Source of the DNA: Bacillota bacterium
Lineage (GTDB): Bacteria; Bacillota; Clostridia; Christensenellales; Pumilibacteraceae
NCBI GenBank assembly: GCA_019113265.1
Contig: DXHT01000029.1
Location: 1 to 48,812 of the forward strand
Direction: 5' to 3'
DNA length: 48,812 bases
Part shown: in pieces, positions 1-48,812 of the stretch
Layout of the letters: each line of letters opens with the position of its first letter
How positions within the stretch are numbered: position 1 is the first letter of the stretch
Translations under genes and position numbers: made by a program
The notes under the pieces: model-generated
Told to the model about the DNA's origin: nothing
What the model saw: only the letters and a program-made list of their open reading frames with translations
The model's database searches: none

Positions 1-528
1 GCGCTCGTAAAGGGCGGACTGCCCGTGGCGGAGATAACGTTCCGCACGGCATGCGCTCCCTATGCGATAAAGCTCGCATGCGAAAAATTCCCCGAAATGC
101 TCGCCGGCGCGGGCACGGTCATAAACGCCGAGCAGTGCGAAAAGGCGATAGAGTGCGGCGCGAAGTTCATAGTTTCCCCCGGTCTGTCCGAGGAAGTTGC
201 CGCGGTCTGCCGCAAGCACGACGTTCCGTACTACCCCGGCATAGTCACCCCGTCGGAGATCATGAAGGCGATCTCGTTGGGGCTTACCGATCTTAAATTT
301 TTCCCCGCATCCAATTACGGCGGACTGAAAACGATAAAGGCGCTCGCTCCCGTGTTCCCGCAGGTGCGTTTCATGCCCACGGGCGGTGTGAGCGAGGAAA
401 ACGTGCTCGAATACCTCGGTTATGAGAGGATATTCGCTGCGGGCGGCAGCTGGATGGTAAAGGGAACGCCCGAGGAAATAGAGGCGAAGACGCGCAGCGC
501 GGTAGCGCTCATCCGCGGCGGCAAGTGA
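1..528 (+). CDS. eda: 2-dehydro-3-deoxyphosphogluconate (KDPG) aldolase, 5' end outside window
   Basis: Frame is open to position 1 (ALVKGGLPVAEITFRT...); KDPG aldolase motifs AGTVINAEQ, VSPG, LKFFPA, FMPTGGV. Followed by KDG kinase. Confidence 0.93.
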   Translation, partial: ALVKGGLPVAEITFRTACAPYAIKLACEKFPEMLAGAGTVINAEQCEKAIECGAKFIVSPGLSEEVAAVCRKHDVPYYPGIVTPSEIMKAISLGLTDLKFFPASNYGGLKTIKALAPVFPQVRFMPTGGVSEENVLEYLGYERIFAAGGSWMVKGTPEEIEAKTRSAVALIRGGK

Positions 529-555
529 GCCAAACGGCTAACGGAGGAAAATAAA

Positions 556-1575
556 ATGAAGGCAATAACTTTCGGCGAACTCATGCTCAGGCTTGCTCCT
601 GAGGGATATTACAGATTCGTCCAGGCGGACAGACTGGGCGCGACCTACGGCGGCGGCGAGGCGAATGTCGCGGTATCGCTCGCCAACTTCGGCACGGACG
701 TCGGTTTCGTGTCCAAACTACCCGAAAACGAAATAGGTCAGGCGGCGGTAAACTCTCTGCGCAGGTTCGGCGTGGACACGTCGGGCATAGCGCGCGGCGG
801 CAACAGAATAGGTATATACTACCTCGAAAAGGGCGCGAGCCAGCGTCCGAGCAAGGTCATATACGACAGAGCGGGCTCGTCGTTCGCAATGTCGGGCAAG
901 GAGGATTACGACTGGGATAAACTCCTCGACGGCGTGACCTGGTTCCACTTCACGGGGATAACCCCCGCGCTCGGCGACAATCTTGCGGACGTGCTTCTCG
1001 ACGTTCTCCCCACCATGAAAAAGCGCGGGATAACGGTGTCGTGCGACCTCAACTACCGCAAAAAGCTGTGGACGCGCGACAAGGCGCGCGAGGTAATGAC
1101 CAAACTCATGCCGTATGTGGACGTTTGCATATCCAACGAAGAGGACGCTTACGACGTGTTCGGCATCAAGGCGGGCGGAACGGACGTTACGAAGGGCAAT
1201 CTCGATAAAGAGAGCTACAAGTCCGTTGCCAAGCAGCTCGCCGACAAGTTCGGCTTCTCATACGTCGCCATAACGCTGAGAACGTCCATATCCGCAAACG
1301 ACAACAAGTGGGCGGGTATGCTGTACGACGGCAAGGAGTACAACCTCTCCAAGGAATACCTCATCCACATCGTCGACCGCGTAGGCGGCGGCGACAGCTT
1401 CGGCGGCGGTCTTATCTATGCGCTCATGCACGGTTACGACAGCAAGAGCGCGATAGAGTTCGCGGTTGCCGCGAGCTGCCTGAAACACTCCGTGGAGGGC
1501 GACTACAACATGGTCACCGTTTCCGAAGTGAACGCCCTTGCGGGCGGCGACGGCAGCGGACGCGTTCAGAGATAA
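556..1575 (+). CDS. kdgK: 2-keto-3-deoxygluconate kinase (PfkB family)
   Basis: PfkB fold: N-terminal GGGEANVAVSLANFG, C-terminal RVGGGDSFGGGLIYAL; adjacent to eda; SD ggagg before ATG. Confidence 0.9.
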   Translation: MKAITFGELMLRLAPEGYYRFVQADRLGATYGGGEANVAVSLANFGTDVGFVSKLPENEIGQAAVNSLRRFGVDTSGIARGGNRIGIYYLEKGASQRPSKVIYDRAGSSFAMSGKEDYDWDKLLDGVTWFHFTGITPALGDNLADVLLDVLPTMKKRGITVSCDLNYRKKLWTRDKAREVMTKLMPYVDVCISNEEDAYDVFGIKAGGTDVTKGNLDKESYKSVAKQLADKFGFSYVAITLRTSISANDNKWAGMLYDGKEYNLSKEYLIHIVDRVGGGDSFGGGLIYALMHGYDSKSAIEFAVAASCLKHSVEGDYNMVTVSEVNALAGGDGSGRVQR

Positions 1576-1661
1576 CTCCGCTTACCCGAAAGAGGGGAGA
1601 GACAGAGCCGCGCGAGCGGCATAAAACTCTGCCCACATAAAAACGCTTCATCATCTCCGGG

Positions 1662-1709
1662 CCCGCCGTGCGGCGGCAATAGCGCGACATAAGCGCGGCG
1701 GGTTCTCCT
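1662..1709 (+). terminator. Candidate intrinsic terminator after eda-kdgK
   Basis: cccgccgtgc (1662-1671) / gcgcggcggg (1693-1702) stem followed by ttctcctttttt. Confidence 0.5.
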
Positions 1710-2243
1710 TTTTTGCACGGGAAGACCGTATCGTAAGGCAATGCCTGCGGTGCGGTTTTTCCTTGTGCCGAAGAGGCTTTTGAGGGCGCACCGCGCTTTA
1801 CCCGCCCATAGCGGACGCATGAAGTTATCGTTTGTCGCCGCATACCACCATTGCCTGCGACGGGTTTTATTATCGCCGCCCGCGCCTTTTGCAAGTATAC
1901 GCCCGCCCGATTTTGCCGTCGCCGCCCGAAAGCTGCCGTTTGCGCGCATAGCGCTTTTTTGCGGCTATTCGGCGACCGTCGGGCAATACGCGTAAACCGA
2001 TTTTAAGTCCGTATGTTTTTGTCCGATACCGCTACCGCGCCGTAAGTCGTAATTTCTCCGTGCCGCGTAAAACGGGAAGCGATGGGACGTGCTTATCCCG
2101 CAAGGCAACGCCGTGCGCGCTACCGCGTCTGCGCTTTTTATGCCTGCGCCGCGTCTGAATGTATGTCCGCTTTTGCCGCAAGGCATTGCCGCGCTTTTAC
2201 TTTGAAAGCGTTTTACTTAAAAAGGCGGGTAGGGGCAAACGAA

Positions 2244-2285
2244 AGCCCCGCGCTTCGGGGTCTGCCGAAGCGCGGGGCTCTCGTT
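2244..2285. terminator. Terminator hairpin downstream of GH2 gene (probably bidirectional)
   Basis: agccccgcgcttcgg (2244-2258) / ccgaagcgcggggct (2265-2279) perfect 15-bp stem. Confidence 0.75.
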
Positions 2286-2334
2286 TTAGGGTTACGACTT
2301 CTATGGAGGTATAAGCCGTTTCACAGTCCGTTTA

Positions 2335-4248
2335 TCACTTCTCCCAGCTTGCGTTCACGCTCTTGCCGTGCATTCTGTAAGCGGGATCGGGGGAGCTCAC
2401 TTTACGGATGACGGAAGTATCCGTAAGCTCTCCGCATTTAGCTTCGAGTTTGTTCTCCTCTTCGAGGGGAACGACGAACTCGAATTTATACTTGCCGCTG
2501 ACCTTGCCGACGAGCTTTCCGTTATTGTACAGCTCCACGGCGGTAGCGGTGGAGGAATACACCTTGACGTTCGCGGCACTTCCGCAACGGTTTACGAAAC
2601 GCTTTCCGCAGAGGTGTATGAAAGGCTCCTTTGACCAGTGCGCCTTATAGAGATAGAACGCGTCCTTTTTGGTCTTGCGGTCGAAGGTGACGAGTCCCTT
2701 GTGATTCATTCCGGGTTCGCCGCCCTGATTGCGCGCGTCTGCGGCAAAGTCGAACATATTCCACAGGTGAGTTGCCCAAAGGTAAGGGCGCGCCTCTATG
2801 ATGTCGAGGTACTTTTCGTGGAAAATGCACTGGAATTCCTCGGTATTGTCCATTCTGCGCGGCTTTTCGCTGTGCAGGTTGGGCATCGCTTCCGCGCCGT
2901 ATTCGGACAGTCCGAGCGGAGTGTTCGGGTGCGCCTTGCGGAATCTGTCCAGCTTGACTCCCGCGAGCTTGAAGAAGGGGAGATACCAGCCGTGGTAGAG
3001 GTTATAGGACACGACGTCCGTCACATAGTTGAGTTTGTTGCGCACGCGGGTGACGATGTAGTCCGCAATGACGGTCTTTCTCGTCGGGTCATAGGAGTGG
3101 CAGAACTCGTTGAGCTTTTTGTGGCAGTCCAGTCTGTCGGGACCCGCGCCGTTTATCGTTATTTCGTTTGAAAGTCCCCAGACGACTATGGACGGGTGAT
3201 TGTACTGCTGAGTGATGAGTTCTTTCATCTGACTCATCGCGTTGGGGCTCGCGCCGTCCATGTGGCGGGATATGTACGGTATTTCCGCCCAGACGACCAT
3301 GCCCGCTTTGTCGCAGAGGTCATAGAAGTAATCGTCGTGCTGATAGTGGGCGAGACGTATGGTAGTCGCGCCGACGTCGCAGATGAGAGCCATATCCTCT
3401 TCGTGCATTTCGCGGGTGAGCGCGTTGCCTATGCGCGGTCTGTCCTGATGACGGCACACGCCGCGCAGCGGATACGGCTTGCCGTTTAAGATGAAGCCCT
3501 TGTCGGGATCTATCTCGAACGAGCGGAAACCTATGTTTGCGGAAACCTCGTCCACGACCTTGCCGCCGACGGAAAGCTCCGCTTTTACCGTATACATATA
3601 CGGATCTATGCGGCCGTTCCAGAGCCTGACGCCTGTTACCGTAAGCTCTTCGCCGTTCGCGCCGCTTGCCACGACCTTGCCGCCGTCGTCATAAACGGTC
3701 ACTTTAACGTCGCCCTTTCCCGTGACGAACGCCTCCGTCGTCACTTTTCCGTCCTTGCCGCTCACGACGGGGGTGACCTTTATGCCGGGGCCGCCGAACC
3801 AGTCGAGATCGAAGTGATTCTTGTTTACGACGATGAGGGAAACGTCGCGGTAAATACCGCCGTAGAATGTAAAGTCCGCTTTCTGAGGATACACCGTCTC
3901 GTTCTTGCGGTTATCGGCGAGAACGACGAGCTCGTTGTCCTCCTTCATCAGATCGGTAACGCGCACGCGGAACTTGGAGTAGCCGCCGTGATGCTCGCAC
4001 ACTTTCTTGCCGTTAAAGGACACCGTGCAGGAGGAGTTTACGCCCTTGAATTCGAGGTATGCGTCGTCCTCGTCCGTCATGATGTCGGGACGCGCCACTT
4101 TGCGCGCATAAGAGCAGACAAGACGCTTATAGTCGTTGCCGCCGTCCTGCCCGTCGATGCCGTTCCAGGTATGGGGCACGTCCACCTGTGACGAAACGCC
4201 CTCCTTGGTAAATGTCCAGCCTTTGTTTAGATTGATAAAAGTTCTCAT
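2335..4248 (-). CDS. Glycoside hydrolase family 2 (beta-galactosidase/beta-glucuronidase-like)
   Basis: MRTFINLNKGWTF..., DVPHTWN, LRGVCRHQDRP, acid/base WGLSNE, nucleophile region GLSEYGAEA. ATG at 4248 preceded by aagggga; the longer ORF to 4344 is an unlikely start. Confidence 0.9.
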   Translation of the reverse strand: MRTFINLNKGWTFTKEGVSSQVDVPHTWNGIDGQDGGNDYKRLVCSYARKVARPDIMTDEDDAYLEFKGVNSSCTVSFNGKKVCEHHGGYSKFRVRVTDLMKEDNELVVLADNRKNETVYPQKADFTFYGGIYRDVSLIVVNKNHFDLDWFGGPGIKVTPVVSGKDGKVTTEAFVTGKGDVKVTVYDDGGKVVASGANGEELTVTGVRLWNGRIDPYMYTVKAELSVGGKVVDEVSANIGFRSFEIDPDKGFILNGKPYPLRGVCRHQDRPRIGNALTREMHEEDMALICDVGATTIRLAHYQHDDYFYDLCDKAGMVVWAEIPYISRHMDGASPNAMSQMKELITQQYNHPSIVVWGLSNEITINGAGPDRLDCHKKLNEFCHSYDPTRKTVIADYIVTRVRNKLNYVTDVVSYNLYHGWYLPFFKLAGVKLDRFRKAHPNTPLGLSEYGAEAMPNLHSEKPRRMDNTEEFQCIFHEKYLDIIEARPYLWATHLWNMFDFAADARNQGGEPGMNHKGLVTFDRKTKKDAFYLYKAHWSKEPFIHLCGKRFVNRCGSAANVKVYSSTATAVELYNNGKLVGKVSGKYKFEFVVPLEEENKLEAKCGELTDTSVIRKVSSPDPAYRMHGKSVNASWEK

Positions 4249-4470
4249 TTCGATCCCCTTTTTTGCTTTTTTATATATTATAGCACGTTTTTTCGCCGCA
4301 ATCAATTGCATTTTTTGATGAAAATCTTTGCAATTTTTACACAAACGCGCCTTAATGCGCGAAACAGCCGCGTTGTCGGAAAGCGGGATATGCTCTAATC
4401 TAAAAAAGGTGCGCGCTCTGCGGCGAAAAAAATAAAGCGCGATGGCGATACATATTTAATATACTTTTAA

Positions 4471-4601
4471 GTAAACGGCTTTATCATAACTCATGTAAAG
4501 CGGTTGCGAGAGCGATCGGTTTACCGTAAATCAGCCGTATCATCCATCCTCAAGGGGGTCCTGCGTTAAAGTGTCCGAAAGGCCTGCAGGACTCTTTTTT
4601 T
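4471..4601 (+). ncRNA. Candidate structured small RNA: three-way junction plus terminator
   Basis: P1 GTAAAC/GTTTAC, P2 GCTTTA(t)CAT-aactc-ATGTAAAGC, P3 GGTTGC-GAGA-GCGATC, then GGGTCCTGC...GCAGGACTC + T7; TATACT at 4460-4465 just upstream. Confidence 0.4.
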
Positions 4602-4640
4602 CATTTTAACGGCAGTTTAATTTAACGGGACTATATTGAG

Positions 4641-4669
4641 TTTACAAAACGATAAAAGAGTGATATAAT
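4641..4669 (+). promoter_or_regulatory. Promoter for response regulator operon
   Basis: TTTACA -17 bp- TATAAT. Confidence 0.65.
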
Positions 4670-4687
4670 CGTTTAAGGAGAATAACG

Positions 4688-5371
4688 ATGAGAGTATTGA
4701 TAGTCGAAGATTCGGTAAGCCTTACCGACGCGCTCGAAAGCGTGCTCAAAAGGGAAAAGTTCACCGTGGAAGTCGCGCACGACGGGGAAGAGGGCGTCGC
4801 GTATGCCGAAACGGGCGTGTACGACGTTATCCTTATGGACGTTATGATGCCCGTAAAAAGCGGCATAGAGGCGACGCGCGAACTGCGTGCGAAAAAAGTG
4901 AATACGCCCATAATAATGCTGACCGCGCTAAGTGAAGAGAGCGACAAGATCGCGGGACTCGACTGCGGAGCGGACGACTATATCACAAAGCCTTTCTCCA
5001 TGTCCGAACTGCTTGCGCGTATCCGCGCGGTCACCCGCCGCAAAGGGGACATAATCCCCGAAGACGGACTGAGTTACGGCGGCGTGACGCTCAACCTGTA
5101 TACCTACATGCTGTCGTCGGGCGAAAAGCAGATAAAACTCAGCAAGAAAGAGGCGGAGATAGTGCGATACTTTTTTGAAAAGCCCTCTTTTGTCGCTCAG
5201 CGCGACCAGCTCATAAGCAAGGTGTGGGGCTTTGACAGCGAGTTCGAGTCCAACAACCTCGAAGTGTTCATATCCTTCCTCCGCAAAAAGTTGCGTTTTC
5301 TCGACGCGCGTTTTACGATAGTGCCTGTGCGCGGAGTGGGTTACAGGCTCAGCGATCCCAAGGAGGGGTAA
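4688..5371 (+). CDS. Response regulator, OmpR/PhoB family
   Basis: MRVLIVEDSVSLTDAL...VILMDVMMPVKSG...ADDYITKPFS receiver, C-terminal winged helix (VAQRDQLISKVWG...RGVGYRL). Confidence 0.92.
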   Translation: MRVLIVEDSVSLTDALESVLKREKFTVEVAHDGEEGVAYAETGVYDVILMDVMMPVKSGIEATRELRAKKVNTPIIMLTALSEESDKIAGLDCGADDYITKPFSMSELLARIRAVTRRKGDIIPEDGLSYGGVTLNLYTYMLSSGEKQIKLSKKEAEIVRYFFEKPSFVAQRDQLISKVWGFDSEFESNNLEVFISFLRKKLRFLDARFTIVPVRGVGYRLSDPKEG

Positions 5372-5377
5372 AGCGCA

Positions 5378-6721
5378 TTGCGTGGAATGAGGACGGATAC
5401 ACAAAAAAGAAACGGCGAGAAGCGGCTGTCGCCCGCGGCGAAACTCTTCCGCAAAATGCAGACGCGATTCACCGTACTCGTCGCCGTTATCTGCTTTGTG
5501 CTCGTATCGGTCTCTTTCGTTGCGATGTCCGTAATAAACACCATAGTCATGGACTCGTCCGTAAGAAGTCTCATGACGGAAGCGATGCGCTTTGCCGAGG
5601 AGATATACTTTGACAATAGCGTTACCGACGGCGCGCCCTCAAACGGTCAGGGCGATCAGCAGACGACGAACGGTCCCCGTCCCGACTGCCTCGTTGTTAT
5701 AGAGCATAACGGCGATTACGAGCTTATAGGATCCCTCGGCAGCGAAATAACGCTTACCGCGGGCGATATAACATACCTTATGGCGACGGCTATGGGCGGT
5801 GCGGATTCGACGCGCCTGGGAGACCTTCGCGTGCGCATAGCCGTGGACGTGGACACGGGCGCGCGCGGTTACAGCTTATACGCCTTTTACGATTTTACGG
5901 ACAGATATTCCATATACGTATCGCAGACGCTGGGCATGATGTTCTCGTTCATCGGTCTTGCGTGTATACTCACGCTGTTCTCGTATATGATGTCGGGAGT
6001 CATGCTCTCTCCCGCGCGCGACGCGCTCGTGCGGCAGAAAGAGCTTGTCGCCAACGCGAGCCACGAGCTTAAAACGCCCGTCACCATAATAAACGCCAAT
6101 CTTGACGTCATAAAGAACGCTCCCGCAGGCGCGGACAACGACAAGTGGATAGCCAATATAGAGGCGCAGACAAAGCGCATGAACAGCCTTATAATCGAAA
6201 TGCTGGAAATGAGCAGTTTCGAGTCGAGCGCGTACAACGCGGAGATAAAGGAGTTCGATCTCGGCGAGATGACGGAGGGCTACTGCTTGTCGTTTGAGGC
6301 GACGTGCTACGAAAAGGGCATAAGCATGTCCTACGAGAGCGAGGGCGGTACCGTCGTGCGGTCGGACGAAAAGGGCTGGTCCAAACTCATTTCCATTCTC
6401 CTCGACAACGCGGTGAAATACTCCCCGCAGAACGGCAGAATAGAGGTGAGGATAGTCCGCAAAAAAAAGCACGTCTACCTTTACGTCGCAAACGACGGCG
6501 AGATCCCGCGCGACAGACTGGATAAGATATTCGACAGATTTTACAAGGCGGGAGAAAATTCAAACAGTTTCGGACTGGGGCTTGCGATGGCAAAGGTCAT
6601 AACCGCAGGCATGAACGGCAGCATAAGTTGCTCAAGCTCGGACGGGCGCACCGTATTTACCGTATGCGTGCCGATAAGAGAGATAAGGGAACAGGGCAAG
6701 GAAAACAAGGAAAGGGAGTAG
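5378..6721 (+). CDS. Sensor histidine kinase (HisKA/HATPase)
   Basis: Two TM segments; H-box NASHELKTPVTIINANLD; N/G boxes ILLDNAVKYSPQNG, NSFGLGLAMAK. Start is TTG 5378 (good SD spacing) or ATG 5387. Confidence 0.9.
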   Translation: MRGMRTDTQKRNGEKRLSPAAKLFRKMQTRFTVLVAVICFVLVSVSFVAMSVINTIVMDSSVRSLMTEAMRFAEEIYFDNSVTDGAPSNGQGDQQTTNGPRPDCLVVIEHNGDYELIGSLGSEITLTAGDITYLMATAMGGADSTRLGDLRVRIAVDVDTGARGYSLYAFYDFTDRYSIYVSQTLGMMFSFIGLACILTLFSYMMSGVMLSPARDALVRQKELVANASHELKTPVTIINANLDVIKNAPAGADNDKWIANIEAQTKRMNSLIIEMLEMSSFESSAYNAEIKEFDLGEMTEGYCLSFEATCYEKGISMSYESEGGTVVRSDEKGWSKLISILLDNAVKYSPQNGRIEVRIVRKKKHVYLYVANDGEIPRDRLDKIFDRFYKAGENSNSFGLGLAMAKVITAGMNGSISCSSSDGRTVFTVCVPIREIREQGKENKERE

Positions 6722-6724
6722 TAT

Positions 6725-7654
6725 ATGAAGGACGGAATTTACGGCAGCATAAGCGAACTTATAGGCGGCACGCCTTTGCTCGAACTTGGCGGATACGCCG
6801 GGAAGATCGGAGCGTGCGCCCGCATACTCGTCAAGCTCGAAAACCGCAACCCCGCAGGCAGTATAAAGGACCGCGTCGCGCTCAATATGCTTAACGAAGC
6901 GGAGCGTAGCGGCAGGATAGGCAAAAATACCGTCATCATAGAGCCTACGAGCGGCAACACGGGCATAGGGCTTGCCGCGCTTTGCGCCGTTCGCGGCTAC
7001 CGACTGATAATAGTCATGCCCGACAGCATGAGCATGGAACGCCGCAAACTGATGACTGCTTACGGCGCGGAGCTTATCCTCACTCCCGGCGCGCTCGGCA
7101 TGGCGGGAGCGGTGCGCGAGGCGGAGCGTATCGCCTCCGAAAACAAGGACAGCTTTATAGCGGGTCAGTTCGTCAATCCCGCCAATCCCGCCGCCCACTA
7201 TAAGACGACGGGTCCCGAGATATATTCCGCCGTGGGAGACGGGCTCGGTGCGTTCGTTGCGGGAGCGGGCACGGGCGGCACGGTCACGGGCGTGGGCAGA
7301 TACATGAAAGAGCATTGCCCGTCCGCCCTGATAGTCGCGGCAGAACCCGCCGAAAGCGCGGTGCTTTCGGGCGGCAAAGCGGGCGCGCACGGCATACAGG
7401 GCATAGGCGCGGGATTCGTTCCGGAAGTCTACGACGCGTCCGTCGTGGACGAAGTGCTGACCGTTCCCACTGAGGTCGCCGCGGAAACGGCGCGCACGGT
7501 AGCTCGCACGGACGGACTTCTCGCGGGTTTCAGCGGCGGCTGCAACATATATGCGGCGGGTCTTATCGCGCGCCGCCCCTCGCTTGCGGGCAAGTGCGTC
7601 GTTACGGTCCTTCCCGACAGCGGAGATCGCTATCTGTCCACCGACCTGTTCTGA
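6725..7654 (+). CDS. cysK: Cysteine synthase (O-acetylserine sulfhydrylase)
   Basis: ISELIGGTPLLEL, NPAGSIKDRVALNML, PTSGNTGIGLA, GTGGTVTGVGRYMKE, VTVLPDSGDRYLSTDLF. Confidence 0.93.
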   Translation: MKDGIYGSISELIGGTPLLELGGYAGKIGACARILVKLENRNPAGSIKDRVALNMLNEAERSGRIGKNTVIIEPTSGNTGIGLAALCAVRGYRLIIVMPDSMSMERRKLMTAYGAELILTPGALGMAGAVREAERIASENKDSFIAGQFVNPANPAAHYKTTGPEIYSAVGDGLGAFVAGAGTGGTVTGVGRYMKEHCPSALIVAAEPAESAVLSGGKAGAHGIQGIGAGFVPEVYDASVVDEVLTVPTEVAAETARTVARTDGLLAGFSGGCNIYAAGLIARRPSLAGKCVVTVLPDSGDRYLSTDLF

Positions 7655-7816
7655 CGGTCGGATAAAAGCCGCGGTTGCGTTTGTGCGCTTAGCGAAAAAA
7701 GGCGATCGGGCGGCTTGCAGCAGCGGGATTTTCAAGCAAAAGCCGCATGAGTCTTTCGCGGCGACTTTGGCGCGAGTGTAATCTAAGAGTCGCATGGCGC
7801 GGTATGTCGAAACGGT

Positions 7817-7933
7817 GCGGCGAGATGTAAAGTACAAAGCGGAGAGAAGTGTAAAATAAACAGCGCGCGAGTTGTAAAGAAAAAGCGGCGCGAACGGCAA
7901 AATTAAACTGCGCGCGAACGGCAAAGTAAAACA
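7817..7933. repeat. Degenerate tandem repeat, about 22-25 bp unit, 5 copies
   Basis: Units at 7817, 7839, 7863, 7885, 7910 of the form gcgSgcgaR..gYaaaRtaaaaca. Confidence 0.6.
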
Positions 7934-7960
7934 GCGGGCGGCGAAAGGTCTATCCTTCCG

Positions 7961-8063
7961 CCGCCCTTATTCCGTTTCCGCTCACGGATTGTTGCCGCCC
8001 TTATTCCGTTTTCGCTCGCGGATTGTTGCCGCCCTTTTACGTATTCTCGTTCACGGACTTTTG
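7961..8063. repeat. Tandem repeat, 34-bp unit, two near-identical copies plus a diverged third
   Basis: ccgcccttattccgttttcgctcgcggattgttg at 7961-7994 and 7995-8028; diverged copy 8029-8063. Confidence 0.8.
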
Positions 8064-8204
8064 CCCTTTTCCGTATCCACGGTATGTTCGTTTTCCGTCA
8101 GGTTTGTGCATGGACGCCGCATTCGCGCCCGCAATGCTCGTTTTCGCGCTCGTTTTTTTGCCGCGCTCGCTTTTTTAAGTCGGACCGCATATAGCCGCCG
8201 CGCA

Positions 8205-8756
8205 TCAAAGCTCCTCTATGTCGGCAAGCAGACTGCCGTCGAAAGCGAATACGAACCCTTCCGCCCGCCCCTCGGACGGCGCGAGAAAGTGCGTCGCGCG
8301 GATGTCCGAATAAGGGTTGGGCGCAATGTCGGAGTAGGGGGAGAAAAAGTCGGCGAGAGCCTCGTCCGTGACCGACTCGCTCAGCTCCTTTGTCATCATG
8401 CCGCGCGCCAAGCCGACGTCGCCCGATTTTACCGCGCGGAAAAACCTCTCCGCCGGGTCAGTAGGCGGATGAGTGACGGGCGTGCGCGGTGAGTAGACAT
8501 AGTTGTGCCTTTCGTCGAAAGTTATTATGTATCTGTCCGCTCCCGCTTCGAATGAGCGCGCGAGCTCCGCATTGCTCGCCACTTTCCCGCCTATCAGCCG
8601 CACGGTATAGGGGAGAAGCATGGCGCGTAAAGGAAGAAGCGTTATGTACAGCGGAGAGGCTGACGGATAGGACAGCGCGGCGGGACGTTCGTTGAATGCG
8701 CCGTTTATAAGAGTCACGCACTCGAAATGCGGAACGAAAGCGTACATTATTCTCAT
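8205..8756 (-). CDS. Hypothetical protein
   Basis: 183-aa ORF with protein-like composition (MRIMYAFVPHFECVTLINGAF...); TATAAT lies very close upstream of the ATG. Confidence 0.6.
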   Translation of the reverse strand: MRIMYAFVPHFECVTLINGAFNERPAALSYPSASPLYITLLPLRAMLLPYTVRLIGGKVASNAELARSFEAGADRYIITFDERHNYVYSPRTPVTHPPTDPAERFFRAVKSGDVGLARGMMTKELSESVTDEALADFFSPYSDIAPNPYSDIRATHFLAPSEGRAEGFVFAFDGSLLADIEEL

Positions 8757-8778
8757 ATCGTATTATATTATCCTCGAT

Positions 8779-8859
8779 CCGTTCATATGCCCGTGCCGTG
8801 CGTTCCCGTTCATATGCATGTGCCGCGTCGCCGTTCATGCGTCCGCGTCGCGTCCGTTC
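8779..8859. repeat. Imperfect tandem repeat, 23-27 bp unit beginning CCGTTCATATGC
   Basis: Unit starts at 8779, 8806, 8831 and a partial at 8854. Confidence 0.55.
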
Positions 8860-9082
8860 GTTTTTGCGCCGCCATATCGCCGCTTTTCGATTTTTGCTGC
8901 CATGCCCCGTTTTGTCTTTTCTCCGCTTTTTCGCCCGTTATATATATAATAAAGACCGCGCGCGTAGGGGAATGCGTGCGGGGGAGCGGCGGGGAAGGCC
9001 CGCGTCGACAATATGCGGCATGCCCCGCGCTTTTTTCGTAAATAATTCGGCAAAAATAATTTGAAAATCTTGTGAAATTCGC

Positions 9083-9111
9083 TTGACGGATATTGACGCG
9101 TTTGATACAAT
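9083..9111 (+). promoter_or_regulatory. S10 operon promoter
   Basis: TTGACG -17 bp- TACAAT about 240 nt upstream of rpsJ. Confidence 0.75.
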
Positions 9112-9352
9112 ATATAAGCTGCATTATAGCGTGCGGCAAAAATCAAGCGAAAAAGCGGAAGAATCCGGAGGTTACCGCAGTGCCGCCGCGGCTTGGGCGG
9201 AGCGGAGAACTTCGGAGGACGCGTGAGGGGACGCGATCCCCGTTCGCGGACGGCCTTGTTCGGGCGGCGATGAACCGCCTTTGAATATGCGCGAAAAAAG
9301 AAACGCGCGACGGGGTTGTCTTAAAAAGTCAAAAACGGAGGAAACAAACAAA

Positions 9353-9664
9353 ATGCGCAGTAATCAGAAAATTCGGATCAAGTTAAAGGCATACGACCAC
9401 GAGCTGCTTGACAAAAGCGCTCAGCGTATAGTCGACACCGTAAAGTCCACGGGGACTAAGGTGAGCGGACCCGTACCCCTTCCCACGGACAGGGAAGTGA
9501 TAACCGTCCTTCGCGCGGTGCACAAAGACAAGGATTCGAGAGATCAGTTCGAGATCAAAACGCACAAGCGACTTATAGACATATACAGTCCGTCGAGCAA
9601 AACGGTGGACTCGCTTATGAAGCTGGATCTTCCCGCAGGTGTGGATATCCAGATAAAACTGTAA
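9353..9664 (+). CDS. rpsJ: 30S ribosomal protein S10
   Basis: [32 protein letters not shown] cggagg before ATG 9353. Confidence 0.97.
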
Positions 9665-9682
9665 GCAGGAGAGAAAAAGGAA

Positions 9683-10312
9683 ATGGAAAAAGCTATCTTA
9701 GGCAAAAAGGTCGGAATGACTCAGATCTTCTCCGAGAAGGGAGAGGCCGTTCCCGTTACGGTGGTTAAAGCCGGCCCCGTTACGGTGCTTCAAGTCAAGA
9801 CCATGGAGAAGGACGGTTACGGCGCGGTCAAAGTCGCATTTGAAGACATAGCCGCAAAGCGCGTGAGCAAGCCCGACATGGGACAGTTCAAAAAGGCGGG
9901 TTGCTCTCCCAAGAGATACCTCCGCGAACTCAAACTGGACAAGACGGATTACGAACCGGGCAGCGAGATAAAGTGCGACACCTTCGTCGCCGGCGACATG
10001 GTAGACGTGACCGGCATCACCAAGGGTCACGGATTCAGCGGCACGATCAAGCGCTGGAACCACCACAGACTTAAAATGACCCACGGCGTAGGCCCCGTGC
10101 ACAGAGAAGTCGGTTCGACGGGCGCGAACTCCACGCCGTCGCGCAAGATAAAGGGTCTTAAAGGTCCCGGACATTACGGTCACGAGCGCGTGACCATACA
10201 GAACCTCGAAATCGTGAAGGTGGACGCGGCGCGCGACGTACTTCTTATACGCGGCGCGATCCCCGGACCGAGAGGTTCGCTCGTGACGGTGAAATCCACC
10301 GTCAAGAAGTGA
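9683..10312 (+). CDS. rplC: 50S ribosomal protein L3
   Basis: MEKAILGKKVGMTQIFSEKGEAVPVTVV; operon position. Confidence 0.97.
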   Translation: MEKAILGKKVGMTQIFSEKGEAVPVTVVKAGPVTVLQVKTMEKDGYGAVKVAFEDIAAKRVSKPDMGQFKKAGCSPKRYLRELKLDKTDYEPGSEIKCDTFVAGDMVDVTGITKGHGFSGTIKRWNHHRLKMTHGVGPVHREVGSTGANSTPSRKIKGLKGPGHYGHERVTIQNLEIVKVDAARDVLLIRGAIPGPRGSLVTVKSTVKK

Positions 10313-10331
10313 GAGGGAGGTAGAACGAATC

Positions 10332-10955
10332 ATGCCTAACGTAAAATTATACAAGCAGACGGGCGAAGAGGCGGGTACCGTATCCCTCGATGACGCCGTA
10401 TTCGGAGCGGAGCTCAACACCGCGGTCATCCACCAGGTAGTGGTAGCTCAGCTCGCAAACAAGAGGCAGGGAACGAAGAGCGCGCTCACCCGCGCGGAGG
10501 TCTCCGGAGGCGGCAGAAAGCCGTGGAGACAGAAGGGAACGGGCAACGCGCGTCAGGGCTCTATAAGAGCTCCCCAGTGGAAGCACGGCGGTATCGTGTT
10601 CGCACCCAAGCCCCGCGACTTCTCCATGAAGATAAACAAGAAGATGAAGGACGTTGCGTTCCGTAGCGCGATAAGCTCCAAAGTCACCGACGATCAGCTC
10701 AAAGTCGTAGACGAGATCAAGGTCGAAGGCAAGACGAAGGAAATGGCTGCGGTGATGAAGGCGCTCGGACTGGACAAGAGAACGCTCGTAGTCCTCACCG
10801 CCGGCGACGAACTCGCGGTACGCGCGGCGAACAACCTCGAAAAGGTGGACACCGTAAAGGCTGAAACGGTCAGCGTGCTCGACCTGATGAACCACACGGA
10901 CGTCGTTCTCACCAAGGCGGCGGCAAAGCAGATCGAGGAGGCGTATAAAGCATGA
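10332..10955 (+). CDS. rplD: 50S ribosomal protein L4
   Basis: RQGTKSALTRAEVSGGGRKPWRQKGTGNARQGSIRAPQW. Confidence 0.97.
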   Translation: MPNVKLYKQTGEEAGTVSLDDAVFGAELNTAVIHQVVVAQLANKRQGTKSALTRAEVSGGGRKPWRQKGTGNARQGSIRAPQWKHGGIVFAPKPRDFSMKINKKMKDVAFRSAISSKVTDDQLKVVDEIKVEGKTKEMAAVMKALGLDKRTLVVLTAGDELAVRAANNLEKVDTVKAETVSVLDLMNHTDVVLTKAAAKQIEEAYKA

Positions 10956-11242
10956 ACGCATACGACGTTATAATAAAGCCCGTACTTACCGAAAAGGCGT
11001 ATGACGGCATCGCGTCCAAGAAGTACTGCTTCTATGTGAAAACGGATGCGACCAAGACGGACGTCAAGAATGCCGTCGAGAAGATATTCGAAGTGGAAGT
11101 GGAGAGCGTGAACATCATCAATCTCCGCGGAAAGAGAAAGAGAGAGCGCGGCACCGTGGGTTACACCTCCGATCGCAAGAAGGCGTACGTCAAGCTCACG
11201 GAAAAGTCCAAGACGATACCGTTCTTCGACAGTCTTGCGTAA
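10952..11242 (+). CDS. rplW: 50S ribosomal protein L23
   Basis: DVIIKPVLTEKAYDG...KYCFYV; ATGA overlap with rplD. Confidence 0.96.
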   Translation: MNAYDVIIKPVLTEKAYDGIASKKYCFYVKTDATKTDVKNAVEKIFEVEVESVNIINLRGKRKRERGTVGYTSDRKKAYVKLTEKSKTIPFFDSLA

Positions 11243-11256
11243 TTAAGGAGTGACAC

Positions 11257-12081
11257 ATGGCAATTAAGAGATACAAGCCCATTACCCCGGGCACGAGATT
11301 CAAGACGGTTTCCTCCTTTGAAGAGGTGACGAAGAAGAGCCCTGAAAAGTCGCTGCTCGTCGCCATCAGACACAAGGCGGGAAGAAACGCATACGGTCGC
11401 ATAACCGTGCGTCAGCGCGGCGGCGGCAACAAGACGAAGTACCGTATAATAGACTTCAAGAGGGATAAGGACGGCATCCCCGCCAAGGTAACGGCCATAG
11501 AGTACGATCCCAACCGCACGGCGTACATCGCACTGCTGTGCTATGCGGACGGCGAGAAGAGATACATCCTCGCTCCCGTGGGACTTACGGCGGGCGACAC
11601 CGTGGTAAGCGGATCGGACGCGGACATAAAGGCGGGCAACGCGCTTCCTCTTGCGGACATCCCCGTAGGTACGTTCGTCCACAACATCGAGATGCAGCCG
11701 GGACGCGGCGGACAGATAGCCAAGACGGCGGGCGCTGCGGCGCAGCTCATGGCTAAGGAAGGCGAGTACGCGACGCTCAGACTCCCCAGCGGCGAGATGA
11801 GATACATTCTTGCGAGATGCAAGGCGACTGTCGGACAGGTAGGCAACCTCGACCACGAGCTTGTCAGCCTGGGCAAGGCAGGCAGAAAGCGCCACATGGG
11901 CAGAAGGCCGGAAGTGCGCGGCGTGGTCATGAACCCCAACGATCACCCTCACGGCGGCGGCGAAGGCAAATCGCCCATCGGCAGACCGACACCCGTTACT
12001 CCTTGGGGCGTTCCCACTCTCGGTTACAAGACGAGGAAGAAGCGCAAGTCGAATAAGTTCATCATCAAGAGAGTCAATTAG
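11257..12081 (+). CDS. rplB: 50S ribosomal protein L2
   Basis: [18 protein letters not shown]...[29 protein letters not shown]. Confidence 0.98.
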
Positions 12082-12092
12082 GAGAGAGCGAG

Positions 12093-12371
12093 ATGTCAAG
12101 AAGCGTCAAGAAAGGCCCTTACGTGGAGAAGAAGCTCTACGATAAGATAACGGCTATGATAAAGAACAACGAGAAGAAGGTCGTCAAGACCTGGTCGAGA
12201 AGCTCGACGATAATGCCCGAGTTCATCGACTTCACCATCGCCGTACACGACGGACGCAAGCACGTTCCCGTATACTGCACGGAAGAGATGGTCGGACATA
12301 AACTCGGCGAATTCGCTCCCACTCGCACGTTCCGCGGACACGGCGGCGACAAGACGGCGAAGGGCAAGTAA
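12093..12371 (+). CDS. rpsS: 30S ribosomal protein S19
   Basis: [19 protein letters not shown]...[14 protein letters not shown]. Confidence 0.97.
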
Positions 12372-12385
12372 TCCCGGAGGGTACA

Positions 12386-12778
12386 ATGGCAAAGAGAATA
12401 AGAGAAAAGGCGAAGGCCCGCCGCGAGGCTAAGGACACTCGTCCCGCCGCGACGGCAAAATACATCAGGATCTCCCCCTCCAAAGCGCGCGTTGTAATGA
12501 ACGCCGTGCGCGGCAAGTCCGTAACGGAGGCGATAGCCATCCTCGAAAACATGCCCAAAGCGGCAAGCGAGCCCCTCGTTAAGCTGATAGGCAGCGCGGC
12601 GGCGAACGCGGAGAACAACAAGGGACTTGCCAAAGACGAGCTTTACGTCGCCGAGATAAGGGCGGATGCGGGTCCTATATACAAGAGATACCAGCCCGTA
12701 AGCAAGGGCAGAGCGCATTCGATCATGAAGCGCACGAGCCATCTTACGGTAGTGCTCGGCAGCAAAGAGGAGGCATAA
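12386..12778 (+). CDS. rplV: 50S ribosomal protein L22
   Basis: KYIRISPSKARVVMNAVRGKSV...HLTVVLGSKEEA. Confidence 0.95.
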   Translation: MAKRIREKAKARREAKDTRPAATAKYIRISPSKARVVMNAVRGKSVTEAIAILENMPKAASEPLVKLIGSAAANAENNKGLAKDELYVAEIRADAGPIYKRYQPVSKGRAHSIMKRTSHLTVVLGSKEEA

Positions 12779-12781
12779 CGC

Positions 12782-13459
12782 ATGGGACAGAAAGTTAATC
12801 CCCACGGACTCAGAGTGGGCGTAATCAACGGCTGGAACGCTCAGTGGTATGCCGGCAAGAAGGATTTCGGAAAGAACCTCAAACAGGATTACGACATCCG
12901 CAACTTCATAAAGAAAAAGTACTATTCGTTCGGTATCAGCAAGATAGTGATCGAGCGCAGTCAGAACAAGGTATCCGTCAACATCTACACGGGTAAGACG
13001 GGACTTATGATCGGACAGAAGGGCGCGGGCGTCGAGCAGATAAGGAACGAGCTGAAAAAGCTCACCGGTCTTCCCGACATCAGGATAAACATCCACGAGG
13101 TCAAGAAGGTGGATATGGATGCGACTCTCGTTGCAGAAAATATCGCGTTCCGCCTCGAAAAGCGTGAGTCCTTCCGCCGCACGATGAAGAAGTTCATGGG
13201 CAACGTCATGAGAAGCGGCGCAAAGGGTGTCAAGATCATGGTCAGCGGCAGACTGGACGGCGCGGAGATCGCGCGCAGCGAGCAGTACCATGAGGGTTCG
13301 ATACCCCTTCAGACGCTCCGTGCGGACATAGATTACGGTTTTGCGGAAGCGCACACGACTTTCGGCGTCATCGGCGTCAAAGTGTGGATATACAAGGGCG
13401 AAGTTCTTCCCAAGGCGGACAGCCGCAGGGCAGGAGGAAACGACAATGTTAATGCCTAA
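12782..13459 (+). CDS. rpsC: 30S ribosomal protein S3
   Basis: [27 protein letters not shown]. Confidence 0.98.
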
Positions 13460-13892
13460 AAGAGTAAAGAGAAGACGCGTTCATCGCGGCCGCATGAAGG
13501 GCAAGGCGCTCCGCGGCAACAAGGTCGCATACGGCGAGTACGGACTCGCGGCGGCCGAGTGCGGCTGGATCACCTCCCGTCAGATAGAAGCGGCGCGTAT
13601 TGCGATGACGAGATATATCAAGCGCGGCGGACAGGTGTGGATAGACATATTCCCTCACAAGCCGGTGACGAAGAAGCCTGCGGACACCCGAATGGGTTCC
13701 GGTAAAGGTTCGCCCGAATTCTGGGTAGCGGTAGTCAAGCCGGGTCGCGTTATGTTCGAAATATCGGGAGTCACCGAAGACATAGCCAAAGAGGCTCTGA
13801 GGCTGGCGTCCCACAAACTTCCCGTCAAATGCAAGTTCCTGCGCAAGGGCGAGCAGCTTACGGGGGTAAAAGAAGAGGAGGTCGAAGCGTAA
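13446..13892 (+). CDS. rplP: 50S ribosomal protein L16
   Basis: [25 protein letters not shown]; overlaps the 3' end of rpsC. Confidence 0.96.
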
Positions 13893-14086
13893 TGAAAGCC
13901 AAGCAAGTGCATGACATGACGGACGCCGAGCTCGAAGCGAAGCTGACGGAGCTTAAAGCGGAACTGTTCAATCTGCGTTTCAGCCACGCGACCCATCAGC
14001 TTAGCAACCCCATGCAGCTCAAAAACACCAAGCGCGACATCGCGCGCATCAAGACCGTGATGAGCGAGAGAGCCAGGAAGGCGTAA
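13892..14086 (+). CDS. rpmC: 50S ribosomal protein L29
   Basis: [42 protein letters not shown] overlap with rplP. Confidence 0.95.
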
Positions 14087-14097
14087 GGAGAGGGACC

Positions 14098-14355
14098 ATG
14101 GAAGAAAGAAATCAGCGCAAAGTAAGAGCGGGCGTTGTCGTGAGCGACAAGATGGATAAGACCGTCGTCGTCGCGGTACTCGACAAGATCAAGCACCCGA
14201 TATACAAAAAGACGATGAACAAGACCAAGAAATACAAGGTCCACGACGAGAAGAACGAAGCGGGCGTGGGCGACTACGTGGAGATAGAGGAAACCAGACC
14301 TCTTTCCAAGGACAAGTATTTCCGTCTCGTGCGCATCGTGGAGAAAGCAAAGTAA
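14098..14355 (+). CDS. rpsQ: 30S ribosomal protein S17
   Basis: [32 protein letters not shown]. Confidence 0.96.
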
Positions 14356-14367
14356 GGAGAACCGACC

Positions 14368-14736
14368 ATGATACAACCGCAGACATATCTTAAAGTAGCC
14401 GACAACAGCGGCGCGAAAGAAATAATGTGCATAAGGGTACTCGGCGGCTCCTTCAGACGCAGCGGCAATATCGGCGACGTCATAATAGCGTCCGTCAAGT
14501 CCGCAACGCCGGGCGGTACGGTGAAAAAGGGCGACGTCGTAAGAGCAGTCATAGTACGCAGCCATAAGGGAATAACCCGTCCCGACGGCAGCCACATCAG
14601 ATTCGACGACAACGCGGCGGTCATCATCGATACGCAGAAGCAGCCCCGCGGCACCCGAATCTTCGGACCGATAGCGAGAGAGCTCCGCGAGAAAGATTAC
14701 ATGAAGATCATATCGCTTGCTCCCGAGGTATATTAA
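14368..14736 (+). CDS. rplN: 50S ribosomal protein L14
   Basis: [28 protein letters not shown]. Confidence 0.98.
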
Positions 14737-14748
14737 GCAGGAGGACGT

Positions 14749-15219
14749 ATGAACAGTTTGAACGTAAAAAAAGGCGATAACGTCATCGTCCTTGCAGGAC
14801 AGGACAAAGGCAAGAAGGGAACGGTCATATCCGCATCTCCCAAGAACCAGACGGTGAGAGTGGAAGGCGTCAATACCGTTACCAAGCACGTAAAGCCCAG
14901 AGGCCCTCAGAACCCCGGCGGCATCATGAAAGAGCCGGGCAACATCCACGTCAGCAACGTGCAGATCATCTGCCCCGACTGCGGCAAGCCCACGAGAGTG
15001 GGCCACGCGATCGTCGACGGCAAGAAGGCGCGCGTATGCAAGCACTGCGGCGCATCCCTCGACAAGCAGGCGAAAGCGGCGGTGAAGAAGGAAAAGAAGG
15101 CTGCTAAAAAGGCTAAGAAGGAAACGGAAGCGACCGAAGCGCCCGTGGCTGAGACGCCCGCGGCAGAGGAAGCTCCCGCAAAGAAGAAGCCGGCAAGAAA
15201 GGCCAAGAAGGCTGAATAA
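14749..15219 (+). CDS. rplX: 50S ribosomal protein L24 with Zn-ribbon-like segment and Lys/Ala/Glu-rich C-terminal extension
   Basis: KOW GDNVIVLAGQDKGKKGTV; CPDCGKPTRVG...CKHCG; tail KQAKAAVKKEKKAAKKAKKE...KKKPARKAKKAE. Confidence 0.95.
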   Translation: MNSLNVKKGDNVIVLAGQDKGKKGTVISASPKNQTVRVEGVNTVTKHVKPRGPQNPGGIMKEPGNIHVSNVQIICPDCGKPTRVGHAIVDGKKARVCKHCGASLDKQAKAAVKKEKKAAKKAKKETEATEAPVAETPAAEEAPAKKKPARKAKKAE

Positions 15220-15254
15220 TCGAATCAAGGTAAGTATTACCGGAGGAACCCACA

Positions 15255-15926
15255 GTGGCAGAGAACAAGACCAAGCAGGCGGCAACGGAAGCAAAGGAAA
15301 CCGCTGAACCTGCAAAAGCAAAGGCTCCCGCAAAGAAAGCGGCGAAGAAGTCGGAGCCGGCTCCCAAGAAGTACTCTCAGGACGGCAGATACAGACTTTA
15401 CGCGCGTTACGTCGAGGAGATCGTGCCCGCTCTCATGAACGAGCGCGGATACAAGAACGTGATGCAGGTGCCCAAGATCGACAAGATTGTCGTGAACATG
15501 AGACTGGGCGACGTAAAGGACAACGCGAAGAGCATACAGACGGCGATAGGCGAGCTGGGACAGATAACCGGACAGAAGCCGGTGGTATGCAAGGCGAAGA
15601 AGTCCGTCGCTAACTTCAAAGTGAGAGAGGGAATGACCATAGGCGCGAAAGTGACGCTGAGAGGACTGCGCGCATACGAGTTTTTCGATAAGCTCGTCAG
15701 CATCGCGCTGCCCCGCGTGCGCGACTTCCGCGGTATCTCCGGAAAGTCCTTCGACGGCAGAGGCAACTATGCGCTGGGCGTCAAAGAGCAGATAATCTTC
15801 CCCGAAATCTCCTACGAACTCGTGGAGAAACTGCGCGGATTCGACGTAGCCGTAATAACGACGGCGAGAACGGACGATGAGGCAAAGGCGCTTCTTACGA
15901 AGCTGGGAATGCCCTTCAAGAATTAG
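15255..15926 (+). CDS. rplE: 50S ribosomal protein L5 with about 45-aa Lys/Ala-rich N-terminal extension
   Basis: Core [32 protein letters not shown]; upstream [39 protein letters not shown]. Confidence 0.95.
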
Positions 15927-15937
15927 GAGAACGGACT

Positions 15938-16123
15938 ATGGCAAAGAAAGCTATGAAATTAAAGCAGCAGAGGCCTGCGAAATACTCCACGAGAGCGTAT
16001 ACGAGATGCTCGATATGCGGCAGACCTCACTCGGTGCTGCGTAAGTACGGAATATGCAGGATATGTTTCAGGGAGCTTGCCTACAAGGGCGAGATACCCG
16101 GTGTGCATAAATCCAGTTGGTAA
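15938..16123 (+). CDS. rpsN: 30S ribosomal protein S14, zinc-binding type
   Basis: [39 protein letters not shown]. Confidence 0.97.
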
Positions 16124-16138
16124 GGAGGCGTTAAGATC

Positions 16139-16555
16139 ATGAATACGACAGATCCCATTGCAGATCTTCTTACGAGGATCAGAAACGCTCTTACCGCCCG
16201 TCACGAAACGGTAAACGTACCCGTAAGCAAGATGAAGAAAGCGATCGCGGACATACTTCTCGAAGAGGGCTATGTATCCGCAGTCGAAGTCGTAAGCGTC
16301 AAGGACGACAGCACCGGCAAGGCGCACGACGAACTCAAAATAACGCTCAAATACGGCCCGGACAAACAGAACGTGATAACCAATCTCAAACGCGTTTCCA
16401 AGCCCGGACTGAGAGTATACGCGGGATGCGAAGATCTTCCCAAGGTGCTTGACGGACTGGGTATCGCGATAATATCCACGTCCAAAGGCGTTATGACCGA
16501 CAAGCAGGCGAGAGCCGGCAAGATGGGCGGAGAAGTGCTCGCCTATGTGTGGTAA
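16139..16555 (+). CDS. rpsH: 30S ribosomal protein S8
   Basis: [25 protein letters not shown]. Confidence 0.97.
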
Positions 16556-16564
16556 GGAGGCCTT

Positions 16565-17131
16565 ATGTCGAGAGTAGGAAGACATCCCATTGCGCTGCCC
16601 GAAAAGGTGTCCGTTTCGATAAACGGACCGGAAGTGACCGTCAGCGGTCCTCTGGGCAGCCTTAGCAGAAGAATAGAGAGCAAGTACATCACGGCGAAGG
16701 CGGAGAACGGCCACGTTTACGTGGAGCGTAGCTCCGAGATAAAGGAAGCCAAGTCGGCGCACGGACTTTACCGTCAGCTGATAGCCAACATGGTCTCCGG
16801 CGTCGTAAAACCCTTCACCAAGACGCTTGTCGTCTCCGGCGTAGGTTACCGCGCGGCGGTGCAGGGCAACAAGCTCGTGCTCAACATCGGTTACTCTCAT
16901 CCCATCGAAATGACCCTTCCCGAAGGAGTCAAGGCGGAGGCGAAGGAGAGCGACGACAAAGATAAGAAGGCGCTGCTCGTCGTAGTGTCCGGTATCGACA
17001 AAGAGGCGGTCGGACAGTTTGCGGCGACGATCAAAGCCAAGCGTCCCGTCGAGCCGTACCACGGATACGGCATCCATTACAGCGACGAGGTCGTAATCCG
17101 CAAGGAGGGCAAGACTTCGGGTAAGAAGTAA
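16565..17131 (+). CDS. rplF: 50S ribosomal protein L6
   Basis: [31 protein letters not shown]. Confidence 0.97.
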
Positions 17132-17140
17132 CAGAGCGTT

Positions 17141-17503
17141 ATGATCAACAGAGAAAACAAAAACGAGATAAGACTCAAAAGACATAAGAGAGTGCGCGCT
17201 CACGTCAGCGGCACCGCGGAACGCCCTCGTCTGTCCGTATATCGCAGTACGAACAACATATACGTGCAGCTGATAGATGACGAGAAGGCTGTCACGCTTT
17301 GCGCTTCCTCCACCAAGTCTAAGGACCTCAAAATCAAGGGAAAGACCAAGACGGAAGCCGCCGTTGCGGTAGGCAAGGACATCGCCAAGAAGGCAAAGGC
17401 TCTTAAAATCAAGAAAGCCGTGTTCGACAGAGGCGGATATCTTTACATCGGCAGGGTGAAAGCCGTAGCCGACGGTGCGCGCGAAGGCGGGCTTGAGATC
17501 TGA
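17141..17503 (+). CDS. rplR: 50S ribosomal protein L18
   Basis: [35 protein letters not shown]. Confidence 0.96.
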
Positions 17504-17519
17504 GGGAGGACTGACTGAA

Positions 17520-18035
17520 ATGGCAAGAAGAGAAAAAGACGAAGCTGTCAGACAGGACGACGGGATCAAGAGCAAGCTCGTCTCCGTAAACAGAATAACG
17601 AAGGTCGTCAAGGGCGGACGCATAATGCGCTTTGCGGCGCTCGTCGTGGTAGGCGACGGCAACGGCAAAGTGGGCGTCGGCACGGGCAAGGCCAAGGAAG
17701 TACCCGAGGCTATAAAGAAGGCGGAGCTCATAGCTCGCCGTCACATGATAAGCATCCCTCTCGACGGAACGACCATCCCTCACACGGCGATGGGCAAGTT
17801 CGGAAAGAGCACGGTGCTTATGAAGCCCGCTCCCGAAGGTAACGGCGTCATAGCAGGCGGCAGCGTGCGTGCGATAGTGGAGCTTGCGGGAATAAAGAAC
17901 ATAACGACGAAGTCGTACGGTTCGAGAACGTCCATCAACGCGGTGTACGCCGCGCTCGACGGTCTTAAAACTCTCCGTTCTCCCGAGCAGATAGCGGCGC
18001 TCCGCGGCAAGACCGTGGAAGAGATAAAGGCGTGA
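17520..18035 (+). CDS. rpsE: 30S ribosomal protein S5
   Basis: [50 protein letters not shown] at 17520, not the upstream ORF start. Confidence 0.97.
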
Positions 18036-18043
18036 GGTGCATT

Positions 18044-18229
18044 ATGGCAGATAAAATGTTAAAGATCACTCTCGTCAAAAGCGTAAGCGGCAGACTTGCG
18101 AAGCAGCAGAAGACCGTAGAGGCGCTCGGACTGCACAAGATTGGGCAGACGGTCGTCAAAAAAGACAACGATTGCACGCGCGGAATGATATTCGCGGTCA
18201 AGCACCTCGTCGAGGTCAGCGAAGCATAA
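18044..18229 (+). CDS. rpmD: 50S ribosomal protein L30
   Basis: [34 protein letters not shown]. Confidence 0.94.
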
Positions 18230-18242
18230 GGAGTCGTAAACA

Positions 18243-18686
18243 ATGATAATAAACGAATTGAAACCTGCGGAAGGCGCGAAGAAAGCGCCCAAGCGTCTGG
18301 GCAGAGGTATAGGCTCCGGCACGGGCAAGACCGCGGGCAAAGGTCATAAAGGTCAGTGGGCGAGAAGCGGCGGCGGCGTCCGTCCCGGATTCGAAGGTCA
18401 GATCTTCGGTCTTACCCGCAGACTGCCCAAGGCAGGCTTTGACAACAACTGGAAGAAGGTGTACTCCACCGTCAACGTATCCGCTCTCGAAGTGTTCGAG
18501 AACGGCGATACGGTAACGGCGGATGCGCTGCTCGAACGCGGCATACTTTCAAAGATCGAGCCGTACGGACTGAAAGTCCTCGGCGACGGCGAGCTCAGCA
18601 AGAAGCTCACGGTAGTCGCCAAGAAATTCACCAAGAGCGCTGCCGCCAAGATAGAAGCGGCAGGCGGTACGGCAGAGGTCAAATAA
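18243..18686 (+). CDS. rplO: 50S ribosomal protein L15
   Basis: [34 protein letters not shown]. Confidence 0.97.
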
Positions 18687-18688
18687 GT

Positions 18689-20020
18689 ATGTTCCGCACG
18701 CTGGCAAACGCATTCAAAAACAAGGAAGTCAGAACGAAGCTGCTCCTGACGCTCCTGCTCCTGTTCATTTACAGAGTGGGATGCTGGATACCTACGCCCG
18801 GACTCGATGTTGCGGCACTCGGAGCGGACAATGCCTCCATATTCGGAGAGACGTCCTTCCTCGGACTGCTCAACAGCATAACGGGTGACGGCTTGTCCAA
18901 CGGCGCGCTCCTCGCTCTCGGTATATCGCCATACATCAATGCGTCCATAATCGCTCAGCTGCTCACGATAGCCATTCCGCCTCTTGAAAGGTGGACGAAA
19001 CAGGGCGACGAGGGCAAGCGCAAGATGGCAATGTTCACGAGAGTGCTCACGGTGCTGCTTGCGGTCGTGCAGACGGTAGGTATACTTGTCAGCTTCGCAA
19101 GAGGCGGATACATCAATACCGCGATATACGGCATATCCATTCCCTCCGCAGTCGTGTATATACTCATCGGTGTCGTGCTCATAGCCGGCGCGGTGTTCAC
19201 GATGTGGCTGGGCGAGAGGATAACCGATCTCGGAATAGGTAACGGCATATCGCTGCTCATCTTCGTCGGTATACTTTCCACGGCGGGTCTTGCGATAGTC
19301 AACTCCATATCCATCATGGCGACGGGCGGAGAGGAGGCAGAAATGCAGCCGTGGTACCTTCTCATATTCCTCGTGATGGTGGTGTTCATCTTCGGATTCA
19401 TCACGTTCATCGACGGAGCAGAGCGCAAGATCCCCGTATCGTACGCCAAGCAGATAAAGGGCAGAAAGCAGTTCGGCGGACAGAACACGCATATCCCCAT
19501 AAAGGTGAATGCGTCCGGCGTGCTTCCGATAATATTCGCCACGGCGATCATCACGTTCCCTCAGCTTATAATGCAGATGGTGGGTTCGGATATGGACAAC
19601 TGGTGGACGAATATATTCGGAACGGGAAGCCCCGGATATTACGCGCTCAGCGCGCTGCTCATACTGTTTTTCAGCTACTTCTACGCGATGATACAGTTCA
19701 AGCCTGACGAAGTGGCGAGAAACCTTCAACAGTACGGCGGATTCATTCCGGGCATACGTCCGGGTCGTGCGACGCAGGATTATCTCTCCAAGGTAAACAA
19801 GCGTCTGACGTTGTTCGGTGCGATATACCTTGCGGTGATATTCATAATCCCCAGTCTGCTGTTCTCCATACTCAACGTAACGATAAACTTCAACTCCGCG
19901 CTGACGAACGCGTTCAGCTCCACGGGTATGCTGATAGTCGTAAGCGTTGCGCTCGAATTCCAGAAGCAACTTGACAATCAGCTTCTGATGCGGCAGTACA
20001 GAGGATTCCTCAAACAGTGA
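18689..20020 (+). CDS. secY: Preprotein translocase subunit SecY
   Basis: Multi-TM protein with SecY motifs (GRKQFGGQNTHIPIKVNASGVLPIIFA; GGFIPGIRPGRATQDYL). Confidence 0.98.
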   Translation: MFRTLANAFKNKEVRTKLLLTLLLLFIYRVGCWIPTPGLDVAALGADNASIFGETSFLGLLNSITGDGLSNGALLALGISPYINASIIAQLLTIAIPPLERWTKQGDEGKRKMAMFTRVLTVLLAVVQTVGILVSFARGGYINTAIYGISIPSAVVYILIGVVLIAGAVFTMWLGERITDLGIGNGISLLIFVGILSTAGLAIVNSISIMATGGEEAEMQPWYLLIFLVMVVFIFGFITFIDGAERKIPVSYAKQIKGRKQFGGQNTHIPIKVNASGVLPIIFATAIITFPQLIMQMVGSDMDNWWTNIFGTGSPGYYALSALLILFFSYFYAMIQFKPDEVARNLQQYGGFIPGIRPGRATQDYLSKVNKRLTLFGAIYLAVIFIIPSLLFSILNVTINFNSALTNAFSSTGMLIVVSVALEFQKQLDNQLLMRQYRGFLKQ

Positions 20021-20039
20021 TCCAAAAGGGGGAACGAAC

Positions 20040-20654
20040 ATGAATATAGTACTTTTGGGCGCACCCGGGGCGGGCAAAGGCACGCAGGCGCTGCGCATGG
20101 AAGAGCGCTATAAGCTCAAACACATATCGACGGGAGACATCTTCCGTCAGCATATGCGTCGGCAGACGGAAGTGGGTAACCTCGCACGTTCTTACATCAA
20201 GAAAGGACAGCTCGTTCCCGACGACGTCACGCTGAAAATAGTTTCCATCGCCCTCGAAGAGGCGGGGAACAAGGACTTCCTTCTCGACGGTTTCCCCCGC
20301 AACACCAGGCAGGCGGAGATGCTCGACGAGCTTGTGAAGATAGACAAAGTGATAAACATAGACGTGGATAAGGCGGTGCTCACCGACCGTATCTGCGGCA
20401 GACGGAGCTGTGTGGAGTGCGGTTACACCGCGCACATATCCGCTCTTAACGGGTCCGCTTGTCCCAAGTGCGGTTGCGAAATGGTGCAGCGCATGGACGA
20501 CCGTGAAGATACGGTCAGGGATCGTCTCAGAGTATACGAGGAGCAGACCGCTCCGCTCATCGAGTATTACGGAGCGAAGGGCATACTCGTGAACGTAGAC
20601 GGCATGGGCAGCCCCGAAGAAGTTTTTGCGGAGATCGGAAAGGTGCTCGGATGA
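20040..20654 (+). CDS. adk: Adenylate kinase with Cys-rich lid
   Basis: MNIVLLGAPGAGKGTQ, LDGFPRNTRQAE; lid CGRRSCVECGYTAHI...CPKCGCEM. Confidence 0.97.
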   Translation: MNIVLLGAPGAGKGTQALRMEERYKLKHISTGDIFRQHMRRQTEVGNLARSYIKKGQLVPDDVTLKIVSIALEEAGNKDFLLDGFPRNTRQAEMLDELVKIDKVINIDVDKAVLTDRICGRRSCVECGYTAHISALNGSACPKCGCEMVQRMDDREDTVRDRLRVYEEQTAPLIEYYGAKGILVNVDGMGSPEEVFAEIGKVLG

Positions 20655-21394
20655 TACCCGTAAAAAATGCGGCGGAGATCGTAAAAATGCGCGAAGCGGG
20701 CAAGGCGCTGAAAGAAGTGTTCGGCGTCGTTGCCCCGCTGATCGCGCCGGGATTGACCACTATGGAGCTTAACGCGGAGATAGAGAAGAAGATATCCTCT
20801 CTCGGCGCGACCGCTCCCTGCAAGGGTTACATGGGCTATCCCGCCGCGGCCTGCATCTCCATTGACGACGTAGTCGTTCACGGCATCCCCTCGCTGAGGC
20901 GGCTTGCCGAGGGCGAGATAGTGAGCGTGGACATCGTTCTTAAACTGAACGGTTACTGCGCGGACGCGACGCGGACGTACGCGGTCGGAAAGATAAGCGA
21001 AGAAAAACAGCGTCTTATCGACGTGACGCGCCGATGCTTTTACAACGGTGTGGCAAAACTGCGTGCGGGCGCAAGGCTGGGCGACGCTCAGAGCGCGATA
21101 CAGATGACGGCGGAGCTTGCCGGTTACGGCGTGGTGAGAGCCATGGCGGGACACGGCATAGGTCGTAGCATGCACGAAGACCCCTCCGTCGAGAATTACG
21201 GCAGACCGGGTACCGGCGTACTGCTCAAAGCGGGAATGTGCCTTGCAGTCGAACCCATGATAACGATGGGGACGTGGAAGGTAAAGATCGACGACGACGG
21301 CTGGACTTGCCGGACGACGGACGGATCGCCCGCGGCGCATTACGAAAACACCGTTCTGATAACGTCGGACGGTTGCGAGATACTTACGGAGTAA
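20651..21394 (+). CDS. map: Type I methionine aminopeptidase
   Basis: IVKMREAGKALKEVF..., SIDDVVVHGIPS, GHGIGRSMHEDP, VEPMI; ATGA overlap with adk. Confidence 0.97.
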   Translation: MIPVKNAAEIVKMREAGKALKEVFGVVAPLIAPGLTTMELNAEIEKKISSLGATAPCKGYMGYPAAACISIDDVVVHGIPSLRRLAEGEIVSVDIVLKLNGYCADATRTYAVGKISEEKQRLIDVTRRCFYNGVAKLRAGARLGDAQSAIQMTAELAGYGVVRAMAGHGIGRSMHEDPSVENYGRPGTGVLLKAGMCLAVEPMITMGTWKVKIDDDGWTCRTTDGSPAAHYENTVLITSDGCEILTE

Positions 21395-21397
21395 GCG

Positions 21398-21634
21398 ATG
21401 CGTAAAGTAAGCGCGGTGATAAGCAAGGCCGGAAGCGACTGCGGAAAGGTATACCTCGTCGTCGGATACGACGGCAGGGGATACGCGCTTTGCGTGGACG
21501 GAAAGAGGCATAAACTCGGCTCGCCCAAGAGCAAGAACGTAAGGCACATAAAGGCGACGGGAACGGAAGTGGAACTTCCCGGAACGGACGCCGGCGTCGT
21601 GAGCGCGATAGCGCGACTGGAAATCCCGTCATAA
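21398..21634 (+). CDS. KOW-like RNA-binding protein (ribosomal L14E/L6E/L27E-like)
   Basis: [27 protein letters not shown]; lies between map and infA as in many Clostridia. Confidence 0.8.
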
Positions 21635-21644
21635 TGGAGGTCAT

Positions 21645-21866
21645 ATGTCCAAATCGGATGCAATCGAAGCGGAAGGCGTAGTGATAGAGTGCCTTCGCGG
21701 AGCAATGTTCAAGGTCAGGCTGACAAACGGCTTTATAGTGACCGCGACGATATCCGGAAAGATCCGTCAGCATTACATCAAAATACTCGAAGGCGACTCT
21801 GTGAAAGTGGAGATGTCCCCGTACGACATAACGCGCGGACGCATAACCTACCGCAACAAGTCCTGA
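21645..21866 (+). CDS. infA: Translation initiation factor IF-1
   Basis: [29 protein letters not shown]...RGRITYRNK. Confidence 0.96.
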
Positions 21867-21898
21867 CTTACCGAAAACAGTTTTTCAAGGAGAATATC

Positions 21899-22015
21899 AT
21901 GAAAGTAAGAACTTCCGTAAAGCCCATGTGCGACAAGTGCAAGGTCATCAAAAGACACGGCAAAGTGATGGTCATCTGCTCCAAGTATCCCAAGCACAAG
22001 CAGAGACAGGGTTAA
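21899..22015 (+). CDS. rpmJ: 50S ribosomal protein L36
   Basis: [41 protein letters not shown] at 21899 inside a longer listed ORF. Confidence 0.97.
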
Positions 22016-22127
22016 AAACGAGACAACAACCCGCGGCAGAGGCAGCACCGACATTCCACGGTCGCCCGTGCAAGCGGTCTAAGTCATATAACAAACGAAT
22101 TATCACATTTTTCTCAGGAGTTAAAAA

Positions 22128-22499
22128 ATGGCAAGAATTGCAGGTATCGATTTGCCCAAAGAGAAGCGCGTAGAGATCGGACTGACGTACATCTACGGCA
22201 TCGGAAGGCCCATGGCGGACAAGATCCTTGCCGCCACGGAGGTCAACCCGGATACGCGAGTCAAGGACCTCACCGAGGACGAAGTACAGCGTCTCAGGGA
22301 ATACATCGATAAACACGTCGTGACGGAAGGCGATCTTCACAGAGACGTCTCCCTCAGCATCAAGCGTCTTATGGAGATAGGATGCTATCGCGGGATAAGG
22401 CACAGAAAGGGACTGCCCGTTCGCGGACAGAGCACCAAGCAGAACGCGCGCACCCGTAAGGGACCGAAGCGCACGGTCAGCAGAAAGAAGAAGTCTTAA
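22128..22499 (+). CDS. rpsM: 30S ribosomal protein S13
   Basis: [26 protein letters not shown]...[11 protein letters not shown]. Confidence 0.97.
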
Positions 22500-22517
22500 C
22501 AGGGAGCGTAAGTAACT

Positions 22518-22907
22518 ATGGCAGTTAAGAAAACGGTAGGCAAGAAGAAGATCACGAAGGGCGTAGACAAAGGACAGGTCCACATCCAGGCTTCTTTCAA
22601 CAATACGATAATAACGATAACGGACGAGCGCGGCAACACGGTCACGGCGTCCAGCGCGGGAGCGACGGGACTGCGCGGCAGCAGAAAGAGCACGCCGTTC
22701 GCGGCACAGCTCGCCTGCGAGAAAGCCGCTAAAGCGGCATACGACTCGGGTATGCGCAGCGCGGAAGTGTTCGTCAAGGGCCCGGGCGCGGGACGTGAGT
22801 CCGCAGTACGCGCCGTAGAGGCGTGCGGCATCAAGGTAACGGCGATAACGGACGTTTCGCCCATCCCTCACAACGGATGCAGACCGCCCAAGCGCAGAAG
22901 AGTTTAA
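22518..22907 (+). CDS. rpsK: 30S ribosomal protein S11
   Basis: [22 protein letters not shown]...[15 protein letters not shown]. Confidence 0.97.
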
Positions 22908-22925
22908 GGAGAGAGGCAGATCATC

Positions 22926-23552
22926 ATGGCAAAAAATACATCACCCAGCTGCAAACAGTGCAGAAGAGAAGGACAGAAATTATATCTCAAGGGCGACCGT
23001 TGCACGGCGGAAGGCAAGAAGTGCGCTATGGATCGTCGCCCGACTCCTCCGGGACAGCACGGACTGTCGAGGAAGAAGGTATCCGAATACGGAATGCAGC
23101 TCCGCGAGAAGCAGAAGGCGCGCCGTATATACGGAGTACTCGAAGGACAGTTCCGCAGCTACTATGACAAGGCGGAGCGCATGAAGGGCGTCGTCGGCGA
23201 GAACATGCTTGCGCTGCTCGAAAAGCGTCTTGACAACGTTGTGTACCGCATGGGTATAGGCGCGTCCCGCAGTCAGTCCCGTCAGATAGTCAATCACGGA
23301 CACATCACCGTCAACGGCAAGGTAGTGGATATTCCTTCCTATCAGGTCAAGAAGGGCGACGTGATATCCGTCAAGGAAAGCAAGAAGAACAAGGCTTGCT
23401 TCACCGCTCTTAAAGATGCGAAGATAACGATGCCCAAGTGGGTGGAGTTCGATACCGCGAAGCTCGAAGGCAGAGTGGTCGACGATCCGAAGAGAGAGGA
23501 TATAGACGCGAACATCACGGAATCGCTCATCATAGAGAAGTATTCCAAGTAA
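22926..23552 (+). CDS. rpsD: 30S ribosomal protein S4
   Basis: RRPTPPGQHGLSRKKVSEYGMQLREKQKARRIYGVLEGQF. Confidence 0.97.
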   Translation: MAKNTSPSCKQCRREGQKLYLKGDRCTAEGKKCAMDRRPTPPGQHGLSRKKVSEYGMQLREKQKARRIYGVLEGQFRSYYDKAERMKGVVGENMLALLEKRLDNVVYRMGIGASRSQSRQIVNHGHITVNGKVVDIPSYQVKKGDVISVKESKKNKACFTALKDAKITMPKWVEFDTAKLEGRVVDDPKREDIDANITESLIIEKYSK

Positions 23553-23654
23553 TCCGGCCCGCATCGAGCGGGATCCGACGATCCGCAAGCAGGATCGCGT
23601 TCGTCTCGGCGTTTTATGTTAGCAACCGCAGACGAAAAGGAGACAATAAAAATT

Positions 23655-24608
23655 ATGATGGAAATCGAGAAACCGAGGATCACCATCGAGGAAAGCGCGG
23701 ATCTGCGCGAAGGCGTATTCGTTGCCGAGCCTCTTGAAAGAGGTTACGGAATAACGCTGGGCAACTGCCTGAGAAGAGTGCTTCTCAGCGCACTTCCCGG
23801 TACTGCCGTCGTAGGGATACAGATTAGCGGCGTGAGCCACGAATTCAGCGTTATCCCCGGCATTAAAGAGGACGTCGCAGAGATAATACTCAACCTCAAA
23901 GGGCTTAACCTCAAAGCCAAGTACGAGGACAACACTATCACCAAGACGCTCCGTTTAACGCGTAGCGAGCCGGGAATAGTCACCGCGAAAGACATAGTGA
24001 CCGATCCCGAAATAGAGATCCTCAATCCCGAAATGTATATATGCACGCTGGACGAAGGTGCCAACCTCGATATGGAACTAACTGTCGCCAAGGGTCGCGG
24101 TTACGTCGTTGCGGGGCATCTGAAAGATATGTCCAAGCCCATAGGCTACATTCCCATCGACGCGATCTTCACGCCCGTCAAGGCGGCGAGCTACTCCGTG
24201 GAGAACGCCCGCGTCGGTCAGAGCCTGGATTACGACAAACTCACGATAAAGGTAAAGACGGACGGCAGTCTGAGTGCGAAGGACGTACTTTCGCTCGCCG
24301 CTCGTGCAATAGAAGATCACATACGTCTGTTCGCCAATCTGTCCGACATGTTCGCGGGTATGGACATACTCGTGTCCCGTCCGGAGGATCGTCAGCAGAA
24401 GGTGCTCGAAATGAGCATAGAAGACATGGATCTGTCCGTGCGCAGCTACAACTGCCTTAAACGCGCGGGCATACACACCGTGGAAGATCTCACCAAGCGC
24501 AGCGAAGAGGATATGCTCAAAGTCCGCAATCTCGGCAGAAAGAGCCTCGACGAGGTCATTGCCAAGCTCAAAGGTTACGGACTGGACCTCAAGAGCAGTG
24601 AGGAATAA
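23655..24608 (+). CDS. rpoA: DNA-directed RNA polymerase subunit alpha
   Basis: EPLERGYGITLGNCLRRVLLSALPGTAV...; alphaCTD LSVRSYNCLKRAGIHTVEDL. ATG 23655/23658 rather than the ORF start. Confidence 0.97.
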   Translation: MMEIEKPRITIEESADLREGVFVAEPLERGYGITLGNCLRRVLLSALPGTAVVGIQISGVSHEFSVIPGIKEDVAEIILNLKGLNLKAKYEDNTITKTLRLTRSEPGIVTAKDIVTDPEIEILNPEMYICTLDEGANLDMELTVAKGRGYVVAGHLKDMSKPIGYIPIDAIFTPVKAASYSVENARVGQSLDYDKLTIKVKTDGSLSAKDVLSLAARAIEDHIRLFANLSDMFAGMDILVSRPEDRQQKVLEMSIEDMDLSVRSYNCLKRAGIHTVEDLTKRSEEDMLKVRNLGRKSLDEVIAKLKGYGLDLKSSEE

Positions 24609-24631
24609 TATAACGAGGAATCACGAAAATC

Positions 24632-25165
24632 ATGGAAAACAGGAAATTAGGCAAAGCTACCGATAAAAGAATGGCGCTCCTCCGTTCGCAGGTGACCGAT
24701 CTCCTCTGGCACGGCAGGATAGAGACCACGGTCGACAGGGCAAAAGAGGTCCAGAAGATCGCGGAAAAGCTCCTTACCAAGGCTGTGAACAGCTATAAGG
24801 ACACCGTGAAGAACGTGGAAACGCGTCAGCGCAAGAAGAAGGACAAGAAGGGCAACGTGACCGTTGAAGAGTACAAAGTCGAGCTCATAAACGACGGCCC
24901 GAAGAAGCTTGCGGCACGCAGAGCGATCATGTCCGTAATATACGAGCGCAAGGAGACCAAGGGCTTCTCCGAGACCAAGAGCGCATACAGAGTGCGTGCG
25001 GGCAAGATCAATCATCCGCTCGTGGAGAAGATCTTCAACGAGTACGCGCCCAAGTACGACGAGCGCGCAACGGAAAAAGGAACGAAGGGCGGTTACACCC
25101 GCGTTCTGAAAAACGGTTTCCGTCGCGGCGACGCCGCAGAAATGGCGATAATCGAGTTGGTCTGA
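24632..25165 (+). CDS. rplQ: 50S ribosomal protein L17, with central insertion
   Basis: [31 protein letters not shown]...[25 protein letters not shown]. Confidence 0.96.
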
Positions 25166-25195
25166 TCGCGTTTAATTAAATTTTAATCAAATTAT

Positions 25196-25226
25196 AAAGG
25201 GCTTCCTCTTTACAGGCAGCCCTTTG
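25196..25226 (+). terminator. Terminator of the r-protein operon; -35 box of the next promoter in its loop
   Basis: aaagggcttcct...aggcagcccttt inverted repeat. Confidence 0.6.
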
Positions 25227-25328
25227 AAATTGTATAATAGTATTACTTAGGCGGATGCGATCTCCGCCCGGGCGAATAAACTCCGCGAGCCGCGGAGCAT
25301 GATAAAACAAAGGAGTCTTTTCCGGGAT

Positions 25329-26663
25329 ATGATCTGTCGGAACTGCAATCGAGATGCCGGCAATTCGAGCTTCTGCCCGTATTGCGGCGCACCAATGCGG
25401 AGCAAGTACTGCCCGCGCTGCGGCGTGCCCCTTCCTCCCGACGGGCGCGCCTGCTATTCGTGCGGCTGGCGGGATACCGCACCCGGTGCGGAGCGCGCCG
25501 TCTCTCAGCCTGCGCCCGAAGTGAATTCGGGAGACAAAGGGCTTGTATCGGGCAAGCGTGAAGAACCGCGCGACGATCTTCCCAAGTCTTTGCAGAAACG
25601 TAGCGGCGCACAGACGCTGTTGTGTCTTATAAGCGGAATAGCCGTACTCGCCGTTATGGGCGTGACTCTCTATCTGATGCTCATGGGCAACCTGTTCTCG
25701 GTAGGCGGCGAGGTGATAGACCCGCTCACGGGAGCGGCGGCGGAGGGCGGCTCGTTCGGGCTTCTCACTCACTTCAACGCTATCAAAGATTTCGCCATCG
25801 GGCTTGCGACGAGCATTCCCCAAGCGGCACAGAACATGGATCTGGTCACGCTGGGAAGGGAGGTATCGTCTGCCGTGATAATGGTGATGTATGCGCTTGC
25901 GTCGGTGATAGTGTCGATAGCGACGCTCGTCGCCGTGATAAGATTCATCGTCGGCATGGCGAGAGGGCGTTACTTCAATATGGCAAAGTTCGCCGCGCTC
26001 GATCTTGCCGCGGTAGGACTCATATGGATGGGCGCGCGTTTCGGCTATTTTTCGGATAGCGTCGGCGCGGGATCGGGAACGCTCGTATGCCTGCTCATAG
26101 CGGCTGCTGCGCTTGCCGTGTGCCTTGTTTCCAACCTCGTGTTCGCGGGCAGAAATATCGCAAAAGTCGGCAGTGTGCTGAAACTCATAACCAACGCGGG
26201 CATATTCGCGTGCGCGGCGGTCTGTTTCCTTGCATTCCCGTTCCGCATTTCGGAGGCGTATAACGGGAACGGCTCGGAGGCGTTCGTAGGCTCGCTCGAC
26301 CTCATCGTAAGCGCGTTGAACGGAGAGCCCGAAAGATCGGTATCGCTTATCGGCATGATAGCCGCGATAGGTCTTCTCGTATTCACCCTGAAATACCTGT
26401 TCACGCTGCCGTTCTATATGTCCAAGACGGCTTCCCGGCTCGCGCGCACGTTCAAGTTCGACGGTTACCGCGACAAGGGCTTCATGTTCCGTTCGATAGA
26501 GCTTATAGTGGGCGCAGTGCCTTTCGTTGCACTCGGTATCATATACCTCAGAGGAGCAAACTCCGCTCCTTCCACCCAATTCGTATTTTTCATAGTCGCC
26601 GTGGTAGCGACGTTCGTGTTCGCGGTCATAAACCGCCTGTGTATGAACAGAGATCAGCTCTGA
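25329..26663 (+). CDS. Zinc-ribbon multi-pass membrane protein, function unknown
   Basis: CRNCNRDAGNSSFCPYCGAPMRSKYCPRCGVPLPPDGRACYSCGW followed by several TM segments; ATG 25299 is an alternative start. Confidence 0.8.
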   Translation: MICRNCNRDAGNSSFCPYCGAPMRSKYCPRCGVPLPPDGRACYSCGWRDTAPGAERAVSQPAPEVNSGDKGLVSGKREEPRDDLPKSLQKRSGAQTLLCLISGIAVLAVMGVTLYLMLMGNLFSVGGEVIDPLTGAAAEGGSFGLLTHFNAIKDFAIGLATSIPQAAQNMDLVTLGREVSSAVIMVMYALASVIVSIATLVAVIRFIVGMARGRYFNMAKFAALDLAAVGLIWMGARFGYFSDSVGAGSGTLVCLLIAAAALAVCLVSNLVFAGRNIAKVGSVLKLITNAGIFACAAVCFLAFPFRISEAYNGNGSEAFVGSLDLIVSALNGEPERSVSLIGMIAAIGLLVFTLKYLFTLPFYMSKTASRLARTFKFDGYRDKGFMFRSIELIVGAVPFVALGIIYLRGANSAPSTQFVFFIVAVVATFVFAVINRLCMNRDQL

Positions 26664-26680
26664 CGATCCGAATGACCTCG

Positions 26681-26710
26681 CCCCGCTTCCTTTTGCGAAG
26701 CGGGGTTTTT
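26681..26710 (+). terminator. Intrinsic terminator
   Basis: CCCCGCTT...AAGCGGGG followed by TTTTT. Confidence 0.85.
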
Positions 26711-26726
26711 CGTTCGGGTCAAACAG

Positions 26727-26755
26727 TTGCCAACCGCGCGGCGATGGTGTATAAT
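26727..26755 (+). promoter_or_regulatory. smpB promoter
   Basis: TTGCCA -17 bp- TATAAT. Confidence 0.7.
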
Positions 26756-26762
26756 ATATTGA

Positions 26763-27215
26763 ATGACGACGATAGTAAACAAGAAGGCAAAATTCGATTA
26801 CGAGATAGTCGAAAAGCTGGAAGCGGGGATAGTCCTTGAAGGAAGCGAGGTCAAGTCCGTGCGTGCGGGTCACGTCAACATGGGCGACTCGTTCTGCTTT
26901 GTCGAGGGCGGAGAACTGTTTCTCAAAAACTGCCGCATTTCGGCGTATGACAAGGCGACGATTCTTCCCCCCGACGAACTGCGTAGCCGCAAACTGCTGC
27001 TGCATAAGCGCGAGATAGAGAGGCTGATAGGCAAATCGCGGGAAAAAAGCCTTACCGTCGTACCCCTTGCCATGTATTTTAAGGGCAGGCGGGTCAAAGT
27101 GGAGATAGCCCTTGCGCGCGGAAAGCGCAGTTACGATAAAAAACAGACGATAAAGGACCGCGACATAGGCCGCGATATGCAGCGTCAGATAGCTGACGCG
27201 ACGCGTACGAGGTGA
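26763..27215 (+). CDS. smpB: SsrA-binding protein SmpB
   Basis: NKKAKFDYEIVEKLEAGIVLEGSEVKSVRAGHVNMGDSF...RGKRSYDKKQTIKDRD. Confidence 0.97.
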   Translation: MTTIVNKKAKFDYEIVEKLEAGIVLEGSEVKSVRAGHVNMGDSFCFVEGGELFLKNCRISAYDKATILPPDELRSRKLLLHKREIERLIGKSREKSLTVVPLAMYFKGRRVKVEIALARGKRSYDKKQTIKDRDIGRDMQRQIADATRTR

Positions 27216-27242
27216 TCGTACGGCACAAAGAAGAAGGTCATT

Positions 27243-28673
27243 ATGGTAGACGGAATACTCGGATTCGTGATGGTTCTCGCCATCGTCATAGTATCCACCA
27301 AGCTGTGCGGACTGCTGTTCCGTCGGCTTCATCTGCCTCAGGTGTTGGGGTATATAATAGCGGGCGTGCTGATAGGTCCGGCACTGTTCGGCATGGGCGG
27401 GTTCTCGCTGATAGGTTTTCAGAGCGAGGCGGACAGCGTGTCCTGTCTCGTTATGCTCGACGAGTTCACGCTCAACGACGGTAGCACATATACGATACTC
27501 GACGTATTTTCCAAGATAGGCGTAATACTCATAATGTTCTGCGCGGGTCTGGAAACGGATCTCGAAGAACTTAAAAAAACAGGTCTTATATCCATGTTCG
27601 TTGCGATAGCCGGCGTTTCCGTTCCGCTCGTTCTCGGACTTTGCGTATCCCTTCCGTTCATGGGCAGCGGACTTGTGGACGGATCGTTCACCACCGTGGT
27701 GCAGGGGCTGTTCGTGGGAACGATACTCACGGCGACGAGCGTTGCCATAACGGTATCCGTGCTCAAAGAGCTGGGCAAGATAAACACGCGCATAGGGACG
27801 ATACTCGTCAGCGCGGCGATAATAGACGACGTTATAGGCATGGTCGTGCTGTCCGTCATGACGGGACTCGGCACGGCGGGCGGCGGCGCGCAACTGTCCG
27901 GTTTCGACTGGTTCAAGGCGCAGTGGTGGGGAACGCTCATAATGATAGTGGCGTTCTTTGCCGTGGCTATCGTCGTGGGGATAGGACTTCACTATCTTTT
28001 CAAGTGGATGGACAAAAAATGGCCGTCCACGCACAGGCTCGCGCTGTTCGGTCTTGCGACATGTTTCGTTTATGCGTTCGTGGCGGAAGAGGTGTTCGGC
28101 GTTGCGGACATAACGGGCGCGTATTTTGCGGGCGTGATCATATCCACCGTCAACCGCGTTGCGACGTATGCGGATAAAAAGGCGGACGTCAGCAGTTATA
28201 TGATATTCGGTCCCGTGTTCTTTGCTTCCATAGGTATGACTATGAGTTTCGACGGGCTGAGCGGCTGGCTCGTTCTGTTCAGCGCGCTGTTCGTGCTTGC
28301 GGGACTCGTAGGCAAGATAGCGGGTTGCGGAGCCGTCATAAAGCTAAGCGGCGGAACGTGGCGCGAAGCGGGCATTGCGGGCGTAGGTATGATGGCTCGC
28401 GGAGAAGTCGCGCTCATAGTCACTACAAAGGGCATAGAGGCGGGGATAATCCCCGAGAGTTTCATGATAATGACCGTCATGCTCATTCTCGTTTCGTCCA
28501 TACTGACGCCCATATTCCTCAAACTGCTGTTTGCGGATCACAGAGAGCCGCACGACGACGAACCGTCCAAATACAGAGGGCACGAAATAGAAGTGCGTCC
28601 GCCCGAAAGCGGAGACGGCGCTCAGTCCGATCAGCCGCACTCATCGGAGGTAAACGAAAACGGACATAGTTAA
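27243..28673 (+). CDS. Cation:proton antiporter (CPA2/KefB-like)
   Basis: About 12 TM segments; LHLPQVLGYIIAGVLIGP, FCAGLETDLEELKK, ISAAIIDDVIGMVVLS-type region, FFASIGM. Confidence 0.88.
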   Translation: MVDGILGFVMVLAIVIVSTKLCGLLFRRLHLPQVLGYIIAGVLIGPALFGMGGFSLIGFQSEADSVSCLVMLDEFTLNDGSTYTILDVFSKIGVILIMFCAGLETDLEELKKTGLISMFVAIAGVSVPLVLGLCVSLPFMGSGLVDGSFTTVVQGLFVGTILTATSVAITVSVLKELGKINTRIGTILVSAAIIDDVIGMVVLSVMTGLGTAGGGAQLSGFDWFKAQWWGTLIMIVAFFAVAIVVGIGLHYLFKWMDKKWPSTHRLALFGLATCFVYAFVAEEVFGVADITGAYFAGVIISTVNRVATYADKKADVSSYMIFGPVFFASIGMTMSFDGLSGWLVLFSALFVLAGLVGKIAGCGAVIKLSGGTWREAGIAGVGMMARGEVALIVTTKGIEAGIIPESFMIMTVMLILVSSILTPIFLKLLFADHREPHDDEPSKYRGHEIEVRPPESGDGAQSDQPHSSEVNENGHS

Positions 28674-28683
28674 AAACGACATA

Positions 28684-29997
28684 GTGGAAGCCGACGTCCT
28701 GTCATTAGGTTACAGGGGAGAGGGCGTTGCCAAGATAGACAGATTTCCCGTGTTCGTCAAGGGCGCACTGCCCGGCGAGCGCATTCGCGCGCGCGTTCTT
28801 ATTGCAAAAAAGGACTATGCCGTGGCAAAACTTACGGATATACTCGTCAGTTCGCCTCACCGCGTTCAGCCGCCCTGCCCGTACTTCGGCAAGTGCGGCG
28901 GTTGCGACCTTATGCACCTTGACGAGGAGGGTCAGCTCGCGTTCAAGCGTAACGCCGTGTCGCGCGCTCTTTTCGGGATCGCGCATACGGACGCGGAAGC
29001 GGGCGAGTGCGTCAGGAGCGCAAAGACGCTCGGTTACCGCAACAAGCTGTCACTTCCCGTAAGGCGCGGCTATTGCGGCGCGGAAGTCGGACTTTTCGCA
29101 TATAACACTCACAGGATAGTCCCGATAAGTGACTGTCTGCTGCAAACGGAGCGCGTGCGCGCACTCATGCCGAAGCTGAACGTAGTTGCCTCGCACTTTC
29201 TGCCATACGACGAAACGACGGGCAAGGGCGAACTACGCCACTTCACCGTGCGCGAATACGGCGGCGCGCTTTCTCTCACCGTAGTGGTCACAAAGGATCT
29301 CTCGGGCAGGATACTTAGCGCGGCGGCGGAAACGGGCATAAAGTGCGACGAACTCTGGATGAATATCAACGACATGACGAACAACGTCATTTTAGGGCGC
29401 GTTTCCCGCCTTCTGGCGGGCGAAAACGTCGTTCGTGACGTTCTTATCGGCGGACGCAAACTTCCCGTCACGTCGCATCCCAATGCTTTTTTTCAGGTAA
29501 ACGACGACATAGCGGACAAGCTGTACCGCACGGTCCGGGATATAGCCGAAAGGGAGCGTCCGTCGGCGATAATAGACGCATACAGCGGTTGCGGACTGAT
29601 GACCGCATTGCTCTCCGAATGCGCGGATAAAACGGTAGGGATAGAGATAGAGCCGTCCGCTACGGCGGTGGCAAACGACATGATGAAGCGCGCGGGGATA
29701 ACGAATGTCCGCAACGTCTGCGGCGACTGCGCGAAAATTTTGCCCGATGTAGCGGGGGAATGCGGAGAGGACTCTCTCATAGTCCTCGACCCGCCGCGTT
29801 CGGGTTGTGCCGAAAGCGTAACGGCGGCGGTGAACTCCTGCCGCGCCCGCACGGTGATATACGTCTCATGCGATCCGTCCACGCTCGCGCGCGACATCTC
29901 CCGAATGCCCGAATATGCGCCCGTCTCGGTCACTCCCTTCGACATGTTCCCTCAAACCCGCCATGTTGAGACGTTGGTTTGTCTCGAACGGAAATAA
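28684..29997 (+). CDS. rlmD: 23S rRNA (uracil-C5)-methyltransferase, RlmD/RumA-type
   Basis: TRAM domain LSLGYRGEGVAKIDRFPVFVKGALPGE; Fe-S motif CPYFGKCGGCDLMHL; IDAYSGCGLMT; VLDPPRSGC; YVSCDPSTLARD; HVETLVCLERK. GTG start uncertain. Confidence 0.9.
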   Translation: MEADVLSLGYRGEGVAKIDRFPVFVKGALPGERIRARVLIAKKDYAVAKLTDILVSSPHRVQPPCPYFGKCGGCDLMHLDEEGQLAFKRNAVSRALFGIAHTDAEAGECVRSAKTLGYRNKLSLPVRRGYCGAEVGLFAYNTHRIVPISDCLLQTERVRALMPKLNVVASHFLPYDETTGKGELRHFTVREYGGALSLTVVVTKDLSGRILSAAAETGIKCDELWMNINDMTNNVILGRVSRLLAGENVVRDVLIGGRKLPVTSHPNAFFQVNDDIADKLYRTVRDIAERERPSAIIDAYSGCGLMTALLSECADKTVGIEIEPSATAVANDMMKRAGITNVRNVCGDCAKILPDVAGECGEDSLIVLDPPRSGCAESVTAAVNSCRARTVIYVSCDPSTLARDISRMPEYAPVSVTPFDMFPQTRHVETLVCLERK

Positions 29998-30007
29998 TGC
30001 AAAGCCG

Positions 30008-30048
30008 CCGGCCGTAGGGGAAAACCCTTGCGGCCGGCAAATTTTTTT
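30008..30048 (+). terminator. Intrinsic terminator after rlmD
   Basis: GCCGGCCGTAGGGGAAAACCCTTGCGGCCGGC then T7. Confidence 0.85.
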
Positions 30049-30098
30049 GATATACTTATAATACAGGCAGCAGCCCGCGAAAACGGAGGATAAAAATC

Positions 30099-30734
30099 AT
30101 GAACGGACCCGATCCTGATAAAAGATTTCCGAATGGAAAAGTGCCGAGCCTTTGCTTTATTAAAAACGTCATCACCCGGCCGAACATCATCGTCGGCGAA
30201 TACACGTATTACGATGACGATACCGGCGCGGAAGATTTTGAAAAACATGTCACGCACCATTATGAATTTATAGGAGATAAATTGATCATCGGTAAGTTCT
30301 GTGCCATCGGGAAGGGGGTGGAATTTATCATGAACGGCGCCAATCATCGGATGAACAGCGTGACGACGTACCCGTTCAATATCATGGGCGGCGGCTGGGA
30401 AAAATGTACGCCGCAGCTTGGAGACTTGCCGCTGAAAGGGGATACGATGGTCGGCAACGACGTGTGGATCGGGCAGAATGTGACGGTGCTGCCCGGTGTA
30501 CATATCGGCGACGGCGCGATCATCGGGGCAAATTCGGTGGTTTCTAAAGATGTTGCGCCTTATCACATCGTCGGCGGAAACCCTATCAGAGTGATCCGCA
30601 AACGGTTTGACGACGATACGATCGCCTGTCTGCTGCAACTAAAGTGGTGGGACTGGTCTGCCGATAAGATAACGGAAAATCTTGAAATTTTATGCAGCGG
30701 TGATATTTCCAAAATCAGGGATATTAAGCGGTAA
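30099..30734 (+). CDS. Vat-like xenobiotic (streptogramin A) O-acetyltransferase, left-handed beta-helix family
   Basis: ITRPNIIVGEYTYYDDD, HHYEFIGDKLIIGKFCAIGKGVEFIMNGANHRM, GWEK, DLPLKGDTMVGNDVWIG, VAPYHIVGGNPIRVIRKRF strongly resemble Vat proteins. Confidence 0.85.
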   Translation: MNGPDPDKRFPNGKVPSLCFIKNVITRPNIIVGEYTYYDDDTGAEDFEKHVTHHYEFIGDKLIIGKFCAIGKGVEFIMNGANHRMNSVTTYPFNIMGGGWEKCTPQLGDLPLKGDTMVGNDVWIGQNVTVLPGVHIGDGAIIGANSVVSKDVAPYHIVGGNPIRVIRKRFDDDTIACLLQLKWWDWSADKITENLEILCSGDISKIRDIKR

Positions 30735-30800
30735 TATAGAGACTTTTATAGTTACACCCTTTGAAAACAGGCACTTTTGAGACTTTTTGCAGTCATCTGC

Positions 30801-30836
30801 CACGTTGAAACGCTCGCGGTTCTGCATAGAAAGTAA
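30801..30836 (+). pseudogene. Candidate remnant of an rlmD-type gene 3' end
   Basis: Frame ending HVETLAVLHRK* resembles the rlmD C-terminus HVETLVCLERK*. Confidence 0.5.
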
Positions 30837-30848
30837 AACGAACGATCA

Positions 30849-30881
30849 AAGGTCAGATGCCGCGGGCATCTGACCTTTTTT
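30849..30881 (+). terminator. Intrinsic terminator
   Basis: AAGGTCAGATGCC-cgc-GGGCATCTGACCTT then T-run. Confidence 0.85.
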
Positions 30882-30892
30882 AATATCCCGTA

Positions 30893-30921
30893 TTGACTTA
30901 ACGGCAATACTTTGGTATAAT
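30893..30921 (+). promoter_or_regulatory. Sigma-A-like promoter
   Basis: TTGACT -17 bp- TATAAT. Confidence 0.7.
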
Positions 30922-30935
30922 CTTGTGTGGGAAAC

Positions 30936-31118
30936 ATGTGGGGGAAGCTCGCAAGACTCGACGATAAAGAGTGGAGCGACTATACTTGCGTCTGAAAAAA
31001 GGCTTTATCGCGGCAGAAAAAAGCGTTGATCGAATGCGGAAAATGCCCGATAAAACAGCGCATACGCGAAGATAACATAACGGCGCATAAAAATTCCGAT
31101 ACGCGTTTTTCGGCGTAA
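30936..31118 (+). pseudogene. Small ORF (60 codons) interrupted by one in-frame TGA
   Basis: MWGKLARLDDKEWSDYTCV[TGA]KKALSRQKKALIECGKCPIKQRIREDNITAHKNSDTRFSA*. Confidence 0.4.
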
Positions 31119-31171
31119 AAGCGCGGGCATGCCATATTCGGCAGACATGCGCGAGATAATTGCCGCGCGTA

Positions 31172-31200
31172 TTGACTAATCGGAATGTTTATGTTATAAT
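31172..31200 (+). promoter_or_regulatory. Promoter for DUF1349-like gene
   Basis: TTGACT -17 bp- TATAAT. Confidence 0.7.
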
Positions 31201-31236
31201 TATTCGTACAAGCCATACGGCAAAAGCGAGGTCGAA

Positions 31237-31839
31237 ATGGATCTTAATAAATTCAGCTGGACGAGAGTGCCTAAGAGCGTAGAAGAAAAGGACGGCAAGC
31301 TGTTTGTAGTAACATCGCCGCACACAGATCTCTGGCAGAGGACGTACTATCATTTCCGTAACGATAACGCCCCCGTCTTTCAGATGCAGTCGGACGAAAA
31401 GTACTTTTCATTTACCGTAAAAACGGAATTTACGGACGCTAAGCACAGGTTCGATCAGTGCGGCATAGTAATGTATCTGGACAGCGAAAACTGGCTCAAA
31501 GCCTCCGTGGAATACGAAAACGAGAGATTTTCTCATCTCGGCAGCGTAGTCACCGACGGCGGCTATTCCGATTGGGCGACGACGGAAGCGGACAACAAAG
31601 TGCGCGTCATGTGGTACAGGCTGAGTCGCCGAGAGGACGATTACCGTATCGAATGCTCGCGCGACGGGATCAACTTTTCGCAGATGCGCATATGCCACAT
31701 GTCAAAGGGCGGCGGCAGGATATCGTTCGGCATTTACGCCTGCTCGCCCGAGGACAGTTCGTTCAAGGCGGTATTCTCCGATTTTTCTCTCGGAAAGTGC
31801 ATGTGGGCGGCGCACGACGGTCAGCAGCCCGACGAGTAA
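31237..31839 (+). CDS. DUF1349-like (concanavalin-like) protein
   Basis: FSWTRVPKSVEEKDGKLFVVTSPHTDLWQRTYYHFRNDNAPVF...QCGIVMYLDSENWLKASVEYE...SFGIYACSPEDSSFKAVFSDF. Confidence 0.82.
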   Translation: MDLNKFSWTRVPKSVEEKDGKLFVVTSPHTDLWQRTYYHFRNDNAPVFQMQSDEKYFSFTVKTEFTDAKHRFDQCGIVMYLDSENWLKASVEYENERFSHLGSVVTDGGYSDWATTEADNKVRVMWYRLSRREDDYRIECSRDGINFSQMRICHMSKGGGRISFGIYACSPEDSSFKAVFSDFSLGKCMWAAHDGQQPDE

Positions 31840-31964
31840 GGCCGATAGTCAGGGCGATATTTCAGCCGCGCGCGGCTATGTAAGAGCGTAAAACGCGCTT
31901 GCCGCAACGGGTAAAGACAGATCAGACGTTTGGCGCGTGAAAAGCGCGGGCGCGGGAGGGAGTA

Positions 31965-32624
31965 ATGGACAAAGGCAGCGCACTCGTGCGCCTTCCGTAT
32001 TGGGATAAACTTAGCGAAAGCGAAAAGAAATACGTCTCGGAGCACGCGGTCATCCGCAGTTACCGCAAGGGCGAAGTCGTACACGGTTATGGCGGAGCGT
32101 GCCTCGGTACCGCGCTCGTACTTAGCGGCAGGATGCGCGCGTTCATACTCTCCGAAGACGGCAGGGAGATAACTCTCTTTCGCCCGCTGGAGGGCGAGTC
32201 GTGCGTGCTGTCCGCATCCTGCGTCATTCAACGCATCACGTTCGACACGCACATGGTGGCGGAAACGGATTGCGAACTGCTCGTCATAGGCTCCGCGGCA
32301 TTCGACAAGCTCGTCGAAGAGAACATATACGTCAAATGTTTTCTTTACGAAGTGGCAACGGAACGCTTTTCCGAGGTCATGTGGACGATGCAACAGATAC
32401 TCTTTCTTAAAATAGACAGGCGGCTCGCCATGTTCCTTTCGGAAGAGTGCGACAGGAGCGGCAAGTCCGAAGTGCGTATGACCCACGAACAGATAGCCGT
32501 TCAGATAGGCTCGGCGCGGGAAGTAGTTGCGCGCATGCTTAAACGCTTTGAGCTTGACGGGTTCGTAAAGCTCGGGCGCGGCGTGGTCAAAGTAAAGGAC
32601 AAAGAGCGGCTTAAACGCATCTGA
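31965..32624 (+). CDS. Crp/Fnr family transcriptional regulator
   Basis: cNMP-binding fold (GREITLFRPLEGESCVLSASC); HTH MTHEQIAVQIGSAREVVARMLKRFELDGFVKLGRG. Confidence 0.9.
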   Translation: MDKGSALVRLPYWDKLSESEKKYVSEHAVIRSYRKGEVVHGYGGACLGTALVLSGRMRAFILSEDGREITLFRPLEGESCVLSASCVIQRITFDTHMVAETDCELLVIGSAAFDKLVEENIYVKCFLYEVATERFSEVMWTMQQILFLKIDRRLAMFLSEECDRSGKSEVRMTHEQIAVQIGSAREVVARMLKRFELDGFVKLGRGVVKVKDKERLKRI

Positions 32625-32809
32625 ATTCAGTCCGTGCGTTTAGGGGAGCGCGCTGGGATATTTTGTCTATTCACAGGCAGGGCGTTCGTCGCCTGACCGT
32701 TTGCCCGACCGCGCGCCTTCGGAGTCGGAATCGTCGTTGCCGCGCCGCCTGACCGAACGTATGCGGGCGTCGTATGAGCCGCAAAAAAATAAAAAAATTT
32801 TTTCGTAAA

Positions 32810-32822
32810 GTGACTTAGTTAC
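32810..32822. promoter_or_regulatory. Candidate Crp/Fnr-family operator upstream of trxA
   Basis: Near-palindrome GTGACTTAGTTAC centred about -41 from the TSS predicted by TATAAT at 32845-32850. Confidence 0.4.
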
Positions 32823-32882
32823 AGACGGCGGCGTTCCTTTATGCTATAATGTGCGTGAAAACAAGGCGAGGAGGATACTTAA

Positions 32883-33197
32883 ATGTCTGAACTTAAAATA
32901 ACGAAAGCCAATTTCGATCAAGAGGTAATGAAATCCGATCTTCCCGTGCTGCTCGATTTCTGGGCGCCGTGGTGCGGCCCCTGCCGTATGCTCGGACCTG
33001 TCGTGGAGGAGATCGCGGAAGAATATAAGGGACGCGCCAAGGTAGGCAAGATAAACGTCGACGAAGAGGACGAACTCGCCGCGGCGTTCCGTGTTTCGAG
33101 TATCCCCACCGTCGTGGTGATGAAGGGCGGCAAGGTCGTCAACGCATCGGTAGGGTACAGCCCCAAAGCCCGGATAGAAGCCATGCTTAACGTATGA
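32883..33197 (+). CDS. trxA: Thioredoxin
   Basis: PVLLDFWAPWCGPCRMLGPVVEEIA...FRVSSIPTVVVMKGGKVV. Confidence 0.97.
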   Translation: MSELKITKANFDQEVMKSDLPVLLDFWAPWCGPCRMLGPVVEEIAEEYKGRAKVGKINVDEEDELAAAFRVSSIPTVVVMKGGKVVNASVGYSPKARIEAMLNV

Positions 33198-33433
33198 TCG
33201 CGCGGCGGCCGCGGCCTTTCGGAACAGAGGCGGCGGCGCGATCGACGGGCGGCGCGCTTATGGCGGCGGCGGAAAAGTCCTGTCGGCTGATGGCGGAAGA
33301 CCTCTGCCGCGAGGCGGGATACATGCTACCGCAGAGCGCGAATGCGAGAGCTTTTTTGGAAAGAGTGAAGAGGGAGACGGACGCACCCGCGTCCGTAGCA
33401 GACAGACTGTCAGACACAATACCTGTAAACTAA
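33194..33433 (+). CDS. Hypothetical protein, ATGA-coupled to trxA
   Basis: 79-aa ORF overlapping the trxA stop; no recognised domain. Confidence 0.4.
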   Translation: MIARRPRPFGTEAAARSTGGALMAAAEKSCRLMAEDLCREAGYMLPQSANARAFLERVKRETDAPASVADRLSDTIPVN

Positions 33434-33451
33434 AAAACGGAGGAAAATAAA

Positions 33452-34108
33452 ATGAAACAGAAATGCACCGTATGCGGTTATGTACACGAAGGCGCGCTTG
33501 CGCCCGACTACAAATGCCCCAAGTGCGGAGCGAGCGCGGATAAGTTCGTGCCCGTCCCCGAAGCCCCCGCAAAAAACCCCTATGCGGGAACGAAGACGGA
33601 GAAGAATCTCCGCGAAGCGTTTGCGGGCGAGTCGCAGGCGCGCAATAAATATACATATTTCGCTTCCGTCGCCAAGAAAGCGGGCTATGAGCAGATAGCC
33701 GCACTGTTCCTTAAAACGGCGGAAAACGAGAAAGAACACGCCAAACTGTGGTTCAAGGCGCTCGGCGAGCTGGGTGACACGGCGGAAAACCTCCTTCACG
33801 CCGCAGAGGGCGAGAATTACGAGTGGACGGACATGTACGATCGCATGGCAAAGGACGCGGAGGAAGAGGGCTTTTACGAGCTTGCAGAGCAGTTCCGCGG
33901 AGTGGCGGCGATAGAAAAGGCGCACGAAGAGCGTTACCGCAAGCTCCTTGCCAACGTGGAGGCAAAGCGCGTATTCGAAAAGAGCGGCGTCACCGTCTGG
34001 GAGTGCCGCAACTGCGGGCATATGGTAATAGGCACGGTAGCTCCCGATATATGCCCCGTATGCAAGCATCCGCAGTCCTTCTTCGAGGTCCGCGCGGAGA
34101 ACTATTAA
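33452..34108 (+). CDS. Rubrerythrin with N- and C-terminal rubredoxin-like domains
   Basis: N-terminal [10 protein letters not shown]...CPKCGA; ferritin-like [21 protein letters not shown]-terminal CRNCGH...[12 protein letters not shown]. Confidence 0.95.
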
Positions 34109-34118
34109 GGAGTAACGT

Positions 34119-34499
34119 ATGGAAACGAAATTTCGCATATGTCGCCATTGCGGCAACCTGATGGGCATGATAAACGATTCGGGCGTACCCGTAGTATGCT
34201 GCGGCGAGCCGACGGAGGAGCTTGTTCCGAACACGACGGAAGCGAGCGGGGAAAAACACCTTCCCGTGGTAAAAACGGAAGACGGAAAGGTGATAGTGAA
34301 CGTCGGAAGCGTGGATCACCCCATGCTGCCCGAGCACCGCATAGAGTGGGTATATCTCCACACGGATCGTGGCGGACAGCGTAAAACGCTCCTGCCCTCC
34401 GAAAAACCCTGCGTCACTTTCCGTATAGGCGACGAAAAGCCGCTTGCGGTTTACGCTTACTGCAATCTTCACGGTCTGTGGATGACCGAAATATCCTGA
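34119..34499 (+). CDS. Desulfoferrodoxin / superoxide reductase
   Basis: KFRICRHCGNLMGMINDSGVPVVCCGEP...HPMLPEHRIEWVYLHTDRGGQ...AYCNLHGLW. Confidence 0.95.
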   Translation: METKFRICRHCGNLMGMINDSGVPVVCCGEPTEELVPNTTEASGEKHLPVVKTEDGKVIVNVGSVDHPMLPEHRIEWVYLHTDRGGQRKTLLPSEKPCVTFRIGDEKPLAVYAYCNLHGLWMTEIS

Positions 34500-34552
34500 C
34501 CGCCTTAAAGGGAATAAGGAAGCAAAAGGAAATAAAAAAGAGGGAACAGAGG

Positions 34553-34585
34553 AAAACGCCGTCCGCAAAACGCGGGCGGCGTTTT
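34553..34585 (+). terminator. Intrinsic terminator
   Basis: aaaacgccgtccgc / gcgggcggcgtttt hairpin. Confidence 0.75.
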
Positions 34586-34703
34586 AGTTATGCGCGTGAC
34601 TATGATGTGCGTTTTATAGAGTGCTGAATGCTAACGCGCGCATTATCGCAAAGCGTAGCCGAATGCTGTCGTCACATTGTACGTTAAACGGTTGCGTCGC
34701 CGA

Positions 34704-34732
34704 TTGACAAAGTCGTGCAGTAGTGGTATTAT
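34704..34732 (+). promoter_or_regulatory. luxS promoter
   Basis: TTGACA -17 bp- TATTAT. Confidence 0.75.
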
Positions 34733-34808
34733 AATAACTCAAAAGCGTATTTGCGGCGTAAGCGGCGCGTTATCCGCGTAAAAGCATGAGAGGGAATAAA
34801 AAGTCATC

Positions 34809-35273
34809 ATGAAGATAAAGAGTTTTGAAGTGGATCATACCAGACTGCGCCCCGGCGTATATCTGTCGCGGACGGACGGGGAAGAGGGCAATGAAATATC
34901 GACGTTCGACGTCCGTCTGACCATACCCAACCGCGAGCCGCCTGTGGATATGCCCGCGCTCCACACGATAGAGCATCTCGGAGCGACGTATCTGCGAAAC
35001 AGCGACATAAAGGACGACGTGGTATATTTCGGACCCATGGGCTGTCGCACGGGTTGCTATATGCTGCTGCGCGGCAAGCGTACGGCGGAAGAAGCCGCGC
35101 GCATAACGGAAGAAATGTGCGATTTCATTCTCGGATTCGGCGGAGACATTCCGGGCGCGACCGAAAAGGAGTGCGGCAACTGGCGCGAGCACAATCTTAA
35201 AGAGGCAAAGTACTATATTTCCCGCTTTCTTCGTCTGCTTAAAACGGAGCGCAACTTAAAGTACCCGGACTGA
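34809..35273 (+). CDS. luxS: S-ribosylhomocysteine lyase
   Basis: FEVDHTRLRPGVYLSRTD, HTIEHLGATYLRN, FGPMGCRTGCYML, ATEKECGNWREHNL. Confidence 0.97.
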   Translation: MKIKSFEVDHTRLRPGVYLSRTDGEEGNEISTFDVRLTIPNREPPVDMPALHTIEHLGATYLRNSDIKDDVVYFGPMGCRTGCYMLLRGKRTAEEAARITEEMCDFILGFGGDIPGATEKECGNWREHNLKEAKYYISRFLRLLKTERNLKYPD

Positions 35274-35287
35274 GCGTCATCAAACGT

Positions 35288-35418
35288 AAAAAAGCCCCGA
35301 CATGAAATGCACCCCAAAAGTTAGACAAACTTTTGGAGGTGCATTTCAGAACTCATTCACAAGCTATTTAGTTATTTTATTGTCCAACTTTTGGGGTCCA
35401 TAGCAACAGGGGGCTTTT
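35288..35418 (+). terminator. luxS terminator interrupted by IS-derived insertion
   Basis: aaaaaagcccc (35288-35298) and gggggcttttta (35409-35420) are complementary arms separated by the 98-bp element. Confidence 0.6.
35303..35400. mobile_element. 98-bp MITE/internally deleted IS3-family derivative
   Basis: Begins tgaaatgcaccccaaaagttagac (same as the IS end at 48607) and ends gtccaacttttggggtcca (inverted terminal sequence); no transposase. Confidence 0.75.
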
Positions 35419-35435
35419 TATTTTTGCCTTATTGG

Positions 35436-35628
35436 CGGTACGTTCTCGCCCACGCGCGGAACTCCCGCTCGCACGTCTGCTCCGCAAGCGCCCGCCGCGC
35501 TTTTTCACGCTTGCCGCATAAACTGTTTGTCCGTCGCCGCGCGGGAACGTACGGCAGTGGGATGAGCGCGGTACGTTCTCGCCCACGCGCGGAACTCCTG
35601 CTCGCACGTCCGCCCAGCAAGCGCCCGC
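35436..35628. repeat. Direct repeat pair, about 60 bp, copies at 35436-35495 and 35569-35628
   Basis: cggtacgttctcgcccacgcgcggaactcc[c/t]gctcgcacgtc...gcaagcgcccgc in both. Confidence 0.85.
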
Positions 35629-35649
35629 GCCGCCGTAGCGTTTATGCGG

Positions 35650-35928
35650 TCACTTACGGCACTTTTCGTAAAGGGCGAGAATGCGGGAAACGACGGCGGG
35701 ATCGTCCTCTTTGGCGACATACGCTTCGCCGCCGTCGATCACGACGCAAAAGACCTCCGCCGCCGCGACTCCGACGACGGGAGCGAGCAGTCTGTATTCG
35801 CCGTCAAGCCCGCTCTTCCTGCCGAAAGAGGCGAGCAGGCGATAAGCCCGCCGGCCGTGTTCGGTCATGACCTCGACGCGTCGGCCGTCCGCCATGCCTT
35901 CCAAGGTAAAAAACAGTTTTCCGTCCAT
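35650..35928 (-). CDS. Hypothetical protein, 92 aa (DUF1292-like composition)
   Basis: MDGKLFFTLEGMADGRRVEVMTEHGRRAYRLLASFG...; SD aaggaga; promoter TTGACC-17-TATAAT (35990-35962, minus strand). Confidence 0.7.
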   Translation of the reverse strand: MDGKLFFTLEGMADGRRVEVMTEHGRRAYRLLASFGRKSGLDGEYRLLAPVVGVAAAEVFCVVIDGGEAYVAKEDDPAVVSRILALYEKCRK

Positions 35929-35986
35929 AAACTCTCCTTTTTTCGCCTTTTGCTCATAAATATTATACGTTATTTTCCTCGCAAGG

Positions 35987-36027
35987 TCAAACGTGCGGGC
36001 GCGATTTGTCGTAATATCAAACGTGCG
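35987..36027. promoter_or_regulatory. Direct repeat TCAAACGTGCG x2, 30-bp period, overlapping the minus-strand -35
   Basis: Exact 11-bp copies at 35987-35997 and 36017-36027. Confidence 0.5.
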
Positions 36028-36166
36028 TAAGCACCTTTTTCGCGGTTATTTTGCGCTACGCTCCGCCGTGCGTTCACTTCGCCGAGCGAATGCGCTTTCA
36101 CGGATATGTTTCAAATCCGATACCGATCTTGCGCCGTCCGCGCATTAAAAATTGTCGCATCCGCTA

Positions 36167-36195
36167 TTGACAATCCCGGCGGCTTGTGATATACT
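36167..36195 (+). promoter_or_regulatory. Promoter for GHKL kinase
   Basis: TTGACA -17 bp- TATACT; overlaps inverted repeat ATTGTC-N12-GACAAT (36151-36174). Confidence 0.7.
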
Positions 36196-36217
36196 TTCAA
36201 CCGTCGGGGGAGAACGA

Positions 36218-37555
36218 ATGACACAGTTTGAATTTTACAAATCGTTCATGTTTGTGGCGGAGCTTGCGATAGCGGAACTTCTGTATGTGAACAAATTCCG
36301 CAGACGCAAGCTGTTTGTACTTCGCGCGGCAGGTGGCATAATCGCACTGTTCGCGTTTGCTTTTTTATTTCCCGTCGCTTCCGAGAATCCGTTTTACTGC
36401 TCGTTCGTGTTCCTCTCCGTCTTCCTTGCGAGCGTACTCGTATGCAAGCTGATGTTCGCGGAGAAATGGATCTCCATAATATTCTGTACGATAGCGGGCT
36501 ATACGACTCAGCACCTCGCATATGAACTGTTCAACATAATCATGTCGCTTCTCGGCGCGTCGGCGGCGGGCAATATGTACGGCAGTGCGGCGTTTGCGGG
36601 CATATTCGAAAACCTGTATGAAGTCGCCATATACGCGGCGGTATATACTGTGACGTACTTTGTCGCTTATCTGCTTTTTGCGAGCAGACTCAAAAGCGGA
36701 GAGCCCATCAGACTGGAAGCGAAATTTTTCTTCATACTCAGCATAGTGCTCCTTATGATAGACATATTCCTAAACGCCGTCGTGGTGTATAATCCCGTCA
36801 GCGGCGCGGAACTGCACGCCATGATAATAGGCGTATACAACATAGTCTGCTGTATAATATCCCTTTATCTGCAATTCGAGGTGACTCTGAGAAAGAAGGT
36901 GGAAAGCACGCTTGACACGGTGCAACAGATGTGGCACAAGGCGAAAGAGCAGTACGCCGCGTCCAAGGAAAACATAGAATACATAAACATGAAGTGCCAT
37001 GACTTCAAGCATCAGATGCACGCACTGCGCGGCGGAGCGGTGAGCGACACGCTGATAAGCGACATAGAGAAGCGCATAACGATATACGACTCGTCCGCGC
37101 AGACGGGCAACGACGCTCTCGACGTGGTGCTTACCGAAAAGAGTCTTGCATGCAACAATAACGGCATAAGGCTTACGATAATAGCGGACGGAAAGAAGCT
37201 GGACTTCATGGCGCAGGAAGACATATACGCGCTGTTCGGCAATATCCTCGACAACGCGATAGAAGCGGTACATAAGCTGGACGAGAGTCGCCGCGTCATC
37301 AGCCTGCACGTCAAGACGATAGAGGGTATACTGATAGTAAGGGAGAGCAACTATTACAGCGGCGAGCTGAGGTTCGAGAACGGACTTCCCGTGACGACTA
37401 AGACGGACAAGCGGTACCACGGTTTCGGGCTTAAAAGCATTCAGTACATATGCGGACGTTACGGCGGCGACCTGTCCATAAAGACGGACGGCGGCGTATT
37501 CGACATGAGCATAATGTTCTTCCGCAGTGTGCCCGCGGGCAACAGGGACGCATGA
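36218..37555 (+). CDS. GHKL-domain sensor histidine kinase (AgrC/NatK-like), multi-TM sensor
   Basis: About 6-7 TM segments, H-box KCHDFKHQMHALRGG, N-box NILDNAIEAVH, G-box HGFGLKSIQYICGRYGG. Confidence 0.9.
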   Translation: MTQFEFYKSFMFVAELAIAELLYVNKFRRRKLFVLRAAGGIIALFAFAFLFPVASENPFYCSFVFLSVFLASVLVCKLMFAEKWISIIFCTIAGYTTQHLAYELFNIIMSLLGASAAGNMYGSAAFAGIFENLYEVAIYAAVYTVTYFVAYLLFASRLKSGEPIRLEAKFFFILSIVLLMIDIFLNAVVVYNPVSGAELHAMIIGVYNIVCCIISLYLQFEVTLRKKVESTLDTVQQMWHKAKEQYAASKENIEYINMKCHDFKHQMHALRGGAVSDTLISDIEKRITIYDSSAQTGNDALDVVLTEKSLACNNNGIRLTIIADGKKLDFMAQEDIYALFGNILDNAIEAVHKLDESRRVISLHVKTIEGILIVRESNYYSGELRFENGLPVTTKTDKRYHGFGLKSIQYICGRYGGDLSIKTDGGVFDMSIMFFRSVPAGNRDA

Positions 37556-37575
37556 GCCGTCGCTATATCGAAAAG

Positions 37576-37599
37576 AACGCGCTTCGGCGCGTTTTTTTG
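37576..37599 (+). terminator. Intrinsic terminator after GHKL kinase
   Basis: aacgcgc-ttcg-gcgcgttttttt (UUCG loop). Confidence 0.85.
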
Positions 37600-37730
37600 T
37601 GCGGTAATGTAAGGTTACGACATCAAAACGCCAGAGTGTGACAAAAATATGACACGGCTTTAATGTCGTGATATAATGTGCGCGTAAAAAGAAAATGCGT
37701 CGCATTGGGAATGCGGCGAAAAAGGAGATA

Positions 37731-40700
37731 ATGATGAGCATAAAACCGCGTTCGAAAGCGGGCATGATATGGTTTATCATACTTGCGAGTCTGTTTGTAC
37801 TGCTACTTGTCATAACGATAGTGATAACGCAGAATAACCTCATTTATTATACGATAAGTTCCAAATTCGGCGGGGGAAGCAAATACCTTAAAAGCGGCGA
37901 TCCGGATATGTACGTATACTATTCGTTCAAAGAGGGTGACCCGACGGACAAAGCGGGCGCGCTTGCGGCGGCGAACGCGCTCAACGAGCGCATATGCGAA
38001 GAGGGCAGCGTACTTCTCAAAAACGACAACGACGTTCTTCCGCTTGCGCGCGGCAGCAAAGTGACCGTACTCGGCAGAAATTCCGTCGATCTCGTATACG
38101 GCGGATCGGGTTCGAACGCTGGCGCGTCCGAAATGGAAAAACTCGATCTCGGCGATATGCTGGAAAGCGTGGGCGGATTCGAGTATAATCCGGTGGTGCG
38201 CTCATATTACGAGGGACTGAACATAAGCCGTCCCGATTCCACGTCCATGGGCGTTACATACACGGGATTTCCCACGGCGGAAGCGCCCGTGGGCGATTAT
38301 CCCGATGCCGTAAAGCAGAGCTATTCCGAATACGGTGACGCGGCTATCGTAGTAATTACCCGCATATGCGGCGAGGGATACGACCTCCCGCGCACGATGT
38401 TCAAAACGGGAAATTCCTATACGGACTGGACGTCTCAGAATCGCACGGTTGTGGACGGAGCGGACAGCATGGACTCGCACTATCTGCAACTTGACAAAAA
38501 CGAGCGTGCGGTTCTCAAAGAGGCATGCGACAACTTTTCGCGCGTGGTGCTTCTCATAAACAGTGCCGCGCCCATAGAGCTCGGCATTCTGGAAGAGGGC
38601 GAATTTGCCGACAAGGACATAGCCGCGCTGTGGATGGCATATCCGGGCGAGAGCGGACTGAATGCCGTCGGAAGACTGCTCAACGGCGAGGTAACTCCGT
38701 CGGGAAGGACGGTAGACACATGGTCGCGCAATTTCAAGCTCGATCCCGCATGGCAGAACTTCGGCAACAATCTCAGCGCGGACGGCAACAGATATACTTA
38801 TAACGGCGACCTGAAAAGCTCACGCTTCGTCGAATACCGCGAGGGCATATATGTGGGATACCGCTGGTTTGAAACGCGCGCTTCTTACGACGAGAGCGGC
38901 GCGTGGTATGCCGATAACGTAGTCTACCCGTTCGGTCACGGACTCAGTTATACGACGTTCGGGCGCGAGGTTGCGGCAGATACTCCGACAGACTCGACGT
39001 TGGCGGAGGACGGCAAGCTGGAATTTACCGTGACCGTCACCAACGACGGCAAAATGTATTCGGGAAAGGACGTAGTTCAGCTTTACTACTCGTCGCCGTA
39101 CATGGACGGCGGCATAGAAAAAGCGCACGTCGCTCTGGGCGACTTTGCAAAGACAAAGGAGCTTGAACCTGGCGAGAGCTGTGAGGTGACGCTTTCGATA
39201 GACGTGCGCGACATGGCGAGTTACGACTACAACGACGCCAACGGCAACGAATTCAAGGGCTGGGAGCTGGACGGCGGAACGTACTCCGTATACATAGGCT
39301 CGGACGCGCACTCGTGGGCGGACGATGCAACGCCCGTATTTACTTACACCGTACCCGAAAGCGGCTACCGCTATCCGACGGACGACTATAACGAGGGCGC
39401 GCAGATAACCAATCTGTTCGATGACGAGAGCGAGTATATGAGCGGAAAGGTACTTTCCCGCGAAAACGGTTTTGCCGATTACGACGCGATAAAGGGCGTT
39501 GCCGATCAGCGCGAACAGTCCGAATTTCTGCGCGGTCTGATCGAAGCTAAGATGACGGACGAACCGGGCGCGCCCTGGTACGCAGAGACCGCGCCGACTT
39601 ACAGCAAGCGTTCGCTGTCATACTCCGATTGCGAGGTCAAGCTTTACGATCTCATCGGCAAGGACTACGACGATCCGCTCTGGGACGCGCTTCTCGATCA
39701 GCTGACCGTATCCGAAATGGCGTCCATAATAGAAACGGGCAATTTCCGTACCCTGCAACTTGAAAACATAGACAAACCGCTGACGATAGATGCGGACGGG
39801 CCCATGGGATTTGCGCTGTTTATGGGCGACTCGTCGGTGTACGACACCTGTCGGTATGCATGCGAGTGCCTTGTGGGCGCGACGTTCAACCGCGAGCTTG
39901 CGCGCGAGCAAGGGCGTTCGGTCGGCATAGAGGGACTTGTGGGCAACGAGCAGGGGGACGGAACGCCGTATAGCGGCTGGTACGCTCCCGCGGTCAATCT
40001 GCACCGTTCGCCCTTTTCGGGACGCAACTTCGAGTATTACAGCGAGGACGCATTCCTTTCGGGCGAAATGGGCGCAAACGTCATACTCGGCGCAAAGGAA
40101 TACGGAGTATATACGTTCGTCAAGCACTTTGCCTTAAACGATCAGGAAACGGACAGGGACAATAACGGACTGCTGACATGGGCGGACGAACAGACCATGC
40201 GCGAGATATACTTCAAGCCGTTCGAGACCTGCGTCAAAAAGGGTCAGACGCGCGGCATGATGAGCGCGTTCAACCGCATAGGCGCGACGTGGGCGGGAAG
40301 CGATCACGATCTTCTCACCGCACTTCTGCGCGACGAGTGGGGCTTCCGCGGCGCGGTGATAACCGACTTCAACGTCAAGTCCTACATGGATCCCGACGAC
40401 ATGATACGGGGCGGCGGCGACATCAACCTTGCCGCAGGTAAAACGCTTGCCGATAAGCGTTCGGCTACGGCGATATCCTGTATACGCCGCGCGGCGAAAA
40501 ACATCATGTTCGTGGTTGCGGGCAGTAACGCGATGAACGGTCACGGAGCGGGCGTCATCTGGGGATACACTTTGCCCGGCTGGCTGGTGCTTCTTATCGT
40601 GATAGACTGCGTAGTGGGTGCGGGAACGGTCGGCTGGGGACTGTACGTATTCCTGCGCCGCCATGCGCAAAAGAAAAAACTCGCCGTGCGCACCTCGGAC

Positions 40701-40736
40701 GGCGCGACAGATACGAACAATAAAACCGACGAATAA
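37731..40736 (+). CDS. Membrane-associated GH3 family glycosidase with permuted domain order (GH3_C - FnIII-like - GH3_N), N- and C-terminal TM
   Basis: N-terminal TM, EEGSVLLKNDNDVLPLARGSKVTVLG (GH3_C), YPFGHGLSYTTF (FnIII-like), then DGPMGF, NLHRSPFSGRNFEYYSEDAFLSG, KHFALNDQE, AVITDF (GH3_N), C-terminal TM. Confidence 0.9.
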   Translation: MMSIKPRSKAGMIWFIILASLFVLLLVITIVITQNNLIYYTISSKFGGGSKYLKSGDPDMYVYYSFKEGDPTDKAGALAAANALNERICEEGSVLLKNDNDVLPLARGSKVTVLGRNSVDLVYGGSGSNAGASEMEKLDLGDMLESVGGFEYNPVVRSYYEGLNISRPDSTSMGVTYTGFPTAEAPVGDYPDAVKQSYSEYGDAAIVVITRICGEGYDLPRTMFKTGNSYTDWTSQNRTVVDGADSMDSHYLQLDKNERAVLKEACDNFSRVVLLINSAAPIELGILEEGEFADKDIAALWMAYPGESGLNAVGRLLNGEVTPSGRTVDTWSRNFKLDPAWQNFGNNLSADGNRYTYNGDLKSSRFVEYREGIYVGYRWFETRASYDESGAWYADNVVYPFGHGLSYTTFGREVAADTPTDSTLAEDGKLEFTVTVTNDGKMYSGKDVVQLYYSSPYMDGGIEKAHVALGDFAKTKELEPGESCEVTLSIDVRDMASYDYNDANGNEFKGWELDGGTYSVYIGSDAHSWADDATPVFTYTVPESGYRYPTDDYNEGAQITNLFDDESEYMSGKVLSRENGFADYDAIKGVADQREQSEFLRGLIEAKMTDEPGAPWYAETAPTYSKRSLSYSDCEVKLYDLIGKDYDDPLWDALLDQLTVSEMASIIETGNFRTLQLENIDKPLTIDADGPMGFALFMGDSSVYDTCRYACECLVGATFNRELAREQGRSVGIEGLVGNEQGDGTPYSGWYAPAVNLHRSPFSGRNFEYYSEDAFLSGEMGANVILGAKEYGVYTFVKHFALNDQETDRDNNGLLTWADEQTMREIYFKPFETCVKKGQTRGMMSAFNRIGATWAGSDHDLLTALLRDEWGFRGAVITDFNVKSYMDPDDMIRGGGDINLAAGKTLADKRSATAISCIRRAAKNIMFVVAGSNAMNGHGAGVIWGYTLPGWLVLLIVIDCVVGAGTVGWGLYVFLRRHAQKKKLAVRTSDGATDTNNKTDE

Positions 40737-40750
40737 AAGGAGGAAATAAT

Positions 40751-41473
40751 ATGAAACTCAAAAAAATCGCAATGGCAGCGCTTTTCGCGCTCATAGCCGC
40801 GCTTACGTTCGCGTTCGCCGCTTGCGGCGACGGCGCTCCCGCCGAAAACGGCGGCAACGGAAGCGACCTCGATCCGTCCATAACGGAAACGGAGACTCCG
40901 TCCAAATACACCATGCAGGCGGAGTACATAGACCTTGACGGAGTCAAGGGCAGCGGTCTCAGCAACTCCGCGGAGGGCGTCGCCATGATAACGGGCAACG
41001 GCACGGACGCGGAAAAGGAAAAGGGCTGGGGCGAGGGCTACTACGTCAGCCAGATGCACGCGGCGGGCTGCCGACTCGACTTCGTGTTCACCGCAAGGTC
41101 CGCGCAGACCACTTCCATATCCGTAAGGCTCAGCTCCGAGCTCGGTCAGCTCACGTTCACGCCTCAGGATCTCGCATTCATGCTCAACGATAAGGAACTG
41201 CCTTATACGACGCTCGTGGTCAAGGGCGCGCAGACTTCCACTCCCGACCTTACGGCGGCGGTGTTCAACGACTACACCATAACCACGAGCGTGATGCTCG
41301 AAAAGGGTGAGAACACATTCTCGATAATGGTCAGGCAGAACTCACTGCGCGGCGACGGCAATGTGGCGGGACCCATGGTGGACAGCGTGACGTTCACTAC
41401 CAAAGCGGTGCTCGAATGGACGGATCATAAGGATAACATATCCAGGCGCGACAATTCCGAATCGGATATGTGA
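40751..41473 (+). CDS. Lipoprotein with CBM6/35-like domain
   Basis: Lipobox LTFAFAAC; beta-rich domain AEYIDLDGVKGSG...VDSVTFT. Confidence 0.7.
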   Translation: MKLKKIAMAALFALIAALTFAFAACGDGAPAENGGNGSDLDPSITETETPSKYTMQAEYIDLDGVKGSGLSNSAEGVAMITGNGTDAEKEKGWGEGYYVSQMHAAGCRLDFVFTARSAQTTSISVRLSSELGQLTFTPQDLAFMLNDKELPYTTLVVKGAQTSTPDLTAAVFNDYTITTSVMLEKGENTFSIMVRQNSLRGDGNVAGPMVDSVTFTTKAVLEWTDHKDNISRRDNSESDM

Positions 41474-41509
41474 TCTGCCGTCATAAGGAGATAAAAGGAG
41501 GAAAATATA

Positions 41510-43471
41510 ATGAAATCCATTGCAAAGATTGCCGTGTCGGCGATATGTCTGTTTCTGACACTCGTTACGGCAGCGGTATTTGCGGCGGGATGCGGCTTTA
41601 CGAGGGATAGCGAAAACGTGGAAATAACGTTGCCCGACCCCGTAGTGGTGCGCCCCGAGCCTTATGACGCGGTCAAGTCCGTTTCCGTTCTGTATAACGG
41701 AACGGCGGCAAGCGTCATAGAGGCGGATATCGCCGCAGGCGTGATAAATCTCACCGCGAGCGTCATAAAGGACGACGGTGCGGACGGCTCCGTGACGTGG
41801 AGCAGCGATGCGCCCGCCGTCGCGTCCGTAAATGCGGTCGGTGTGGTGAGCCTGAACGCAACGGGCGTCGCGGCGATAACCGCAACGGCGGGGAGCAAGA
41901 GCGCGAGCGTTGTCATAACCGTATCGGATATGGCGTCGGAGTCACGCACGTATACTTTGACCGTATCGGGCGGTACTGCGAGCGTCGGCGGCGCGGCGGC
42001 GACTACTGCGAAAGCGGGCGACTATGTGGAGCTTACCCCGACGCTCACAGAGGGTATGACTTTTGACAAGTGGGTGCTTACGACGGGCGAAACGCAGAGG
42101 GATCTGCGCTCTCACGGTTTCGTCATGCCGAGCGGCGACGTAAGCGTGACGTTGGTGCTCAAAGCGCGCGAATATACGCTCAACCTCGTGGGCGGTCAGT
42201 TGTACGAGGCGGGTAAACCCGTTGACGGAACGGACGGCGGAGTGAGCATAGACAACGAACCCGTAATGAGATATTCGGTGGCGAGCGGCTCTTCCGTGAC
42301 GGTAGTGGCTGACGACACTGCCGCGGGCTATATGTTCGTCGGCTGGGATCTCAACTATGCCAATCAGCGCACGGGCGGAGCGGGGCAGAAGGAGTATACG
42401 TTTGCCATGCCCGCCGAGGATACGACGCTGTTCGCCGTCAACTCCAAAGAGCTGGGTGCAATGCTCAATCCGGGCAGAGCGGACAGGTACAAGAAATTCA
42501 ACAGCACGGAAAAGGGCTTCGGAGAGATAGTGAACGGAGTCGCTCCCGGCGGCTCGGTAGCTGACCCCGATCTCGAAGGGCTCAGCGGCTACCGCCTTGC
42601 GATCCCCGCGGATACGACCGGATCTACCGCTTTCTCGGAGAATATAGAGGACACCACCGCGCTTAATACCATGAACGGCGCGCAGACCGTCAAGGTGATA
42701 TTCAAGAACCACAGCAACAAATACGACGTATCGGTGGACTTCGGCGCGTCCTACAACGACAACCGCGCAAATACCGGAACGGTGACCGTGCCAAAGGGCG
42801 AAACGGTGACGGTGTGCTTCGAGGCGGCGATAGGTTTCGCAAATCCTTGGGCGTCCATAAACGTGCGCACCGATATCGGCGGCAGCGGTAGCGAAACGGT
42901 GCTTCTCGACATGGTGACCATGCGCGCCGCGACATATCCGAACGGCGATCCGTTCATAAACCGCACTAACGGCAAGCCCGTTATTCTTAACGCGGCATGC
43001 ATTCAGGACGGCAACCTCGGCAGTACGGGATCGTTCGGCAACGTCCGCAACTACTTTATGATCTGCTACATCAACGGCAGCAAGTCGGGCAGTGTCGCAT
43101 TCGAAGTGACCAACATGCCCGCGTACGACACGATAACGCCCGACACCGACGGCAAGCGTTATACGACGATATACGTTCAGGTGCGCTCCAACGTCAATTA
43201 CGACTTTGTGCGCCGCGTCGGATTCGGTAAAGATATGTATCCGATGCAGAGTTCGGAAAATACGGTGTTCGCCGAGTTCCATACGACGACTAAGGACGAC
43301 GTCAGCCTGCTTGCGCTCAAGATCGAGCGCACTCCGGACGACGCGGGTGAAAAGTTCTATATCAGCTACATTCACGACAGTCCGGAGCTTGGCGGCATAT
43401 CTGGCGGACGTTCCAATTTCACCTTAGCGTTCTATTACAACAACGTTATAGGATACGGCGGGGAGGTATGA
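41510..43471 (+). CDS. Lipoprotein with Big_2-like and InlB/Flg_new-like repeats
   Basis: Signal/lipobox AAVFAAGC; VTWSSDAPAVASVNAVGVVSLNATGVAAITATAG (Big_2-like); GMTFDKWVL and GYMFVGWDL repeats. Confidence 0.75.
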   Translation: MKSIAKIAVSAICLFLTLVTAAVFAAGCGFTRDSENVEITLPDPVVVRPEPYDAVKSVSVLYNGTAASVIEADIAAGVINLTASVIKDDGADGSVTWSSDAPAVASVNAVGVVSLNATGVAAITATAGSKSASVVITVSDMASESRTYTLTVSGGTASVGGAAATTAKAGDYVELTPTLTEGMTFDKWVLTTGETQRDLRSHGFVMPSGDVSVTLVLKAREYTLNLVGGQLYEAGKPVDGTDGGVSIDNEPVMRYSVASGSSVTVVADDTAAGYMFVGWDLNYANQRTGGAGQKEYTFAMPAEDTTLFAVNSKELGAMLNPGRADRYKKFNSTEKGFGEIVNGVAPGGSVADPDLEGLSGYRLAIPADTTGSTAFSENIEDTTALNTMNGAQTVKVIFKNHSNKYDVSVDFGASYNDNRANTGTVTVPKGETVTVCFEAAIGFANPWASINVRTDIGGSGSETVLLDMVTMRAATYPNGDPFINRTNGKPVILNAACIQDGNLGSTGSFGNVRNYFMICYINGSKSGSVAFEVTNMPAYDTITPDTDGKRYTTIYVQVRSNVNYDFVRRVGFGKDMYPMQSSENTVFAEFHTTTKDDVSLLALKIERTPDDAGEKFYISYIHDSPELGGISGGRSNFTLAFYYNNVIGYGGEV

Positions 43472-46400
43472 TGATGAAAAAGAGAGTAAGACCTGTTTAC
43501 GCGCTTTGCGTCGGCATTATACTCGCGGCGTGCATAGCGGCGGGTTGCCTGACCGCGGTGCGCGCATACGCCTCGGAGAGCGGAGGAATGCCTCAGTTCG
43601 GCAACTACTTCGTATCCGACTATGACAGTAAGGCGGAAGCGGTCAAAGCCAATCAGGCGACAAACGAACAGATAGTTTCCGAAGGAACGGTACTTCTTAA
43701 AAACGAAGACAACTCGCTTCCCGTTCCCTTAGGCTCTAAAATAAGCGTGTTCGGAAAGAACGCGGACAGAATGTTCCGCGGCTCCAGTATGACGGGTGCG
43801 CTGACTCAGGAGGGATACTCCGTAAACCCCACGCTGAGAAGTTTCTATTCGGACAGCTCAAAATCGGGAGACGGATTCAGATCTTCGTCGGGTTCGGACG
43901 GCTCCATGCCGTCGGGCAAGACGACGGGTGAAACGCCCGTGTCCATGTACACCGACGACGTGACTCAGTCTTTCGACGAATACAACGACGCGGCGATAGT
44001 CGTCATATCCCGTAGCGGCGGCGAGGGAACGGACATCACCCGCACGATGCAGTGCAAGGACGTCAACGCGACGGATGCTGACAACTTCCAGTATTGGGGA
44101 GAGGACGCGGTAGCCGTCAAGGGCGCGCGCAATAAGGACGACCACTATCTCCAACTCGATCAGAACGAAACGGACATGATAAAGATGGTGGGCGAGAAGT
44201 TCAATAAAGTCATAGTCATTCTCAATACCAGCTCGCATTTCGAGTGCGGATTCCTCGACGACCCGGGGCATTACGCATATTCGCCCGCCATCAAAGCCGC
44301 TCTCTGGGTGGGCGAGCCGCTGACGACGTTGCCCGTCGCGGGCGTAATAAGCGGGCGGATAAACCCGAGCGGTCATTTGCCGGATACCTTTGCCCGCGAC
44401 TTCAAAGCGGATCCGACGTGGCAGAACTTCGGCAATCAGCGCGTTAAAGAGGGCAACGTATATTCCAACCTGACTGCCAACAACAGGTACAAAAAGCACT
44501 ATGTGTATTACAAGGAAGGCATATACTACGGCTACTACTATTACGAAACGCGCGGCTTGACCGAGGGCGACGCCGCATGGACGGCGAGCGGACAGGCGGG
44601 CGATCTTGCGATAAACGGCACTACCACCGAAGAGTGGAGCAATTGGTACGACGCGCACGTCGTGTTCCCGTTCGGTCACGGATTGTCGTATACGTCGTTC
44701 GACTGGGAGATAGTGGACGCTCCGACGGAGCCCGTCGCGCTTGACCCCGACGGCGATATACAGATCACCGTAAAGGTGACAAACACGGGAACGGTCGCAG
44801 GCAAAGACGTTGTCATGCTCTTCTCGTCCTCCCCGTACTTCACGGGCGAAATAGAGAAACCCGCCGTAAGACTTGCCGAGTTCGCCAAGACGGATATGCT
44901 CTATCCCGTATCCGAAGCGGGCGAGGGCAAACCCAACTCGCAGGAGATAACGCTCACGTTCGCGGCACGCGACATGGCGAGCTACGACTATTCGGACGCC
45001 AACAAAAACGACTTCAAGGGATACGAGCTTGAAGCGGGAACGTATGACGTATACGTCAGCCGCAACGCGCACGACAGATCCGATCGGCTCAAAGTCAGTT
45101 ACACGCTTTCTCAGGACGAGAGGTTTGAAACGGACGAGTACAGCGGACAAAAGATAGAAAACAGGTTCGACGAGGTAAGTAACGAGCTGACCGAGGGCGA
45201 GGGCGAACGCTATCTCTCCCGCGCGGACTGGACGGGAACTTTCCCGACGGCGTCCGTAAGTATAGACGCACGTCAGTGGATAGTGGACAGTCTGGAAGAG
45301 TGGTACACCGTATTCCCCGAAGACGAGGGCAAACCCTATTATACGGAAAACATGCCCACGCAGGGCGCGAAGTACGAAACGCCCATATTGCTCAAATATA
45401 TGTTCGGCTTGCCGTACGATGATCCGAAGTGGGAAGACTTTCTCGACCAGCTCACCGTCGATCAGCTTACGCAGATAGTGACGCAGGGCTTCCTCAAATC
45501 GGGCATAGACATACCCGAACTCGGTATAAAGCAGATAATAAACGCCGATACGCCCATGGGTTGGGCGAACGTACCCGGAATGAGCGGCGCGGGATTTGCA
45601 AAGATAACGGTGCTTGCCGCGACGTTCAACCGCGAGCTTGCATATGCTCTCGGCAAGGGAATGGGCGAAGAGGCGCTCTGGGGAACGGGCGAGTCAGGCT
45701 CCAACATACCCGGCTGGTACGCGCCCGCAGTCAACCTGCACCGCTCTCCCTTCGGAGGCAGAACGGGCGAGTATTACAGCGAGGACGGCGTGCTTACGGG
45801 CAAACTCGCGTCTCAGGTAGTCATGGGCGCGCGCACCAAGGGGCTTTACACATACGTCAAGCACTTTGCCATAAACAATCAGGAGTCTCAGCGCATGGGC
45901 GTGTTTACCTGGGCAAACGAGCAGTGCATGCGCGAACAGTACTTCATACCGTATGAGATATGCGTCAAAGAGGGCAAGGCGACGGGCGTGATGACGGCGT
46001 TCAACCGCATCGGCGCGACGTGGGCGTTCGGCGATTACGACCTCATTACGGGCGTGCTCAGGGGCGAGTGGGGCTTCATCGGAAGCGTGGTCACCGACTG
46101 TCTGTGGGCGGCGGAATACGTAAACGGCGACGCGATGATACGCGCGGGCGGCAGTCTTGCGCTCAGTAACGTTGCGACCATTTCGTATAACGTAGGCACT
46201 CCGACGACGGTAAGCCTGCTCAGAAGATCGGCGAAAGACGTACTTTACCTGCACGCAAACAGCATGGCGATAAACGAGGGCGACTACCCGACCACTCCCA
46301 AAAAGATGCTCGGCTATTCGGCGGAAAAGCTGGATATAGCGATAGTGGGCGAGCCGTACAGCGCGACCGTTGCGACTGCGGAGCTGAACGTCAAGTGGTA

Positions 46401-47589
46401 TCCCGATCTCGATATCGCAAACGTGACTTATGCTCTCGCTCCCGGGTTCCGACTTCCCGACGGCTTGCGGCTTTCTTCGGACGGAAGTATATCGGGAACG
46501 CCCGAATACTCCATAAACAACTATCAGTTCAAGGTCATTGCGACGTACGGCGACGAGCAGATGACGAGCGATGCGTTCTCGCTCACCGTGATCGATTCCA
46601 GCGGATCGATAGTGTACGCGGCGCAGTCCGATCTCGGAACGATAAACATAGGCGAAACGGCGGATATAGACGTGGGCACTGCGGAGATCGTCCTCGGCGA
46701 TCCTTCCGAGACCAGCCCCGTGACCGTGTTCTATTCGCTTAAAAGCGGCTGTGCGCTTCCCGAGGGTCTTTCTCTCTCGCCCGATGGCAGGATAACGGGA
46801 ACTCCGAATTCGGCGGCGGTAAATTGCAAGTTCACCGTTGTGGCGAGCGCGATTGGTTACTACTCGCAGGAAGCTGAATTCACGCTCAGCGTGCTCGGCA
46901 AGATAACGTTCTCGGGCGGCACGCTCGGTGACGGCAGATTCGGCGAGGCGTATGTGAGCAAGGTGGACTTTGCTACGGGCGCGGATAACGTGACGTATGC
47001 GCTTAAAGAGGGAAGCAAACTTCCGAGCGGGCTCGAACTTACGAGCGGCGGCTATATAGTGGGAACGCCCTCCGAAACGTGCACGAACGCGACGTTTACC
47101 GTCGTGGCGTCCGCACCTCTTGCCGAGAGCGCGGAAGCGGAGTACAGCATGAGCGTGGGTATCGCGCTTTCTCCCTTCCTCTCCTCCGTGCTTACGGACG
47201 GTAAGACGGGCGAGGCTTACTATGCGAGCGTGAACAACGTCATGGGCGCGTCCTCTCCCGAGTATACGCTTAAAAACGGTTCGACGCTTCCCGAGGGTCT
47301 GACGCTTTCGACGAGCGGCGAGATAACGGGAACGCCCTTAAAGAGCGGAATGTATACCTTCACGGTTACCGTCAGCGAGGACGGCGCGATAGGCGACGAA
47401 AAGGAGTTTACGATATATGTGAGCGAGCCGTCCAACGTCGTCAGCGCGGAAGTTCCCGCAAGTGGTAACGACGATCTCGTGGTGCTTGCCGCAGTGTCTC
47501 TGGCGCTCGGCGCGGCCGGACTGCTGACCGGCGCGGCGGCTCTGATAATAACCGCTATACGCGGCAAGGGCAGGAGCGGAAAGAATTGA
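43468..47589 (+). CDS. Exported GH3 family glycosidase, permuted domain order, four He_PIG-like Ig repeats and C-terminal TM
   Basis: EGTVLLKNEDNSLPVPLGSKISVFG; YTSFDWE; NLHRSPFGGRTGEYYSEDG; KHFAINNQES; four LPxGLxLSxxGxIxGTP repeats; C-terminal TM plus KGRSGKN; ATGA overlap with upstream gene. Confidence 0.9.
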   Translation: MMMKKRVRPVYALCVGIILAACIAAGCLTAVRAYASESGGMPQFGNYFVSDYDSKAEAVKANQATNEQIVSEGTVLLKNEDNSLPVPLGSKISVFGKNADRMFRGSSMTGALTQEGYSVNPTLRSFYSDSSKSGDGFRSSSGSDGSMPSGKTTGETPVSMYTDDVTQSFDEYNDAAIVVISRSGGEGTDITRTMQCKDVNATDADNFQYWGEDAVAVKGARNKDDHYLQLDQNETDMIKMVGEKFNKVIVILNTSSHFECGFLDDPGHYAYSPAIKAALWVGEPLTTLPVAGVISGRINPSGHLPDTFARDFKADPTWQNFGNQRVKEGNVYSNLTANNRYKKHYVYYKEGIYYGYYYYETRGLTEGDAAWTASGQAGDLAINGTTTEEWSNWYDAHVVFPFGHGLSYTSFDWEIVDAPTEPVALDPDGDIQITVKVTNTGTVAGKDVVMLFSSSPYFTGEIEKPAVRLAEFAKTDMLYPVSEAGEGKPNSQEITLTFAARDMASYDYSDANKNDFKGYELEAGTYDVYVSRNAHDRSDRLKVSYTLSQDERFETDEYSGQKIENRFDEVSNELTEGEGERYLSRADWTGTFPTASVSIDARQWIVDSLEEWYTVFPEDEGKPYYTENMPTQGAKYETPILLKYMFGLPYDDPKWEDFLDQLTVDQLTQIVTQGFLKSGIDIPELGIKQIINADTPMGWANVPGMSGAGFAKITVLAATFNRELAYALGKGMGEEALWGTGESGSNIPGWYAPAVNLHRSPFGGRTGEYYSEDGVLTGKLASQVVMGARTKGLYTYVKHFAINNQESQRMGVFTWANEQCMREQYFIPYEICVKEGKATGVMTAFNRIGATWAFGDYDLITGVLRGEWGFIGSVVTDCLWAAEYVNGDAMIRAGGSLALSNVATISYNVGTPTTVSLLRRSAKDVLYLHANSMAINEGDYPTTPKKMLGYSAEKLDIAIVGEPYSATVATAELNVKWYPDLDIANVTYALAPGFRLPDGLRLSSDGSISGTPEYSINNYQFKVIATYGDEQMTSDAFSLTVIDSSGSIVYAAQSDLGTINIGETADIDVGTAEIVLGDPSETSPVTVFYSLKSGCALPEGLSLSPDGRITGTPNSAAVNCKFTVVASAIGYYSQEAEFTLSVLGKITFSGGTLGDGRFGEAYVSKVDFATGADNVTYALKEGSKLPSGLELTSGGYIVGTPSETCTNATFTVVASAPLAESAEAEYSMSVGIALSPFLSSVLTDGKTGEAYYASVNNVMGASSPEYTLKNGSTLPEGLTLSTSGEITGTPLKSGMYTFTVTVSEDGAIGDEKEFTIYVSEPSNVVSAEVPASGNDDLVVLAAVSLALGAAGLLTGAAALIITAIRGKGRSGKN

Positions 47590-47603
47590 GATAACGCCCT
47601 GAC

Positions 47604-47640
47604 GGAAAAACGGGCGGAAAAAATTTCCGCCCGTTTTTCC
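47604..47640 (+). terminator. Intrinsic terminator (17-bp perfect stem)
   Basis: GGAAAAACGGGCGGAAA-aaa-TTTCCGCCCGTTTTTCC. Confidence 0.9.
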
Positions 47641-47699
47641 AAAATTCTGGAATTTCGGCTTAAAGTGTGTTATAATCGTAGTGTATAGAGGATTCAGTC

Positions 47700-48425
47700 A
47701 TGATAAACGTTGCGATTGTGGACGACGAGCAGGCGGTGCGCAAGCAGCTCGCCGAATATGTGGATAAATATGCCGCGGAAAGCGGCATAGAGTGCGGTGT
47801 AAAATGTTTCGACAGCGCCCTCTCGTTTGTCAATCGTGATAAACCCGCATTCGACCTGATCCTTCTCGACATAGAAATGCCTGACGTCAGCGGCATGGAG
47901 CTTGCCTCGCAGATCCGTAAGACGGATACGTCCGTGGCGATAATTTTCGTTACCAATATGGCGCAATACGCGATACGCGGCTATGAAGTGGATGCTTCCG
48001 ACTTCATAGTAAAGCCCATATCGTACGGCGATTTTGCCATGAAAGTGGGGCGAATTTTCCGCAGGATAGTCCAACGCCGCGATACGCAGATAACGGTCAC
48101 CGACGGCGACACCGCAAAGCGCATCCCCGTTTCGGACATACGATATGTGGAGGTGCAGGGTCACGCGCTGACATATCATATGCGCGACTGCGTGATAACG
48201 GAGCGCGGAACGCTCAAAAAGCGCGAAGAGGCGCTCCTTGACAGCGGCTTTGCGCGGTGCAACAATTATTGCCTCGTCAACCTGCGTTTCGTCTCCGCGG
48301 TCAACGGCTATACGGTGTTCGTTTCGGGCGGCTCGGGCAGGGCGGCGGAAAGTCTGTCCATAAGTCATCCTCGAAAAAAGGACTTCATACGCGTCTTAAA
48401 CGAGTATTGGCAGGCGAATATGTGA
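47700..48425 (+). CDS. LytTR-family response regulator
   Basis: Receiver VAIVDDEQAVRKQLAEYV...DLILLDIEMPDVSGMELA...VKPISY; LytTR DNA-binding domain IRYVEVQGHALTYHMRD...FARCNNYCLVNLRFVSAVNGYTV. Confidence 0.9.
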   Translation: MINVAIVDDEQAVRKQLAEYVDKYAAESGIECGVKCFDSALSFVNRDKPAFDLILLDIEMPDVSGMELASQIRKTDTSVAIIFVTNMAQYAIRGYEVDASDFIVKPISYGDFAMKVGRIFRRIVQRRDTQITVTDGDTAKRIPVSDIRYVEVQGHALTYHMRDCVITERGTLKKREEALLDSGFARCNNYCLVNLRFVSAVNGYTVFVSGGSGRAAESLSISHPRKKDFIRVLNEYWQANM

Positions 48426-48542
48426 AACGGCTTTCGGGCAAAAGCGATACGGACCGATCGTCGGCAGATCGTATATGCGAGCTCACGTCAAAACGGAAAT
48501 AGTACGTAGAGCACAGGACAGTAGGATTTATAATAACGCGAT

Positions 48543-48577
48543 CGGCGGTGCGGGCAGACCCGCGCCGCCGTTTTTGT
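48543..48577 (+). terminator. Intrinsic terminator
   Basis: ggcggtgcggg-caga-cccgcgccgcc then ttttt. Confidence 0.8.
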
Positions 48578-48606
48578 CGCTTTAGCGAAAGAAAACCACC
48601 ACTTAA

Positions 48607-48812
48607 TGAAATGCACCCCAAAAGTTAGACGAAACTTTAGGAGGTGCATTTATTATGCAAAGGAAGAAACACAACACAAAATACTCGCCGGAATTCAAGA
48701 TATCTGTTATAATGGATATGCGAGAAAACCATTTGGCGTATAGAGAAACGGTGCGTAAGTATTGGAATACACGATCACGCGCCGAAGAAGATTTATACGT
48801 GCATACCGTAAA
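48607..48812 (+). mobile_element. Left end of IS3-family insertion sequence, truncated by window end
   Basis: Terminal tgaaatgcaccccaaaagtta..., then a transposase ORF at 48655. Confidence 0.85.
48655..48812 (+). CDS. IS3-family transposase OrfA (partial)
   Basis: MQRKKHNTKYSPEFKISVIMDMRENHLAYRETVRKYWNTRSRAEEDLYVHTVK; typical OrfA HTH N-terminus. Confidence 0.85.
   Translation, partial: MQRKKHNTKYSPEFKISVIMDMRENHLAYRETVRKYWNTRSRAEEDLYVHTV

Follow-up and report, generated by a model that had tools for sequence, protein, structure and literature searches.

Genes and features of the locus

We identified a six-gene locus, K-Ga-L1-L2-Gb-R, that occupies positions 36218-48425 on the + strand of a 48,812 bp stretch of DNA (hereafter the window). 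The window comprises contig C21 in full, from a small, 92%-complete draft genome (1.54 Mb, 98 contigs) of a gut-type member of the Clostridia. All of the genomes compared with it are also drafts, most of them assembled from metagenomes. The locus encodes a sensor kinase (K), a response regulator (R), two GH3 enzymes (Ga and Gb) and two lipoproteins (L1 and L2), and all six genes are full-length (Table 1).

Table 1. Coordinates of genes and other features in and around the K-R locus
Feature	Position	Strand	Details
Short IS3-like remnant upstream of locus, both ends, no transposase	35303..35403	+	Left end TGAAATGCACCCCAAAAGTTAGAC at 35303, right end near 35385-35403; end sequence matches 48607
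K promoter, TTGACA-17-TATACT, extended -10	36167..36195	+	11/12
GHKL sensor kinase K	36218..37555	+	HATPase_c_5; at least 5 hydrophobic segments; His261
Intrinsic terminator after K	37571..37598	+	Fold z -2.6
Predicted LytTR binding site, direct repeat TAAGGTTACGACA / CCAGAGTGTGACA	37610..37643	+	21-bp period; 5 nt before Ga -35
GH3 operon promoter, ATGACA-17-TATAAT, extended -10	37649..37677	+	11/12
Ga, permuted GH3 enzyme	37695..40736	+	Hydrophobic anchor at each end; acid/base E227, nucleophile D891
L1, lipoprotein with CBM35-like beta-sandwich	40751..41473	+	Predicted structure
L2, lipoprotein with Big_2 and InlB/Flg_new-type repeats (Ig/InlB-like)	41510..43471	+	Pfam; no assignment for C-terminal half
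Gb, permuted GH3 enzyme with He_PIG repeats and C-terminal anchor	43468..47589	+	Acid/base E186, nucleophile D877
Intrinsic terminator after Gb	47604..47640	+	Fold z -7.1
R promoter -10 element TATAAT, extended	47671..47676	+	Direct reading; -35 weak; no LytTR site
LytTR response regulator R	47700..48425	+	Response_reg and LytTR; phospho-acceptor Asp57
Intrinsic terminator after R	48543..48575	+	Fold z -5.1
Start of IS3-like element, end repeat and beginning of transposase frame	48607..48812	+	Cut by contig end

Open reading frames and Pfam domains agree with the layout and coordinates given in the first-pass annotation, and the ATGA overlap that it took to couple L2 to Gb is present in the ORF coordinates. 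Its division of the locus into separate transcription units for K, the GH3 block and R is likewise supported by the terminators after K, Gb and R, the promoters at K and Ga, and the -10 element at R. K and R are separated by approximately 10 kb and do not share an operon. The absence of an agrB-like gene, noted earlier for the window, extends to the draft genome, as a profile search of it found no PF04647 (AgrB) match.

The kinase K matches PF14501 (HATPase_c_5, 3.3e-26) and has a membrane-embedded sensor region with no large extracellular domain. R combines PF00072 with PF04397. Both His261 of K and Asp57 of R are conserved.

Translation of Ga more likely starts at 37731, where an in-frame ATG has a ribosome-binding site. 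Both GH3 enzymes are permuted, because Pfam places Glyco_hydro_3_C (106-389 in Ga, 74-356 in Gb) before Glyco_hydro_3 (763-898 and 684-879, respectively). The acid/base and nucleophile residues of Ga and Gb align to the catalytic residues E458 and D242, respectively, of Thermotoga neapolitana Bgl3B. The best alignments of both proteins are to beta-glucosidases, and neither reaches the NCBIfam equivalog cut-offs for a named specificity. L1 has no Pfam match. The best blocks of its structure model have pLDDT values of 84-96, the top Foldseek matches are to CBM35 (E 1.7e-6), and the modelled fold is a CBM35-type beta-sandwich. The structure model of L2 was discarded (mean pLDDT 41).

Related modules in the genome and in relatives

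The locus belongs, as a permuted copy, to a family represented approximately 20 times in the genome, a point that goes beyond the first-pass annotation. We counted 21 LytTR genes, 20 GHKL genes and 35 GH3 barrel domains in total. Every GHKL gene other than K lies directly downstream of a LytTR gene (19/19), and one further LytTR gene (C20) has a broken GHKL partner. Only K and R of the window are unpaired. By comparison of coordinates, a GH3 gene on the same strand follows the GHKL gene within about 5 kb in 16 of 20 cases, K included, and tandem R-K-GH3 modules are present on C37 and C44. Copy number varies widely within the genus, with LytTR-type matches numbering between 5 and at least 27 in individual genomes. 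The literature searched contained no account of GHKL-LytTR-GH3 modules.

Maximum-likelihood trees of 46 K proteins and 47 R proteins place the window kinase in a clade of 12 rows and the window regulator in a clade of 13 rows, each with support of 100/99. Window K and window R belong to one clade of the same 12 loci, and the thirteenth R row is the R protein of a related species, G006. This clade encodes the same set of GH3 enzymes and lipoproteins. Given this shared and strongly supported placement, K and R are, on phylogenetic grounds, most likely cognate. The first-pass annotation had proposed that the two belong together, and this view is strengthened both by the shared clade and by relatives, in which the K and R families adjoin each other. 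The neighbourhoods of relatives did not show K and R each paired with other partners.

The canonical order in most clade members with enough flanking sequence is R-K-L2-Gb-Ga-L1. L2, Gb, Ga and L1 accompany R-K at C43 in the same genome, at G006:C28, G007:C74, G042:C13 and G106:C43, and in Candidatus Coproplasma avistercoris, a named relative with the canonical six-gene locus. Thus C43, G006:C28, G007:C74 and G042:C13 contain the same six genes as the window in an order unlike that of the window. R is not directly upstream of K in the window; it is the last gene both here and in a remnant of the locus in G006. A further arrangement is found in G007, where one contig carries R-K-Ga and another carries Ga-L2-Gb, resuming approximately 13 codons later. 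If these contigs are joined, the window order would correspond to G007 R-K-Ga-L2-Gb with R shifted to the end and L1 present.

A predicted LytTR operator before the GH3 operon

Direct repeats with a period of exactly 21 bp are enriched in the sequences before R and after K of module loci, occurring in 29 of 111 regions compared with 3.4 in shuffles and approximately 7 at other periods. LytTR operators consist of 9-bp repeats spaced 10-13 bp apart (PMC11347149), and the 21-bp period matches this expectation. We trained a position weight matrix (PWM) on the other loci, leaving out the window (consensus TAAGGTTATGCCG twice). Position 37610 is the second-best match on both strands of the whole 48.8 kb (score 17.1), where 0.03 such matches are expected per shuffled window and 0 of 2000 local shuffles reach the score. 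It remains second, on the + strand and overall, when the whole clade is omitted from training. The predicted site has the form of a LytTR operator, a pair of approximately 9-bp direct repeats with 10-13 bp spacing upstream of a -35 element, and its second half (CCAGAGTGTGACA) is degenerate. The gap between the end of the site and a TTGAA -35 element is usually 6 nt in relatives, one nucleotide more than in the window. From this placement, R is predicted to control the GH3 block, which would place its genes under shared regulation.

A slightly stronger match is located at 34687, over the luxS promoter, so the PWM may be less than fully specific, or this promoter may be a second target of R. This match is absent upstream of luxS in nine relatives, and we rejected luxS as a conserved target. 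The PWM scan of the window identified no LytTR site before K or before R. We do not conclude that the permutation caused a loss of autoregulation, as G007:C29 and G006:C28, in which R is in front, likewise have no repeat before R. The repeat sequences differ between loci within the genome; the repeat before R at C43 (AAAGATAGGGC), for example, is not that of the window. These differences hint at insulated specificities, although they are suggestive only.

Proposed function of the locus

We propose that K and R are a cognate pair that activates Ga-L1-L2-Gb, and that the locus is a permuted, intact copy of a module expanded in this lineage. We give this reading a probability of roughly two in three. 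The cue for K would come from outside the cell or from the membrane and is most likely connected with a beta-linked glycan of plant or host origin or with products of its degradation. On sensing it, K would phosphorylate Asp57 of R. R would in turn bind the 21-bp-period repeat at 37610-37643 and activate the promoter at 37649-37677, which is expected to drive Ga-L1-L2-Gb. The operon would supply the cell surface with two anchored exo-glycosidases of the permuted GH3 type, together with two lipoproteins, of which one has a CBM35 fold. The R gene would have moved from the front of the operon to the back before the source species and G006 split.

The nature of the cue could be different if the locus is instead a peptide pheromone circuit of the agr type with surface glycosidases as its output. 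K is of the same HATPase_c_5 type as AgrC, its membrane-embedded sensor lacks a large extracellular domain, and the LytTR-like match over luxS would also fit a circuit of this kind. However, no AgrB was found in the draft genome, the surroundings of K contain no recognisable gene for a small peptide, and the fixed partner across copies is a GH3 gene rather than a peptide gene. The absence of AgrB and the fixed link to GH3 make a glycan- or envelope-related cue the more likely, and we consider a peptide circuit unlikely.

Probable partnership and separation of K and R

Outside the window, an R ortholog that is 66-67% identical occurs in G006 directly 3' of a Gb remnant consisting of He_PIG repeats and the anchor. 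There it closes its cluster, and the next gene is unrelated and on the opposite strand. We found neither a kinase beside this R ortholog nor a close K ortholog nearby. Comparison of the two R genes (dN 0.22, dS 1.2) indicates purifying selection. Thus G006 has kept R without this kinase, and R may have another partner in that species.

A similar uncoupling in the window would mean that R is driven by another kinase, such as that of C43 or of another clade member, or is an orphan, and that K is a leftover or pairs with another R. The selected R of G006 and the separate promoters of K and R are compatible with such a history. Against it, the window has intact copies of K, R and the operon, the phosphorelay residues His261 and Asp57 are conserved, and K and R are the sole unpaired members in the genome. 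We regard uncoupling as quite unlikely and retain the reading of K and R as a cognate pair.

The contig ends 387 bp after R, which raises the question of whether R opens another R-K-GH3 module, the kinase of which would lie past the break in the assembly, with K and R neighbours only by chance. Such an arrangement would follow the rule of R-K adjacency and has precedent in the tandem modules of C37 and C44. However, a strong terminator lies downstream of R, and beyond it an IS3-like element begins with its end repeat and initial codons. No kinase start lies in between, and R is unlikely to head a further module. In G006, R likewise ends its cluster, and R and K are common to one clade. The genome contains at least 11 copies of the IS end repeat, and several contigs end at one, which explains the contig break after R. 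This reading is improbable, and we rejected a contig-edge artefact of this kind because of the terminator, the IS element and the G006 arrangement.

Both unusual junctions of the locus have independent support, that between Gb and R from the G006 remnant and that between K and Ga from G007:C29, where R precedes K. The split between K and R is most likely neither chance nor an artefact of the contig edge. Either duplication with later loss or an IS-mediated event may have produced the permutation. The IS ends on the two sides of the locus point in the same direction, and no remnant of R before K or of K after R, as expected under tandem duplication and deletion, is recognisable. The flanking IS ends and the mere remnant in G006 could also suggest a decaying locus that has lost its regulation, but this is highly improbable given six full-length genes, retained catalytic residues, and intact promoters and terminators.

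Significance

Extending the cognate-pair reading to the whole family is a more tentative step, which we hold at somewhat less than even odds. The lineage may run approximately 20 GHKL-LytTR systems side by side and insulated from one another, with a separate direct-repeat box read by each at its own permuted GH3 surface operon. Such a set would parallel the regulator-linked PULs of Bacteroides but lack transporters, with AgrC-type kinases reading glycans and not peptides, and the window would hold a copy in which the pair is separated and permuted with its wiring kept. If so, approximately 20 paralogous modules in a 1.5 Mb genome would offer a test bed for the cues of AgrC-type kinases without agrBD, and would also probe how many near-identical two-component systems can stay insulated in one cell. 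The module copies are easy to clone and assay, and the split copy allows K-R pairing to be tested free of gene adjacency.

Comparison with known systems

Like AgrC/AgrA, the window combines a membrane kinase of the GHKL/HATPase_c_5 type with a LytTR response regulator, and its predicted site resembles the paired direct repeats of 21-bp period before a sigma-70 promoter. In contrast to AgrC/AgrA, no agrB was found and no agrD was seen, the output is permuted GH3 enzymes and binding lipoproteins, and the kinase and regulator genes are approximately 10 kb apart.

Gram-positive polysaccharide utilization loci (gpPULs) also have two-component regulators adjoining glycoside hydrolases and binding proteins, and Ros-7 of Roseburia lists RR[LytTR] and HK (PMC5320581). 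Unlike gpPULs, the locus has no sugar transporter among its six genes, draws on a single glycoside hydrolase family (GH3) and encodes membrane-anchored enzymes, and the 1.5 Mb genome carries approximately 20 such copies in parallel.

The permuted domain topology of GH3 enzymes is known from the GlyA1 subfamily (PDB 5K6L, PMC5104943). As in Ga and Gb, the sandwich domain of GlyA1 precedes Fn3 and the barrel, the acid/base and nucleophile are conserved, and the source is likewise a digestive-tract bacterium. The window enzymes differ from GlyA1 in their terminal membrane anchors, in the He_PIG repeats of Gb, and in their linkage to a two-component system.

Genomic context of the locus

The entire locus, from the GHKL sensor kinase to the LytTR response regulator, is bracketed by IS3-like ends in the same orientation, the left of which is a 100-bp remnant without a transposase. 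The 1.54-Mb genome contains approximately 20 LytTR-GHKL pairs and 35 GH3 domains, and LytTR-type matches range from 5 to at least 27 per species of the genus. At locus L021, on contig C20, the GHKL partner of the LytTR gene is truncated and lacks the ATPase domain.

Positions of the features discussed
Feature	Sequence	Position	Description
IS3-like end, left	window	35303-35403	
IS3-like end, right	window	48607-48812	
LytTR-like repeat	window	34687-34720	score 18.6
luxS	window	34809-35273	
L023	C43	4078-16568	canonical paralog of the window locus
L021	C20	1070-2535	LytTR and truncated GHKL partner
L048		4853-6905	more distant Clostridia locus

The top-scoring LytTR-like direct repeat in the window overlaps the luxS promoter, and no such repeat was identified upstream of luxS in nine relatives. 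A LytTR regulator may have a second target there and act on it as a repressor, or the repeat may be a chance match.

Gene order varies further in L048, where the kinase is followed by LytTR and then by the GH3 genes. In the canonical paralog, L023, the repeat upstream of the response regulator gene is AAAGATAGGGC (perfect, 11/11), which is unlike the window's site in sequence.
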